From: Nemania diffusa
Lineage: Eukaryota; Ascomycota; Sordariomycetes; Xylariales; Xylariaceae
Length of the DNA: 64,000 nt
Direction of reading: 5' to 3'
Assembly: GCA_038501195.1 (NCBI GenBank)
Contig: JBBPUQ010000002.1
Location: 2,046,001-2,110,000 of the forward strand
Shown: piece after piece, positions 1-64,000 of the stretch
Layout of the letters: each line of letters begins with the position of its first letter
Position numbering within the stretch: position 1 is the stretch's first letter
Translations under genes and position numbers: made by a program
Notes under the pieces: model-generated
Seen by the model: the letters and a program-made list of their open reading frames with translations, nothing else
Told to the model about the DNA's origin: nothing
Database searches by the model: none

Positions 1-372
1 CACCCTTTTTTCGCCCCGTTGTCCTCTTCCTTTCTTATCCTCTAACCCTCTCTCCCTTTTTACGACTGTGCCTTGGTTTGTTTTCTTGATTGTGCCTTTC
101 AAAATAAGCGCCTCTTTCTTTGTAATACAGGACAGGGCCATTCCTTTTACAAGGGTACATCCGCCATTCAATTCAAACCTACGATAGATTCCCTCTCAAA
201 AGTCTGATATCTTCGTTCTCCCACTACTGGGACACGACTTTCCAATTCTCTTGAACTTTTGATTCCACTATCATTGAATACACGCTAAAACTACAAGCTG
301 GTACCTTGACGTTTAGCAGTTTCTGATTCTGCAAATAATTTCATATTTCAACTAGCAGTCTACATATTTACC

Positions 373-3348
373 ATGGCTGCTGTTACTGCTCAGCCACTAT
401 CGACAAACCCTTTCAAGAATCCATCCAGTCACCCGAGTCCCAAAAGTACGAAGGACGAGTGGGAAGACTGGGATGTTGGCAGCGATGACTCTGATTCCGC
501 CTCTGACCGCGATAGCCCACTCATCGACCTGTCCGGCAACGGCTTAGGGGATGGGACAAGAAAGTCGTCTAACAAGCCGGCAAGTACCCGCTTCACACAG
601 CATCGATCTGTCCATATGCCCCGGGTCAAGTCTAGAGCGAGACAAAAGGCTCAAAATGCCAAGGCAGGCATCAAGCTCGTCACTGATATGTCGCAGTTTC
701 GCCAAACTGGAGCATACGCACAGCAACGAGGCGTAGATGCTGCAAACAAAAACAAGTTCGCCGATATTGCTGCTCTTCAGGCACTAGAGGGCAATCCCAG
801 TACTCCTTCGATGGGTAACTGGGCTTGGCTAAGGCGGAAACCCGGGAATACGCGGGGCAAGAAGTCGATGATGTTTGCGGCAGAAGACCATTCAGCGGAC
901 CTTTCTCCAGACTCTCGACCTATTGTCATCGGGATTTCCGTCCCATCAGACGACCTGGGAAGCCATCAGGTTAGTCCACAGACAGCTGTCGTTGAAACGC
1001 CTATGGATATGCAATCCTTTTCGCATAAAACTGGCGGCAAGGCCCCGACGCCTCAACAACTACGTTCCGTATGGTCTCCAGACACAGAGGCTAGTGAATC
1101 CCCATATAGTAGTAGGAGGGCAGCCTCGAGCGTCTATTCCCAGTATACCGTGTTTGGAGGCGCTAGGATAGCTTCCGATGCACCCCCTGTTCCAGGACTA
1201 CCTACTACAATGAATTTTAAACAAGTCAAGGGACCACAAGACCAGGATGACGAGGATGGTGGCAGTCCCTACACTCCCTTCGAAGAAGATGATAGCCCCG
1301 TCGCTAAGCGCACATCACGGAAGCTGAAAATGGCATCCCCAAGTCCTGGAAGTGCTGCCAGTGGATCATACGGCTGGTGGGATCATGTTACGACTCCCTT
1401 CACATCACAGGCCACCAATCCCTTCGCAAGTCAATCGCAACAAACTGGCTCTGGCTCTACGTCAGTACCCCATGAGTGGTGGAGTGGGCGCGATGAGAAG
1501 GCAGGCTCTTCCAAGGCATCACATCTAACCATTATCACCCCCGCAAACCAAGGAGAAAAGGGTGCCAATAAATTATTTGCTATTACGCCTGCTTCCGGAA
1601 ACGATCCTCGAGAACAAACTCATTCAGAGAAGGCACGTGTTCTATCAGATGACAATCAGTCCGTCGATGCCCCACCACCATACGAGTATCCGAAAACACA
1701 AGCAGACGCCAAGATAGGTTTCCCCCAGTCCTATGTGAGCTCCCAGCCTATACCGTCTCCCGGCCCTGTGACACCAGGTTTACGGGGGGCGATGGGGCCT
1801 CAGGGCGGAATTAACCTAGCTGAAATACCCTTAACGCCATCAGGAGTGCGCCCAGTACCTGGCGCAGTGCTTCCCGATCGTATAGTTGGAACGTACGTAC
1901 CCGAAGACCACTTTCACAAAGCACCTGGCAAAGCGAATAAAACCGAACGACAACGCCGTCGCCACGAGAAAGAAGATATTGTGGCAAGGAAGGCTGGTGG
2001 CTTCTGGAGGGGCCGTGGATGCGTGCCGGAAGAAGGGTGCTTTGGGCGAACCGGGCGTGAGGGCCGAAAGAGGAGGAGGATCTGCTTGGGTATATTTGGC
2101 GGTGTAATCGCTGCCATCATTCTCATCGTTGTCCTTGTAGTTGTTCTCACAAAACGAGCAATGTCTTCGACAACACCGAACGGGTCTCATTCCTCACCCG
2201 ATTCATCCGAAACATCTGCACCTAAGTTTTGGCTAAACCTAACGGGCTTCCCACCCATGCCGACAGGCGTCTTCACTGTCACTGGTCCGCAGAACTCCGT
2301 GGCGGTGTCTGGCTGCTTCACTGATGAAACGCCCTCCACCGCGTGGTCTTGTGCACTACCGAAAGAAGACCAAGACTCAGTAGATCCGTACAAACCAAAC
2401 CAACCTGAGTTTATCTTCCAAGTCCAGTTCGACAACAGTACACAAGCTCTCTGGAAGCTCGCGGACGAGGCTAAAAATCCTGACCTCGATCGGAGAGACT
2501 TTGTTACTGACCATGGCTTTAAGCCTAACCCGGCACCGCCTTCACTAGAGGAGATGCGATTCCTAGGCAACACAACCGATGATATCAAGTCTGACAGAAA
2601 GGAGGGAGAGCCTACGCCGTTCTTTATCAGTCTGCTAGAGTCGATCGACAAGATCGTTGGCCCAGACATGCTCACGCGACGGCAGGGGAACGCCATCGGC
2701 GGATCCCCGGGCAACGGTACCGTGGGCTTCAACTTCTCAGACCTCCTCCCCGCACCCTCGCTAAACCCCGACGGTACGGGCGCGCCTGCGCAACTCTTCC
2801 CGCTCCCCGTACAACAGCCTGTCCGCCTCTTCGACCGCGACCTACCGACGGAGCACTATGGCTTCTATACGTACTTCGACAAGAAGATCTACATGGTGAA
2901 TAGCACAAAACGAGACCCGGCCGACGAGGAGGGCGGGGTGCCCATCGCAGACGCGCACACGCTCGTCACTTTCGCGCAGACGCGGTTCCTCGTCAAGATG
3001 TGGACCCGGCTCCAGAACACGACGCAGCTGCTCAACTCTGGCGTCGCCGCCGCGGGGGCGACTACGACTACGACTGCAACTTCCGTCCAGCCCGGTACCA
3101 TGCCCTACCCCGTCACCGTCCTCGAGGACATGCACGGCGGCGACCAGTCGACCAAGATGGACTTCTCGTACGGCGTGCTGAGCAACATGCAGATCGACCG
3201 CGGAGATGCTAGGGGCATCATCGCTAACATCGGGTTCAACGGCACGATCGTCAATAGCAGAAACTCTGATCCGGACAACTCCTTGGGAGGCGTCGACGGA
3301 GGCACTGGCGGGTGCAAATGTGAGTGGGTGAACTTTGAGCAGATTTGA
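373..3348 (+). CDS. Single-pass membrane protein with long disordered cytoplasmic region
   Basis: One uninterrupted frame of 991 codons with a good start context (ccATGG) and no obvious introns. Residues 1 to about 560 are low-complexity, rich in Ser, Pro, Gly and charged residues, and include an acidic patch near residues 28-45 (DEWEDWDVGSDDSD). A basic stretch (RKRRR) directly precedes one hydrophobic segment at about residues 570-592 (LGIFGGVIAAIILIVVLVVV), so the N-terminus is predicted cytoplasmic. The C-terminal roughly 400 residues carry several N-x-S/T sequons and would be outside the cell or in a lumen. Proteins of this layout are conserved in filamentous ascomycetes and are sometimes labelled 'glycoprotease family', a name for which I see no catalytic support. 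Function unknown. Long antisense frames at 2187-2732 and 2842-3447 are shadows. Confidence 0.85.
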   Translation: MAAVTAQPLSTNPFKNPSSHPSPKSTKDEWEDWDVGSDDSDSASDRDSPLIDLSGNGLGDGTRKSSNKPASTRFTQHRSVHMPRVKSRARQKAQNAKAGIKLVTDMSQFRQTGAYAQQRGVDAANKNKFADIAALQALEGNPSTPSMGNWAWLRRKPGNTRGKKSMMFAAEDHSADLSPDSRPIVIGISVPSDDLGSHQVSPQTAVVETPMDMQSFSHKTGGKAPTPQQLRSVWSPDTEASESPYSSRRAASSVYSQYTVFGGARIASDAPPVPGLPTTMNFKQVKGPQDQDDEDGGSPYTPFEEDDSPVAKRTSRKLKMASPSPGSAASGSYGWWDHVTTPFTSQATNPFASQSQQTGSGSTSVPHEWWSGRDEKAGSSKASHLTIITPANQGEKGANKLFAITPASGNDPREQTHSEKARVLSDDNQSVDAPPPYEYPKTQADAKIGFPQSYVSSQPIPSPGPVTPGLRGAMGPQGGINLAEIPLTPSGVRPVPGAVLPDRIVGTYVPEDHFHKAPGKANKTERQRRRHEKEDIVARKAGGFWRGRGCVPEEGCFGRTGREGRKRRRICLGIFGGVIAAIILIVVLVVVLTKRAMSSTTPNGSHSSPDSSETSAPKFWLNLTGFPPMPTGVFTVTGPQNSVAVSGCFTDETPSTAWSCALPKEDQDSVDPYKPNQPEFIFQVQFDNSTQALWKLADEAKNPDLDRRDFVTDHGFKPNPAPPSLEEMRFLGNTTDDIKSDRKEGEPTPFFISLLESIDKIVGPDMLTRRQGNAIGGSPGNGTVGFNFSDLLPAPSLNPDGTGAPAQLFPLPVQQPVRLFDRDLPTEHYGFYTYFDKKIYMVNSTKRDPADEEGGVPIADAHTLVTFAQTRFLVKMWTRLQNTTQLLNSGVAAAGATTTTTATSVQPGTMPYPVTVLEDMHGGDQSTKMDFSYGVLSNMQIDRGDARGIIANIGFNGTIVNSRNSDPDNSLGGVDGGTGGCKCEWVNFEQI

Positions 3349-3968
3349 GCGGGGGCTTAAGCCGGTGGCATATACATGTCCTTTCTTTCCACCGCCAGTT
3401 GGTTGGTTCGATTCGGAACTTATATGATGATGATGGAAACGATTCACAGGAGAATGTGTTTATACACGGGTTTGAAACCCCTATCAGGAGGAAACGCGCT
3501 CAAAGAAGCATTTTTCCCCTACGGTCTGACTATAGCATGATATAGTCCTAACCTTGTACCTTTTGATTATGCTCCCCGATCTTGGTTTTTTCTTTCTTTT
3601 TTGCTAGGGGTCGGCAGCGTTTATTTAATCTTGGCATTTACGGAGGGATATGGTCCTTGGAACTCGCATTTGCATGGTAGCATGGCGGGAAAAAGGAATA
3701 CAGGTATAGCTAGATAGTTGGCTTGAAAGCTATGGTAATAACAATACAAAGTCGTTTTGGTATAAGCTAAGAGAATAGACTGTGCTGAGGTAAATTCGAT
3801 GATCTACAATTCCTTATGCACGATGTATGCACGTATGTATGAATAGATACAATACTAACATAGACGACGTCATCATCGATTACGCCTCTCATTTCAACCC
3901 ATATCCCAGCCCGAAGCCGATTCTACACCCTCTCTCACCAGCCTCACCTCCTCTCCAGCAACCCCCAA
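3349..3968. other. Intergenic, convergent 3' ends
   Basis: This lies between two convergent genes and presumably holds both 3' UTRs. T-rich runs near 3589-3602 and AT-rich stretches are seen, but no gene, repeat array or RNA gene is recognisable. Confidence 0.6.
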
Positions 3969-4756
3969 CTACTCCAGATTTGGATCCTTGATCGTCCCCG
4001 GCTTCGGCACCGAGTTCGCCAGCGCGCCGCACCTGCCGCACGTCCTGCTCTCCTCGCTGGCCATGAATTCGGCAATGGCGGCCTTGATCTGGGTGCCGAG
4101 GTCGGTGCAGTGGAAGGCGGCCTCGTGCACGACGGCGGCGCAGCCGGGCTCCTGGCAGTACCAGCGCATGCGGTCGAGGGAGGCCTCGGGGCGGCGCTGC
4201 TCGAGGACGAGGCCGACGGTGTCGGCGAAGCGCACGGGGTTGTGCGGGGTGTTGCCCGGGAGAAGGAACATGTCGCCCTCGCGGATCACGACGTCGCGGA
4301 ACACGCCGGCGTCGACGACCTTGAGGACCATGGCGCCCTTGTACTGGTAGAACCACTCGGGCGTCTGGTTGATGTGGTAGTCTGTGCGGGCGTTGGGGCC
4401 GCCTACGATCTGGAGGGTGTTAGTGGGCTGGGTTGGGTTTTATCTTATTCGTCTTTTATGATTAGATGGATGGATGGCTTGGACTCATTCTCTGCGGCTT
4501 TATCATGGATGAGCGGGGTGAGAGAGAGAAAGAGGGGTGGCAGCAAGAGTGAGATATGACGACGGACCATGACGGTAAAGTCTTCATTGTAGACGCAGTA
4601 GTTGTTGACTGGTGGCTTCAAGAGATGTGAGTTCTCGGTGAGCCTGGGCCGGTATCGTGAGCTATTATTAATACCTAGGTTTATTGCCTTGGCGGACGAC
4701 TTATACGTGAGATGACCGACTTACCATTTTGGGAGGTTGACAGGTACCGAGAGCAT
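3969..4756 (-). CDS. BNA1: 3-hydroxyanthranilate 3,4-dioxygenase
   Basis: Three exons on the minus strand: 4725-4756, 4568-4643 and 3969-4409, giving 182 aa. The enzyme opens the ring of 3-hydroxyanthranilate with O2 in the kynurenine route from tryptophan to quinolinate and NAD+, in the cytosol. The cupin core is clear: [20 protein letters not shown] carries the metal ligands His48 and Glu54, and [14 protein letters not shown] supplies His92. The C-terminus has the rubredoxin-like pair of cysteine sites found in fungal enzymes (CQEPGC and CGRC), which bind a second iron. The length fits the family. The start gives [11 protein letters not shown], the usual N-terminus. The donor of intron 2 reads GTCCGT, which is atypical, although the frame joins perfectly (FTVM then [12 protein letters not shown]). 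Confidence 0.95.
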
Positions 4757-5719
4757 GGTTGCGGGTAGACAATGAACTTTACAGCTCTAAAAGTAAAGAA
4801 TTGTCTTTTTAGAGGCGAATGCTTTGAATCGTATTGGTTTGTAGATTTCCAAGTTAGAGTAAGTATTATAGGATAATCCTAAGCCGTTGGTAACCCCTCG
4901 CTTTGATAACTCTCCGCTTAGCGGGGTGTTTCTCATAAGAAGTAACTATTTCGAGTTATCTATGTACTTGACATCTGCAGTAAGTGATCTTCTACTACAC
5001 AGAAGAACAAGAAGTCCCACTACTATAATTTGCTAGCTTAGTCAATCAATTAATAATGTCCAAATTGGAAATATTTGATACCCGCATTTGCCGGTCTGTG
5101 GATGGAGTTTTCGGACCTCAAGAACCCATCTACCTACTAGCAAAGCCGCGAACGTGCGTATTATAGTGGAGTGAGAACTAGAGAACCCCCAATAAGTCGG
5201 CCTCGCTGCATGTAGGATGCCTATCTAGCGCGGGCGGGTAGCACTAACTTACCCCAGACATGTGAGGCGATAGTATGATTTCCCGGGTACCGTACCTACT
5301 ATGTACGTACTCTGTACCTCTGAAACGCTTCGGTGTGGACGACGCAGCGCAGCGCAGCGTTCGACTCCCTTCAGCTCAGCCCGAGTTAGCGTAATCAACT
5401 GCTCACAGCGTCTTCTCTCAACAATCAACATCGCATGTCAGTGAGCACATTTGAGCGGGTTTTGCTTTACCTTGCATGTTCACTTCTCCAGATCCTCTTA
5501 TCTAGATAGAGTTCTGTTTTATTTACCTGCCGTTACATATACTTGTAGCTGTCGCCGAATTGAATTCGTTGTTCTCGACCTTTACTCCACGTCGCATTTG
5601 ACACTGATTCACGGGCCGAGCCTCAACTGCTTCAAGCGTTCCTCGGTCAACACCATCCGCTGCTGATACCTAGCCCACACGCGACCGAACACCTACATTT
5701 GGTATCGACCCTCATCGAC
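4757..5719. other. Intergenic, divergent promoter region
   Basis: About 960 bp between two divergently transcribed genes. It must hold both promoters. I see a short GCAGCGCAGCGCAGCG run near 5343-5360 but no CDS or RNA gene. Confidence 0.6.
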
Positions 5720-6767
5720 ATGGACCATTCGCACATGGATCACTCCCATATGGATCACGCAGGCATGGACCACGGAGATGGTGGCCATGGAAGCATGGCT
5801 ATGTGTAAAATGAATGTTCGTTAAATATCCCTTACGCTATTACCTCTACGTAATGCCTCCAAGCCCGCAGCTCGAGAGGGGGAGGAGGGCAACTTGGCAA
5901 CCAAAATAGCCAGCAGCGCTAACGTTTCCTCTCATCTCCGCAGATGTTGTTCACGTGGGACACGACAAACCTGTGCATTGTCTTCCGGCAATGGCATGTT
6001 ACAGGGGCCACGTCACTCGTTTTCAGCCTGCTAGCCATCGTGGCCATCTGCGCCGGGTACGAGGCTCTCCGCGAGGGGACAAGGAGATACGAGCTATGGC
6101 TCTCGACCAAGGAAGCGTCATACAGTGAGTCTTGCCTATTTCCTTGATCTCGCTTGAACATGATCGCACCACCCCGACGTATCGGACGCGTAAGGGGCGA
6201 CAAGAGGAAGAAACACAAGAATTGTCGCGACAGAGAGTAGAGAGAGTGATGGAGAGAAGAATAAGAGCGTTGTCGCGTGGCCCCTAGTTGCTCCAATATC
6301 AAACAAGGACACTGATATTGACGCTCTTCCGCGCGCTCTGCTCGAGGCTCTCGCGCGCGCCACGAGCAACGTGAAGACCGCTACCAAGACAATGACCCAA
6401 ACCATGAACACGAACGAGAACAAGTTGCTGAGACCACGCCATTTCTGGGAATAGAGCGAATCGGTAGCGGCGCTGGTAGTTCCGCCGAGGCTCCCATCGG
6501 CCAGCGAGCGCGCATCGTCAAGGCCGTCCTGTATGGTGTGCAGAATTTCTACGCTTTCATGATCATGTCAGTCCCCTTCCCGGTCCTTTCGTACTCCTCG
6601 CGGCTACCTGTCGGAAGCATACACTAACTCTAGACGGGTAATTCGATAGGCTTCTATTTATGACCTACAATGGGTTCGTCATGATCGCCGTGGCAGTTGG
6701 TGCTGGTCTGGGATACTACCTCTTCGGCTCGCACACCCAAGCCACGAAGGAAACGGCTTGCCATTAA
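5720..6767 (+). CDS. Ctr-family copper transporter
   Basis: Four exons (5720-5815, 5944-6124, 6347-6566, 6650-6767) give 204 aa. The N-terminus is a Met/His/Asp-rich copper-binding tail ([20 protein letters not shown]), followed by MCKMNMLFTWDT, which matches the start of the Ctr core. TM1 lies around residues 50-75. A hydrophilic Arg/Glu/His-rich loop precedes TM2, whose segment NFYAFMIML holds the conserved MxxxM-type copper-selective pair. TM3 ([18 protein letters not shown]) has the GxxxG trimer-packing motif. The family imports Cu(I) as a homotrimer at the plasma membrane or exports it from the vacuole. The short form with a downstream loop resembles the CTR2 group. The third-exon acceptor (ctcgag) was chosen because it alone joins in frame without a stop. 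Confidence 0.93.
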
Positions 6768-7245
6768 ACCCCCAACATGGTAGCGAACTCTACAAGACAG
6801 GTCGAAATGGGGTTTAGATGACGAATAATGTATACACGTGACTGGCAAATCGTAGTACGTGACCAATGAGTGTGGGTAGTATACCTGTTCGGAAATTAAG
6901 CTGCGATGAAGCAAAGAGGGGGGTTAGAACACCATAGTGAGCAAGAATTACAACCAATTTAACCATTAACAACTAACAAGGGGCTGATTCGCCGTTGATT
7001 TCCCGGATATACCACGATGCCAATTCTAATTCTATCTCTCGTACTCAGTCTAACTACCTAACTTCTAGACTACTTCCGCTAGGAAATATGATAGTGATGC
7101 TACAAAAGGGCATCCTCGCTAAGAGGGAAGAATTCGCCGAGCCCCCTCTTCTCGCCGATTCTAGTTTCTTTCCTTTCTTCAAACCTCGGTAATATAGGCG
7201 ATTAGTTCAAAACCCATCCCTTAATCATCATTCAAGGGGCGTTAT
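6768..7245. other. Intergenic, convergent 3' ends
   Basis: About 480 bp between the copper transporter and the Nudix gene. No coding, RNA or repeat signal is seen. Confidence 0.6.
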
Positions 7246-9245
7246 TCAGATCTTGGCGTCCTTGACCTCCTCCCTCGTGGCGTCCAGACCGACCTCCTTC
7301 CGCGTCTTCTCCGTCATCATCCTGCCGTCGGCGGCCTGCAGCTCGATGAGGGCCTCGTCGCCGTACTCGTCGTTATGCTCAAACTCGGGCGCGCGGGCGT
7401 AGGCGACGCGGGCGGCGTCAACGAGGATGCGGCCCGTCATGCCCCAGACCAAGAAGCGCTGCGCCCGCGCGGGACCGCCGTCGCCGCTCTCGTCCTCGTC
7501 CTCGGAGAGCGAGGCGAGGCCGCCCTCGCGGACGCGCGGGGTCGTGACGCGCTGCGCGTGCACGGGGACGTGGAAGTTGTGCACGCGCCAGGGGCGCGTG
7601 TCGAGGTTGATCCAGCGGCCGTCGTACCAGTGGCCCGGGGGCAGCGGGGGCTCGCCCGGGCGGGGTTCCTCGTCGGCGGCGCGGAGGAAGTGCGCGAAGG
7701 GGGCGGAGAAGACGGCGGCGACTTCTTTCGCGTCGAGGCGGGGGATCATGGCCTCGTCGACGGTGGGCGCGTCGGCGACGGCGCCGTCCGAGTGCAGGAA
7801 GGCGACGCAGGGGCGCACGGCGAGCTCGGTCTTCGCGAGGCTGCAGGGCAGGCTGCAGAGGGGCTCGATGCGGAAGGGCGGGGGGATCTTGGTGTCGTCC
7901 ATGGGCAGGCCGATTTCTTCCCAGGCTTCGCGGCGGGCGATTTGATCTAGGGGGAGGGGAGTTGAGTGTTAGTGGTGAGGGTTTCATTTTAATTGGAAGT
8001 TCGGTTCGGTTCGGTTCTTCTTATTGGGTTTTTTCCGCATTCCACTTATACCGTCTTCCCCGTCCATAAATCTATGAACATGGGTTCCTTTCCCTTCGTT
8101 TGATGTTCGAGATGGGTGTTAGGTAAGGAGATGAAAGTGCTCCTGGTTGTCGGCAGATAGATAAGACTTACACGGGCTTTCACTAAGCGAATCCGCCTTC
8201 CCACCAGGAAAGGCTGCGTGGCCTGTATCATGTGTCAGTCCCTTAGAGTGTCTATTACGACATTGAGTACCAAAGGCGGGAGCCAATGCTTCAGAAGAAA
8301 TATTATAGCCTTCAACCCAACGTACCGGAGAAATTTCTGAGGCTCGCGGCGCGCATTGTGATGACTACGCGCAGGTCGCCCCGCCGGTCCGCAAACAAGA
8401 GGATCAGGACGGCGGCTCGCCGAGATACGGGCAGACGGTCCCATGTTGGGAATGGTGGCGGCTTGTATGCGCGCAAACGGGCGATGGCAGCCTTTGAAGA
8501 AAGAAGCGCGTGAGTATATTAGGAACGCACATATTTGGGAAGACCTCTTGTCATTCGGTGTGTATATCTTTAGTCTTGTGTACATGTGTCACATCGAGAA
8601 TCTCGGCTAGTCGTACAGGGAGATGAAGTAGCACCAAGTCTATTGTTCGTTTGTTTGCGGGGTTGATGTATAACAGGAGATAAACGAGAAACGGTATAAG
8701 AAATATGGCAAGTATATATTCACCAGAGCTTGCCGGCGATTTGAGACATGCTATAAAAAATGTATGCATAGAGTAAATGCGACAGATGCGGGGAGTCGGA
8801 AGGATGGCAATAAGCCGTCTTCAACTACCTGAGTAGATACTAAATAATAATAAGCTACGATTATACTGACCGCCGAGAGTGCATTGAGCGGCGCCATCGA
8901 GGACGCATCCCAGTAGTAAGAGGCTTGATCCTGGGCTTCCGAAAGTGTTTGCTGATGTCCGCCCTGGTGTTCTTGTGTTTGCCGGGATGCCGTTTGCTCT
9001 AGTAGATCGGCGGAGAGCGCGAGGCCGAGGTCTGCGGGGAGGATCGCGGACGGGTTGGTAGGGCTCTGGTTCTGGTTCTGGTTCTGGCTCTGGGGCGCCT
9101 CGGCCGTCTCTAAAAAGGCGGTCGGTGGAGAGTGCGTGGTTCCTAGGTTATTATGCTTATTGCTGTCTCCCTCTTCTTGTTGCGATAATGAAGTGGCGGA
9201 GGCTAAGGAGGCGTCGTAATCGCCGTTCGTGACGGTCGTACTCAT
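7246..9245 (-). CDS. Nudix hydrolase, CoA diphosphatase-like (PCD1/NUDT7 type)
   Basis: Five exons fit: 8871-9245, 8724-8750 (27 nt), 8326-8491, 8172-8222 and 7246-7946, total 439 aa. The fold begins at RRAAVLILLFADRRGDLRVV. The Nudix box is assembled from two exons (FPGGKADSLSESP joined to YQIARREAWEEIGLP) and contains the REAWEEIGL metal-binding core. The family cleaves CoA and CoA derivatives, mostly in peroxisomes, and the last three residues AKI fit a weak PTS1 signal. The first exon adds about 125 Ser/Gln/Glu-rich residues (including QNQNQNQS) with no recognised domain, and a start at an internal Met (MAPLNALS) is possible. GC-rich codon use in the last exon creates long shadow frames on both strands. 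Confidence 0.88.
8724..8750 (-). other. 27-nt micro-exon of the Nudix gene
   Basis: It reads HVSNRRQAL in phase 0 between acceptor TATAG and donor GTGAAT. It is the only joint found that links the N-terminal exon (ending MAPLNALSA) to the catalytic exon (starting AAIARLRAYKPPPF) in frame. Confidence 0.65.
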
Positions 9246-9636
9246 GATTTTATTAATAAAAACGAGGAAGCTTGAACGGGGTTGCAATTGGCATGGAAAA
9301 AGTATGCATGGATATGTAAAGAATTCAGCCCAACGAGGTAGCAATCTGTACCGTATTCTGAATTGTTAAGCTTGGTTCGCATGTCATCTTGACGTATAGG
9401 GAATACCGGTAGTGAGATCCGTTGTGCTGGGTGCAGTAGCGTTTAACTTAGGTAGGCTAGGTGTATAAGAGTGGGTCTTCTCCTCCGCTTCCAATTAAGC
9501 GTAACATAGCGTACTGTACTGTACGGTACCTCATCACTTGGACTTCTACGAATTCTTATTACCACGAATACGTGACACACAGGCAACAGATAAAAAGATA
9601 CAAAGTATTTGGACCAGCCTATGGATCATTTTGATT
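9246..9636. other. Intergenic
   Basis: About 390 bp upstream of the Nudix gene and downstream of the next minus-strand gene. It includes a short GTACTGTACTGTACGGTACC run near 9510-9530. No gene seen. Confidence 0.6.
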
Positions 9637-10971
9637 TCATATTTCATCCTGACGACGGATCTGCCGTTTAAATTCCTCTCGTCGTTTTTCCTTCTTGGAT
9701 TCCTCAGAGCTAATCCCCAAACCTTGCCTTGCTTTCGATAGTATGTTCTTGACCCTCGGCACCGGCGAAATCGCCCCTTGTCTGTCTAACTGGCTCAGCA
9801 TCTCCGTAAATCCAGGGGGCGGCTGTCTTGGGCTGTTCAGGGTTGAGGAACGACGCAGAGTAGCTAACCCACCGAGCCCCGATCGTCCCTTTTGCTGCGG
9901 ATGGACAGTCGGCTCGTCGGTCTTGAACGCAGCCCTCTGCGCAGAAGCCGAGCCCGTACCGGGTGGGAATGGTGACTTGACATAGCCCTCCCGGACTAGC
10001 GGTGCCGGCTGCCTGTTGAGGTTGAGAGGAGGGGGTACTGGTCGTTGGCTAGCTCCTGGCCTATTCGACGAGAACGTAGCAATCTCCGGCACTACAAAAG
10101 AAATCTTGAGCTCTCCCATAGACTCGTCGTTGTCTTGAGAGCCATCTAGTTCATCGGTGTCGTCTGTAGATCGTGTTTGTCTCTGCGGTTGGTCTGTCCG
10201 ACACAGAGACAGGTCGTTGAAGTCCTGTAAACACCCAACATCTGGCCCAGGCGAACCGAGCCCTCCATCCAGACTAAGACGGAGTGGGGTTGCCGGATCG
10301 CTGTACGGAAGGCCCGTCTTCTCCATTGGGGAACGCGATACTCTCGAAAAGGCGTCGTCTGCGAACTGATTCTTCTGTGTCTGGTTCGATGAATCTGGTT
10401 GTTCTTCCTCTTCGCCCTCGTCAGACGACGTATCATCATACCACGATTCGCAATTTACCGATGCTCGACCTGTCCCGGAGCTATCAGAAAGGGGCGATAC
10501 GATATGGGTTTTCCAGCTCGCTGTTCCGGGTGTATCAAGCGGACTAACCAGCTCGTCACCATTCGCCCACATAGATATGAGTTTGGAATCTAGGCGCTGC
10601 GGTTGAGGAGAGACGACGTGACCATGGTCGTGCGATGGAAGACGGTTGGGTATTCTAATTTGCGGCAGCCGTACCATCGCCATTACCTGCCCGTCTATCC
10701 CACCACCCAAGGTAGTGCTCTTGGGGCTATCGCTCGCTTTGTTAGTATACAAAACATGACTTGGAGTGTGTTGGCGTTCATGGTCTTCTCTGGGCTCGTA
10801 TATTGACGAGGAAGACGACTGAATCTCCGGTGTTGCTAACGTCGGGAGCTGTGGTAACGCTCGAGATGCATACTGGGCGACATCTCGGGGAGGAGGATAG
10901 TATTGACGCCTAAGAGGCACCCATTCCTGCTCCTTTAGAACTGGGGTAGATCTGTCGTGATTCTCTGACAT
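9637..10971 (-). CDS. Conserved fungal disordered protein
   Basis: A single exon of 444 codons with the start in good context (gtcATGTCAG on the minus strand). The protein is Pro/Ser/Asp/Gln-rich without hydrophobic segments, so it is soluble and probably largely disordered. The most structured part is the C-terminus, where FTEMLSQLDRQGAISPVPR leads into KNILSKARQGLGI and then a charged helix (EESKKEKRREEFKRQIRRQ). An acidic cluster lies mid-protein (SSDEGEEEEQPDSS). I do not recognise a family. The codon use and uninterrupted length support a real gene, and a 3' Lys/Arg-rich helix could bind nucleic acid or a partner. Confidence 0.8.
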   Translation of the reverse strand: MSENHDRSTPVLKEQEWVPLRRQYYPPPRDVAQYASRALPQLPTLATPEIQSSSSSIYEPREDHERQHTPSHVLYTNKASDSPKSTTLGGGIDGQVMAMVRLPQIRIPNRLPSHDHGHVVSPQPQRLDSKLISMWANGDELVSPLDTPGTASWKTHIVSPLSDSSGTGRASVNCESWYDDTSSDEGEEEEQPDSSNQTQKNQFADDAFSRVSRSPMEKTGLPYSDPATPLRLSLDGGLGSPGPDVGCLQDFNDLSLCRTDQPQRQTRSTDDTDELDGSQDNDESMGELKISFVVPEIATFSSNRPGASQRPVPPPLNLNRQPAPLVREGYVKSPFPPGTGSASAQRAAFKTDEPTVHPQQKGRSGLGGLATLRRSSTLNSPRQPPPGFTEMLSQLDRQGAISPVPRVKNILSKARQGLGISSEESKKEKRREEFKRQIRRQDEI

Positions 10972-12722
10972 GATATGCTGTAAAGCAATCTTTCCACACC
11001 ACAGTGTGGTATTTTGATGCAGCTTATTGACGTGCGCATAGAGTCGTCAGCTAAGTTTCAAGGTTGCTGCTCTCTCTATGGCATTGACAAGGAGCACTAG
11101 ATTGCATAGCCGCAGATGGGTTCTTTCAGACTAGATTTACTGCTTTTACCGTTCTTTGTTCAAAACTCATGACAAAGAAGTACCGTAAAGTGGCTGACAG
11201 ATTATTTTCCAAATTTGTTATAGTAAAACAATTATCCATTCACGCGGTAAATCTGGGGAATTCCTGACCAGTGAAAAAATGCGAACTCATGTTTGTGTCT
11301 CTTACTTCCTTTGCCAGACATATTGTGATAACATGTAGAATGGACCACGTAGATAGAAAGGGGCATACGCAAGTAACTGTGATCAACAATTTAACCACAA
11401 GACTCGAAGGCACTGCGAGTGAGGTGGCAAATTCGGAATTAAATAGTAAGATCTCCCCTACTTAAACTTGGTGAAGAGGGAGGGTAATTGCAGGTGACGG
11501 CGAGTCGCGTCTTGTGATCAGGTCTGGAGAGTAATTACACTTGTACAGTCCAGGAGTGACTGGGGTCAGCATGGTTAGGATGAGAACTGAGGCTTAATCA
11601 ACCAGATAGGAATGCTTCAAAATAGGCCGAAGACTGAACAACATCATTTTGAGGTAGTACTATCGGTATATTTTGTACCAATTGACGTGATGTTGAAACG
11701 GCAAATCGCAAGACCATAGTCGCGTTATAATCTTATAAGGACATGTTCTAATATATTAGTGGCGATGGTAATGAATAAAACATTGCGCATAGTTTGTCTC
11801 GCTATAAATCGAATTCACGAGACCAAATAAAATTAAAATATAGGAGAAAGAGAAACTTTTTTAACTTTTACGCATGGTTGTTATTTCTAAGTTTAAGTGA
11901 AAAGCTTATGTATAAGTATGCGCGTGCGAAACTGTACCCAGACTGCTTGTGCACCGCCTTGCCCGCCTGCCCACGCATCCAGCTGCGCCTTAAGCATGAT
12001 GTGGCTTGTGATGGCAGTCCGCGAACTGCTGAGCAAATCTGGTGATCCTTCATGATGCCTAGCCAGGGATTTGGAGACTCCACCAACCGGGGGGAACATA
12101 CACTAGTCTACACTAGACCTTCTCACAAGGTGGTAGGTATTAGTATGTATGTATAGTATGGGCTACCTCAGGTACACACGACAGGAATAGCACCAATAGG
12201 GGTGCATGCAGGCGACTTGGGAGCATAGAAATACTTATCTATACTTACTTCTCTTAGTCCAAGGCAACTCCCCAAGGCAGCAGACGGTAGGGCGCTGTAT
12301 CTGCTGGGTACCCTCACTTCTCCATATTTTAGTGACTGTGAACATCCCATCCGCATAAGACAGACAGATACCTACCTGCCTACTGGCAAGTACAGTACGT
12401 TAGGACTGAGGCAGCGACTACCTACCTTGCAGTCTATACCTGGATACAGTGCCTGTCTATCTAGACTAATACCCAGATTCATCATTTCCGCATAGTCCAA
12501 GCTCTCGTTCTTTTTTTTTCTTTTTTTTTTCCCCCTTCCTCTGATAACCTGATTGCTCGAACTGCTGTTTGCATACTACACACTATCTAGATAGGGATCG
12601 CTTCCCGCCTGGTGTGTTCGCGAACTACCCAAGTTCTGCATGATAGTTGGCTCTGCTCTGCTGTGTGCACAGGTTACCTTACCATTCGCTCTACTTCCCC
12701 AGAAGCAGGCAGCTAGTCAGTC
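10972..12722. other. Long intergenic, divergent promoters
   Basis: About 1.75 kb between the disordered-protein gene and the checkpoint kinase gene. The part nearest the kinase (12,120-12,440) is rich in TAGGTA/TACCTA-type words (ctacctaccttgcag, gatacctacctgcctac). A T-rich tract lies at 12,512-12,530. Short ORFs here (such as 11,271-11,465 and 11,794-12,045) show no family resemblance and I left them out. Confidence 0.55.
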
Positions 12723-15004
12723 ATGGCTCCGCGCGAGAAGAGCCAATTGAAGCGGGCCAGAGTCGGTCACCCAAACTCGTCCTATTTTTGTCGTCTTCGA
12801 CTCTCGTTAACAGTACCTATTGTCAGGACTCTCCAAACCACCAAGACAGCGACCTAGCCAAGAAACCCCGACGGTCAGAGCGCTTGTCGTCACAAAAGCC
12901 CGACACCGGCGCCGACAAGCTCAAGACCCCCGTCATCAAGAACCAGCTCCCATCGCCCGTCACCCACTTGACCGACAGCCACGGCACTTATAAAGAGCCC
13001 ACCGCCGAGCCTCCCGAGGGTCGCCCCAGCCAGGTCACCCATCGCATACCCGAAGAGACTTTCTCGCAGGCCCACTGCCTGTCCTCTCCACCCCAAGACA
13101 CCCAGGCCTTTCCTACCTCGCAGTATGTCGACGCCAACGCCGCGCTGTCTGACGAGGTGGAAGACGAGGTGAAGGAGGGAGTATGGGGCTATCTCTTCCC
13201 TCTAGACCCGAGGTATGGCGGCAGGTGTGTCGTGTTGAGAAAGCGCAGTCCATGTCCACACTCCAAAGACACTGGGGGCCCTACCGACCCAAAACGGAAT
13301 AATAAGGGCACCCCGGACCAAGAGGAGAAATCAAAGACCAAGGGTGTACCGTCAGGGGGATATCTTATAGGACGCCACCCAGAGTGTGGTAAGTTGATAT
13401 ACTGCTAAGCCTGCTTTGGCTCTTGTAGGCGCGATATTCTGACATAGTGTGCAGACGTCGTCATAGATGACCCCATAGTTTCAAACCGGCACTGCTTGCT
13501 GTTCACCGAGAACAAGGGTGACGATACTGTTGCCATCATGGAGGATCTGTCGAGCAATGGTACCTTTGTCAACGAGGCTATAATTGGTCGTAACCAACGG
13601 CGCGAACTACAGGAGCAGGACGAGATCGCCGTCATGGACAAGGCTCGTTTCATCTTCCGTTATCCTCGCAGTCGCACTTCAAGTGGCTTTTTGCAGCAGT
13701 ACACTCTCCTTGAGCGCTTGGGCAAAGGCCATTTCGCCGAGGTTTTCCTATGCGTTGAGAAATCCACAGGCCAACGCTATGCGGTCAAAGTATTCACCAA
13801 GCACCCTGGTATGGAGGAACGGTCGAAAATGGATGGATTGCAACAGGAAATAGCAGTCCTAATGGGTGTCAGTCATCCCAATGTCCTGTGTCTCAAAGAT
13901 ACCTTTAACGAGAAGAATGCCGTATACCTCGTGTTGGAGCTGGCACCCGAAGGTGAACTATTTAACCACATTGTAGCGAAGCAGAAGCTTTCGGAAGATG
14001 AGACGAGGAAGCTTTTTGTCCAACTATTTAACGGTATCAAGTACTTGGTACGTTTGCCAAACTCAAAACCCGCCCCCAGTGCCGATATACTAATGCGCCG
14101 CAGCACGACCGCAACATTGTGCATCGCGACATCAAGCCCGAGAACATACTTCTCGTGGATAAAGATGTAAATGTGAAGCTTGCGGATTTTGGTCTTGCTA
14201 AAATAATCGGCGAGGAATCATTTACGACAACACTGTGTGGCACACCAAGCTATGTTGCGCCCGAAATCTTAGCCGAAGGCCGTCATAGAAAGTATACCAA
14301 GGCTGTCGATATTTGGTCCCTCGGGGTTGTCCTATATATCTGCTTATGTGGCTTCCCACCTTTCTCTGATGAGCTATACAGCCGCGATTTCCCTTATTCA
14401 TTATCGCAGCAAATCAAGAGTGGACGCTTCGACTACCCATCTCCTTATTGGGACTCCGTCGGAGACCCGGCGCGTAAGTTACACTTCTCTGTCGGGATCT
14501 AAGCAAAAGGCACTACTGACCATACTAGTTGATTTGATTGACCATATGTTGGTGGTTGAGCCCGAGAGACGTTTTACTGTCGATCAATGCTTGCAACATC
14601 CCTGGCTCACTGAAAAGCTGCCTGCCGTAGCTGACAGTACCGATGGTCTTGTGGACGGTATTGGTAGCCTCGACATGCATCGCCGGGGAGTACTTCGCGA
14701 AAGGACCTTACTAAGTTCCCTCAACTCGGTGCACACGCGGAAAGTACCACCCGGGCCAAACTCGAAGCAGCCAGTCAAGATATATGCGAAGAACCCAACC
14801 GCACAAGCCCAGGCTGGACCCGCGGAAGCCCGACCAGATGATGCACGAGCCCCAGAAGAGTTCGCGCAGATGGGCGGGAAAGGTGACCAACAGCTTTTCG
14901 CAGATGACCCGAACACTTTCTACACCAAAACTGACGCCACGGCTGCTAAAGCTGGAAAGCCTAAGGCGAAGGGGAAGGGCAAGGGAAAAGTAAATGGTAG
15001 GTGA
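12723..15004 (+). CDS. Checkpoint Ser/Thr kinase, FHA plus kinase (Chk2/Cds1/PRD-4 type)
   Basis: Five exons (12723-12761, 12827-13388, 13455-14047, 14104-14473, 14529-15004) give 679 aa. One FHA domain at about residues 165-275 (IGRHPEC, then SNRHCLLF and SSNGTFVN) binds phosphothreonine. The kinase domain (about 282-565) shows the Gly loop (LGKGHFAEVF), the Lys in YAVKVF, HRDIKPEN, DFGLAKI and APEIL, so all catalytic residues are present. The C-terminus is low-complexity and ends Lys/Gly-rich, probably with a nuclear localisation signal. The family transmits DNA-damage and replication-stress signals from ATM/ATR-type kinases; the Neurospora homologue PRD-4 also links damage to the circadian clock. 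I chose ATG 12723 because MAPREKSQLKRAR joins DSPNHQDS across a 65-bp intron whose donor is the weak GTCGGT. Confidence 0.93.
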
Positions 15005-16103
15005 GAGGGAAGAACATGGATATATATGCTATTCCTTTGCAACACGCCCTGTGTCCAGAATTCGGCGTTCAAGAAGGCTTGGTTTGCGTATATCTGGATG
15101 GCGTTATCTATGTGTTAGCTGTGTCACGAAGAACTGTCCGAGTTCAGCTTCCACGCTCTCATATTCAACGAGTCATATTCTATTTAGTCTGGGATGAGTC
15201 GGGGAGCATAACCGAGGTCCTCTTTGTTTCGTACCAATGTTGATATATAGGCTTGCTTCATCGTCAAGCTAGCTGGGGCATTTACCTTGGTCATTTCAAG
15301 TCATGGTGACGCTGGCAGCGGACTTGGTGGTCATGGACAAAGTAAAAAGTTGGCAGTGCATCATCTCAGGGCCTACATATAGCTAATAATACTATAAATT
15401 TTATATATTCCGCGGGATGTGACATACTTAATGTGTTGTAACTAAGCGACATTCTTAGTCCTCGCGCGCACAGCTTCGCGATCTTGAGTCGCTTTAATGC
15501 CTGATTTACTTGTTATGTTCAGACGATACCTGGTTTGTAACTTGTATCATTGGTAGCCTGTGGTAGGTATGCGGTGTCCTGGTGCGTTACGAAAAGGGGC
15601 ATCAAGCTTCCCTCTATTCCTATATTCATTATTAGTTTTGGGCGAATAATTATAAGCGGTCCTGCTTTGGTCGATCATGGATATTGTTAGGATTGTTCGT
15701 AGAACAAGTATAGCACAGTAAGAATCCTCGAGCCAGATGAATGAAGGCTCCTAGTGTTTAATGGTGCTCGCCTTAGCTCACATCTATCTGCCTACCATCA
15801 AAAGGTCGTAAATGACCTGTTGTGCTGTGATTCGTGGTAATACATCAAATTATTGAACTGGATTTGTATATGCGTGTAAATATATATATATGTATGTCCA
15901 AGAATCGATGGTACATGCATTTTCCCTGTCTATACATGGCTTCTCGACCAGAGCTCGAACCAACCCGCCACCGAATGGGAATCTTATACAGTATAGGGAC
16001 ATGGTGATTAGTTAATACATGCCAGGATGTTGGTGCGCCTTCTCTGACTCCAGTTCACGAGATAAACCCCCGATCAAATATGATAAATCGCTTAACAGTT
16101 CTT
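15005..16103. other. Intergenic, convergent 3' ends
   Basis: About 1.1 kb between the kinase and the Ca2+ ATPase. AT-rich with a (TA)n stretch near 15,882-15,892. No gene or structured RNA is recognised. Confidence 0.6.
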
Positions 16104-19100
16104 CTATACTGCGAAGCTGTAATTGCTGCCAAGCCGTTTCCGCCCATACCTATACCATTTCCTCGCCTCATCTGCCCAAAATACCGAACTTGCTAATATT
16201 AACAGGCGCACAAGATCAACGAGGCCGAGAGCCTCGGTCTGGAAGACCTCTTGGAGCCACGGGAAGTAGATGACAAGTAGTTGGCCGACTAGACTCAGAG
16301 CCACGGCCCAGTTAAAGAGCTTATTGGAGAATAGACCAACCTCGCCACGGAGGATCGACTTGCTCTCGGACCGACATGAAAGCGCGTTGAACATGTCAAA
16401 CAACACGAAGCATGTAAAGGTCATGGTTGTGTCACGTCGCGTGACTTCGCCGTCTGCTAACATCTCGTGATAATACACGACCATTGTGCCAGTCATGATG
16501 ATTGCGGCTGATGTTAAAACACGTGTGATTAAAGACCTGGTTAGTACCGGCTCGCTGCGAGAGCGAGGCGGTCGCGACATGACATCAGGGTCAACTCTCT
16601 CCACGCCCAAGGACTGTGCTGGAGGTCCGTCCATTATAATATCTGGCTAGAGTTAGTGATAAATGGCAAGTACATCTTTAGGATTGGTCACCTACTAATC
16701 CAGAGAATCTGCATAGCGTTCAGGGGCGTCTTGAACCCTAGACAGGTGCAGAGGAAAACCAGTGTAAGACTCGCTACGCTGGTGCTGAGTTGGAATGTGA
16801 TGAAATTCTGGATATTAGTGAAAATGCCCTTGCCCTCCTCAATAGAGCGCAGGATGGTTGAAAAATCGTCATCCGTGAGAATCATGTCAGACGCCTCCTT
16901 AGCAACATCAGTCCCATGCATTCCCATGGATATACCAATATCCGCCCGCTTTAATGCTGGTGCGTCATTTACACCGTCGCCAGTCATAGCTACAATATCG
17001 CCACGTGATTGTAACGCCCGAATAATCTTTAACTTGTGATCCGGGTTTGTACGCGCAAATATGGTTGTTGTCTGCATTGCTGCTCCGAGTTCATCCTCCG
17101 TCATGCTGTCAACCTCGTCACCGGTGAGTACCGGCTTCACAGCGGCCTGGTTTGTTGCATGTTCCCGAGGACTCGCAGTTTGCATACCAAGTTGTCTCCC
17201 TATGGCCAGTGCGGTGGTGGCAGAATCGCCCGTGATCATGATCACCTTAACACCGCCACGCATGAGCTTTCGAATCGAGCGAGCTACGCCCGGCCTCGGC
17301 GGATCGCTCATGCCTACCAGACCGGCAAAAACCAGACCTCGATATAATTCCTCACTATGGGATAACGATGGGCTTTGATTTCCATCTCGGAAAGCGGGTG
17401 TGCTGCTTCGAGAAGCTGAACCCAGTCCAGCCTTGCTTCGTACTGGCCTCGTGATAGGACCACTTGCGAAAGCCAAAACACGCAGGCCTTTCTCTGCCAT
17501 GCTCTCAGCTGCTTGAAGAGCTTCATGGCGCCGCTGAGAATCCATGATAACTTCACGGCCATCCGGAGTAAGATACGAATCGCAGGCATCCAGAATCTTG
17601 TCAATTGCGCCCTTCATATATGCGTATTCCCTCTCACTATTTCCAGGCTGCGCTCCAATCACAACGCCCATCCACTTCCGCTCAGAACTAAAAGGCATTT
17701 CCGCGGTCCGGGGCCCAATAGACTCTCGTACATCGTGCTCCTTGTACCTATCGAGAAGATCGAGCATAGCGACGTCTGTGGGCTGTCCCACCCATCGTGA
17801 GTGAGAGGTGAAGTCCTTGCCCTGGGCATCAGGTAGTACGGTTTTTGTCCCATGAGCTACACGAGCATTATTAGCGATGTTGCCAATACGTAATATTTGT
17901 AGCGCTGCAACATCCGGGGTCTTTTCGGTTGCTACATCGTCTGAATCCACATCCATTGGCGCTTTTGACCCAAAATACCACATTTTGGTGGTGGTCATAT
18001 GATTCATAGTCAGGGTTCCTGTCTTGTCGGAACAGACGACATTAACAGAACCTAACGTTTCCACACTCGGCATCTTCCGGACAATAGCATTATGTTTTGC
18101 CATTCGATGGACACCTAGTGCCAGGGTAACAGTCACGATGATAGGGAGTCCCTCTGGGATGGCAGCCACGGCGAGTGAGATAGATATCGTAAAAAGATCG
18201 AGTAGCCTTTTCCCCTGCAACAAGCCAACTAATGAGATAAGCGCAATGATGCCGAACGATATTTGGCTGAGTTGTTTTCCCAGTTGATCCATGTTTAGTT
18301 GAAGAGGAGAACGCGGGCTCTCAGTGCCGGAAACGCTCGCAGCGATTGTACCAAAGTGCGTTTCCCCGCCGGTAGCAAACACGATGCCTTGCCCGTGGCC
18401 GGATTTGACAAGTGTTCCCATGTATGCGATGTTATTGATGCCCTGGGCGCGCGGATCTTCTTTTGGATCGCCGTGATACGAGGGAGGAGAGAGGACTGAA
18501 GGACTCGGATGGCGTAATTCACCGGTGCCATTATTCGATGGCGAGTAGGCATGGCGAGATCGTGTATCTGATGTCATTCTTAAAGGCTCGTTTTCGCCGG
18601 TCAGGTTCGATTCATCAATTGTTAAGTCGGCTGCTTTCGTTATCCGAATGTCGGCGGGTATGCGATCGCCAGTGGTAAATAGGACTAAATCTCCGGGCAC
18701 CAACTGCGTAGCCATTACCTTCGACGACGTCGCCTCCATCTGCTCTTCCCCTGGCGTTTCGGTGCCGGTAGAGGGGTCGGTACCATTCTGCGCGTTCTCA
18801 GCAGGTAGCCATGTTGAATTCTTGAGACTAGGAGTAGCCCTCGAGGGCTGGGCGCGCACTAGATGCGCATGGTTCGGCACAAGGTGATTGAGGGCTTCTA
18901 TCGATTTTTCTGACCTGTATTCTTGCACAAACCCTACTGTCACAACGATAGTCACTGCAACGGTAATACTAACTGCATCGTCCATGTTTCCGACGAAAAT
19001 AGATAGAAATGCTGAGATGAGGAGGAGGATAATTAGCGGCTCGCGGAACTGCATAAGAAAGCGCCACCATAGGGGATCTGGCTCATCGTGGATGATCTCA

Positions 19101-19473
19101 TTGGGGCCAAAGTCTCCCAGCCGAGAGAGGGCCTCGCCAGGAGTGAGCCCATAGGTCAACGAGGTTCGTAGGTGCGAGGCTGTGTCAGCGGGAGTCATGA
19201 AGGCGTATCCATCGGCCACAGACTACAATCATAGTCCGACTTTGTTAGTAAATGCTCATCATGCAGTCTTACGACGGGGTTTAGCTGTCAGGGGCTTACC
19301 CTCGACTGGGCAGAGGTCGTTCGGACGAGACCCGAACGGGAGGGAGATCTGGGGTGGTCAACGGCTCCGTTGCTCGCGAAGTCATAATCGCGATCGATGC
19401 CATTGATACCTGGTACGGATAACGGAAGAAGTGAGTCGCCGTTTGGTTCGCGACCGCGCCACGGCCATGGCAT
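16104..19473 (-). CDS. PMR1: PMR1/SPCA-type Ca2+/Mn2+-transporting P-type ATPase
   Basis: Three exons (19300-19473, 16696-19222, 16104-16642) give 1,079 aa. All P-type signatures are present: LTGENEPL in the actuator domain, [10 protein letters not shown] in TM4, the phosphorylation site [12 protein letters not shown], and the hinge [17 protein letters not shown]. The last exon continues with [15 protein letters not shown] and the remaining membrane helices. The PEGLP motif with one Ca2+ site and the compact loops point to the Golgi secretory-pathway group, which supplies Ca2+ and Mn2+ for glycosylation and sorting. The N-terminus begins with about 58 residues of low-complexity sequence before the cation-ATPase N domain ([19 protein letters not shown]). 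The junctions [11 protein letters not shown] and ILWI/NIIMDG are in frame. Confidence 0.94.
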
Positions 19474-21377
19474 CTTCGAAGGACGATCAGGATGAATGGG
19501 TTACGGCAAGACGCAGCGACATGGGGAGAATTCGACAGAGGAGAAGCTTGGGCGCTTTAGAAGAATAGACGAGAAACCACTACTGGGAGAAACACATCAT
19601 CGACAAGGCGGCCGTAGGTCGAGAAGAGCCGTCGCGAAGGGGAGGGCGGAGTGTAGAGCTGACTCGTGTGGAGTGTCGTCGTGTTCGATCGAGAATAATT
19701 TATGAGGTCGTCGAGGTGTCTCTTGCTGGCTTCCAATTGTCTAGAACAGCAAATGTGGAGCTATAGCATACTAAAAATGCTTAAAATGGCCTGGGGTCGA
19801 TATGCGATACCTAATGCGGACTGCAGCGTGCAGTATTCTGTATGGGGCGGGTATGTACTGGAGAGGTACAAAAGTGGCACTAGAACGAAACAAAGCAAGC
19901 TCTAAAGCGCTATCATGGTTAGCTGGGACAGGTACTGCGTATAGAGGAGTACGTAATACTACCTATAAGGCTCTTCTTGCTGCGTATACCTCAGTTACTG
20001 TGGCATGGGGGCGACATCTTAGAATACCTACCTACATATAGCCTATGCCTAAGTCTTAGATAGCCCTTCTAAGTTTGAGTTTAAAACACAACGACACTAC
20101 TTATATGTATGTAGGTAAACTTCTCGAGAATCCTGCGCTAAGATCTAGATATATAAATACCTAGATAGGTAAGTTTATTTTCAAACCTACCTATTTTAGA
20201 CATCGTAGATATTATAATATAGGCATTTATATTATGAAATCAGGGAAGCTACATTTTGGTTGGTGATTCTGTAATTTTGTATATACTTTTAAGAGCTGGG
20301 CTGTTCAATTAGGTACCGGACCTTTTCATGATATTGATAGCACTCGATGCTCAAGGGGTTTATCGGCTGCATCAAGTGTGACTTATATCGAATGCTCTCA
20401 GTCCAGAGCTCCAAAGCGAATTTTGGTTGCTAATATATTCTCTCCTGAAGACTTGAAATTCTATCGTCGTAATGTCATATTTCTATCGTCGGATGTAGAT
20501 AGATTCACAATAATTATTGGAGATTCATAAGAAGCAAACTGACCTAGGTCCTACATTGTGATGCAGATGCTAGGTATGTCGGGTACGCTGTTACACTACC
20601 TACAGGTAGGTACCTGCCTATATGCACGTACGGCGGGTATACGTCCAAGGGAGTCACGAAATGAATGGTAAGCCACCTGACGTACGGTCTTTATCTGTTT
20701 TAAAGGAATGGGGCTATTCCAGTTTGGGTAACTGAAAAGGCACCAGCCACAGGCTTGGCATCATCTCAACCAATGAAAGCAGCAGCTTAGCCCAACATGG
20801 CACGTTCCCCCAGCCTCTTGGATTTTGAAGATTTTAAGCATGAGACGAAGACCGAGCAGGGTTGGCCCGCTGTTGCTCATCAAAAACGACGGGTCTTGGA
20901 TCACTTCTAGCTGCCGCCCCCCTCCACCTCAGTATTCCTGCCTCTACTGCTTTCTCTACCGCTACCTACAACAATATTCTCCACGAACACGACGCCTGCC
21001 ACCTTGCTGTCGCTTTGTGCTTTTGACAAGATTGCAGGTCTGGTAATATACGAATTGCTTACTATCATTACGCGCAGCGGCGCTTTTCTTTTATTGCTCG
21101 AGGCGCGGCGTACCTAACGCGCGGTTCCGCCGCTCCCCCAAAACAACGCGCGCGCTCCTCCGTTGTTTACCCTGACCATTATCACCCATCGTGAGGTCAT
21201 TTTCCAACGTGTAATACCCGCGCGCCGTCGCATTTGTACAATTTAGTACAGTAATTCCAATTGTATTAAGCTCACCAATTGTCTCCTCGAACAAACTAGC
21301 ACGTCGCCTAGCATTGCTAGCACTGCATCGCCCCCTTATCGCCAACCCGCTCGCTGCTCGTCGTCGCTGTTGTCGCC
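19474..21377. other. Long intergenic, divergent promoters
   Basis: About 1.9 kb between PMR1 and RAD21. The middle (19,900-20,640) is AT-rich and has many TAGGTA/TACCTA words (cctacctacatatag, ctagataggtaag, ctacaggtaggtacc). CCACCT-rich sequence and short ORFs near 20,825-21,050 show no family signal. Confidence 0.55.
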
Positions 21378-23366
21378 ATGTTCTACTCTGAGGAATTGCT
21401 CCAAAGGAGCGGGCCTTTGGCCCGTGTTTGGCTGTCGGCAAACATGCACAAACTGTCCAAGACACATGTCTTGCAGTCTAATCTACCCAACAGTGTTGAC
21501 GCCATCATCCGACCTAACCAAGCACCGCTAGCGCTGCGCTTAAGCGGTCAGTTGCTGTTGGGTGTTGTAAGGATGTATAGTCGAAAAGCTCGCTACCTAT
21601 TAGACGATTGCAACGAGGCTCTTCTGAAGATCAAGATGGTTTGTCTCCCTGCCGAACTTGACAAACAAGGATATGACTGATTTTTATGTCCCTAGGCATT
21701 CCGCGCTACCGGAAACAACGATATTCCAGAGAATCTCAACATGCCAAATCGAGAAGCTTTGATGCTGCCAGATCAAATTACACCTGCTGATAATCTAAAT
21801 ATCCTCCCGCCACCTGATGCGAACTGGCTACTCAGTCAGATGGAGGATGTGAACCCTACCCCTACCAGCTCAGGGACACGCACCCGAGGAAGACCGAGCA
21901 ATCGTGATATCAATCTACAAGAGGACTTCAACAACAGTCAGTTCCTACACGAGGATAATATAGATGAAGACGAGCTTGCCCTAGCACCTATGGATGACCT
22001 TGAACTCGAGCTCGATTTTGGAATGGATATCGATGAAAGACCACGGATGGATAAAAGCATCGAGATGGGTCGAGATGCCCCGGCCCCGCGACCCGTCGAG
22101 GATGACATCTTCAGTGAACTTGACATTGCACCTCGTGCCAAAGGTGCCGATGTCGAACAGACGATGGATTTAGATTTTGGCGACGATGGAGTTAGGATCG
22201 CAGATGCTGACGGCGACATTCAAATGGATGACGATCTCCAATTTGATATTGGTGACCAGTCTGCTATGCCTGAGATGGGTGGCATTCCTTCCATGGACCG
22301 CGCACGTATTTCTGAATCACCCCTCTCAGATATTGATGAAAATACTGCGAGGGATGTAGAAGAGTGGACGCGCTTAAACAACACGAGCATATACGAGCCC
22401 GGATATGAGCCTGAAGAGCCCGAGCCACAGCCGCAGAAGAAATCGAAGAAGCGCAAGATTTTTGGTCTCGACCCTGCTACTCAACTTACTAGTGCGCATA
22501 TCAAGGAGCAACAACAAAACCACGATAACATTCTCAAGGCCCCTAGTTTCATCTCTCGGGACCCTTATCTGCTCGCTCTGGTGGAACTTAAGAACAGTGG
22601 AAGCTTCGTTACAACCATAATGGGTGGCGGGCGCAGTAAAGCTTGGGCCCATGAGTTGCGCGATATGTTGACTTTAGATGCTATTAAACCGATAAATGAC
22701 TTGAAGCGGAAGCGCGATAGTGGTGTTGCCGATCTAGGCACCGACGAAGAGCAAGGCAATTCTAAATCACCCCGGCTTGAGATAGGAGAAGATGAAGACA
22801 TGCTCATTATGCCAGACGCCAGCTTCGCCGACAATACCATTGTGCCTGATGGGACGATTTTGGAGATCCCTGCTGATGACGGAGTGGTGATCAATAACGA
22901 CGATGATATTCATCACCCACGCGATGAAAGCATGAATCCAGCATTCGACGAGACAGTTGCACCCCTCGTACATCCGGCTGACAGCGGTCCTGTATCACTG
23001 GGTACCAAGCACGCTGTTCACGTACTCAGGGATTTGTTCGGAGCGGAAGCTGAGAGTAACGAAGAGAAACGCAAGAAATCCGTCGTGTTCCAGGAATTAC
23101 TTCCTGAGAGGAGAGCTACGAAGGCAGATGCTACCAAGATGTTCTTTGAATGCCTAGTACTTGCGACCAAAGATGCCATCAAGGTTGAGCAGAAAGAGGG
23201 CAGCCTGGGTGGCGCGATCCGAGTACGTGGAAAACGCGGGCTGTGGGGTGCGTGGGCCGAGAAAGAAGCTGGTGGTGAAATGGCAGCACAGCAAGAAGAT
23301 GACGTTGTCGCAGAATCTCTACCCACGATAGCTCGCTCATCTCTCCCGGTCGCTGCAGCTGCATAA
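21378..23366 (+). CDS. RAD21: Mitotic cohesin kleisin Rad21/Scc1/Mcd1
   Basis: Two exons (21378-21638, 21696-23366) give 643 aa. The N-terminus (MFYSEELLQRSGPLARVWLS to RLSGQLLLGVVRMYSRKARYL) is the kleisin domain that binds the Smc3 neck. The C-terminal winged helix that closes on the Smc1 head is at about residues 560-630 (ATKMFFECLVLATKDAIKVEQ). The middle is acidic and disordered, as in the family. SIEMGR at residues 208-213 matches the separase consensus (S/D)xExxR. The protein holds sister chromatids together until anaphase. Absence of meiotic Rec8 features and the typical length point to the mitotic paralogue. The intron lies after residue 87 and joins KIKM to AFRATGNNDI. Confidence 0.95.
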
Positions 23367-23895
23367 TTACCGTGTCTCCTTCAGTCGGCCTGATAGAGCT
23401 CTATAGCTTGATTGAGGCGACGGGATATTCTTGTACAAATTTGTTGACTTGCTTGGGAATGGGCATCAGACAGGCGAACGGCGTATCGGTGTCCCGGCGT
23501 ACAGGAAACTTGGCGACAAGGAAAATACCATGGTTCTGGGGCCTGCAGAGACTGGATGTCAAAATTACTATGGTAGCTTGCGTTGTTGGGTGTGTGAGAG
23601 GTCGATTGTTTAAGTAGGGAGGCATGATGGATGAATTAGTTTAATGTAGGAAGACTACACGGAATATGGTAATCAATCATATCGTATTCATCATGTGGCT
23701 ACGTTTGTGTCCCAGTAATTACAATGACCATCTTCTTACCAAGGCCCCTGTGTCAACCCACCCCAAGTAACGGAAGAATAGTATCGCAGTTCCTGACCCG
23801 TAATATCGTGTGTTTATAGAACCGCTCGCTCTACTGTCAGAGCGAGCTTCCCTCCAAGGATAGGATAGCGATTTTATCAACCTTCCTACCAGCAA
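23367..23895. other. Intergenic at the left edge of the accessory segment
   Basis: About 530 bp holding the 3' ends of RAD21 and the next minus-strand gene. The right part is the start of the 90-bp tandem repeat. Nothing else is seen. Confidence 0.55.
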
Positions 23896-24041
23896 CTACG
23901 TCCGATTTAGGATAAGGTCGATCGTACAAGCATATAATCCCAGCAAAAGAAAGGATAGCCCGTTTATTAGCCTTCCCACCCGCAGCTGCATCTGGCTTAG
24001 AAAAGGGTAAATCATACAAACATATAATCCCAGCAAAAGAA
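23862..24041. repeat. 90-bp imperfect tandem duplication (2 copies)
   Basis: Copies at 23862-23951 and 23952-24041 have the same length with no indels and share atataatcccagcaaaagaa at their right ends. The unit is 30 codons long, so it adds a second copy of the terminal hydrophobic segment without shifting frame. The stop codon of the membrane-protein gene lies inside the left copy. Confidence 0.85.
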
Positions 24042-24903
24042 AAAGCCCATACTCAGTTTTCAGTATAAAAGCAGCACAGGCTCCGAGAAGCGCGGTAACT
24101 ATGACGTTTCGTAGTAGAGGGATAAAACTGGTAGTTGTGGGAATAGAGTAAGTCTCCCACACATCCTGGCGAGGTAGGGTTGTTTGTAATGATATGATAC
24201 TCTGCAAGAAGTCCTTCTCAGCCTCGATAATGTGTTCTATTTGGGCTAGAGATAGCTGCGGATCTCCGGTTTGGAGAGCCGATAGAAAGCGCCTGTCTTG
24301 TTCTTGAAGGAACCAATCTAGCATAGCCAAGTGAACAGCTGTGTTCTCAAGAGCTATTCGCACAGTAAGTGCTTCTTTAGGATAGTTGTTCTCACGAGGT
24401 GAGATGGTTGGCCCGTTGGGATATTTATCGAGGAATTGTTGGCAAATAGATGTCCGGTTGAGATTCTACGGTTGGTTAACTGGGCAAGTCGCCTCTAGAA
24501 ACAACAGGGCCGATATGATGCATACCTCATCACTACACGAAAAGGCTAAGGTGACTAGTTCAGACTCCTTGGCGATCGCGTTGCCTTTGTCTTGACCCAG
24601 CCATTGGGTAACTCCGAATATCAAAACAAGAATTAAGCCAACTATGCCGCACAAGTTGGCGATCCTGGGGAATGTTACACTCCAAAATCGGGGTTGATTA
24701 TTAGGGAGAACAGCATTGACGGGGTTTTGTCCTGCACTGTCACTATCGGCTTGTCCCGTTCGCCCCGCTTCGCCGCTGCGGGACGCTTCGCGGCCCTGAG
24801 GCAGGCTTGTATTTTCAGAGGTGTCAGAGGGCCTCGGTATAGGAGTCGATCGCTCTGGCTGAGAAGCGACTGGCACCTGTTGCTGTGGGACAGTCTGAGC
24901 CAT
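23896..24903 (-). CDS. Orphan membrane protein
   Basis: Two exons (24526-24903, 23896-24465) give 315 aa. The intron has a good GTATGC donor and a TAG acceptor, and the join CSDE/NLNRTSICQQF is in phase 0. The first 80 residues are Gln/Ser/Arg-rich and hydrophilic. One hydrophobic segment follows (NLCGIVGLILVLIFGVTQWLG). A soluble middle with helices (LAMLDWFLQEQDRRFLSAL, SLAQIEHIIEAEKDFLQSI) precedes two C-terminal hydrophobic segments (NVIVTALLGACAAFIL and LFLLLGLYVCMIYPFL). The last hydrophobic segment is repeated (LSFLLLGLYACTIDLI) because of a 90-bp tandem duplication. I recognise no family. Repeated tail, position and lack of relatives I can name suggest a fast-evolving gene. Confidence 0.72.
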
Positions 24904-27008
24904 GTCCTAGCAGATTCCAGTCATAGAGGCTGTTGTGTTGACTTATTGCCAGTGTTGACTTATGTCAGCATTGTGGTTTTGTCTGATTAATAAATAATCA
25001 AATGATTTCTACAGAAAACGAGCGTCATCATCTTGGTATTTATTTATACCCACAGAAAAAAGGGATGCCTTGAGAGGCTATGTTGGAAAAAGTGGCTGAG
25101 CTATAGGTTACAGTGTAATACTGTACAGAATATGACCAATACGTATTGGATAACATGAGATTTGATATATTTCACGAAGTAAATAAAAGAACTACCTTAT
25201 GCCACGCCGCATTTAAGACCCGCGTTTTCATAACCCAGTAAACAAAAACTTGCATAATTTTCAATATACCTAGTATATTATAGTAATCACATAAAAACAA
25301 AGACCGTTTATTAAAAACGGAATCATGTATTATAGAACAGTCTATATAACTCGACCGACTTTTTACGACGTCGCTTACGATTGCCTCATAACCATATCGA
25401 CAGGCAATACAGTCGTCACCCTCGAAAGCCAGACTACGCTTAGTAACACTTGTAATGTTTGGCTCTTCGGCTCTTCTAGAGCAACGTGCACTGCATCGAC
25501 CAAACCACGTGTAACAAACAATACTTGCACCGACGACGCGCGCTACACTCAGAAACGTGATGCTCTACAGGTTATAGACCTCGTCTACCAGCGCACTAAG
25601 CACCCCGTTCCACACATTCGTCCAGGTAACCTTGTCGTTAAAACAGCAGACGCGATAGCATCGGGTATTCGGTAGGATACTAGAGGAGCTATGCGTGCCG
25701 TCCGTGATCTTCTCTAAGCAGGCGACGCGGTTATGCCGAACGCTCTACAAAGTAGCAAGAGAGCTGTCGTTGGACAACATCTGGTGGATCGACGATATGC
25801 TCCGAATGGCTAGGGCGTATACCTATTCTTATGCTGATTCTCCCGGTTGGGTAGCTGAGGCAGTAAGCCCCGCGCCGACGCGGCCGAAGCCCTACAGAGG
25901 TGCAACCACATACATTTCGCCACTTCTAAATCGCCTATCTATTTGTATCCTCCCTCTTTAACAAAACCTAGACAGGAATGTATGTTAAAGATGCCTTGAT
26001 ATGGAAAGAAGAATCGCCTCGCGTATCTCATGACACAAGCTGTGCTAGCGAATTCACGTAGACGTGCTTGGAATCGTGGAATTGGTCAGTGTACCGGGAC
26101 AATACCTCCCCTCGGGCGGCATGCCTTGCCAGGAGCTGCATTCACTACCCTTATCGCCTCTTGTCGGGCGTGTGACTAGGTGTCAAGAATACAATAGGTA
26201 TCGTGCTAGGTGGTGGCGGGCACATCTCAACGCAATACGACTGTGAACTGGAAAATGAAATTACGAGAAAGAGTTCTTCAATTTGTGTCAGTCTCCTCCC
26301 TTGACCTAACCTTGCAGGTTTACTCCTTCTAATCTACATTATACTTTTACAGACTCAAATATAGGCACTACCCATAGTAGACCATACTAAATAGTTTCCA
26401 ATTGAAGGGAAGTTGGATGCACTTGACTAGATTTCAATCGATCCGAGGGCGGCCCAAGCGACAAGCAGCTTCCAAGATTGGAGCGTGCCTTTACTACTAA
26501 TGAATGATGCTCGAGTGCGTAATGTTCAGCTGTAGAAGACGGTATAACAGTAGCGGTTATTAGCACTATGCTTGTTTATAAATGCGGAAGGGACAAGCGA
26601 AAGGGATTTGTAAGGTGTGGAATGGTATATTACTGGTGATCTAAAACTCTCGCGTCTCTTCTTTTTTTCTTCTTTGGCCGACATTTTGAAACGTATGTAT
26701 GCAATTGAAATTCGTCATTTTAATTTTCTTATATAATTAAAAATATTTGTGTCTTAACATGTTAAATTCATTTTACTTATGCTGCTGTTCCTCTTTGTCA
26801 CGACTAGGGTTTAAGCCTCCAAACCACTAGGACATGTCCTTCGTCGCAAAAGGGTACAAGATACCAAGATGTCAGATCTTGGCTCTCGGAGGCTTATATT
26901 AGTAGGTCGGTCGGTTGGTCGGGTCGTGGTTGTTGTGACAGCGTCACACTCTTTATTTCTAATCATGATATACCACATAGCATGTTTTTGCTTGCACTTT
27001 TTATGTCT
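24904..27008. other. AT-rich intergenic with weak ORFs only
   Basis: About 2.1 kb. A plus-strand frame at 25325-25675 (116 codons) is Thr-rich and followed in the same frame by further stop-interrupted coding-like sequence to about 25,960. It could be the remnant of a gene but matches nothing I know. The rest (26,260-26,800) is AT-rich and featureless. Confidence 0.4.
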
Positions 27009-27078
27009 TGATCTTGTAGACAATCAAGAAGAGGTGCTATTTCATCTAACTTGCTTGATGCAACATCCTCAGCCCCAG

Positions 27079-27097
27079 CCCCCCCCCCCCCCCCCCC
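27079..27097 (+). repeat. Poly-C tract (19 C)
   Basis: A run of 19 cytosines followed by TTT, six C and TTTT. In the plus frame that leads into the micro-exon gene it would read as Pro codons. Such runs are prone to length change and sequencing error. Confidence 0.9.
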
Positions 27098-27159
27098 TTT
27101 CCCCCCTTTTCTCCCTCACTATAATAATGACTGCCTGCTAATTGAAGTTCATATTGCAG

Positions 27160-28919
27160 AGACAAACAATCATGTAAGTATTTTGTCCCCCGTTGACTTT
27201 TTGTCTTTGGGTAAATGTTCACACTATATTAGACAAAAAACAACTACCAAGTACGTTTTCCTTTGTTGCAAAGCCAATCAGCTAGAAGCTGTTATAAGTA
27301 TCTAGATAAAGCGAATTAACATCTTAACAGTTCAAAGACGTACAACCATGGTATGCTTGAGACCCACACACTTCCTTGTTACATATATCTGGTTCAAGAG
27401 CTAACTGGTGGCAGCCCCGTCGCCAGCGCAGAGTAAGCATTCCAACTTTAAGAGTTGCAACACTTCTATTTTAAGAGATCAGGTTTCTATAACTGCAGCT
27501 TTAATTCTTTTTTTCAACTTGCTAACGCATAAATATATTATAGCAAAACCCTCTCAACTATGTAAGTTTGTAGTTTTGCACCTCTTTTTTTTGCACTGTT
27601 TTTTATTTAAAATTTCTTTTTTTTTACTGTTTATGCCTAGTTATTAAATCGCAGCTATCTACACATTCTTTAAACGGCTCTATACTTACAATTGTTGCAC
27701 TAGGGCCGCCGCCCTCGCCCGGCGGTTCCGCCGCCGCCGCCGCCGCCGCCGCCGCAGCAGCAGCACCAGCACCAACCAGCCCAGCACCAGCAGCGGGCCC
27801 AGCAAGCAAGTGGACATGAGCAGCACAACCAATACACCTGACACCCTGATCTCAAACCTACAAGCTTAGATCATCTCGAACCCGATTACTTCTGTAAAAA
27901 ACTGACTATATGATTAGCAAACCGCCCAACCGGGCACAGAAGCAGTATGCCTACAAATGCCTTCGAAAATTCGAAACAGAAGCTAACACACAGCCTCTAG
28001 TACGCTAGCCAACAATTGGCTGTAAGCATATCAACCTAAAAACTTTGTATAAACCACCAAATAGAACTGATTTTTACTTTGGTAGCGCCACCGCGCTCGC
28101 CTTGCCGTAAGTTAAAAATGCATCCTTTTTTACACTTACGAAAGCTTACATTTTAAATAGGCTGCCATTGTTGCAGAAAGAGTAAAAATAAACAGTAATC
28201 TCTTTTTTAAGCACAAACTAACATATACCGTTCTTATAGATAGCACAAGTAGATATCCGCGTAAGAAGCTAGTAATTACAACCTTTTATCAAAGTATAGC
28301 TAACTATTATTATAGTATCACGCGGAGCAAGCTGCCGTAAGATATTTCCGCTAAAGCTATATATACGCTTACCTGTTATACTTACACGCTGATAGATTTG
28401 GCAAAACCGTGTCAATGTAAGTTTTCTATGTTACTTATATTATACGTATAGCTAACAATGTACTTTTAGGCATAGAACCTTGACGGTGTAAGTTTGCAAT
28501 AAATTAAAAATACAGTTGTTATTATGCTAACTAGCATTGTTGCATAGTCTATTGAAGAAGCTGTTGATGTATATAAATAATCACTGATTACTCTCGGTAA
28601 AATTTCTGCTAACATAAAAAATAGCGAGAGGTTGGAGCTGCGGCTCTTCGGGTGGTAAGTATTACACCTTTACTACAAATAAACTTTTTCTAATACTTAC
28701 AATTCTAGCAGAACAACGATGCTGCTGCCGCTAATAATGGTATTAGCAAGTGAGCAAGTGTACCTTTTAATTTCTCTCAAATTACTAACAATTATAGGGG
28801 ACGGACAAGGACAAGGATGACGACGAGGATGACGACGATGAATGTAAGCACTCTTTCTATTGTAATAGCTAGAGTTTGTGCTAACGAGTGCTAATTTGAT
28901 TTAGATAAAGATTAATTGA
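27160..28919 (+). CDS. Putative micro-exon gene, one heptad per exon
   Basis: A chain of canonical splice sites (GTAAG/GTATG donors, CTAAC-like branch sites, TAG/CAG acceptors) defines tiny exons: 27160-27173, 27233-27250, 27331-27350, 27415-27432, 27544-27561, 27704-27809, 27918-27944, 28001-28021, 28086-28106, 28161-28181, 28240-28260, 28316-28336, 28396-28416, 28476-28487, 28548-28568, 28625-28654, 28709-28749, 28798-28843, 28905-28919. Joined, they stay open for about 166 codons and end at TGA 28917. Seven exons are exactly 21 nt, phase 0, and encode seven residues each (YASQQLA, RHRARLA, AAIVAER, IAQVDIR, YHAEQAA, IWQNRVN, SIEEAVD), an Ala/charged helical sequence. An Arg-run/Ser-Thr-rich segment precedes it. 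The exons from 28086 to 28654 are best supported. The 5' end, start codon and C-terminal frame are uncertain: the last exons read either Thr/Arg/Met-rich in the continuous frame, or acidic (Asp/Lys/Glu) in another. No family recognised; non-coding transcript not excluded. Confidence 0.5.
27729..27755 (+). repeat. CCG trinucleotide run
   Basis: About eight CCG units inside the 106-nt exon of the micro-exon gene, followed by a short CAG run. Depending on frame it reads as Pro, Ala or Arg, so it gives no help in choosing the frame. Confidence 0.85.
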
Positions 28920-29701
28920 TTTTTTTGGGCCTTCGGGTTCTTATTTACTATCTCGAACATCAGGCTTTCCCTTATTTGCTAACCGAGTGTGCGTGTTGTG
29001 ACTCTGTGTCTTGAAGCTAACCAAACATCGAGGTAAGAAAGTAGAAACTAAGTTGTTTGAACAGCTAACTTTTCAGGTACTTGTGTTGGCATAAGTGGCA
29101 TAGTATATGTATCTGTACTACTAGACAGTTAAGCAGCTAGTGCGCATTGGTGTTCTTTGCTTACAACTTGTACCCTGGCATACTGGGTCAATTCCGTCAC
29201 TCGTCGATATCTGCGATGCAGTTGTTGGGCCCGCGATGAGCCTCCGCAAGTGGCGACTCGGATTGAAAACCTCCCTGGGAATGAATCCGTGTGAGTACTG
29301 ACGCCTGTGCTGGAGCCGCTGTGTTCGTATGACTAATGCCTAGCGGCATGAGATAGGGGTAGCTCCGTACTTATACTCGGATGTGGGGGGTTAGACTGTT
29401 CCATATAATAATGCCCGGGCGGCATATATCTGCCACAATATCCTTTATCGGAAGGTTAGGGCTAATAGCAACGAGTATGCTATATTCGTCTAATCCCAAC
29501 AACCCCTGCGGATCCTCTAATGAATTCGAGTCCTATGCCGTATTGTCTAATAGGGGCGCAAATCCACATCGGGAGGTGTGCTTTCTCAAACTTAAAAAAT
29601 TCGATACTCCAGCATCTAGTTAGATATTTAATCGATTTATAGGTAATCGCCCTATCGCTTACTTTAGCATAAGGAGAGGTACTAGGAATAGTGGTGTTAT
29701 C
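28920..29701. other. Downstream of micro-exon gene; possible small exons
   Basis: A further intron-like unit lies at 29033-29076 (GTAAGA donor, GCTAAC branch, TTTTCAG acceptor). A coding-looking stretch at about 29,209-29,292 (GPAMSLRKWRLGLKTSLGMN in the plus strand) ends at a GTGAGT donor, but I cannot join it to another exon. No family recognised. Confidence 0.35.
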
Positions 29702-29968
29702 TTACCACGTCGCACCTCCGACATGCTCATTTTCTCCCCTTTCGGAGATCGGGGGATTGACAAATAGTTCGCCGTTAATTCCCTTTAACGTAATCTTTGC
29801 ACCATTGTTATGGTCGCCGTTTTGAAAATGCTTAAGTTCTTCGCCGATTTTACGTATGCTGTCCTTCGTGAAAACTGGAGTTCCAGCATCGTACATGACC
29901 TGGATATCCTGACAAATCGAGTTTATCCGAGAATGTGCATTGTCGTGTAGTTCATTTCGAGGTTCCAT
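29702..29968 (-). CDS. Small orphan protein, 88 aa
   Basis: A single exon starting MEPRNELHDNAHSRINS and ending HVGGATW. It is hydrophilic, with predicted helical segments (NSICQDIQVMYDAG, SIRKIGEELKHFQNG) and no signal peptide or membrane segment. I chose this Met over a further-upstream one because the upstream extension is unlike the rest. No family recognised. A small accessory gene or an exon of a larger one are both possible. Confidence 0.4.
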   Translation of the reverse strand: MEPRNELHDNAHSRINSICQDIQVMYDAGTPVFTKDSIRKIGEELKHFQNGDHNNGAKITLKGINGELFVNPPISERGENEHVGGATW

Positions 29969-30552
29969 GGTGCAGCTTGTTGAGAAAGTAAGAATAGATA
30001 TGGTGATATAATTACGAATTCCAAGGGTAAGAAAGTACACTGTATGGTTTGGTTGAAATAAGTGAGTGGCAGAGAAGCATATATACCTATTAATATACTA
30101 ATACTAAGCTAGCGTAGTTAGTATTAATATAGCAACCATTTTTTTACAAAATATTTACGCAGGTGATAGAACCAGATTAACCTAATAAGGTTAGTATGAA
30201 ATAAAAGGGTTTTTTTTATCGCTTTGCTAAGCTCTATTTTATCTGTGGCACCCTTGGTAAGCCATATTATTTCTAGTATTTAGAATTAGTATTAGCATAG
30301 ACGACCAATAGTTAGTTAGTATTAGTACAGGGTTGAATTAGTTAATCTTAATATAGCTCTATACTAAACTTAACTAACTAATTACGAACCCTGATCTGGT
30401 GTATAAAGCCGCAACGAAATCCAAAAGAAGGAAAAGGGATCGATTCCATCGCCAGGTAAGAAGACAAGGCATAGTAGTTACACTCATTCAAGTGAGTTAT
30501 CCGTTTGTCTAACCTAGGCGCAAGACGATCTGGCATGAGTCTGATAGAGACG
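29969..30552. other. AT-rich intergenic
   Basis: About 580 bp, AT-rich, with repeated TTAGTATTA/TAACTAACTAATT words around 30,090-30,390. No gene seen. Confidence 0.5.
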
Positions 30553-30735
30553 TCAAGGCGACGACTCAGGCGACGACACAGGCGTGTTGCACTCGAAGCA
30601 AACTTGATCGGAGTAATTAACTTCTCGAATTATAGGAAAAACGCACGGGTCTCCATTTAGGACATCCCAGCATTCTGCTATGAGGCGATCGTAGCTATGG
30701 CCACAATTGTAGATGGTTTCACCCTTATCACACAT
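30553..30735 (-). CDS. Small Cys/His protein, possible zinc-binding
   Basis: Sixty codons from ATG 30735. It contains the pattern YNCGHSYDRLIAEC followed by CVFPI and a CFEC pair near the end, which together could hold one or two zinc ions. Short proteins with a K/x-Y-x-CGH start and later Cys pairs are common orphans in filamentous ascomycetes, with no known role. It may be a whole gene or the first exon of a longer one. Confidence 0.5.
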   Translation of the reverse strand: MCDKGETIYNCGHSYDRLIAECWDVLNGDPCVFPIIREVNYSDQVCFECNTPVSSPESSP

Positions 30736-32016
30736 ATCTGCGACCTGTTAGCTATAAACTAATATAAATAGGAAAGGGCTAACGAGCGTTGCCGGAAGAA
30801 GAAAGAAAGCTTAGAAGGTAATCAGCTAGACATACTGGCTTGGTCGGATTTTAATTTTATTGAAAAGTCTGACGGTATTCTACCTTCAAAAGATAGGGAG
30901 TTGAGTCTGATGTGCAGTAGATGACCTGAGAAAGCTGGTTTTCTTGATAACAATGATATTACCAGATGATTGTTGATCGTAGATAGGAGGTGGATTATTT
31001 TGTTGATGCTGGGAGGAGACTGTTCGGTTACAACTTTGAAGAGAGAGGTTCCTCATTCATATACTCGTTCTGTCCCTCAAGATTGCTGCATATGCGCCTG
31101 CTTCAAGCATGGACCTCAGTCTGTTAAGCACTCCCATTCCCAGAAAAAGAAACATTGGCCCTCAACTTCCTGGCCTTGGGCAAACTGCGAATACTGGTGT
31201 AGCCTAGCATGTTGGGTTAAGCCGCAGTCTTGCTATCAATTCTTCCCAGCCTCGTGTACGTGTGACACGATGTTGTGAGAGGGACGAGCGAATCAGGAGA
31301 GTGTTTGGTGAAGCGCAGTTGCACGAGGTTGTGAGGGAGACGAGCGAACTTTGAAAGTGTTTGGTGAAGCATGGTTACACTACCCAATACAAATGAGGCA
31401 TCGCGGTACCCTTCTCAAGAGCCAGTTTCGTAGACCTCCGCGTGGCTCGACTGGTGATAAAAAAGCTCTCGGCCTGCCAGTCAGCCATATCCACTTCGTT
31501 TTAACCCTCTCAATAATATAGCCAATCAATTTTGAAGTATTATATGCATTCTCCAGGACATTATCCCTCGGCGGTTATGAACACATGGAAGCAACGCGAT
31601 AGTGATACGTTGAACCAACACAATATTAAATCGAACTTGAGCAAGGAAAACCAACAATAGTTTGTACAATTCGGTTACGCTAAGCTGTAGCTTACGCGAA
31701 ATTTAAGAAAATGGCAACTGCTGATAAAATGGCAAATACATGGTCATGACGACAATACGTGAGTCCTGTAATATGGCCAATTTTGTGACCCAAGATGTGC
31801 AGAGGGCGGCGCTTAACTAAGAACAGGGTGAGCCGAACCTAAGCAAAAGCAAATAGGGTAAAAACGAATCAACACAGTTAAAGCATATAGATCAATAATC
31901 TCCTTAAAGTAAATGTAAAAAGGAAAAAAAAAACGTTCACGGAAAAAGTCTATCAAACTAGTAAATAATACTCAGAAACCTGCTGGCCATTTACCTAACT
32001 ACATATAATCCCCGAT
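30736..32016. other. Intergenic with a short tandem duplication
   Basis: About 1.3 kb. It contains an imperfect 56-bp tandem duplication (31,266-31,379). A plus-strand frame at 30,970-31,278 is Cys/Trp-rich but has no convincing start context or relatives, so I do not call it. Confidence 0.5.
31266..31379. repeat. 56-bp imperfect tandem duplication
   Basis: Two adjacent copies begin at 31,266 (cacgatgttgtgag) and 31,322 (cacgaggttgtgag) and share gtgtttggtgaagc. Non-coding context. Confidence 0.7.
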
Positions 32017-32440
32017 TTATTCTCTGTTATCTTCAACCTCGTCATCAAACATGCTAAAACCGCTTAGTAAATAGCGGTGCGGCGAAGAATGCGAGAAGAT
32101 CGCTTCTCCATGTTCTGGAGGGAGCCCAGAGGGTGGCGGGCCGGCCCTCCTTGCTCTTGGCGGTAGCGGGCATAGCTTGCATCGGGGGCTAGCGCCGGAG
32201 GTGCACTGCTGGTAGCTGGACCCGCCGACGCAGGTGAACATGCCCTCCTCGGTGCAAGCGCCTGAGAGGCCATCGTCGATAGAGCCGCTGCCCGAGACAA
32301 GAGTTTCGGCGGACGAGGGGACAAGGCTCCGAACAACCCAACCAACCACGAACACTTGGTTTGGTCGAAGATGAGTGGGTAGGTGGGATGGCAAAGCAAC
32401 ACTGCTGGTCCGACTCGGGGCGGCTAAACTGGGCAAGGTG
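32017..32440 (-). pseudogene. Degenerate cysteine-rich carbohydrate-binding-like C-terminus
   Basis: A minus-strand frame contains GACTEEGMFTCVGGSSYQQC, close to the C-x-x-x-G-x-x-x-C-x-G-G-x-S-(F/Y)-Q-(R/Q)-C pattern of the small C-terminal module found on fungal chitin-active lytic polysaccharide monooxygenases and chitinases. No catalytic domain with its N-terminal His lies upstream. After the last Cys the expected continuation appears better in another frame, which suggests a frameshift. I therefore read it as a broken fragment. The assignment rests on one short motif. Confidence 0.35.
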
Positions 32441-34892
32441 ACAGGCGTTTCCTGACGCGCTTCGCACGGTATGTGTCAGGGCGAAGGCGAACGAAGACTT
32501 AGAAGACACTGGTATTGCTATCCAAGCACTAGCTTGGCACAAGACTATAACTTTTTCATAAATGTTTCTCTTAGATAGTCACCTAACTAATACTCACAGA
32601 CAAAACAGAAGCTCAGGTCGGTACGAGCTCGATTTGACAGTCGAGCCCAGAAATATTGCTAATGGTTCGTCAAATGTGAGTTGAACTTAGGTAGGTAGGT
32701 ATGTGAGTCATCAGGCCAACTCTGGAACGTAAAACATATCGTCAAAGGTCTCCTCTTCATCCGATTCGATTTCAAGCCAAGTCTGCGTTTCACTCTTGGC
32801 GGACTTATGTGGCTCTACCGGCTTATCGATTTCGTACACCCACACATCGACGGCGAAGGGGCGAAGGGCATCAATGTAGCGTTGCGTATTAGAATTCTGG
32901 TCATCAAACTCTTGCTGGAAATGAACCTTCATCAGGTGGCGGACAGCATCGAACTGTCGTTCATACTTTTGCCCACCCGTGCAAGAAGGGCAAGAATCGA
33001 ACGTGATGGCGGACACGACGTCACGCAGGATGCCGTTTACCTTGCGATAAGGGTCGTCACAAACCCATTGCTTCACCTTTTGAATATGAGTCATTATCCA
33101 ATGATGCTTGAGATCTTCTTCGTGTCGAAATCCCTCTGAGTCGTGGCCCCGGCAGAGAGTGCAGAAGATTGCCGTGTGATTTTGGAGGTAATGAGCTTCG
33201 AGACACCGGCGATTAGCGAATATCATTTGGCATTTGTAGTCTGCACAGCGGGCAATGCTGTCCGCGTGATGCCAGGTCCAGTAGTGTAAGGTCCAGTTCT
33301 CCGATGAGCCGGCCTCGCCCAGCTCTTCAGAGCAGTCCTGGATGGTGCACGCACGATACCTCATAGTCTCAATCTTGGGGAATGCACTTATATCTGTCAA
33401 AATACCACGAGTTACGCCATTCCATAGGACTGGGACCTCAGATCCAGTTTCGGATTCGAACATACTTTGTTCCTTGTCTTCATTTTGTTCTAGGCTCTTC
33501 TTCTTGTTCGTGACATTGGAGCTTCGATCAACTATCCCTTTTTCGGTCGATTCGACGACGCGCCGTGCATGTAGAGCAGCCTTGGGACCCGTGCTGTTTT
33601 CGTGGTCGATCCGTGATACACGAATTGGTCGCCTTGCTGGTTTGTGGAAATGGCATTTGCTTATGTGACTTTTCAGAGCACGTGCTGATTGGAAAGGGGG
33701 ATACTTGCAATCGGGAATAGTGCAGATCGCTAGCTGGGTATGAGCCATCTCGTGTTGGCGCCGTAAGTCCTCTGATGGGAAGCCTTCAGAAGCACGAGGG
33801 CAGAAGCCAAGACGACAGGTGAAAGCGGATGTTCTGAATTGGCTTTTCCATAGCTCCAACTCAGCTGAAGAGACGCCTGGATATTGGTCTTGTTGGAGAA
33901 GGAATGCAGCAGTATCTTGATAAGATATCAGCATTTCTGAGATGATATCTTTCGTCGATGATGAGGGGAGTCCTTCGAGACCCTGCACGGAATTCAGAAC
34001 ATCCATATCCACCGGGTGCTGAGGTGATATGGTCTTGCTCCCTTGAGCCTCTCGCAGTATGCTCAATTCTAGCCGCTTCAGACTTCGAGATTTAAGTGAT
34101 GCACCAACATGTTTCGCAAGGAGCGGATATTGCTCTAGGTATGCCAACCTCATATCTAATGACACATTGTCTAACAACGTGTTCTCTTCTGGGACCGAAC
34201 TCGAATATTTTTCAAGTTTGTTGACCAACGCGTTGGCTAGCTCAAGAAGGGCTTCTGAAGAATTTAACTTGCCCAAGCTAGCGCAGTTCAAGAGGTTTTC
34301 AGTCCAGAACTCGGTAGCGTACACATGTAAACCGTGAAAGCCTTTTATCATTCCCAACGCTCCGGCCTGCCTGCCTTGATTGACGAGATGCTCGAAACCA
34401 AAGAGGAGGCAAGTGATGGTGGAAATACAGTGTTCGATGACGGCCTCTTCGTAGGTAATCCGAAAGTTGTTCTTAGATGATTGGAGAAACCTGCCACTTC
34501 CGTTAGTTTTGAGATAGCCTGCGGCTCATGCACGGGCAAACGTATTCACTCTTTAACCGATAGATGTATGAAGGTCAACGAGGTATCGGGTCTCTCTTCG
34601 ACGAGGGGGCCGCAAACATCGAGGACGTAGCGAGGGACTAAGCTTGTGCGATCGTCTTTTGAAGGCCCTGATGCAAAGGTGAGCGCAGATAGAAATTCCA
34701 TACGCTTGAGCGGTCGTTTCGAGAACGCGATCCAACCAAAGATACTCCGGAGACGTTCCACAGATCGAGCATCTAGCTGGATCAGGATCTGGGTAAGAAT
34801 CTTCTGGTAACTTTAAAGCTCTGATGTTAATAGGCGCTAGACTCCCGAGTAAGATAAGCATTGGCGGCTGTACAAAAGCAACTTATAAATCA

Positions 34893-34897
34893 GATAG
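34893..34897. repeat. Target-site duplication, left copy (GATAG)
   Basis: Five bases directly before the 5' TG of the left LTR, identical to those after the right LTR. Confidence 0.92.
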
Positions 34898-35290
34898 TGT
34901 GACGGTATAAGTGGGTCTAGTGGGGCGAGCCCAAAGGGTCGGGTTATAAGATCCACCCAAGTGAGCTTACCTAATAAAAAGCCTGAAAAGAGGCTTCTGC
35001 GGAAGCCTCTCCACTGCCTACAACACTACTTGTTAGGATTACCACTTATTGCAGGTACTTACTATTGCGGGCGAGCGAAAGCGATTACGAAATCGAGGCT
35101 TAAAAGCGAAGCACCAAGCCCGATTTTAGTATTTACTAAAAATATATATATATATATAAAGCTTAAAAATTAAAAAGTTAAAATAACTAAAATATTTAAT
35201 AAGTTTTATTTTAATATATTTTTTAAAATTATTTTAGTTATATTAGTTTAATTTTATTTATTAAGTTTGATTATATTTTTATATATAATA
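34898..35290. repeat. Left LTR (393 bp)
   Basis: It starts tgtgacggtataagtg. About the first 230 bp keep normal base composition, while the remaining part is mutated to nearly pure A/T. It ends atatataata, corresponding to atacgtaaca of the right LTR. Confidence 0.92.
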
Positions 35291-38200
35291 ATTATAAGTT
35301 TAGTTTATTTATTAAACTAGTATTTTTTTAACAAACAATTTTAACTTTTATTATTGTAAGCATTTTTATTTTATTTTTTTTTTATATTATTTTATAAACT
35401 ATTATTTACTTTTAATATATTATTTTTTTTATTTTTATTATATTTTTTAAAAAAATTAAAAAAAATATTAAAATGTTTTTAAAAATTAGCTATAACTAGC
35501 TAAAATAATATAACAAGCTTAAGTTTTAAGCTATAATATAAAATATTTAAAATTATATAAATTTAAACAATATTATATTTATGTTTAAAATTGAAATTAA
35601 ATCAAAGTTTTTTATTAATAAAAATATTAAATTAACTATTTTATAAAATCGGGCTAACTAATATTAAAAAGATTTTAATAAATAAAATGTTTTAAAAAAT
35701 AATAATTTTAAAAAAAGCGCTTTATAGCTAATTTTTAAAAAAGTATAATTAATAATAGCTAAAGTTAACATAAAGTTTAAAAAGTTTATTAAAATTTATT
35801 TTAATAAAATATTAAAATATATAGCTAATATTATTTAATATATTAATTTATATAATTAAATTTTAAATTTAATTAATTTTAAGTATTTAAAAATAATATT
35901 AGTATAAATATTTAACAAAAATAATTTTAATATTAAATTAGTAATTAAATATTTAAAAAATAATTTAGCTTTTATAAAATTAGCTGTTATAAATATTTTG
36001 TTAGTTAAATATTAAATAGTTTTAAATTAAGTTTTATAATATATAAACTTTATTTATTAGTATAAAAATTAAACAATTATTTATAAAAAAGCAAAAATAT
36101 ATTAAATATTTAATATAATAAAAGTATTTGCAGTTAAAAAAATTTTTAAAACTATAAGTAAATATATTATTTTTAAATAAACTATTAAATAGTTTTTTAT
36201 TTTATTTTAAAACAAGCTTTTTTATAAAAAGTAAATATTTATATTAAATTAATTAAAACAAATTTTTAAAAAGTTTATTTATAAAAACAAATTAAAAGCT
36301 TTTTAAAATGTTTTAAAAATTTATTATATTTTAAAAAATAAAACTTAAAAATAGTTTAAAAAAAAAAAATATAAAAAATAGTTTAAAAGTTTTTAATACT
36401 TTTATAAATATTAAATAAAATATATTTATTTTTAACGTTTTAAAATATATGAACTTTTTTAATATATAGTTATAAAATTTACAAAAAAAGCATTAAAAAA
36501 AATATTTTTTATAAAAAAAGTAAAAAAAATCAAAAAGCAATAAAAGTATATTTAATAAAACAATTTTTAAAAAAAAATCAAAAAAAGCAAATAAAAAGTA
36601 AAAAAAATTACTTTTAAAAAAAAAAAGTTAAACAATAAAAAAACTTAGTATAATAACAATATAATATATATAGTAATTAATTTATTTTTTTTAAAATTAT
36701 ATTTAATTTTAAATATTTATATAATTAAAATTTAAAAGCTATATTTTTTATTTAATAGTATATTATTAAATAACTATAATGTTTTTTATTTTGTAAATAA
36801 TAAATTGCTTTTAAAAAAAAAGTTTTTTAAAATTGCTAAAAAAAAAGCAGTAATAAATATTAATACTTTTTAATTTTTAATTTTAAAAATAAAAACTTAA
36901 ATTATAAAAAATGTACTTTTAAAAAAAAATAAAAAAAAATTAGTTGATTTAATATTTATTAAAGTAATATTTATAAAAAAATTTTATATAAATTTAATTT
37001 TTAAAGCTTGTTTTTAAAAAATAAAAATATAATATTATAAATTAAATTGTACATTAAAATTTAACAAATTTAAAAAAAGCAATATAATTGCTAAACTTTT
37101 AAAATATTATAACTTAATATTTTTTTAATATAATTTATTTTTTATTTATTTAAATTGATTTTTTATAATAAATATAGTATATATTTTAATAAAAGTTTTT
37201 ATAAATATAGTAAAACTTTTAACAATTTTAATATAAATAAAATAAGTTTTTTTATATTAATTTTTTAAAAATTTTTTAAAACTAAAAAAAAACTTTAAAT
37301 ATTTATAATATTTAAAGTTAAAATATTTAAAATTTAAATTATTTAAAACATTAATATATAATATAAAAAATATAAAAATTAATAAAATTTTATAATTTAA
37401 ATATAAAAACTATATAAAAATATATATTTTATAGAAAATTTTAAAATAAATTTTTAAAAAAATATTAGTAAAACTTTTTTATAAAGTTTTTTAAAATTTG
37501 TTTAATTATTTAAAAAAATTTAATAAATTGTAGTAAATATTAATATTTAAAAATAAATTTAATAATATAATTTAGTTTTATTTTTTTAAAAATAAAAAAT
37601 AAAACTTTATATTTAAATAAATTAAAAAATTTAAGCATTAAATAATATAATAATTTAAGTTTTTTATAATAAAGCTTAAAAATAATAACAAAAAAGTAGT
37701 TATTACTATTTAAAAAGCTATATATTATAAATTTTAAACTAAAAAAAAAAAAATCGATTTAAAATTTTTATTAAACTATATTAAAAAACTAATAAAAAAT
37801 AAAAAAAAAGTAAGCAAAAAAATAATTAAAAAATTAATTAAAATGTTTTTAAAAATTAAGTTTTTAAGTTTATTTTAACTAAAAATAATTTAAATAATAG
37901 TTTAATTATATAATATTAATTTTTTAAAAAAAAACAATTTTTATATATTTTATAAAATGTTTAAATTATAATTTAATTAATATTTTAAATAATATATGTT
38001 TAAAATAAAAAAAAAGTTAAAAATTAATTTTAAATTAAACTAAAATTAAATTTTTATATATAAATATAAAGCTTATTTTTTAAATAAAAATAAAAAAGCT
38101 AGTTATAATTATTAAACTTTTAAAATAAAACTAAAAGTATATATTAAATATTTAATAAAATATATAACAAACAATTTATATAAAATTTAAATTTTTTATT

Positions 38201-41200
38201 TATAAAAAGTAATTTTAATAAAAAATATTAAATTTAATAAAAAAATTTTTTATAATAAAAAACAAAAATATTTTAAAATTAAAATTTTAAAAATATAAAT
38301 AAATAAAATCAAATTAAATAAACTTAAAAATATTATAATTTTAAAAACTTAAAATATATAAAAATTTATAATAATAATAAATTAAAAAATAAATAAAAAC
38401 ATTTTAAATAGTTATAATAGTAATATTTAATTTATTAATAAGTTTTTTAATGTTTATTTAAAAAAGCAAAACTTAAAAATAAGTATAGCTATAGCAAAAC
38501 TAGTTAAAAAATTTAATAAAAGCTATATGTTTTAATTGTAAAAACTTTTAATTTTTTAATAAATGTTTAAACTTAAAAAGTAATAAAATAGTATAAAAGT
38601 AGAATTTAAAAAAATAATTTAAAATAAAATAATAATATTTTTAAAAAATAAAATATTTTAAACTTTTTAAATTAATATATAAAATGTTAAAAATAAATTA
38701 AATAAAAGTTTATAATAATATAAACATTAAATTATATTTAAAATATTAAATAAATTGTTTTAAATAAAATATAAATATATATATAAAATAAACTTATTAG
38801 TTTTATATATAAATAAATATATTTAAAAAATAATATTTAAAAAATTAAAAAATAACAATAAAAATTATATAATTTTTATAATTATATTTTATAAAAAAAA
38901 TAAAATATATTTTTTAAAAAATAACTTTTAGTAATTTTTTTTAAAAACTTTTATATTTAATTAGCTAAAAGCTTTATATTAAAAAAACTAAAAATATAAA
39001 ATATTATATATAATATTTATAGCAGTAATAAGTTAAAAAAAAGCTATATATTTAAATATAGTATTTTAAAAGCTTTATATTTATAAAAATAATTTTTTAA
39101 AACTATTATTTAAAAATTAAAAAAACTTTTTTAAATATTTAATTAATAAATTATTTAAAACTAATATTTATAATAAATATAAATAATTAAAAAATAATAA
39201 AGTATTTAAAATTATTTTTATATAAAATATAAAAAATAATTTATTTTTATTAAAATAAATATTTATATATAAATTTAATAAAAATAAGTTTTTAAATATA
39301 TATAAAATATGTTTAATTATTAAAAGTAACTTTTAAAAAAAAAACATATTTTAGTTAATTTATATAATTATATTTGTAGCTAAAATATTTAAGTTTATAA
39401 TAATATTAATAATAATTTTTAATTTTAAAATTAAATAGTTTAATATAATTAAAATATTTTTTAATATATTAAAAATTAATAAAGCTTTTATAAATATATT
39501 ATTTTTAAAAAGTTTTAGTTAAAACAATTTAATTAATAAATTTAATAAAATATTATATAGTTTAAAAAATTTTTTATTGCTATAATATAAAAAGTTTATT
39601 AAAACATTTAAAGTTAATAAAATAATAGTTTTAAAAAAAAAACTTTGTTTATTTTATATTTTAAAATATATAATATTTATTATATTTTATATAAACAATT
39701 TTTTAGTTTTATATTATAAAATTTATAAAAAAAAAGCAAAAAAAATTATTTTAAATATTAAAAAAGCTTATAAATTTAAAAATTAAAATAATATTATTTA
39801 ATTTTTAAAAATTAAAATAATTTAAAACTGCTTTTAAAAAATAATTATATTAATATATAATAAATATATTAATAAAATTATAATATATTATAAATTTAAT
39901 AATTAAAGTTAAATTTTTATAATATTGTTTTTAATAAAAAAGTTTAAAAAATATTTAAAAAATATAACAAAAGTAAAAATTAAACTATATTAAAAATTAG
40001 TTAAATTAATTTTATATATAACAATGTTTTTAAAATTAAATATTATATATATAATAATATAACTTTTAAAGTTTTTAATTAATTTTAATTTTATATATTA
40101 TAAAACTATTTATTAAATAATTTAATATTTATATATAATATATTTTTTTAAAATTATATATAAAATATAAAATTATAAAATTTAAGTTTTTTTAATAGTA
40201 AAAAATGCTTTATTTATAAATAACTATAAAATTTGTTGTTTTTTATATAAATATATTATATTATTATTTAAAAGTATAATTTTATAAAAAGCTATTTATT
40301 AAAATATTGTGTTTATTTTTATTACAAAAGTAAAAATAAACATAATTAAACTTATTACAAAAAAAATAATAGCTTTTAAAAAGTTGTTTTATAATTTTAT
40401 TTTAAAATTAAATAAAATATAAACAATTTATTTAAATAATATATAAACAATTAAATTAATAATAAATAAAAATAAAAAAATAAATATTAAATTTAAATAT
40501 ATAAATATATAAAATATATAGCTATATTAAAAATATTTTAAAAAAAGCTTTAAAGTAATATATTTTTTTATTAGTTAAATATTTATTAATAAATTAATTA
40601 AAAATTTATTATAAGTTTAGTTTAAATATTTTTAAATTTTTATTAATTTTAAAAATATAAGTTATATTTATAATATAAATTTAAAAAGTAAATAAAAAAA
40701 ACTTTTTAATTATTTATTAATTTATAACAATTAAAATAATTAAAAACAAAAAAAAAAAGCAAAATTAAAATAAGTTATATTAACTTTTATTTATTATTTT
40801 TATTATTTTATTTTTTAAGTTTATTAAATATTAAAAATATTAATTTTTATTTATTAAAAGTTTTAAAAAAAATATATAAAATATAAAAAAAAAAAAGTAC
40901 AAAAATATATAATATAATTATATAACAAAATATTAATAATATTAATAGTATAAACAAAAAAGTTATTAATAATAAAAGTATTAATAATATTAAAAAAAAA
41001 AAAAATAAAACAGCTAAAAAAAGTAATTAAAGTATAAAAAATAAATAAAAGTTTAAATATATAAGCAATTTAGCTAAAAATATAAAAAATAAACATAAAT
41101 ATAAACAATAAAAAAGCAGCAGTAATAAATTTTTTTTTATTTATTTTAAAAGCAATTTAAAAAACACTATAAAAGCAAAAAAGTTTTTATATAAAAACTA

Positions 41201-41770
41201 TTAACTAAAAATTGCTATAACAATTTTAAAAAATACTAAAATAAAATTTATAACTTAAAAAGCTTTAAATTAAATAGTTATTATTAAATAGTAAACAAAT
41301 AATATTATATAATTTAAGCTATATTTATATTTATTAATATAATATTTTAAATATATATAAAAAATATAAAAAAAACTTATATAAATATATATATATATTT
41401 TAAAAAATATTTATAATAATATTAATTATAATTAGTTATATTAAAATATATATTATTTTTATATTTAATAAAAATAGCGTTTATATAGTAGTAGTAAAAA
41501 ACTATATATATTTTTTTTTAAGCAAAGTATAAATAATAATACTTGTTAAAATATAAATATAAATAAGTATTTAATAAACTATAAAGTTTAAAATATTATA
41601 TTAAAAAAAAAAAAGCAAAAAAGTTATTGTTGTTATTGTTAGTAGTAGCAGCAAAAATATAAAAAATATAAATAGCAAAGTAAAAAATAGCGCTTATAGC
41701 AGTAGTATAAAAAATTTTAATAATTATTAGTTAAAATTAAAAATAAAAAAAAAAAAAAACACTTAAATAT

Positions 41771-41823
<53 letters not shown>

Positions 41824-42210
41824 AATAAACTAAAAATAGCAGCAAAAAAAAATAAAACTACTTTTTAAAAACATTAATATATAATTAATATTTTATAATA
41901 TAAAATTAAAAAATTATTTATTATATTAAAATATTATAACAAAATAATATTATTTAAAACTTTAATTAATATAAAAATTTTTATAATTAATTTAAAAGTT
42001 TTATAAAATATATACTAGTAATAATAACAATATTTATAATTATAAATTAGTTTTAAGTTTGTTTATATAAAAAAAAAGCTTAAAAATTATAATTTATAAA
42101 TAAATAAAAAAAAAAAAAAAAAAAAAAAAAAAACTAGCTATTTTATTAGTTAATTAAATATATAACAATTAAACAATTTTAAAAATATATTTATAAATTT
42201 AAAAAAATAG

Positions 42211-42249
<39 letters not shown>

Positions 42250-42674
42250 AAATTATAAAACAATTAATTTATATTAAAAGTATTAAAATATTAAAAACAA
42301 ACTTATTTTATATATAAAAAAAAAACGCACTTTTTTTACAACTGCTAATTTAAAATTGCTAAATATATTATATATTTAATTAAACAATAAAATTACAATT
42401 AATAAATATATATAAATATAATTTTATTATTTAATAGCTTTATAATTAAAATATAAAAAATATATTAATATAACAATATATTAAAAAAAATACATTTTTA
42501 GTTTTTTTTTTATAAAAATTAACTATTTAAAATATATAAAGCTATTAAAATTATTTAAAATATATTTCTATAAAAATTTTAAAATATAAAATTAAAAAAA
42601 TTATTATTTATTTTTTTTATTAATATATAAAAAAAAAATAACTAAATAGTTTAAAGCAGTTTAATTAAAAAATA
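35291..42674. other. RIP-exhausted internal region of the retrotransposon
   Basis: Nearly all A and T, with long homopolymers: a T run abutting an A run at about 41,770-41,815, and A runs at 42,109-42,131 and 42,219-42,246. No coding frame, RNA gene or intact primer-binding site can be recognised. It is expected to be heterochromatic. Confidence 0.9.
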
Positions 42675-43067
42675 TATAATAGTATAAATAGATTTAATAA
42701 AACAAGCTTAAAAAATTAAATTATAAAATTTATTTAAATAAGTTTATTTAATAAAAAACTTAAAAAAAAGTTTTTGTAAAAGCTTTTTTATTATTTACAA
42801 TATTATTTATTAAAATTACTATTTATTACAAATGTTTATTATTATAAACAAACAAAAGTAATTATAAAATTAAAACTTAAAAACAAAACATTAAACTTAA
42901 TTTTAATATTTATTAAAAATATATATATATATATAAAGTTTAAAAATTAAAAAGTTAAAATAACTAAAATATTTAGTAAATTTTACTTCAATATATCTTT
43001 TAAAATTGTTTTAGTTATACTAGTTTAATTTTACTTGTTAAGCTCGATCGTATTTTTATACGTAACA
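42675..43067. repeat. Right LTR (393 bp)
   Basis: It starts tataatagtataaatag, the mutated form of the left LTR start, and ends cgtaaca. Only about the last 70-80 bp escaped heavy mutation. Confidence 0.92.
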
Positions 43068-43072
43068 GATAG
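43068..43072. repeat. Target-site duplication, right copy (GATAG)
   Basis: Follows the terminal CA of the right LTR and matches the left copy exactly. Confidence 0.92.
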
Positions 43073-44876
43073 CTCCTCTAATAAAGCATCAATAAATAAC
43101 TTGATTTCAGCCCTATCGTAAAAGATATTGGTAGCTAGATAATCAAGAACAAAACGAGCATATAAAAACATGCCTTACAAAATTATTAGCTATGAATTCT
43201 GTCGCGGAACAGTGCACCGTTACTATTGTGTGACCCAGGACCCAACAAAACATTGTCGGCGGCGAGTAACTATCTTAATGACAGAGCAGGAGAATAGTTA
43301 CATACCATCAGCTTTGTTCGTGATTACACGTGCGAGCCCCTCGACATCCTTTTGGGCTAGTCCCAGCTGTTGAAACTTGTCATGAAGCAATTGAAGACGC
43401 TGAGAGACATACTGCATAATGGCAAGCTTAAGGCTTCTCGGCTCGTCGGATAGGGATATCGTTTGACTTGCTCGCAATCGTTTGGCGATGGTATTCGAGT
43501 ATCGGCTAGATATCAGTACTTTGCAGACAGTATCACCACTTGATGCCGTTTTCCCCGAGAGCTGATTTAAGAAACCAATGATGCTTGTTTGCTGCGATGG
43601 TTCACATTCATTGAGGCCATCGAGGATGATCCAAACGTACTTGATATGCCTGGGTTCGCTTGACATGACCTTGAGGAGAGATAGAAGCAACTTCTCAAGA
43701 GCTTGCACCGTTGGAGGCTTTCTGCCAAAGACGTGATCCTTATAAACATGAGCAACGAGTTCGTTGTGGTTGCGAAGCAGCTGAAGTAAAAGCGACCTCA
43801 GGATTTCATGATATAACGTTGAAGAAGCGTATCTTTGGCTGCAGAAGTGACGAATAATAAGTTGATTTGACGCTCGCATAAACTTGATAACTTCAGAGAG
43901 AAGCACACTTTTACCAGACCCAGGCTTTCCATTTAGCCATAGAATTGGGAGGTCCGGGCTGGATTGAAGCCAAGAGCTGATCTTGAGATTCTTCAATGCC
44001 CAGGAGCAGGTTCCGGTGGTTTTAGAACTCTCGGAAGATATGATGTCAAGTATTCGAGATTGATCAGATTCATCGATCTTGAACCAAGCGATAATCGATT
44101 CGTATTGCTTAGTAGACTCCTGGTCATTCAATTGTCTAATGTTATAGAGACTATCTTCTCTCCAGGCTTTGATCTCCTCGCGCATCTCTCGAGCTTCTGC
44201 AATATGTAAAGCATTTGCTTGTAAGTCGATTAGCTCTCCATGGCGCTTCATGTCTTCAAGAAGATTATCAAAACGTCGCTGAAAGCGGCCCCAAGATGTA
44301 AGAAACAAAAGTTTCCAACCTAGTTAGCTCCCATATTAGACACCATTGCGAGGCAGACGTCACAAGTTAAAGTTACGTACCGTTACGGCGAACAAATTGA
44401 TAAGCGTTCTTGTGATACAACAGGATATCAGCATAATAGACAGCGAGGGTTTGTTGAAAGTCCATATCGTTCGCAAGGGCTTTGTTGAGGGTTGCGAATC
44501 GTTTCAGAGACTCGGCGATCTTTGAGTAGCCCTTGATGACCTGCTCAAACGCCTCCACATACTCGGAAGCGATTTTCAGGATCAGTGTGATCGGGGCCCA
44601 GATCCATGACAAGTAGGGTGTACCGTTGCACAGAATCGCGACGACATTCGCATAGTGTTCCATGCCTTGGAACAATGGCATTAATCGTCTCATACTGCGG
44701 AGTGCCTGGCGGGCCGCCATTTGGTTCTCGATAACAAGTGCGGATTTTCTCACATCTTCCAATGTAATAGTAGAAAACCCATGAGAATCATCTGGAGTGA
44801 TATTGTTTTCGATCTCGTTAAAAGCGGACTGCATAGTCCGTCTTGCGGACGCCGAGACTGCAGGTTTGAGAGGCAT

Positions 44877-45695
44877 TGCGATGTGATGTGTGCATAAAAT
44901 GATGCCGAAATTGGTGAGTTATGGTCATTAATATGGGATAACCTATTTTTTTAAGTAGCTCATCAAGCCTATGGCAATCATACCAAGCCGAGTTTCTCTC
45001 AAAGGTATCACTACGAGTGGGTGATATTCGTACACCTGGTCAGCACAGCCCTAGCGACGCATTCTCATTTCTTATTCCGTAGTACAATGCAACCTCGAAG
45101 CGGCGATGGTGGCGGAAAAGTAATGTCGCTGAACATAGGGTAGGGTAGGGTCCGCCAGCTTACTTCGGTACAGGCTGTACCGTACGGCCGCCTGCTGGCT
45201 AACCCTACTTGAAACGACTTATCTGTAGGAGAACGAACTGCATATGGCCGCCGTACCACCTTTGATTGGATCTTTAACTTACCATTCTAATAATATGAGG
45301 AGGCCTCATCCAATTGTTGTTGCGAAATGGGGGCTCAGGCTGATGACGGTGCCTGCAGGAAGCCGCCCCTTTGACAAGGGGCTATCCTGCAGCTTGGAAC
45401 ATAAGGTTGAAATTCTACTAAGTATTCCCTCTAGCCATGGCGGACGGCCTCTATTTATTCTGAGGGTCTCCATAGCTAATGTGACAGCTTCTAACGCAGC
45501 AGCTAATACCCTTCGATGAGACACTTTCCTGGCAGAGCGTTTATTCACTCACTCTTCCCTTCTGCCTCACACGCTAAAGATATCTCACCGCAGCTGGAAA
45601 ACAGGCTTTCTCATTTAAATTCTCTTGAAATTTCACGTACCAAGTTAACTGACCTAACCTTACGGGCGTCATTTATATCCTGTGGGTTTGTCGCA
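44877..45695. other. Divergent promoter region, NLR and SNF2 genes
   Basis: About 820 bp. Open frames run through parts of it (45,244-45,519 plus strand; 45,306-45,548 minus strand), but they lack family resemblance and overlap each other. The SNF2 frame is open upstream to 45,516, so a longer N-terminus is possible. Confidence 0.5.
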
Positions 45696-48600
45696 ATGTA
45701 TGAGGGGGGAGAGGGGTTCCCGGCGGCCAAGCGCCGTCGTCTTGAATCAGGCGGGGAATATATCGATACTACGCATCTAACTACCGACTTTTGGGATGAT
45801 GGCGATGGCACTGCTGCTGAATGCTCATCCCAGTCGCTCCAGCTCTTTGCAGGCTCAGGAAGTTCGTTGATGGCTAACGATGCGATGGACTGCGATGACC
45901 CATTTGCCTATTCTATGGATCAATATGTGTCCCAAGACATGATCGACGTGGCTGACAAGGATGAGACCAATGAAGATAGCCGGATGAATGTTTGCTTCGG
46001 TGTAGTAAGTTGGTACAGTATGTCTCAAGAAGCATAGCTTACACCTATTCAATTATCTTAGATCATTGGGATTGCTGCAACATATGAGCGTCAGGCGTCA
46101 GGAGATCTTCCGACATCATTCAGCGTCCAGCTCAATACCTCAACTAATTTTAACTCCAAAGATTTTGACTTCGTTCGAGGCCAGATCCACACAGAGTATG
46201 CCCAAATGCTCGAGGGCATGATGGACGAGAACAGTTTAGACCTGCACGTCATTTGCACCGTGGATGCACGGCCCGCAACTAAGAAAAGAGGACGCTCACA
46301 CATAATGTGGCCCTGCACCCTGGATATTACAGTGTATGGGCCCTTCGAGTTGTTCGATGAAATCGGAAATTGGTTTCGGGATTATGAAGTTCATTTGCAG
46401 GATCCCCGAGTATGCCATTTGGATACACTATATTGTAATCCTCAGAGACTTTCAAGCGTCCCACCTTGGTCCCTTGTTTCTCAGGTTGTTTCACAGAGAG
46501 CACTTCTTGCACCGAGAGAGGTTCCGGAGCGCCCTGACTTCCTTGATATTTTAAGCAGCCAGGTGGACTTGGAAGAAACGACTCAGCCATTGGCAATTCA
46601 CACTATTCTGCAGAGGTAAGAAACGCTAAAATTATATTCCTGTGCCAATATTAACGATATTCGTTTGCATAATAAGGCATCAGAAACAAGCCTTGACGTT
46701 TATGATGGATCGTGAGCGAGGCTGGGGCTTCAACCGAGGGCAGCCTGATATCTGGAAGGTTGTGGACACGAACAGTGGAAGAGTGTAAGTCTCTACCACC
46801 ACAAGACGAGGATGGTTCATAATCTATAATAGAATGCTAACGGGAGGGCTTTGTCAGATTCCTGAATACAGTGTCCCGTTTCTGTCAGAATGAAGAGCCA
46901 TTAAACTTCTTTGGTGGTATCATTGCCGACCCAATGGGATTTGGCAAAACTTTAACCATGATTTCACTGGTCGCCATGGATAAAGAGCGCGAGGAGCTGT
47001 CGAACATGGACGAGACGGAGGCGCATAAACCAGATGTCACTGCAACACTGGTAATCATACCACCGCCTTGTAAGCACTGGGCGTTCCTTTGCATTATCCG
47101 TTATCTTGCAGTAGAAACAAGATACTTACACGCAGTATCGTAGTGATAGGCCCATGGGAAGAACAACTATCGGAGTAAGTTTCGCATCTCTCCTACAATG
47201 TGCTAAGCGCTTACTTGAAACAGCCATGTTGTTGAAGGACAGCTCGTATACCGGCGCCATCATGGAAAGAATCGTATTGCCGGAATACAGGACTTGGCTT
47301 CGGTCAACATCGTTCTCACGACTTATCACACAGTATCAGCAGACTGGAAGTCTGGACCGGGGCTTGCGCATTCTCCTATATTTGCGGTTCGGTGGAAAAG
47401 AATCGTTCTCGATGAAGGTCAGTGTCCCTAGACCATCTGAACAACCTTAGCCTGACTATCTCTCAAGCTCATTTCATTCGAAACGTTAATGCTAGGATGG
47501 CCAGAGCTGTGTGCGATCTAGAGGCAATTTCTCGATGGGCCGTTACTGGCACGCCGATCCAAAACCGTCTTGGAGACCTAGCCAGCCTCCTCAAGTTCAT
47601 TCGACCCTATCCGTACACAGATCCCAAGAAATTTGACGCTGACGTATCCCAGCCATGGAAATCTGGAGAAGACGAGGAAGCGGTGAACAGGCTGAAACAG
47701 TTGTCAGCTTGTCTGTTGCTTCGTAGGCCAAAGGGGGCTATAGACCTTCCCGCACGGCGAGACCTCCAGCGTCCGGTATGCTTCTCTCAAGAAGAGCGAG
47801 AGAAATACGAGAGGATTAGACAGCAGACAACAATAAGCATCGACGAGGCTTTCGGAACTAATACTGCGCGTTCAAGATCGCTCATATACGTTAATGTACT
47901 ACAGCGAATAGAGTCGCTTAGATTATTCTGCAATCTCGGAGTACATTACCGCTCGAGACTTAGGAAACCATCATCTGTATCAACAGAAACCGAGCAATGG
48001 AGCGCCAACGCTCAGCGTATGTTTAACCTTCAACGACAGATCAACCCAATAGTGTGCACTCAGTGCTCATCTGCTCTTGGACTGACGGACACGTTCCTCG
48101 ACGATGCATCAAACCATCCTGAGAGTGCACAGTTCACAAGCTGCTTGCAATTCACATGCAGTGATTGTATGAATAAGAAGCATCAATCTGGGAAGGCGGT
48201 AACCTGCGGGTGTAAGCCGCCGTGTTCTGTTGCCCCAGTCTCAACGAGCGGCGTAGACCTAGAAGAGGTTGAAGATGTTGTTTGCCCGAGTGGTTCGCCG
48301 GCGTTTCTATCTCTCCCATCTAAGATAAAAGCCCTTCTGGAGGATCTAAAAGAGGCCCCCAGCGATGTGAAATGGCAAGTATCGGTTTTCTACTAGAGCC
48401 ATCTGATCCGACTCATCGTTACTGTCGACTGACTTGCTTCATCAGCGTCGTGTTCTCAACGTGGCGGTTGACTTTAGATCTCATCACCCGAGGCTTGGAC
48501 GCCGAAGGTATTCGGAGTATTCGATTTGACGGCAAAGTGCCCCAGAAAGACCGCCAATCGGTTCTCAAGTCGTTCAGTTCGGACCCCAGTATCCGTGTCA

Positions 48601-49127
48601 TGTTACTTACTCTTTCATGTGGAGCAGTAGGGTAAGATAAAAGATAGACCGAAGCTGCTCTTTTGTTGTCGCTTGTGCTGAATTGACGCAGGTTGACATT
48701 GACGGCGGCATCCCGAGCTTACCTCATGGAGCCACATTGGTAGGTCTTCAGCTCCATTATAACTGTGTATAACTTGCCTGACAGATTAGGAATCCAACAC
48801 TGGAAGAGCAGGCACTAGCACGTATTCACCGCCTCGGGCAAACTCGAGAGGTTGAGACTGTCCGCTTTTACATTCAAGATTCGTTCGAAGAGGTACTTAT
48901 AAACCCCTGAGTCCTTATCTCGAGGTAGTTACACTCATGTTGCAATAGGAAGTAATGAAGATTCAAGAGTCTAAAAAGGAGCTCGCCGGAGTATTGCTAT
49001 CGCCGCATGATAGGGAGAAGAGCAATGGTAGTCTGGGTACACTTGAGGTAATTATCTATTTTCCATCATCTCTCATTGAGAGCAGCTACATCTAACCCAT
49101 CACTAGAAACTCAGGTCTTTCCTGTGA
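45696..49127 (+). CDS. SNF2-family ATPase, Rad5/Rad16/HLTF-like
   Basis: Twelve exons: 45696-46004, 46062-46615, 46677-46784, 46858-47069, 47144-47174, 47224-47417, 47468-48374, 48446-48631, 48692-48739, 48790-48892, 48949-49047, 49107-49127, giving 923 aa. Motif I is ADPMGFGKT at about residue 350. The DEAH box is split by intron 6 (LDE joined to AHFIRN), at about residue 468. Motif III is TGTPIQNRLGDL. Between the two lobes lies a Cys-rich insert (CTQCSSAL, then CSDCMNKK and CGCKPPC), a degenerate RING-like module as in Rad5/Rad16 relatives. The second lobe has VVFSTW, GLTLTAASRAYLMEPHW and ARIHRLGQTREVETVRFY. Such proteins remodel chromatin or DNA during repair. Intron 7 uses a GC-AG donor (GCAAGT at 48,375). 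Accessory paralogues of this type are common beside NLR genes. Confidence 0.92.
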
Positions 49128-49978
49128 AAAAGGTAACCAGGGATATTTCCTATATGTCTTGGTCCAACTGAACTTCCATGTTGCGCCCGTGGTAAGAGTC
49201 AGTGGCGATAGTCCGTCGCATCCGATAATGACAACTTGGAGTTGAAGAGGAAGACTGTACTGTAGTGCTAAATGGTGGTATTCTCTCACCCGGAATGGGT
49301 ATTAAGGAATCCAGCTTACAGGATTGGGGGCTACCTTGGGAAGCACAAACACCAAGCGCCAAGGCTTTCGCCCCTTTAGAAGTATTTCCTTGTTAACGCT
49401 AAGAAGGATCATCACTTTTGCCTTGTAGGCAGAACAGGCAGCAAAATGCACTGCCCAGAGCCATATTATATATAAGATAGGTACTCTCATTACAACCTAA
49501 CTTCAGATAGCTAGTTCTTCTTGTGTGCTTCTGCACTATTTGCTCATACGCAGCTAATCAGTCAAAGCGCCGCTGATTAGATTCTGATCCTAAGATCGTA
49601 TCACTAAGGCTTTACTATCGCATTGGTCTGGATCGTACTGGGCTGGCATCGTGCTAGTACGTCTATATTTTAATTGTACTGGTATGCGTACGGCAGCATC
49701 TATGGCGTACCGGTGCAGCTAGGCACTGATCAGCATCACGCCTTTTGTATTTATATTGTGGATAGCTCCATATCGACGTATCGAAATAAGCAGATAGATG
49801 TGCTAAGATTATGCATCTATTAGGTAAAGAGGTGGTGGTGCAGGTAGGCACCCACCATCGTTTCATTTCTTCCATGATTCGGTGGTGGGATTATGAATTC
49901 AATTATAAACATTGAAAAGCGGCTCGGGCCGCATTAGATCTGCACTCGGTCGCGCACATACTTATACCGACTTTCAAG
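49128..49978. other. Intergenic
   Basis: About 850 bp between the SNF2 gene and the kinase pseudogene. Minus-strand frames (49,302-49,490; 49,663-49,875) are short and have no recognisable family. Confidence 0.5.
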
Positions 49979-50392
49979 GAGGAAGATCCCAGTATATACT
50001 CTCTAGGAGACTATCACCCTGTCTGAATTGGTGATGAGTTTTAGAACGGAAAATACCAAGCTGTCAGAAAGCTAGGGTATGGCCTATATTCGACCGTTTG
50101 GCTTGCTCGGAACTCGCAGTACAGCTCGCACTAACGATGACGTAGACATGGGAATCTCGTCTTTGATGGCCAAGCCACAGCTACATCTGCGTACTCTCAG
50201 GCACATCTTGCCCAGATGAACGCAATACTGGGTACGTTTCCCGCTGAAAGAATTATGTGAACTTTTCAATCTCCCGCTGGGCAAGATCGAGAGGACTGCC
50301 ATGAGTTTATTGAGAGCACGTTGGCTTTGGAGCCGAGAAATCGACCTGATGCACGTGCGTTACTCAATTTAAGATGGCTGCGGGATGTTTGA
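49979..50392 (+). pseudogene. SRPK-like protein kinase, internally deleted
   Basis: The N-terminal part of a fungal SR-protein-kinase-like protein reads EEDPSIYSLGDYHPV, stop, IGDEF, stop, NGKYQAVRKLGYGLYSTVWLARN, which includes the glycine loop (GYGLYSTVWLA). The catalytic core with HRD and DFG is missing. The sequence resumes with the C-lobe end: YSQAHLAQMNAILGTFPAE, then FIESTLALEPRNRPDARALL and LRWLRDV before a stop. Two in-frame stops at the start and the missing core show a dead, internally deleted copy. These kinases are a large, rapidly expanding family in filamentous fungi. Confidence 0.82.
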
Positions 50393-50947
50393 TAGGACAG
50401 AGAGTCACGATATTTTAGTACCTACTTGTGTTGTTTGGAAGGCGTTACAAGGGATGAAGAATACCTATCTACCTGTGGGGGAATCCCCTTTTTAGGACAT
50501 GCTGGTAAAAAATCACCTAGAGTCTCATGCCCGAGGCATGCCGCTTTAGCCTATTTGCGCAAGGTAACTTGCACAAACATACATAACTTCTAAATATATC
50601 ATAATGCGCTACAATAAGTAATAACTACCTATTTTTGCAAAAACATAAAATGTTTAAAGCCTGCACTGTACTTCTCTAATTACCTAATTTTTGGTTCACT
50701 CAATTGTACCTCATTCGCTAAAAACAAAGGCATAAAATGGGTGCTCTCGGGCGTTTGTAAATTATCGGAGAAGCTGTCGGGCCTTAGTTACCTAGGTAAC
50801 CCTCGTAAAAACAACACTATAACAGCGTAGTAGTTGCTTATGTCAATTACCTCCATTGCAACATCCGCTCTTTGGGTATATGAGAAAGAAAGACTGCATT
50901 ACCTATAGCCTTAATACAGCACATTCAAACATAGACGCATAATAGCC
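50393..50947. other. AT-rich intergenic
   Basis: About 550 bp upstream of the HNH gene. It contains the promoter by position; nothing else is recognised. Confidence 0.55.
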
Positions 50948-52487
50948 ATGTCTGCCGTTACACCTGGAATGCGTGCGGCCGGATGGAATGTGCTGTTTAC
51001 CATAGGCCCGGAAAAAGATCCGTGTGCCTTCGCCGGTATCTACCAAGTTGTAGGTAGCAACTTAGTAACCTTTCGCGAGGTTTGTGGCGAGCTACGCCTA
51101 TGCTTCGAGCTCCCAAACAATGTAACCCGCGACAAAAGTGGTGGCAATGACGATAATCCGTGGGACAGTATTGCTTTCGCGTTGGCTGACCGTTCCGACT
51201 TGAGCCTGGAAATGCGTGGCTTATCCTTTGTTCATGGAGAGTTCCTGGATAAACCTGTACCAAGTCTCCCACCGATATATCCCAAGCAACAAGATGTTTT
51301 GAAGTACCATATTGTCTTCCACAAAACCTGCGATATACCTCCCAGTGAACCACTAGGTGTTCATCTAAACAGTCAGCTCTATCACGTCTATTGTTATGCG
51401 TTCGGCTTATGTTGACTTCTTTTTAGACGGGTGTGCCCAACACCTTCCTGAACCTAACCGTCGTTACGATCCTCGATATTTAATGCCGAATAAAGGGTCT
51501 TCTGATTCAAAAATTGCAGGGAAAATGCTAAAAGCTTGCTCCCCCAAACGATCTCGATCCGGCTTTTATTCACCTACCAGGGACCTAGACGACAACAACG
51601 ATATAGAGGGTATAGACATGCTTGCACCGAAAAACCTTGAAATAAACGAGCAAGCAGCCAAAAGGGCCCAAGACAATTTTAGGCACAACTGCCTTCTGAG
51701 AGGAAACTCCTGTGCAGTCTCCCATCAAGGGGAGTCGTGGTGCCTCGCGGCATCTGTAGGCCCTGGTATCCAGGCCTGCCATATTGTCCCTCAAATACAA
51801 TACCACCTCTATCCCATTGGGGACGATACCACTACTATTGATACAAGTCCGCGCGGCCTTACAACAGCGTGGGGAAAAACCTGGAGCCCTAACAATGGCA
51901 TTCTTTTAGACAAAACCCTTCACGAACTGTTTCATGCCCGACTTTTCTCCATTCATCCTACAACGTTTCAGGTTCGGGTATTTGTACCATACAACAAATT
52001 AATTCAATATCACGGCAATAAAGCATTGATACACCCCAAAACCGATATTAAAGCCCTTCGGCATCATTACGAGATGTGTTGCATCGAGAACATGGCAGCC
52101 GAAAAGCCGCAATTAGAAGAGGTCCCCTTACCTAACACAAGCATGGTGTCTACGTGCAAAAAAAGCAAGCTTAGTACGACGACGCTCAGCTTCCCCCCAA
52201 CACCGGGGTCAGAAGTTGGTAAGAAACGTGCGCCCAGTTCCAACCAAAGTCAATCCAAAGACGGTTCTGGACAGGACGACTTGGTAGAAGAAGCGGAAGC
52301 AAGGGGACACAAACGCAGACGATTAGAGTGCCAGGTGGTTGATAGCCAAATATCCCCTCAGCCTTCCTATTATTCAGAAGATGAGTATACGCTGGACAGT
52401 TTTATTACACCTTGGAACAGTCGAGATTTCCTGGCAAATGTAAACCGGAAATTGCAAAAGTTTCAAGCACTCCATCGTATAGACTAA
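50948..52487 (+). CDS. HNH endonuclease-domain protein
   Basis: Two exons (50948-51356 and 51427-52487) give 489 aa. The intron (70 bp, GTGTTC donor, TTTTTAG acceptor) joins two overlapping frames in phase. The HNH core is at about residues 250-300: QACHIVPQIQYHLYP, then TWSPNNGILLDKTLHELFHARLFSI, with the conserved His, Asn and His pattern of the fungal HNH_2 group. The N-terminal 135 residues are a separate fold without a name I can give. The C-terminal 120 residues are Ser/Lys/Glu-rich with a likely nuclear signal (GHKRRRLE). Such proteins are abundant and variable in filamentous ascomycetes, mostly of unknown role. Its place beside NLR, SNF2 and pseudogene sequence fits an accessory island. 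Confidence 0.82.
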
Positions 52488-53298
52488 GCTTGTACAACAG
52501 TAATTTGTAACAACTTGTTGAGATTAAAACAGGCTTGCATACATTATTTAATAGCTCCTGGGGTCCTCAGCCACCTGACTGGCAATTGCGTGAGTCGCGC
52601 CTGAGCAAAAGCGGCAGGGACGCTGAGCCCAATTCGTGTAAAACGGGATACCCACTATCTAGACGCCGCTAGTGTGGTGCACCTAGCAGGGATCAGCGCA
52701 TCGCGTACTTAATCGTACAAGAGCTATGACCCTTGTCCCGCAGTCGCACTCTCAGCCTCGAGTTCCACCTCTGACATCTCTCTCTTTTGTCGCTCGCTCT
52801 CTGCAACAATGGGCAAGACACAGCATCAAACAACACCCTTTCTGGACCTACCTTTGAAGAGTAAATGCGATCATATTCATAACTCGCGGCCATCACCTAC
52901 TATTTTGACTTCTATGAAGCCTGGCATTGTTTGGCTTGAACACCCTGGTTGAGGGCTCTTGACCACAAACCAAACAACTTTCCGCAATTGCTTCACTGCT
53001 TCTATTATAATACCGGCAATACCTCCTGTATTAACGCCGACCCGCCATTGTTTGTTGTGCGTCAATACATGCTTTGACAGAACTAGGTTCCCACTTGAAG
53101 CACGCTCAAATCCTATCGGCGTGTGCATGGTCCTATCCTTACTTAAAGCACCCTCAAACTCTATTGCCGTGTTTACCATCATCCCACTCTGAACTTTATA
53201 TTATCCTTTATATATATATATACCTATATATCCTCTCCTACCTTTAACTCCCATCTTGGGCTCCGCGATCGAACCAAATATATCTCTACACCTCCAAA
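52488..53298. other. Intergenic, right edge of accessory segment
   Basis: About 810 bp upstream of Elongin A. It has a (TA)n stretch near 53,211-53,230 and pyrimidine-rich sequence before the start. Short frames on both strands have no family resemblance. Confidence 0.55.
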
Positions 53299-54642
53299 AT
53301 GGTCAAATCACTTGTTGAGCTATGCACCGGAGTGTGCCTCCGAAACATTAAAGGTTAGTATTACGTGTACCTATACATTTTGGCATGCTTCCAACCGCAC
53401 CAACACCATTTTTATTTTCCTTCCTTTCCCTCCCCCTTGCTTTGATTAAGATATTGACTAATCTCTTTTCAAATAGACATCGACGATATGGGTTATATAC
53501 CGTACGAGATCCTTCGACCGATCCTCCTGAAGATCGACAATGCAGCGCAGCTTCGTCAAATAGAGGTGAACTCACCACACCTAGAAGAGAATACAATAGA
53601 ATGCTGGAAGCGCTTGATAGCCCGCAAGTTTCCTGTCCTCTCCGAGCGCCACGGGTTCGTACCGAATAATCCGAAATCATGGCACAAGATCTTTGCCAAG
53701 TACCAGCACTTGGATAGAGAAGCCAAACGTGAAGCCGAGGAGAAGCTCAAGAACGCATTCAAGGAGATTAAGAAGGAGAAAGAAGATAACCGTAGCCAAG
53801 TTATGAACTATGACAGTAGGAAGCTTCCTCGTCTACCCCGTGACGTCAAACCACAGGTGGGGATTCGTCCTAAGGGCTGGCGCAACACCCCAGACCAGAG
53901 CGAATTACGGTTCACGGGCGGCTCGAGGACAAAGACGAATACCCCTAAAAGTCTGCTGAAGCGCGCCATGCGGGAGGCGAAGGAGATATCTTCCCGAAAT
54001 CGTCTTAATATGCCGAGAGGTGCCGAATCAGTGAGGCCAGGGCAGATCATACGAGCACCGGTGGGCATGGTACAGGAGAAAGTTAAGAGCGCTCGGCCGC
54101 TGACGGGCATCCGACCGCCTACACGTCTGCGGGATTCAAATGCTCAGACGCGCGAAATGGAAGACCGTGAAGCGCGACTGCGAAAGGCCAAGGAGGTGAA
54201 CTCGCACAAGACACGATCCTATCTCGAGGATGATGATCTCGATGGTCTAGACCTTGATAGTGAGGATGGTCCTGTTGGCCTGGATGTCGACGATCTCGAG
54301 GCTCTGGTTGATCAGCCCGAGTCAAGTTACAATGCCAGACCGTCGGACCCAGGCTCAAGTCCTGCAAGGGGGAGTGTTTTTGCGCGCAAAATGGGTAGCT
54401 CGTCTACAGCGCCATCAACGTCTAGAGCTCATAGTGAGATCCAGACGAAACACAAACCCGCACCACTCCGGGGAGAGTCGATCACTGGCAGTGCACAGTC
54501 ACTTGGACCGACTAGTCCTCCACCAAGGTCTGCGCCGCTCAATTCAGCATCTACCTCCCCTGGCACGGGCCCGATGCATAACCGCAAAAGAAAGGCTGTG
54601 GACATATTTATGAGACCGAAACCTAAAGTGCCACGGCCCTAG
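53299..54642 (+). CDS. ELA1: Elongin A (RNA polymerase II elongation / ubiquitin ligase subunit)
   Basis: Two exons (53299-53353, 53477-54642) give 406 aa. The Elongin A domain occupies about residues 1-130: MVKSLVELCTGVCLRNI, IPYEILRPILLKIDNAAQL (the F-box-like part that binds Elongin C), and CWKRLIARKFP. A highly basic coiled region follows (EAKREAEEKLKNAFKEIKKE), then a basic and an acidic disordered tail ending FMRPKPKVPRP. In yeast the homologue Ela1 pairs with Elc1 in a ubiquitin ligase that removes stalled polymerase II. The first exon is only 55 nt. Confidence 0.92.
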
Positions 54643-55589
54643 ACGATCTTGGCTAGGATAATACATGTCGAACTCCAACCAAATCCACTTGTAGATGTTG
54701 TCTATCATATCTGTACATTCACAAGATGGTCGGTGGAACAATCGAGCATGTTATTTTTTAAAAGCATGTACTAAGGCCTGATTGGGTTCCTTATGAAATG
54801 ATGATTGGAGGCGTACGGATTGGGGGAGCTGGGTATTGGAAGCCGCTTGATTTTGGTTTGCACTTATTTATTATATGGGCATGTGTTAAAGCTTAGGGTT
54901 TTCGTACATCGGGAGTATGGGATTCTTGCTACGATGTTAGCAATGAGATAGCAATATCAGATTAAACATGACAATACATGTTGCTTGACATCATGTTGAA
55001 ATTAAATAAGTATGCGTGATGGCTAGGAAAACGCCATACACAGCTATCATGAGAAGTGCCATAAACCATTTAGATGGTATATAGTAGTAGTCGGCGCGGC
55101 CTTTGAGATCTTAACACGCCTTGCTTTATTTCCTATCTAAACTTCTCTACTCCCACTCTAAAATCCCGTGTTATTCTGTGGCAGCAGAACATTAGGGGCG
55201 TTAATCCGAGGCGTGGAAAGAAAGAGAGAGTGGGAGGGAACATGATGGGTGGGTTTTCATTCATCCCTTATTCATGACCCATCCATCCACACGATTCTAC
55301 TAGAGTATCCCGCTAAACATAACCTCTGTGGGCGATCTCGCTACTGCACACCAATGTCTTTCTCATTCCCGTCCCGTGAAATCGACCCCCCCTCCCGCTT
55401 CTGTCATTCAGCAGTGTGTAAGTGTAAGTGTAAGTGTATCCGTGACGGCAAGCAAGGAGTGGCACCACGCGACCCAATTTGCCAGCGCAGTCCCGGGCGC
55501 AACGCGGCTTCGGCTGCCAACTCTCCTTTCGCCCTTTTTCGGGGGCGCCTTGCAGGTATCTAGGGATCTAGAGGGTGAACAGACGGCCC
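54643..55589. other. Intergenic, convergent 3' ends
   Basis: About 950 bp between Elongin A and NEDD8. Includes a short GTAAGT-type tandem (gtgtaagtgtaagtgtaagtg) near 55,416-55,436. No gene seen. Confidence 0.6.
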
Positions 55590-56432
55590 TCAGCAGTGCC
55601 GGGGTCCCGCGCCGCCACGTAGCGTCAGTACGAGATGGAGCGTCGCGTCCGGCACCACGCCGCCCTCGCCTAGTTTCACGTCGTCGTGCCTGTGCGCCGG
55701 GGGGAGAAGGTCGACGTTAGCTAGCTGGGTGGCTGGTGTGGTATTTCTTGTTTGCATCGCGCGGATGCAGCGAGGGGGTGGGATTCGAACGTCGCACGGT
55801 GAGGGGGTGTGTGGTGGTGGCGGCGGTGGTTGTGCCGTGCGACAAGGCGGCTGCGGGAAATCTCGCCGGTTGGGGATGGGAGGAGAATGGGTTCCGGGAA
55901 TACTCACATCTGCTTGCCGGAGTAGATCAGTCGCTGTTGCGCGGGTAGGATGCCCTCTTTCTCCTCGACGCGCTTCTTCACGTCCTCGATCTGCGACCGC
56001 GGCGGACCTAGCAGTTAGCCTGTATGTTCCCGCATCTCCTGTGTTCCATATGTAGTGTGTTCGCTGCGTAGCGGGAGGTTATGTAGTCGCTCCCGCGGCT
56101 AGCGACGGAAGGACGGAACAGAGGACGAGAGCAGGCGGCCGCCAGACGGGGAACAGGTGAGGGAGGGGCAAACGCACCGTGTCTGTGGGCTCGACGTCGA
56201 ACTCGATCAGTTTCCCCGTCAGGGTTCGCACTCTGCAAGCATAGTCGTTAGCACACCTGTGTTGGTACCGCGAGTGCGAAGAGCAAGTAAGTAGGCCACT
56301 CTTCCCGCAAGCTACGAGTGTATGTGTGGTGAACTAGCTATGCGGCGGCTCGCCGGTTGCATCGTATCGTGCTAGGTAGGCATGGCGGGGCAGCGGCGGC
56401 GGCGCATTCCAACAAACCTACTTGATCATCAT
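55590..56432 (-). CDS. RUB1: NEDD8/Rub1 ubiquitin-like modifier precursor
   Basis: Four exons (56422-56432, 56178-56232, 55908-55990, 55590-55689) give 82 aa. The mature form is 76 residues: [19 protein letters not shown] at the start, Lys48 in SGKQM, and VLTLRGG at the end. A six-residue tail AGPRHC follows Gly76 and would be removed by a Yuh1/UCHL3- or Den1-like protease. Position 72 is Thr, as in yeast Rub1 (Arg in ubiquitin), which fits use of the NEDD8-specific E1. The modifier is attached to cullins and activates cullin-RING ubiquitin ligases. The first exon is only 11 nt and the model was fixed by phase: AA plus A gives Lys4, then VRTLTGK. Confidence 0.92.
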
Positions 56433-57092
56433 CTTGGCGGCTGTGGTTTTTTTTTTCGGCGAGGCTACAGGAGTGGCGATTGTGGTTTCAGACGGTCGGC
56501 CGACGCGGACGGGAACGCTCGTGAGGTATGTAATCTGGCGACTGCTGTCACTGTTGAAAAGATAGAGAGGGTATGTATCTATGCGTAGGGATGGATGGAG
56601 GTGGTTCAGGTACTGCGAAGTTAGGTGGGACGAAGCTAGGAAGGTCTGGCGGGGTTCCCGAGGCGGGTCTTGCTGAGGCGGGTATAAGGCGTAAGGCGTC
56701 AGACGTACAGCTAAATAATCCAGCGCATACCCAGGTATCTATACATAAACCACCGTCTAATTGTCTAATTGATCTTGTAAGTAACAGATAACTGTGTCCA
56801 TCCCTGCAATATTCTTATTCCTTGGTATTTTCATTCTGAGACACTGTTGGTTTATCTACAATCCAAGGCCATCACGAGAGTTCAACGTCAAGACATACCT
56901 GTAGACATACCTATATGAATTGAAGCTTAGCCTTATGCCTGGACCCTTCAGAGTTTAAAACCCCAGATCGGACGTGCAAGTGTCCATAGAAGAGCTTCCC
57001 AGGTTAATATACACTGATTATGAGCAGATTCTAGACATACAGTGGAGATTGTCCTCCTCCCAGCTTCTTCTTCATTTGATGAGCCTGCTTAC
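56433..57092. other. Intergenic: upstream of NEDD8, downstream of PHB2
   Basis: About 660 bp. An A/T homopolymer (ten T at 56,447-56,456) sits just upstream of the NEDD8 start. No other gene seen. Confidence 0.55.
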
Positions 57093-58129
57093 TCATTTCT
57101 TATTTTGATCATCGCCGCTAAACACATTCAAGCCCAGCCCCTCAGAGTCGAGCAATAGTTTGTTCCTACCGCCTGCTTCCTGGAGTGATGTGGCGATGGC
57201 CCGCGCATTTTCGATTTTCTTGAGCTCCACGTATGTCTTGCTCTTCTTAATAGCCTCGCCAATAAGTTCTGCTGATCGTGCCTCACCCTGCGCCTTAACA
57301 ACCATGGCTTGCTTTTCTTGCCTTGCCTTGTCTACGACGAAGGCTGCCCTCTGCGCTTCTTGCTGCGCTACCTGCTTGGCCTCGACGGCGGCTGTGAATT
57401 CGGGAGAGAAAGCCAGATGCTAGAGGGTTCATTAGCATAGGGGCAACCGAAATGAAACTCGTGAACAGAGTGTAGCGAAGCTTACCGTTAGAGATACATC
57501 ATCCAGAAGAATATTGAATCGCGCAGCTCGTCTCGATAGATTTTCGCGCACTAGTTTGGCAACCATCTCACGCTGTGTGATCAATTGACTGGCATTGAAC
57601 TGCGCGACTACGCTCTTTAGGACTTCATTGACAATCGAAGGCAATACTCGTTCGTCATAATCCTGCCCTAGGGTCCTGTAGATCTGGGGGAGAGCGGTGA
57701 TCTCGGGGCGAGAGAGCACACGGCACGTAATGTTGACCATCTGCAAGTCCTTGGTACCCGTGAGAGAGGATACGTTTCTCGGCTTCGCGCGGACATCGTA
57801 TGTTATAGGGGTCTCGAACCAGGGGATCATGATGTGCGTTCCTAATCGACAACCGAGTCAGGAACAGTAAACGACGCCAACTTCTCCGGGGGTCGGGACA
57901 GACCTTCAGCATAGATCTCCTTGCTCACGCCGCTTATTCTCTTGTACTTGATTGCTCTATGACCGCCATCGACGTTGAAAAGCGAGTTCTGTAGCACCAT
58001 GGCTCCGCCACCGATGAGAACAATAGCTCCCAACGCCAGACCGGTGCCCGCAGGAGGACCACCTCCGGGGAAGCCGCCCCTCTGCGTTTGGCGGACCATA
58101 GCCCGCATCCTCGCCACGTAGTCGTCCAT
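57093..58129 (-). CDS. PHB2: Prohibitin-2
   Basis: Three exons (57904-58129, 57486-57841, 57093-57419) give 302 aa. An N-terminal hydrophobic anchor ([22 protein letters not shown]) is followed by the band-7/PHB domain ([45 protein letters not shown]). A long helix follows ([20 protein letters not shown]) that mediates pairing with prohibitin-1. The two proteins form a large ring in the inner mitochondrial membrane that scaffolds cardiolipin and proteases. The donor of intron 1 (GTCTGT) is weak, but the join [15 protein letters not shown] is exact. A longer upstream start is in frame, but ATG 58129 gives the normal N-terminus. Confidence 0.95.
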
Positions 58130-59014
58130 CGTATTACGCGACGTTTTGTAGAGCAGTATAGTATATGCTGGTGGTGGTGGGCGCGGATGATGAACGTATT
58201 TAGTGTCCCGTAAAGACCGTGAGTGTCTAGATGAGGAGCTTCTCTCAAGTCGTTTTTTCCAGCTGTTGCTCAAAAGTAGCTTCTTATTGGCTCAATTCTT
58301 CTGGGGAAATCACTGTGCATACCTACCTAGACCCATATTTATATCCCACCAGGGCTACCTCATAGGTACATTAGCCAGATACCTCTATCCGGCTACGGTG
58401 ATTGACGAATTCATACTTTTCTAGGTAGATATCACAAATGCTTCAGCTTTAATATCTAACATTGTGCATGTATAAATATATATTAAAGCAATAGGACTGA
58501 ATACTATACTTATATGATGTATGTATCCCTATACGTAATTATATGATTACCCAAAGGTAATACGCAGTACTGTTTACCTACATAGGTACCTACCTGAGGT
58601 GCCTGATCTTATCGATTGTGTAACCAAGACCATCAAGAGATGTACTTAGTGCAGGTAGTCTAGGTACCTCTACGCCAACAATACCGCACATGTTTACGAG
58701 TAAGGCTGTCTTCAGTACCTACCTAGGGTCACTACAACTTACAAGTACCTAACCCACCCTACCTCTCTAAGCAAATCCATGTAGGTAAGGTCGAACCTCT
58801 TTCACCTCTCTAATCCTGCATGCTTTGTCTACCTGCCAATTGGTATATAGCTGCGAATTGCTTCCCATTTACTCTAACCGATGACATTCATTCTTTGCCG
58901 CCACCTTTGTTCCACTTGAAACTCTCCCAAGAACATCATCACTTACCATAGTGTAGTGTTATACATTTTCCTCCCTTAGGGTTTAGTGCGCCCAAGCACG
59001 ATCAATCATCCATC
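58130..59014. other. Divergent promoter region, PHB2 and CstF-64
   Basis: About 890 bp. The span 58,570-58,800 is packed with TACCTA/TAGGTA words (tacctacataggtacctacc, gtacctacctagggtc). No CDS. Confidence 0.55.
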
Positions 59015-60061
59015 ATGTCCACCAAACCCCCGTCGCGGGTTGTTTTTGTCGGAAACATTCCCTATGGTACTTGTTGATAACCTGTCCTTGTGCGCATGCA
59101 CATGTAGCTAATACGCGCTTCTAGGCCTTTCCGAAGAACAAATCAGCGACATCTTTACCACGGCCGGAAAGGTCCTTAACTTCCGACTTGTTTATGATCG
59201 CGAGACGGGACGTCCGAAGGGATTTGGCTTTGCTGAATATCCAGATGCTGGTATGTTGTTAACAAGCTTGGGTCCATCGCACATTAACACAACCCAACCT
59301 CTACTGACCACATTGTCTGGTCAGATTCTGCAGCTTCCGCAGTTCGAAATTTGAACGACTACGAGATCATGGGTCGCAAACTCCGCGTCGACTATAGTAC
59401 AGAGGGCCGTGTTGATGGGGACGATAATAATAGTGCACCCACCAATTACGGTCAGACCAGCAATGGAGTTTCGCATCCCACGGCTCAAGCTCAGCCTGCA
59501 GGGTCTCTACCACCTCTGCCACCAGGAAAAGAGCTTCCGCCTGGTATGACTGCCACTGATGCCATCTCACGAACCCTCAATACCCTTCCCCCCTCCCAGC
59601 TCCTCGACATCCTATCCCAGATGAAATCCCTAGCAACTACGGACCCAGCTCGAGCCACTGAGCTTCTCACACAGGCACCGCAGCTTTCTTACGCCATCTT
59701 CCAGGCTTTACTGCTAATGGGTCTGGTCTCGCCTGAAGCAATCCAGTCGGTCTTGGATACGAGCGCTGCTCCTCCCCCTCTTGCTCAGCCGACGCCCGTT
59801 TATCTTCCAGCTATGTCCAGCTACGCAGCACCGGCAACATCCACACCCCCTGTTGCTGCAGCCTATGCCCCCCCCGCTGCATCAGCTCCTCAGGCGAGCT
59901 ATGCGCCCCCGGCAGCTAACCCCCCGGCGGCTCAACAAGATCCAGATGCGCTCATGCAAGCAGTCATGAACTTGCCACAAGAGACTATTGACCAGCTACC
60001 CGAAGCCGAGCGGCAGCAAATTCTAGCCCTTCGGGCTAGTTTTATGGCACAACGGCGCTGA
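59015..60061 (+). CDS. RNA15: Cleavage stimulation factor CstF-64 / Rna15
   Basis: Three exons (59015-59066, 59125-59250, 59325-60061) give 304 aa. The RRM occupies about residues 8-85, with RNP2 VVFVGNIPY and RNP1 KGFGFAEY. The hinge domain that binds CstF-77 is at about 130-200 (TDAISRTLNTLPPSQLLDIL, ELLTQAPQLSYAIFQALLLM). A Pro/Ala/Tyr-rich linker leads to the C-terminal three-helix bundle (ALMQAVMNLPQETIDQLPEA) that contacts Pcf11. The protein binds U/GU-rich sequence downstream of poly(A) sites during mRNA 3'-end formation. Both introns are canonical. Confidence 0.95.
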
Positions 60062-63048
60062 TATGATAAGCTTTCTCTTTTTTTTTATAAAAAAAAAGAT
60101 GCAATCATACTATCCTGGAACATTTTGACAACTTGAAAACATGTGCTTGGACCTAGGTTTGACACTTCACAGTATACCTTTGCGACTACAGGCTTTTGCC
60201 GACGACACATCGGTCGGTCTGTGCATATGCCTTCTCCATGTTTCTAGGGTTTACGGTCCACTCAACCGCTTGGGTTATGGCGATAATGGCCTGTGTGCAA
60301 TGTACAGTTCGGACTCGGCCGGCGATATGAGGACTAGGCTAGCCTGGGTATAGGTATAGAAAACCATCAGAACGATCGACCCAGAAATAGGGAAGGTTGA
60401 AATCCCATAAGAATAATGGTCCTAGAGGACTATATATCAAACACGATTGTCTTGATGGAGACGAGGTTAGGATCGCCACGTTTGGAGGGTCTAGAAGCCT
60501 TCCGCAAGAACGATAACTCATACTCATACTCCTAAGTGAGCATGGTCAATCATGATCATAACGCAATAGGCTCACGTTTGTTTGTAAATAAACTGTATGA
60601 AAACTAGTAAAAGAGATGATACCCCAAACACAATCCATTTTGAAATTCGTGATAGTGCCAGCCTGTCTCGTATCTCTCACTCCGTGTTCCAGTAGTAAAC
60701 TATCTATAGATATAGATAGATAGTCCGAGCGCATCGTTAGTAATAGACGTAGGGACATCGTGAAGCTGATTAATATATGCCCAGGAATACCTCTATCACT
60801 TTGCGGACGCCCAATATCGCGAAGGAGTATCATAAACAAGGACTACCATCACTGTTGGTGTCAGCCTGCTTCAACGCCTAAGTGACAATAAGTCAACTTT
60901 TTGGTGCGCTGCTTTGGCGATCCACGAGGCAAAAGGGGAAAATACGAGAATACGAGAATATGTCATATATCACATTTGTGCAATCAACATTGTAGCATGC
61001 CCAACTTCTAAAAATTGGCAGTCGGAATTCAAGTAAATTAATTCCATATTTGGTAGTGTACGGCTATACACAAACAAACTTCTTGGCCTTTAGGAAAGTT
61101 AGAATAATATATTCAAAGGCTATCCTAGCATTGTCGCTCCTCGCAATATTCTGCCTGGTTAAAATTCACGAAAGCAGAGTTACAGAGCTGGGTAGTATCG
61201 CACTCAACTGGGAATGCATCATTAGGACCCCAGCCTATAATTAGGAAGGGCTGTCCATCCCGGACTGTTATCCATGCAATCTTTTCTAAGGTTTTATTTA
61301 CAGCTCGAATGCAGCTGACTTTCCGGCCCGGCTGTTTGCCGAAGGATTGTTCTGTGCCCTATCTCCGATTGACTAAGTAAGTACACCTAAAACAAAAACG
61401 AATGGGATGTTAAATGGAAGCCAGATAAACACATAAACTACATGCAGGCACCATCCCAAATCTCTAGAAGAATACTGTGTACACAGGAGCCTACAATAAT
61501 ATAATCTGCAGGTGGCACGTCGACGTCTGGTTTCGTCGTGGGTGCCGTGTAATCATGCTATGGGGTTGGCCTAATATGCACTAATCTCCACGCCCTCTGC
61601 TTCGCTCATGCGCCTTGAGGCAAACAGCTCTGGCGAGATCATGAAGCTAGGCTAGGTGATCCCCTACTGGAAGGAAACTTTCACTCATAGTCTAGAGCTG
61701 CTTTATCGATTGAAAAAATTGGTAAAAGTTAGAGAATTATAACGCGCTAAAGCACGCGCCTTTTTAGCGGAAGATAAATCACTTGTGTAAAGCTAAATAC
61801 CTCAACTTAGCGAAGCCAACGACCACAATACACAACTATCTAGTACTTCGTCTCTGGACAACCTGGAAATATTCAGTCTTAGCATTGGTGATGGCGTAGG
61901 GATAAGGAATGTAGTACATTAGTAATTGTGGAGGTTTCTAGTGGGTTTACCGTGGATAATAGGTTTGAATTATCTATTATGGTTTATGTGGACAGAAATG
62001 GATTAGCAGGTAGCTCTTACTTAGATATTCGACAGTCAAAGTCCGGCACGGAGCCATGAGAACTTTGGAGAGGTGGGAATGGCGGTTTATGTAAACAGGC
62101 GAAATGAGATAAAGCAGAGCCGGAAACGGCGCAAGTGGTGCTACCATGGGACCGGCAACCCTGGCGCCTGGCCCTGATGATAAGCACCGGGAGCTGGGTT
62201 ATTGTGCTTGGCGGCATGGCGAGAACGCACCTAGGTACACTTAGGAGAGACAATGACGAATTATCTATCATAAGTTTAGGGCTAGTTACTGTAGCATGAG
62301 TATAGGGTTCTTGGTCAATCTCTTCAACTCATCCTAAAAATAAAAAAAAAGTGAAATATTAAAACTCCTGTCACAGTCATGCAGTTGAGATATTTGATGC
62401 TGTCTGCCGATTTATTCAGGGAAGATGTATAAACAGTATCTTGATAGCTCATGCTGCCACGACGTCACACGCCTGGATTGGGTAGATAACAGGCTCCATT
62501 TATGCATGCAAGCATGTGTATGTAAGCAGTTATGGCGGGGGATCCCTGTAATCGGGTACCTCACTAAGTAACCTTTGGCACGCTCTTAGTTCTTACTTAT
62601 TCCCGTTACTCAAAACTTTGAGCGACTGCAACTAGGCATCTACAGTAAAGTATAACCCAATCAACCATTCTTCACCTTTTTCTTCCGTTCTTATTTATCT
62701 TTTAAATAATCACACCTGTCATGCACATCTACCGTCCACCTCCCACACTACATGCATTATAAGGAAGAGGCTGCAATCTTATACCTCGGTACGGCAGACT
62801 GAGCTGTGCACTCATAAGTCATTGTCAGCAGACCATCACCTCCATCATTACCGCCCCATTCAGCTCCAGCGACGGAGACAGTAACAGCAACGGCAATAGC
62901 CGTAGCACGCAACCTAGCCCACACCGGAGCGGAACCATGATTCTATCGAACCACGTGGTTTCGCCTTGATATCGCTGCGACGAGCTCGTTCAAACACTGG
63001 CGATCCAGTCATCTCAGGGTAGCCAGCTAGACTAAACAGCCAGCTACT
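60062..63048. other. Three-kilobase gene-poor interval
   Basis: No frame here has convincing coding character. I see a short TAGA/TATC microsatellite at 60,700-60,723 (ctatctatagatatagatag), AT-rich stretches, and pyrimidine-rich sequence from about 62,640 that probably belongs to the promoter and long 5' leader of the next gene. No tRNA or rRNA is recognised. Confidence 0.5.
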
Positions 63049-64000
63049 ATGGCGACCAATCCCTTCTCCGTCCTCGGTACCTCCATACGCGGCTCGCCTT
63101 CCGGGCCCTCGGTGTCATCGAATCCCCAAGGGTCCGGCACTCAGACCCCAAAAAAGAAACACCGAGCAGGTCGCAAACATAAACGCCCCAGGCGGAAGTC
63201 CTTCGCTCTCCCTCCCGATGATTTTGTTGGTGACTCGGCTTCGACCAACGAGCTGAATCGAGGTGGGTTTTATGCCCACGGAGGAAACCCCAGCGATACG
63301 AGCTTAGATAGCGAGCTTCTTCTTGATCATAGGTACAAAGAACTACTTCACGTTGAGTCGAGAGATTTTATGTTCCAATACTAACAGGACTTAGGGACGC
63401 CCAATACCCCCGGCCGAGACGACCTTCTGCACTTGCGACATCGTATTCAGTACCCCAACCTAATGCTACCCGCATCCGTACGATGTCCTCTATACAAGCC
63501 GAGAGAGATGGCGACGAGACGGAGAACACACCCTTGCTCTCAAGGCCAATAAGGTTAGGCCCCGAGTCGCCCCAGAGCTATGGTTTCAATGAGGGATATC
63601 ATAGGCGGGAGCAATCTCATAGCCGCCCTGATTCTCGTGGATCAAGTAACAAGCCGCGCACAGTCCTTCTGACGCCTGGTGAAGGGCGCAATGTGAACTA
63701 CCCGCCTTCGATGCCTGGCACGCCTCGTTTGGGGCTTAGGGACCGGTCTGATATCAACTTTGGGGACGTCATGATGAGGGATAGCCTTTCTCTGGACAGT
63801 TTGCCCTCCAACGGCGTGGCGGATGGGGACATAGACCCGCTGCAGCAGTCATCGTTTGAGAGAAGGCAGACTATAGCTCTTCAGGCAGCCGAAGACGTGT
63901 GCTTCCCGCAGGAGGGGATGTCCGAAGTCGCCGATGATGAGGTGCAGCAGGTACGAGATAAGGCGAGCATGCGATCACGACGGCGGCGTCAGAATAAGTG
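63049..64000 (+). CDS. N-terminal part of probable CorA/MNR2-type Mg2+ transporter (truncated by window)
   Basis: Exon 1 is 63049-63332 and exon 2 starts at 63395 and is open to the window end. The join is LLLDHR/DAQYPRPRRPS across a 62-bp intron. The visible part (about 296 residues) is a hydrophilic, disordered Ser/Pro/Arg-rich N-terminus: MATNPFSVLGTS, a basic block KKKHRAGRKHKRPRRKSFA, and near the edge an acidic segment then SMRSRRRRQN. This layout resembles the cytoplasmic N-terminus of fungal MNR2/ALR-type transporters of the CorA superfamily, but the GMN motif and membrane helices lie beyond the window. The name is therefore an inference. Confidence 0.5.

Follow-up and report, generated by a model that had tools for sequence, protein, structure and literature searches.

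A probable protein-coding gene assembled from micro-exons in Nemania diffusa

Ascomycete genes usually contain few introns, and the question raised by this locus was whether a row of exons of seven codons or fewer, lying within a 64,000-nt stretch of Nemania diffusa DNA (the window), is spliced into a genuine coding message. The locus is very probably a protein-coding gene of an ascomycete near Nemania and Xylaria, with a message joined from about 16 coding pieces that are nearly all very short and frame-neutral. The evidence for this assignment differs along the gene and is given below for the central row, the flanking exons and the product.

The central row of exons and its homologue

The first-pass annotation had described eight exons of 21, 21, 21, 21, 21, 21, 12 and 21 nt between 28001 and 28568, all in phase 0, open when joined and separated by introns of 54-64 nt. 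The exons were present letter for letter, phase 0 was kept throughout, and the seven introns measured 64, 54, 58, 55, 59, 59 and 60 nt. Joining the eight exons gave YASQQLARHRARLAAAIVAERIAQVDIRYHAEQAAIWQNRVNNLDGSIEEAVD without a stop, and the other two frames contained 2 and 5 stops. All eight exons were preceded by a TAG acceptor. The donors were, in order, GTAAGC, GTAAGT, GTAAAA, GTAAGA, GTAAGA, GTAAGT, GTAAGT and GTATAT, and were thus GTAAG-like except for GTAAAA at 28182 and GTATAT at 28569. The G+C content was 28% in the seven introns compared to 50% in the exons. Codon usage over the eight exons favored frame 0 (8.8 bits versus −8.5 and −36.9 in the other frames; p 0.001 against base shuffles), a preference due in part to the absence of stops.

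The major data bearing on the splicing of these exons were obtained from a single homologue. The joined protein, with the proline run masked, was searched against proteins along the lines proposed in the first-pass annotation. It matched GQX73_g7011, a hypothetical protein from Xylaria multiplex with a length of 76 aa (here P0001), at E 4.2e-17 (for 5.77 billion database sequences) and with identity at 43 of 59 residues. P0001 was the single relative among 62 candidates at E ≤ 1 in this search, which detects proteins that have five-residue words in common with the query and are 0.55 to 1.75 times as long, and other relatives may have been missed. An initial search with a 140-aa query had returned 543 candidates, none at E ≤ 0.1, the 76 aa of P0001 falling just below the 0.55 floor. 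As a control, the neighboring Elongin A frame retrieved 191 proteins; among those listed, the best match was 99%, followed by entries labelled Lasiodiplodia mahajangana at 74% and Nemania at 71-72%, and many were from Xylaria. The many Xylaria and Nemania proteins in this control indicate that the database is rich in Xylariaceae and that the window lies near Nemania and Xylaria. That P0001 alone emerged from such a database is a point against the assignment.

P0001 was then aligned to positions 26901-29250 of the window with any GT..AG pair of 40-170 nt accepted as an intron in any of the three phases, using neither a splice matrix nor a length preference. The alignment recovered to the base the exon at 27918-27944 and the six 21-nt exons of 28001-28416, all in phase 0. 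Its score was 202; when P0001 was shuffled 60 times, the scores averaged 36.8 and reached at most 54, and the opposite strand gave 38. The junctions from 27918 to 28416 were deemed to be real because P0001 matches the joined product without gaps across the 27-nt and the six 21-nt exons, and the proposed joining was thereby borne out for this part of the gene. The core at 27918-28416 is thereby settled as a set of micro-exons joined in a conserved coding sequence, conservation being judged from the protein sequence of P0001. Seven exons of exactly 21 nt had been claimed. Homology upheld the six at 28001-28416 and did not extend to the seventh (28548-28568), where the residues of P0001 are only loosely comparable.

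The genome annotation of X. multiplex was made ab initio with the AUGUSTUS web server and A. oryzae parameters (PMC7380537). A run of this kind could have predicted either micro-exons or a contiguous frame for P0001.

The chain of introns was also compared to chance. Introns were scored with a fixed splice matrix for filamentous ascomycetes, set independently of these data, and chained over short exons. The best chain in the window scored 96.7, compared to a mean of 29.4 and a maximum of 53.0 for 200 dinucleotide shuffles of the window on both strands. The second-best chain (36.2) was the 5′ part of the same gene, at 27174-27640, with exons of 18, 20, 18 and 18 nt. When strong introns only were chained, the locus gave 12 introns, or 10 if each exon length had to be divisible by three. 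The longest chains for comparison had 2 introns in the remainder of the window, 4 in 300 shuffles and 3 in 46 further genome stretches. These 46 were what remained of 50 compared loci after 4 that correspond to this locus, and one of them (L003) falls inside the window.

That the locus is not coding, consisting instead of AT-rich DNA with chance splice motifs or of a multi-exon RNA without coding function (for instance a snoRNA host), was considered scarcely credible. AT-rich DNA often has splice-like sites, and one locus elsewhere in the genome, L012, reached a loose chain score of 60.1; it was rejected as a candidate on account of its many weak introns and the lack of a frame. As L012 warns, loose chaining alone is no proof of a micro-exon gene. 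The non-coding reading is, however, contradicted by the homology to P0001 and by the shuffles, and for 27918-28416 it was judged to be already refuted by P0001. In Rfam, region 25000-31000 gave nothing at the gathering score, its three weak matches (E up to 0.5) being far below. The pattern ATAG-N21-GTAAGT was not in excess genome-wide, with 118 places compared to 131 for the reversed control.

The gene model on either side of the core

The exons and candidate exons of the model are collected in Table 1.

Table 1. Exons and candidate exons of the gene model, in positions of the window
Feature	Position	Strand	Basis
Putative 18-nt 5′ untranslated exon	27233..27250	+	splice-like flanks only; no homology support
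Putative 20-nt exon ending in likely start ATG 27348-27350 (3 nt coding)	27331..27350	+	open joined model; start inferred, outside the P0001 match
18-nt exon PRRQRR, phase 0	27415..27432	+	splice signals; open joined model
18-nt exon QNPLNY, phase 0	27544..27561	+	open joined model
102-nt phase-0 exon, GRRPRPAV followed by a poly-P and Q/H-rich part; GC donor (GCAAGT)	27704..27805	+	open joined model
27-nt exon QTAQPGTEA	27918..27944	+	matches QNAQPGTEA of P0001
21-nt exon YASQQLA	28001..28021	+	splice signals; spliced alignment to P0001
21-nt exon RHRARLA	28086..28106	+	splice signals; spliced alignment; 7/7 identical in P0001
21-nt exon AAIVAER	28161..28181	+	splice signals; spliced alignment to P0001
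21-nt exon IAQVDIR	28240..28260	+	splice signals; spliced alignment to P0001
21-nt exon YHAEQAA	28316..28336	+	splice signals; spliced alignment to P0001
21-nt exon IWQNRVN	28396..28416	+	splice signals; spliced alignment to P0001
12-nt exon NLDG	28476..28487	+	splice signals; P0001 reads EWNLNG here; its alignment enters at 28476 and leaves at 28485
21-nt exon SIEEAVD	28548..28568	+	splice signals and frame; no P0001 confirmation
30-nt exon REVGAAALRV	28625..28654	+	splice signals and frame; no homology support
Possible 41-nt (or 38-nt) asymmetric exon, or part of a 143-nt intron (28655-28797), or alternative end (TGA 28751-28753)	28709..28749	+	splice-like
Acidic exon GTDKDKDDDEDDDDE, then phase-1 intron	28798..28843	+	tail matches EDEDEDDDDEY of P0001; start from TAG acceptor
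Final coding piece, supplying the rest of Y and then K, D, TAA	28905..28915	+	sequence and P0001 alignment

P0001 does not contain the N-terminal part of the model, and the exons from ATG 27348 to 27805 were inferred from an open joined model lying outside the support of the homologue. Three upstream exons of 18 nt had been claimed. Two of these (27415-27432 and 27544-27561) were placed in the open model from this ATG, while the third (27233-27250) would be 5′ untranslated. Region 27806-27917 is likely a GC-AG intron with the donor GCAAGT, and the model requires it for the Pro/Gln exon and QTAQPGTEA to be joined in phase 0. A GT donor at 27810 could be used instead, but it scored poorly (−4.6 bits) and lies in another phase. 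The presence of a GC donor is a point against the model. Within this intron lies an ATG reading MSSTT, perhaps where P0001 starts (MSRSD). The best splice-scored path from ATG 27348 used 5-nt exons and left the YASQQLA frame. Free splice-scored paths of this kind, with 5-nt exons or in another frame, were set aside because they contradict P0001. Just upstream of the gene, at 27070-27115, a long C run and a CT-rich tract are promoter-like for a fungus.

The NLDG exon can be entered from either of two TAG acceptors spaced by 6 nt; that at 28469 is 14 nt from the branch A and that at 28475 is 20 nt from it. Entry from the nearer one extends the exon to 18 nt and brings in an in-frame TAG in place of the EW of P0001. 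This TAG can itself be the further acceptor, whose use gives the 12-nt exon and an open frame. The arrangement may serve to bypass the stop, act as a switch or reflect decay. Since the nearer acceptor gives a stop, transcripts may be truncated, and the gene could be decaying at this point. In one rival reading, the gene is conserved and functional in relatives but a pseudogene here, disabled by this TAG and by the frame-breaking 41-nt piece of Table 1. For this reading, the stop follows directly after IWQNRVN-A if the acceptor nearer to the branch A is used. Against it, the same TAG can act as the further acceptor, the 41-nt piece can be intron, the other model exons are open and in phase, and their codon usage is coding-like. 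Decay was rated as quite unlikely.

The path taken by the P0001 alignment after 28416 (28476-28485, 28638-28651, 28810-28843 and 28905-28906) differs from that of the gene model, so that the 3′ half of the model is less certain. The alignment enters the acidic exon at 28810, compared to the start at 28798 set by the TAG acceptor. P0001 ends at DDDDEY, and its acidic tail matches the last exons of the gene. Because P0001 ends in this way, the acidic exon was preferred as the end, and the coding run probably finishes through it, via the phase-1 intron at 28844-28904, at the stop 28913-28915. The acidic exon is in frame if 28655-28797 is removed as one 143-nt intron, and inclusion of 28709-28749 loses the acidic frame. 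In an alternative joining, the open model runs on after the REVGAAALRV exon to the TGA at 28751-28753. The best splice-scored path from 28001 passed through the eight exons of 28001-28568 to a 38-nt exon (28712-28749) and ended in an RTRT-type tail instead of the acidic one. A reading of exon 28625-28654 as ERLELRLFG was dropped, as no phase leads there.

Product, splicing and origin of the equal exons

The product is proposed to be a small intracellular protein of about 137 aa, which would have a basic start, a Pro/Gln-rich stretch, one long helix (about 54 residues) and a tail of acidic residues, and which would probably serve as a scaffold or adaptor. The start of the modelled protein, MPRRQRRQNPLNY, is charged and has no hydrophobic stretch (by reading, from the putative start codon). 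No Pfam family was found for P0001, and the four weak matches of the 137-aa model were all below the cut-offs. P0001 was predicted as one helix spanning residues 10-63, with a pLDDT of 84-98 by blocks over residues 11-60; as the prediction was made from a single sequence, it is a lead rather than proof. The predicted helix agrees with the helical product claimed earlier.

The further claim that each exon is one heptad in coiled-coil register was not supported. The helical-moment test gave p = 0.39 over 53 aa and 0.93 over the first 42, and the column variance gave p = 0.11-0.18. The 3.5-residue hydrophobic periodicity was not significant, and position 6 of the seven was weakly hydrophobic (p 0.03-0.11). 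With heptad periodicity not significant, coiled-coil register is an unproven reason for the length of 21 nt. The suggestion that exon skipping or duplication makes length variants is possible, being compatible with the frame.

With regard to splicing of the proposed coding gene, the introns of 54-64 nt would be removed one by one through intron definition, in which splice sites are paired across the intron. As held for fungi, intron definition has no lower exon-size bound comparable to that of exon definition, so that exons too short for exon definition would pose no obstacle; a study of intron definition in S. pombe is among the references of PMC11121469. The retention of introns was assessed over 19 candidates, some of them mutual alternatives and all read as phase 0. 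A stop was met within the first 18 codons in 17 of them; one of the remaining two had a later stop and the other (28182-28239) had none. From these stops, it was deduced that retention would usually abort the product. An exon of seven codons spans about two helical turns, and its gain, loss or skipping would alter the helix length, with the frame preserved and the helix face almost unchanged. This tuning of helix length is the least certain step of the explanation.

Two explanations address the origin of the equal exons only and are compatible with the coding gene proposed above. According to the first, the ancestral frame was short and uninterrupted, as it would still be in X. multiplex, and the present lineage gained at least seven phase-0 introns, about one every 21 nt. 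Ab initio AUGUSTUS would be expected to find a contiguous frame for P0001 more easily than seven consecutive micro-exons, and the similarity between introns, with branch sites left in, was slightly above that of shuffles (mean 18.3 versus 17.2; reached by 6 of 200). On the other hand, the best intron pair was ordinary, being reached by 42 of 200 shuffles, and the introns lacked the near-identity or genomic repetition of introner-like elements. The 971-base stretch 27950-28920 was found as a single copy in the genome by a search that skips very common words, and no introner family was seen. The start of P0001, MSRSD, falls where the Nemania gene has an intron and gives a weak hint that an intron is present in X. 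multiplex too. Serial gain of introns was held to be a tentative possibility.

According to the second, an ancestral exon-intron unit of about 79 nt was duplicated in tandem, as is held for collagen exons. This was suggested by the equal exon lengths in one phase, by the spacing of exon starts (72-89 nt from 28001 to 28798) and by an exon nucleotide similarity slightly above that of shuffles (8.75 versus 8.14; reached by 13 of 200). It was not supported by amino acid column identity over the seven 21-nt exons (18 compared to 14.9 when shuffled, p 0.19) or by the best exon pair, which was ordinary (187 of 200 shuffles reach it). Tandem duplication was deemed unlikely. The slight similarity among exons and introns neither proves nor excludes an old duplication.

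Copies elsewhere in the genome were sought in several ways. A search of the joined 63-aa protein against the genome gave no match and found no contiguous copy, but it also missed its own locus and is thus blind to micro-exons. The pattern of ATHTGGCARAAYMGNGTN with at most one mismatch occurred at 20 places compared to 16 for the control, with three exact occurrences including this locus; 10 of the 20 places were inspected, and the other two exact ones were rejected, as they lacked a TAG acceptor and a GT donor at a distance of 21 nt. When the RHRARLA exon was searched together with its splice ends, this locus was the one place found in the genome. The QPGTEA pattern occurred at five places compared to six for the control, the one exact occurrence again being this locus.

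Relation to known micro-exon systems

The claim that no described fungal family has this design was consistent with the open-access literature, in which nothing comparable was found among the papers listed. The nearest likeness in architecture is to two animal systems, and the gene is a member of neither. In the micro-exon genes (MEGs) of Schistosoma, most of the coding region lies in very small symmetrical exons, which permits alternative splicing without loss of frame; MEGs are apparently restricted to platyhelminths, and all their products have a signal peptide (PMC4350168). As in MEGs, all coding exons of the model but one (102 nt) are 46 nt or shorter, and symmetrical exons are found, those of 27 nt and six times 21 nt being in phase 0 by homology and those of 12, 21 and 30 nt in the model. 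Unlike MEGs, the gene is fungal, has a putative charged start (MPRRQRR), gives no evidence of secretion and contains six consecutive 21-nt exons. The bicycle genes of aphids have numerous internal exons that are unusually small, alike in size and in a single phase (phase 2), together with a CYC motif, and their structure was used to find divergent relatives (PMC9168663). In contrast, the core described here is in phase 0, the model protein on reading has no cysteine and hence no CYC motif, and no paralogue was found by a search blind to micro-exons.

Among fungi, Xlr2 of Trichoderma virens contains a single 20-nt microexon, which its 2024 report puts forward as the first of its kind with a function in filamentous fungi (PMC11121469); it is one microexon in a zinc-cluster transcription factor and not a gene built of them. 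Microexons of 2-10 aa, along with frequent introns (45-55 bp), were described in 2005 for the P450 genes of Phanerochaete chrysosporium (PMC1184071). These genes differ in having microexons among larger exons and in being a basidiomycete enzyme family.

Six consecutive 21-nt exons in a conserved gene test how small an exon can be served by intron-definition splicing, and the gene is a well-defined example for tracing phase-0 introns to gain, to duplication or to loss in a relative. The exon structure in X. multiplex would be of interest either way, as it would point either to a conserved fungal micro-exon gene or to at least seven introns gained at 21-nt steps in one lineage (or lost in the other). 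The gene also points to genes that standard annotation and protein databases would miss. A broader and doubtful extension is that Xylariaceae carry a class of symmetrical micro-exon genes overlooked by ab initio annotation, in which seven-codon exons would be interchangeable two-turn length units of a single long helix, with splicing adjusting which of them are included or evolution adjusting how many there are; this gene would be its first seen member.

Two other features of the window were recorded. At 35000-35999 the G+C content falls to 13%, forming an AT island that adjoins a frame with DUF7896, and at 43298-44918 a NACHT/NPHP3_N frame adjoins a DUF7708 frame, an arrangement assigned to a fungal NLR-like gene.
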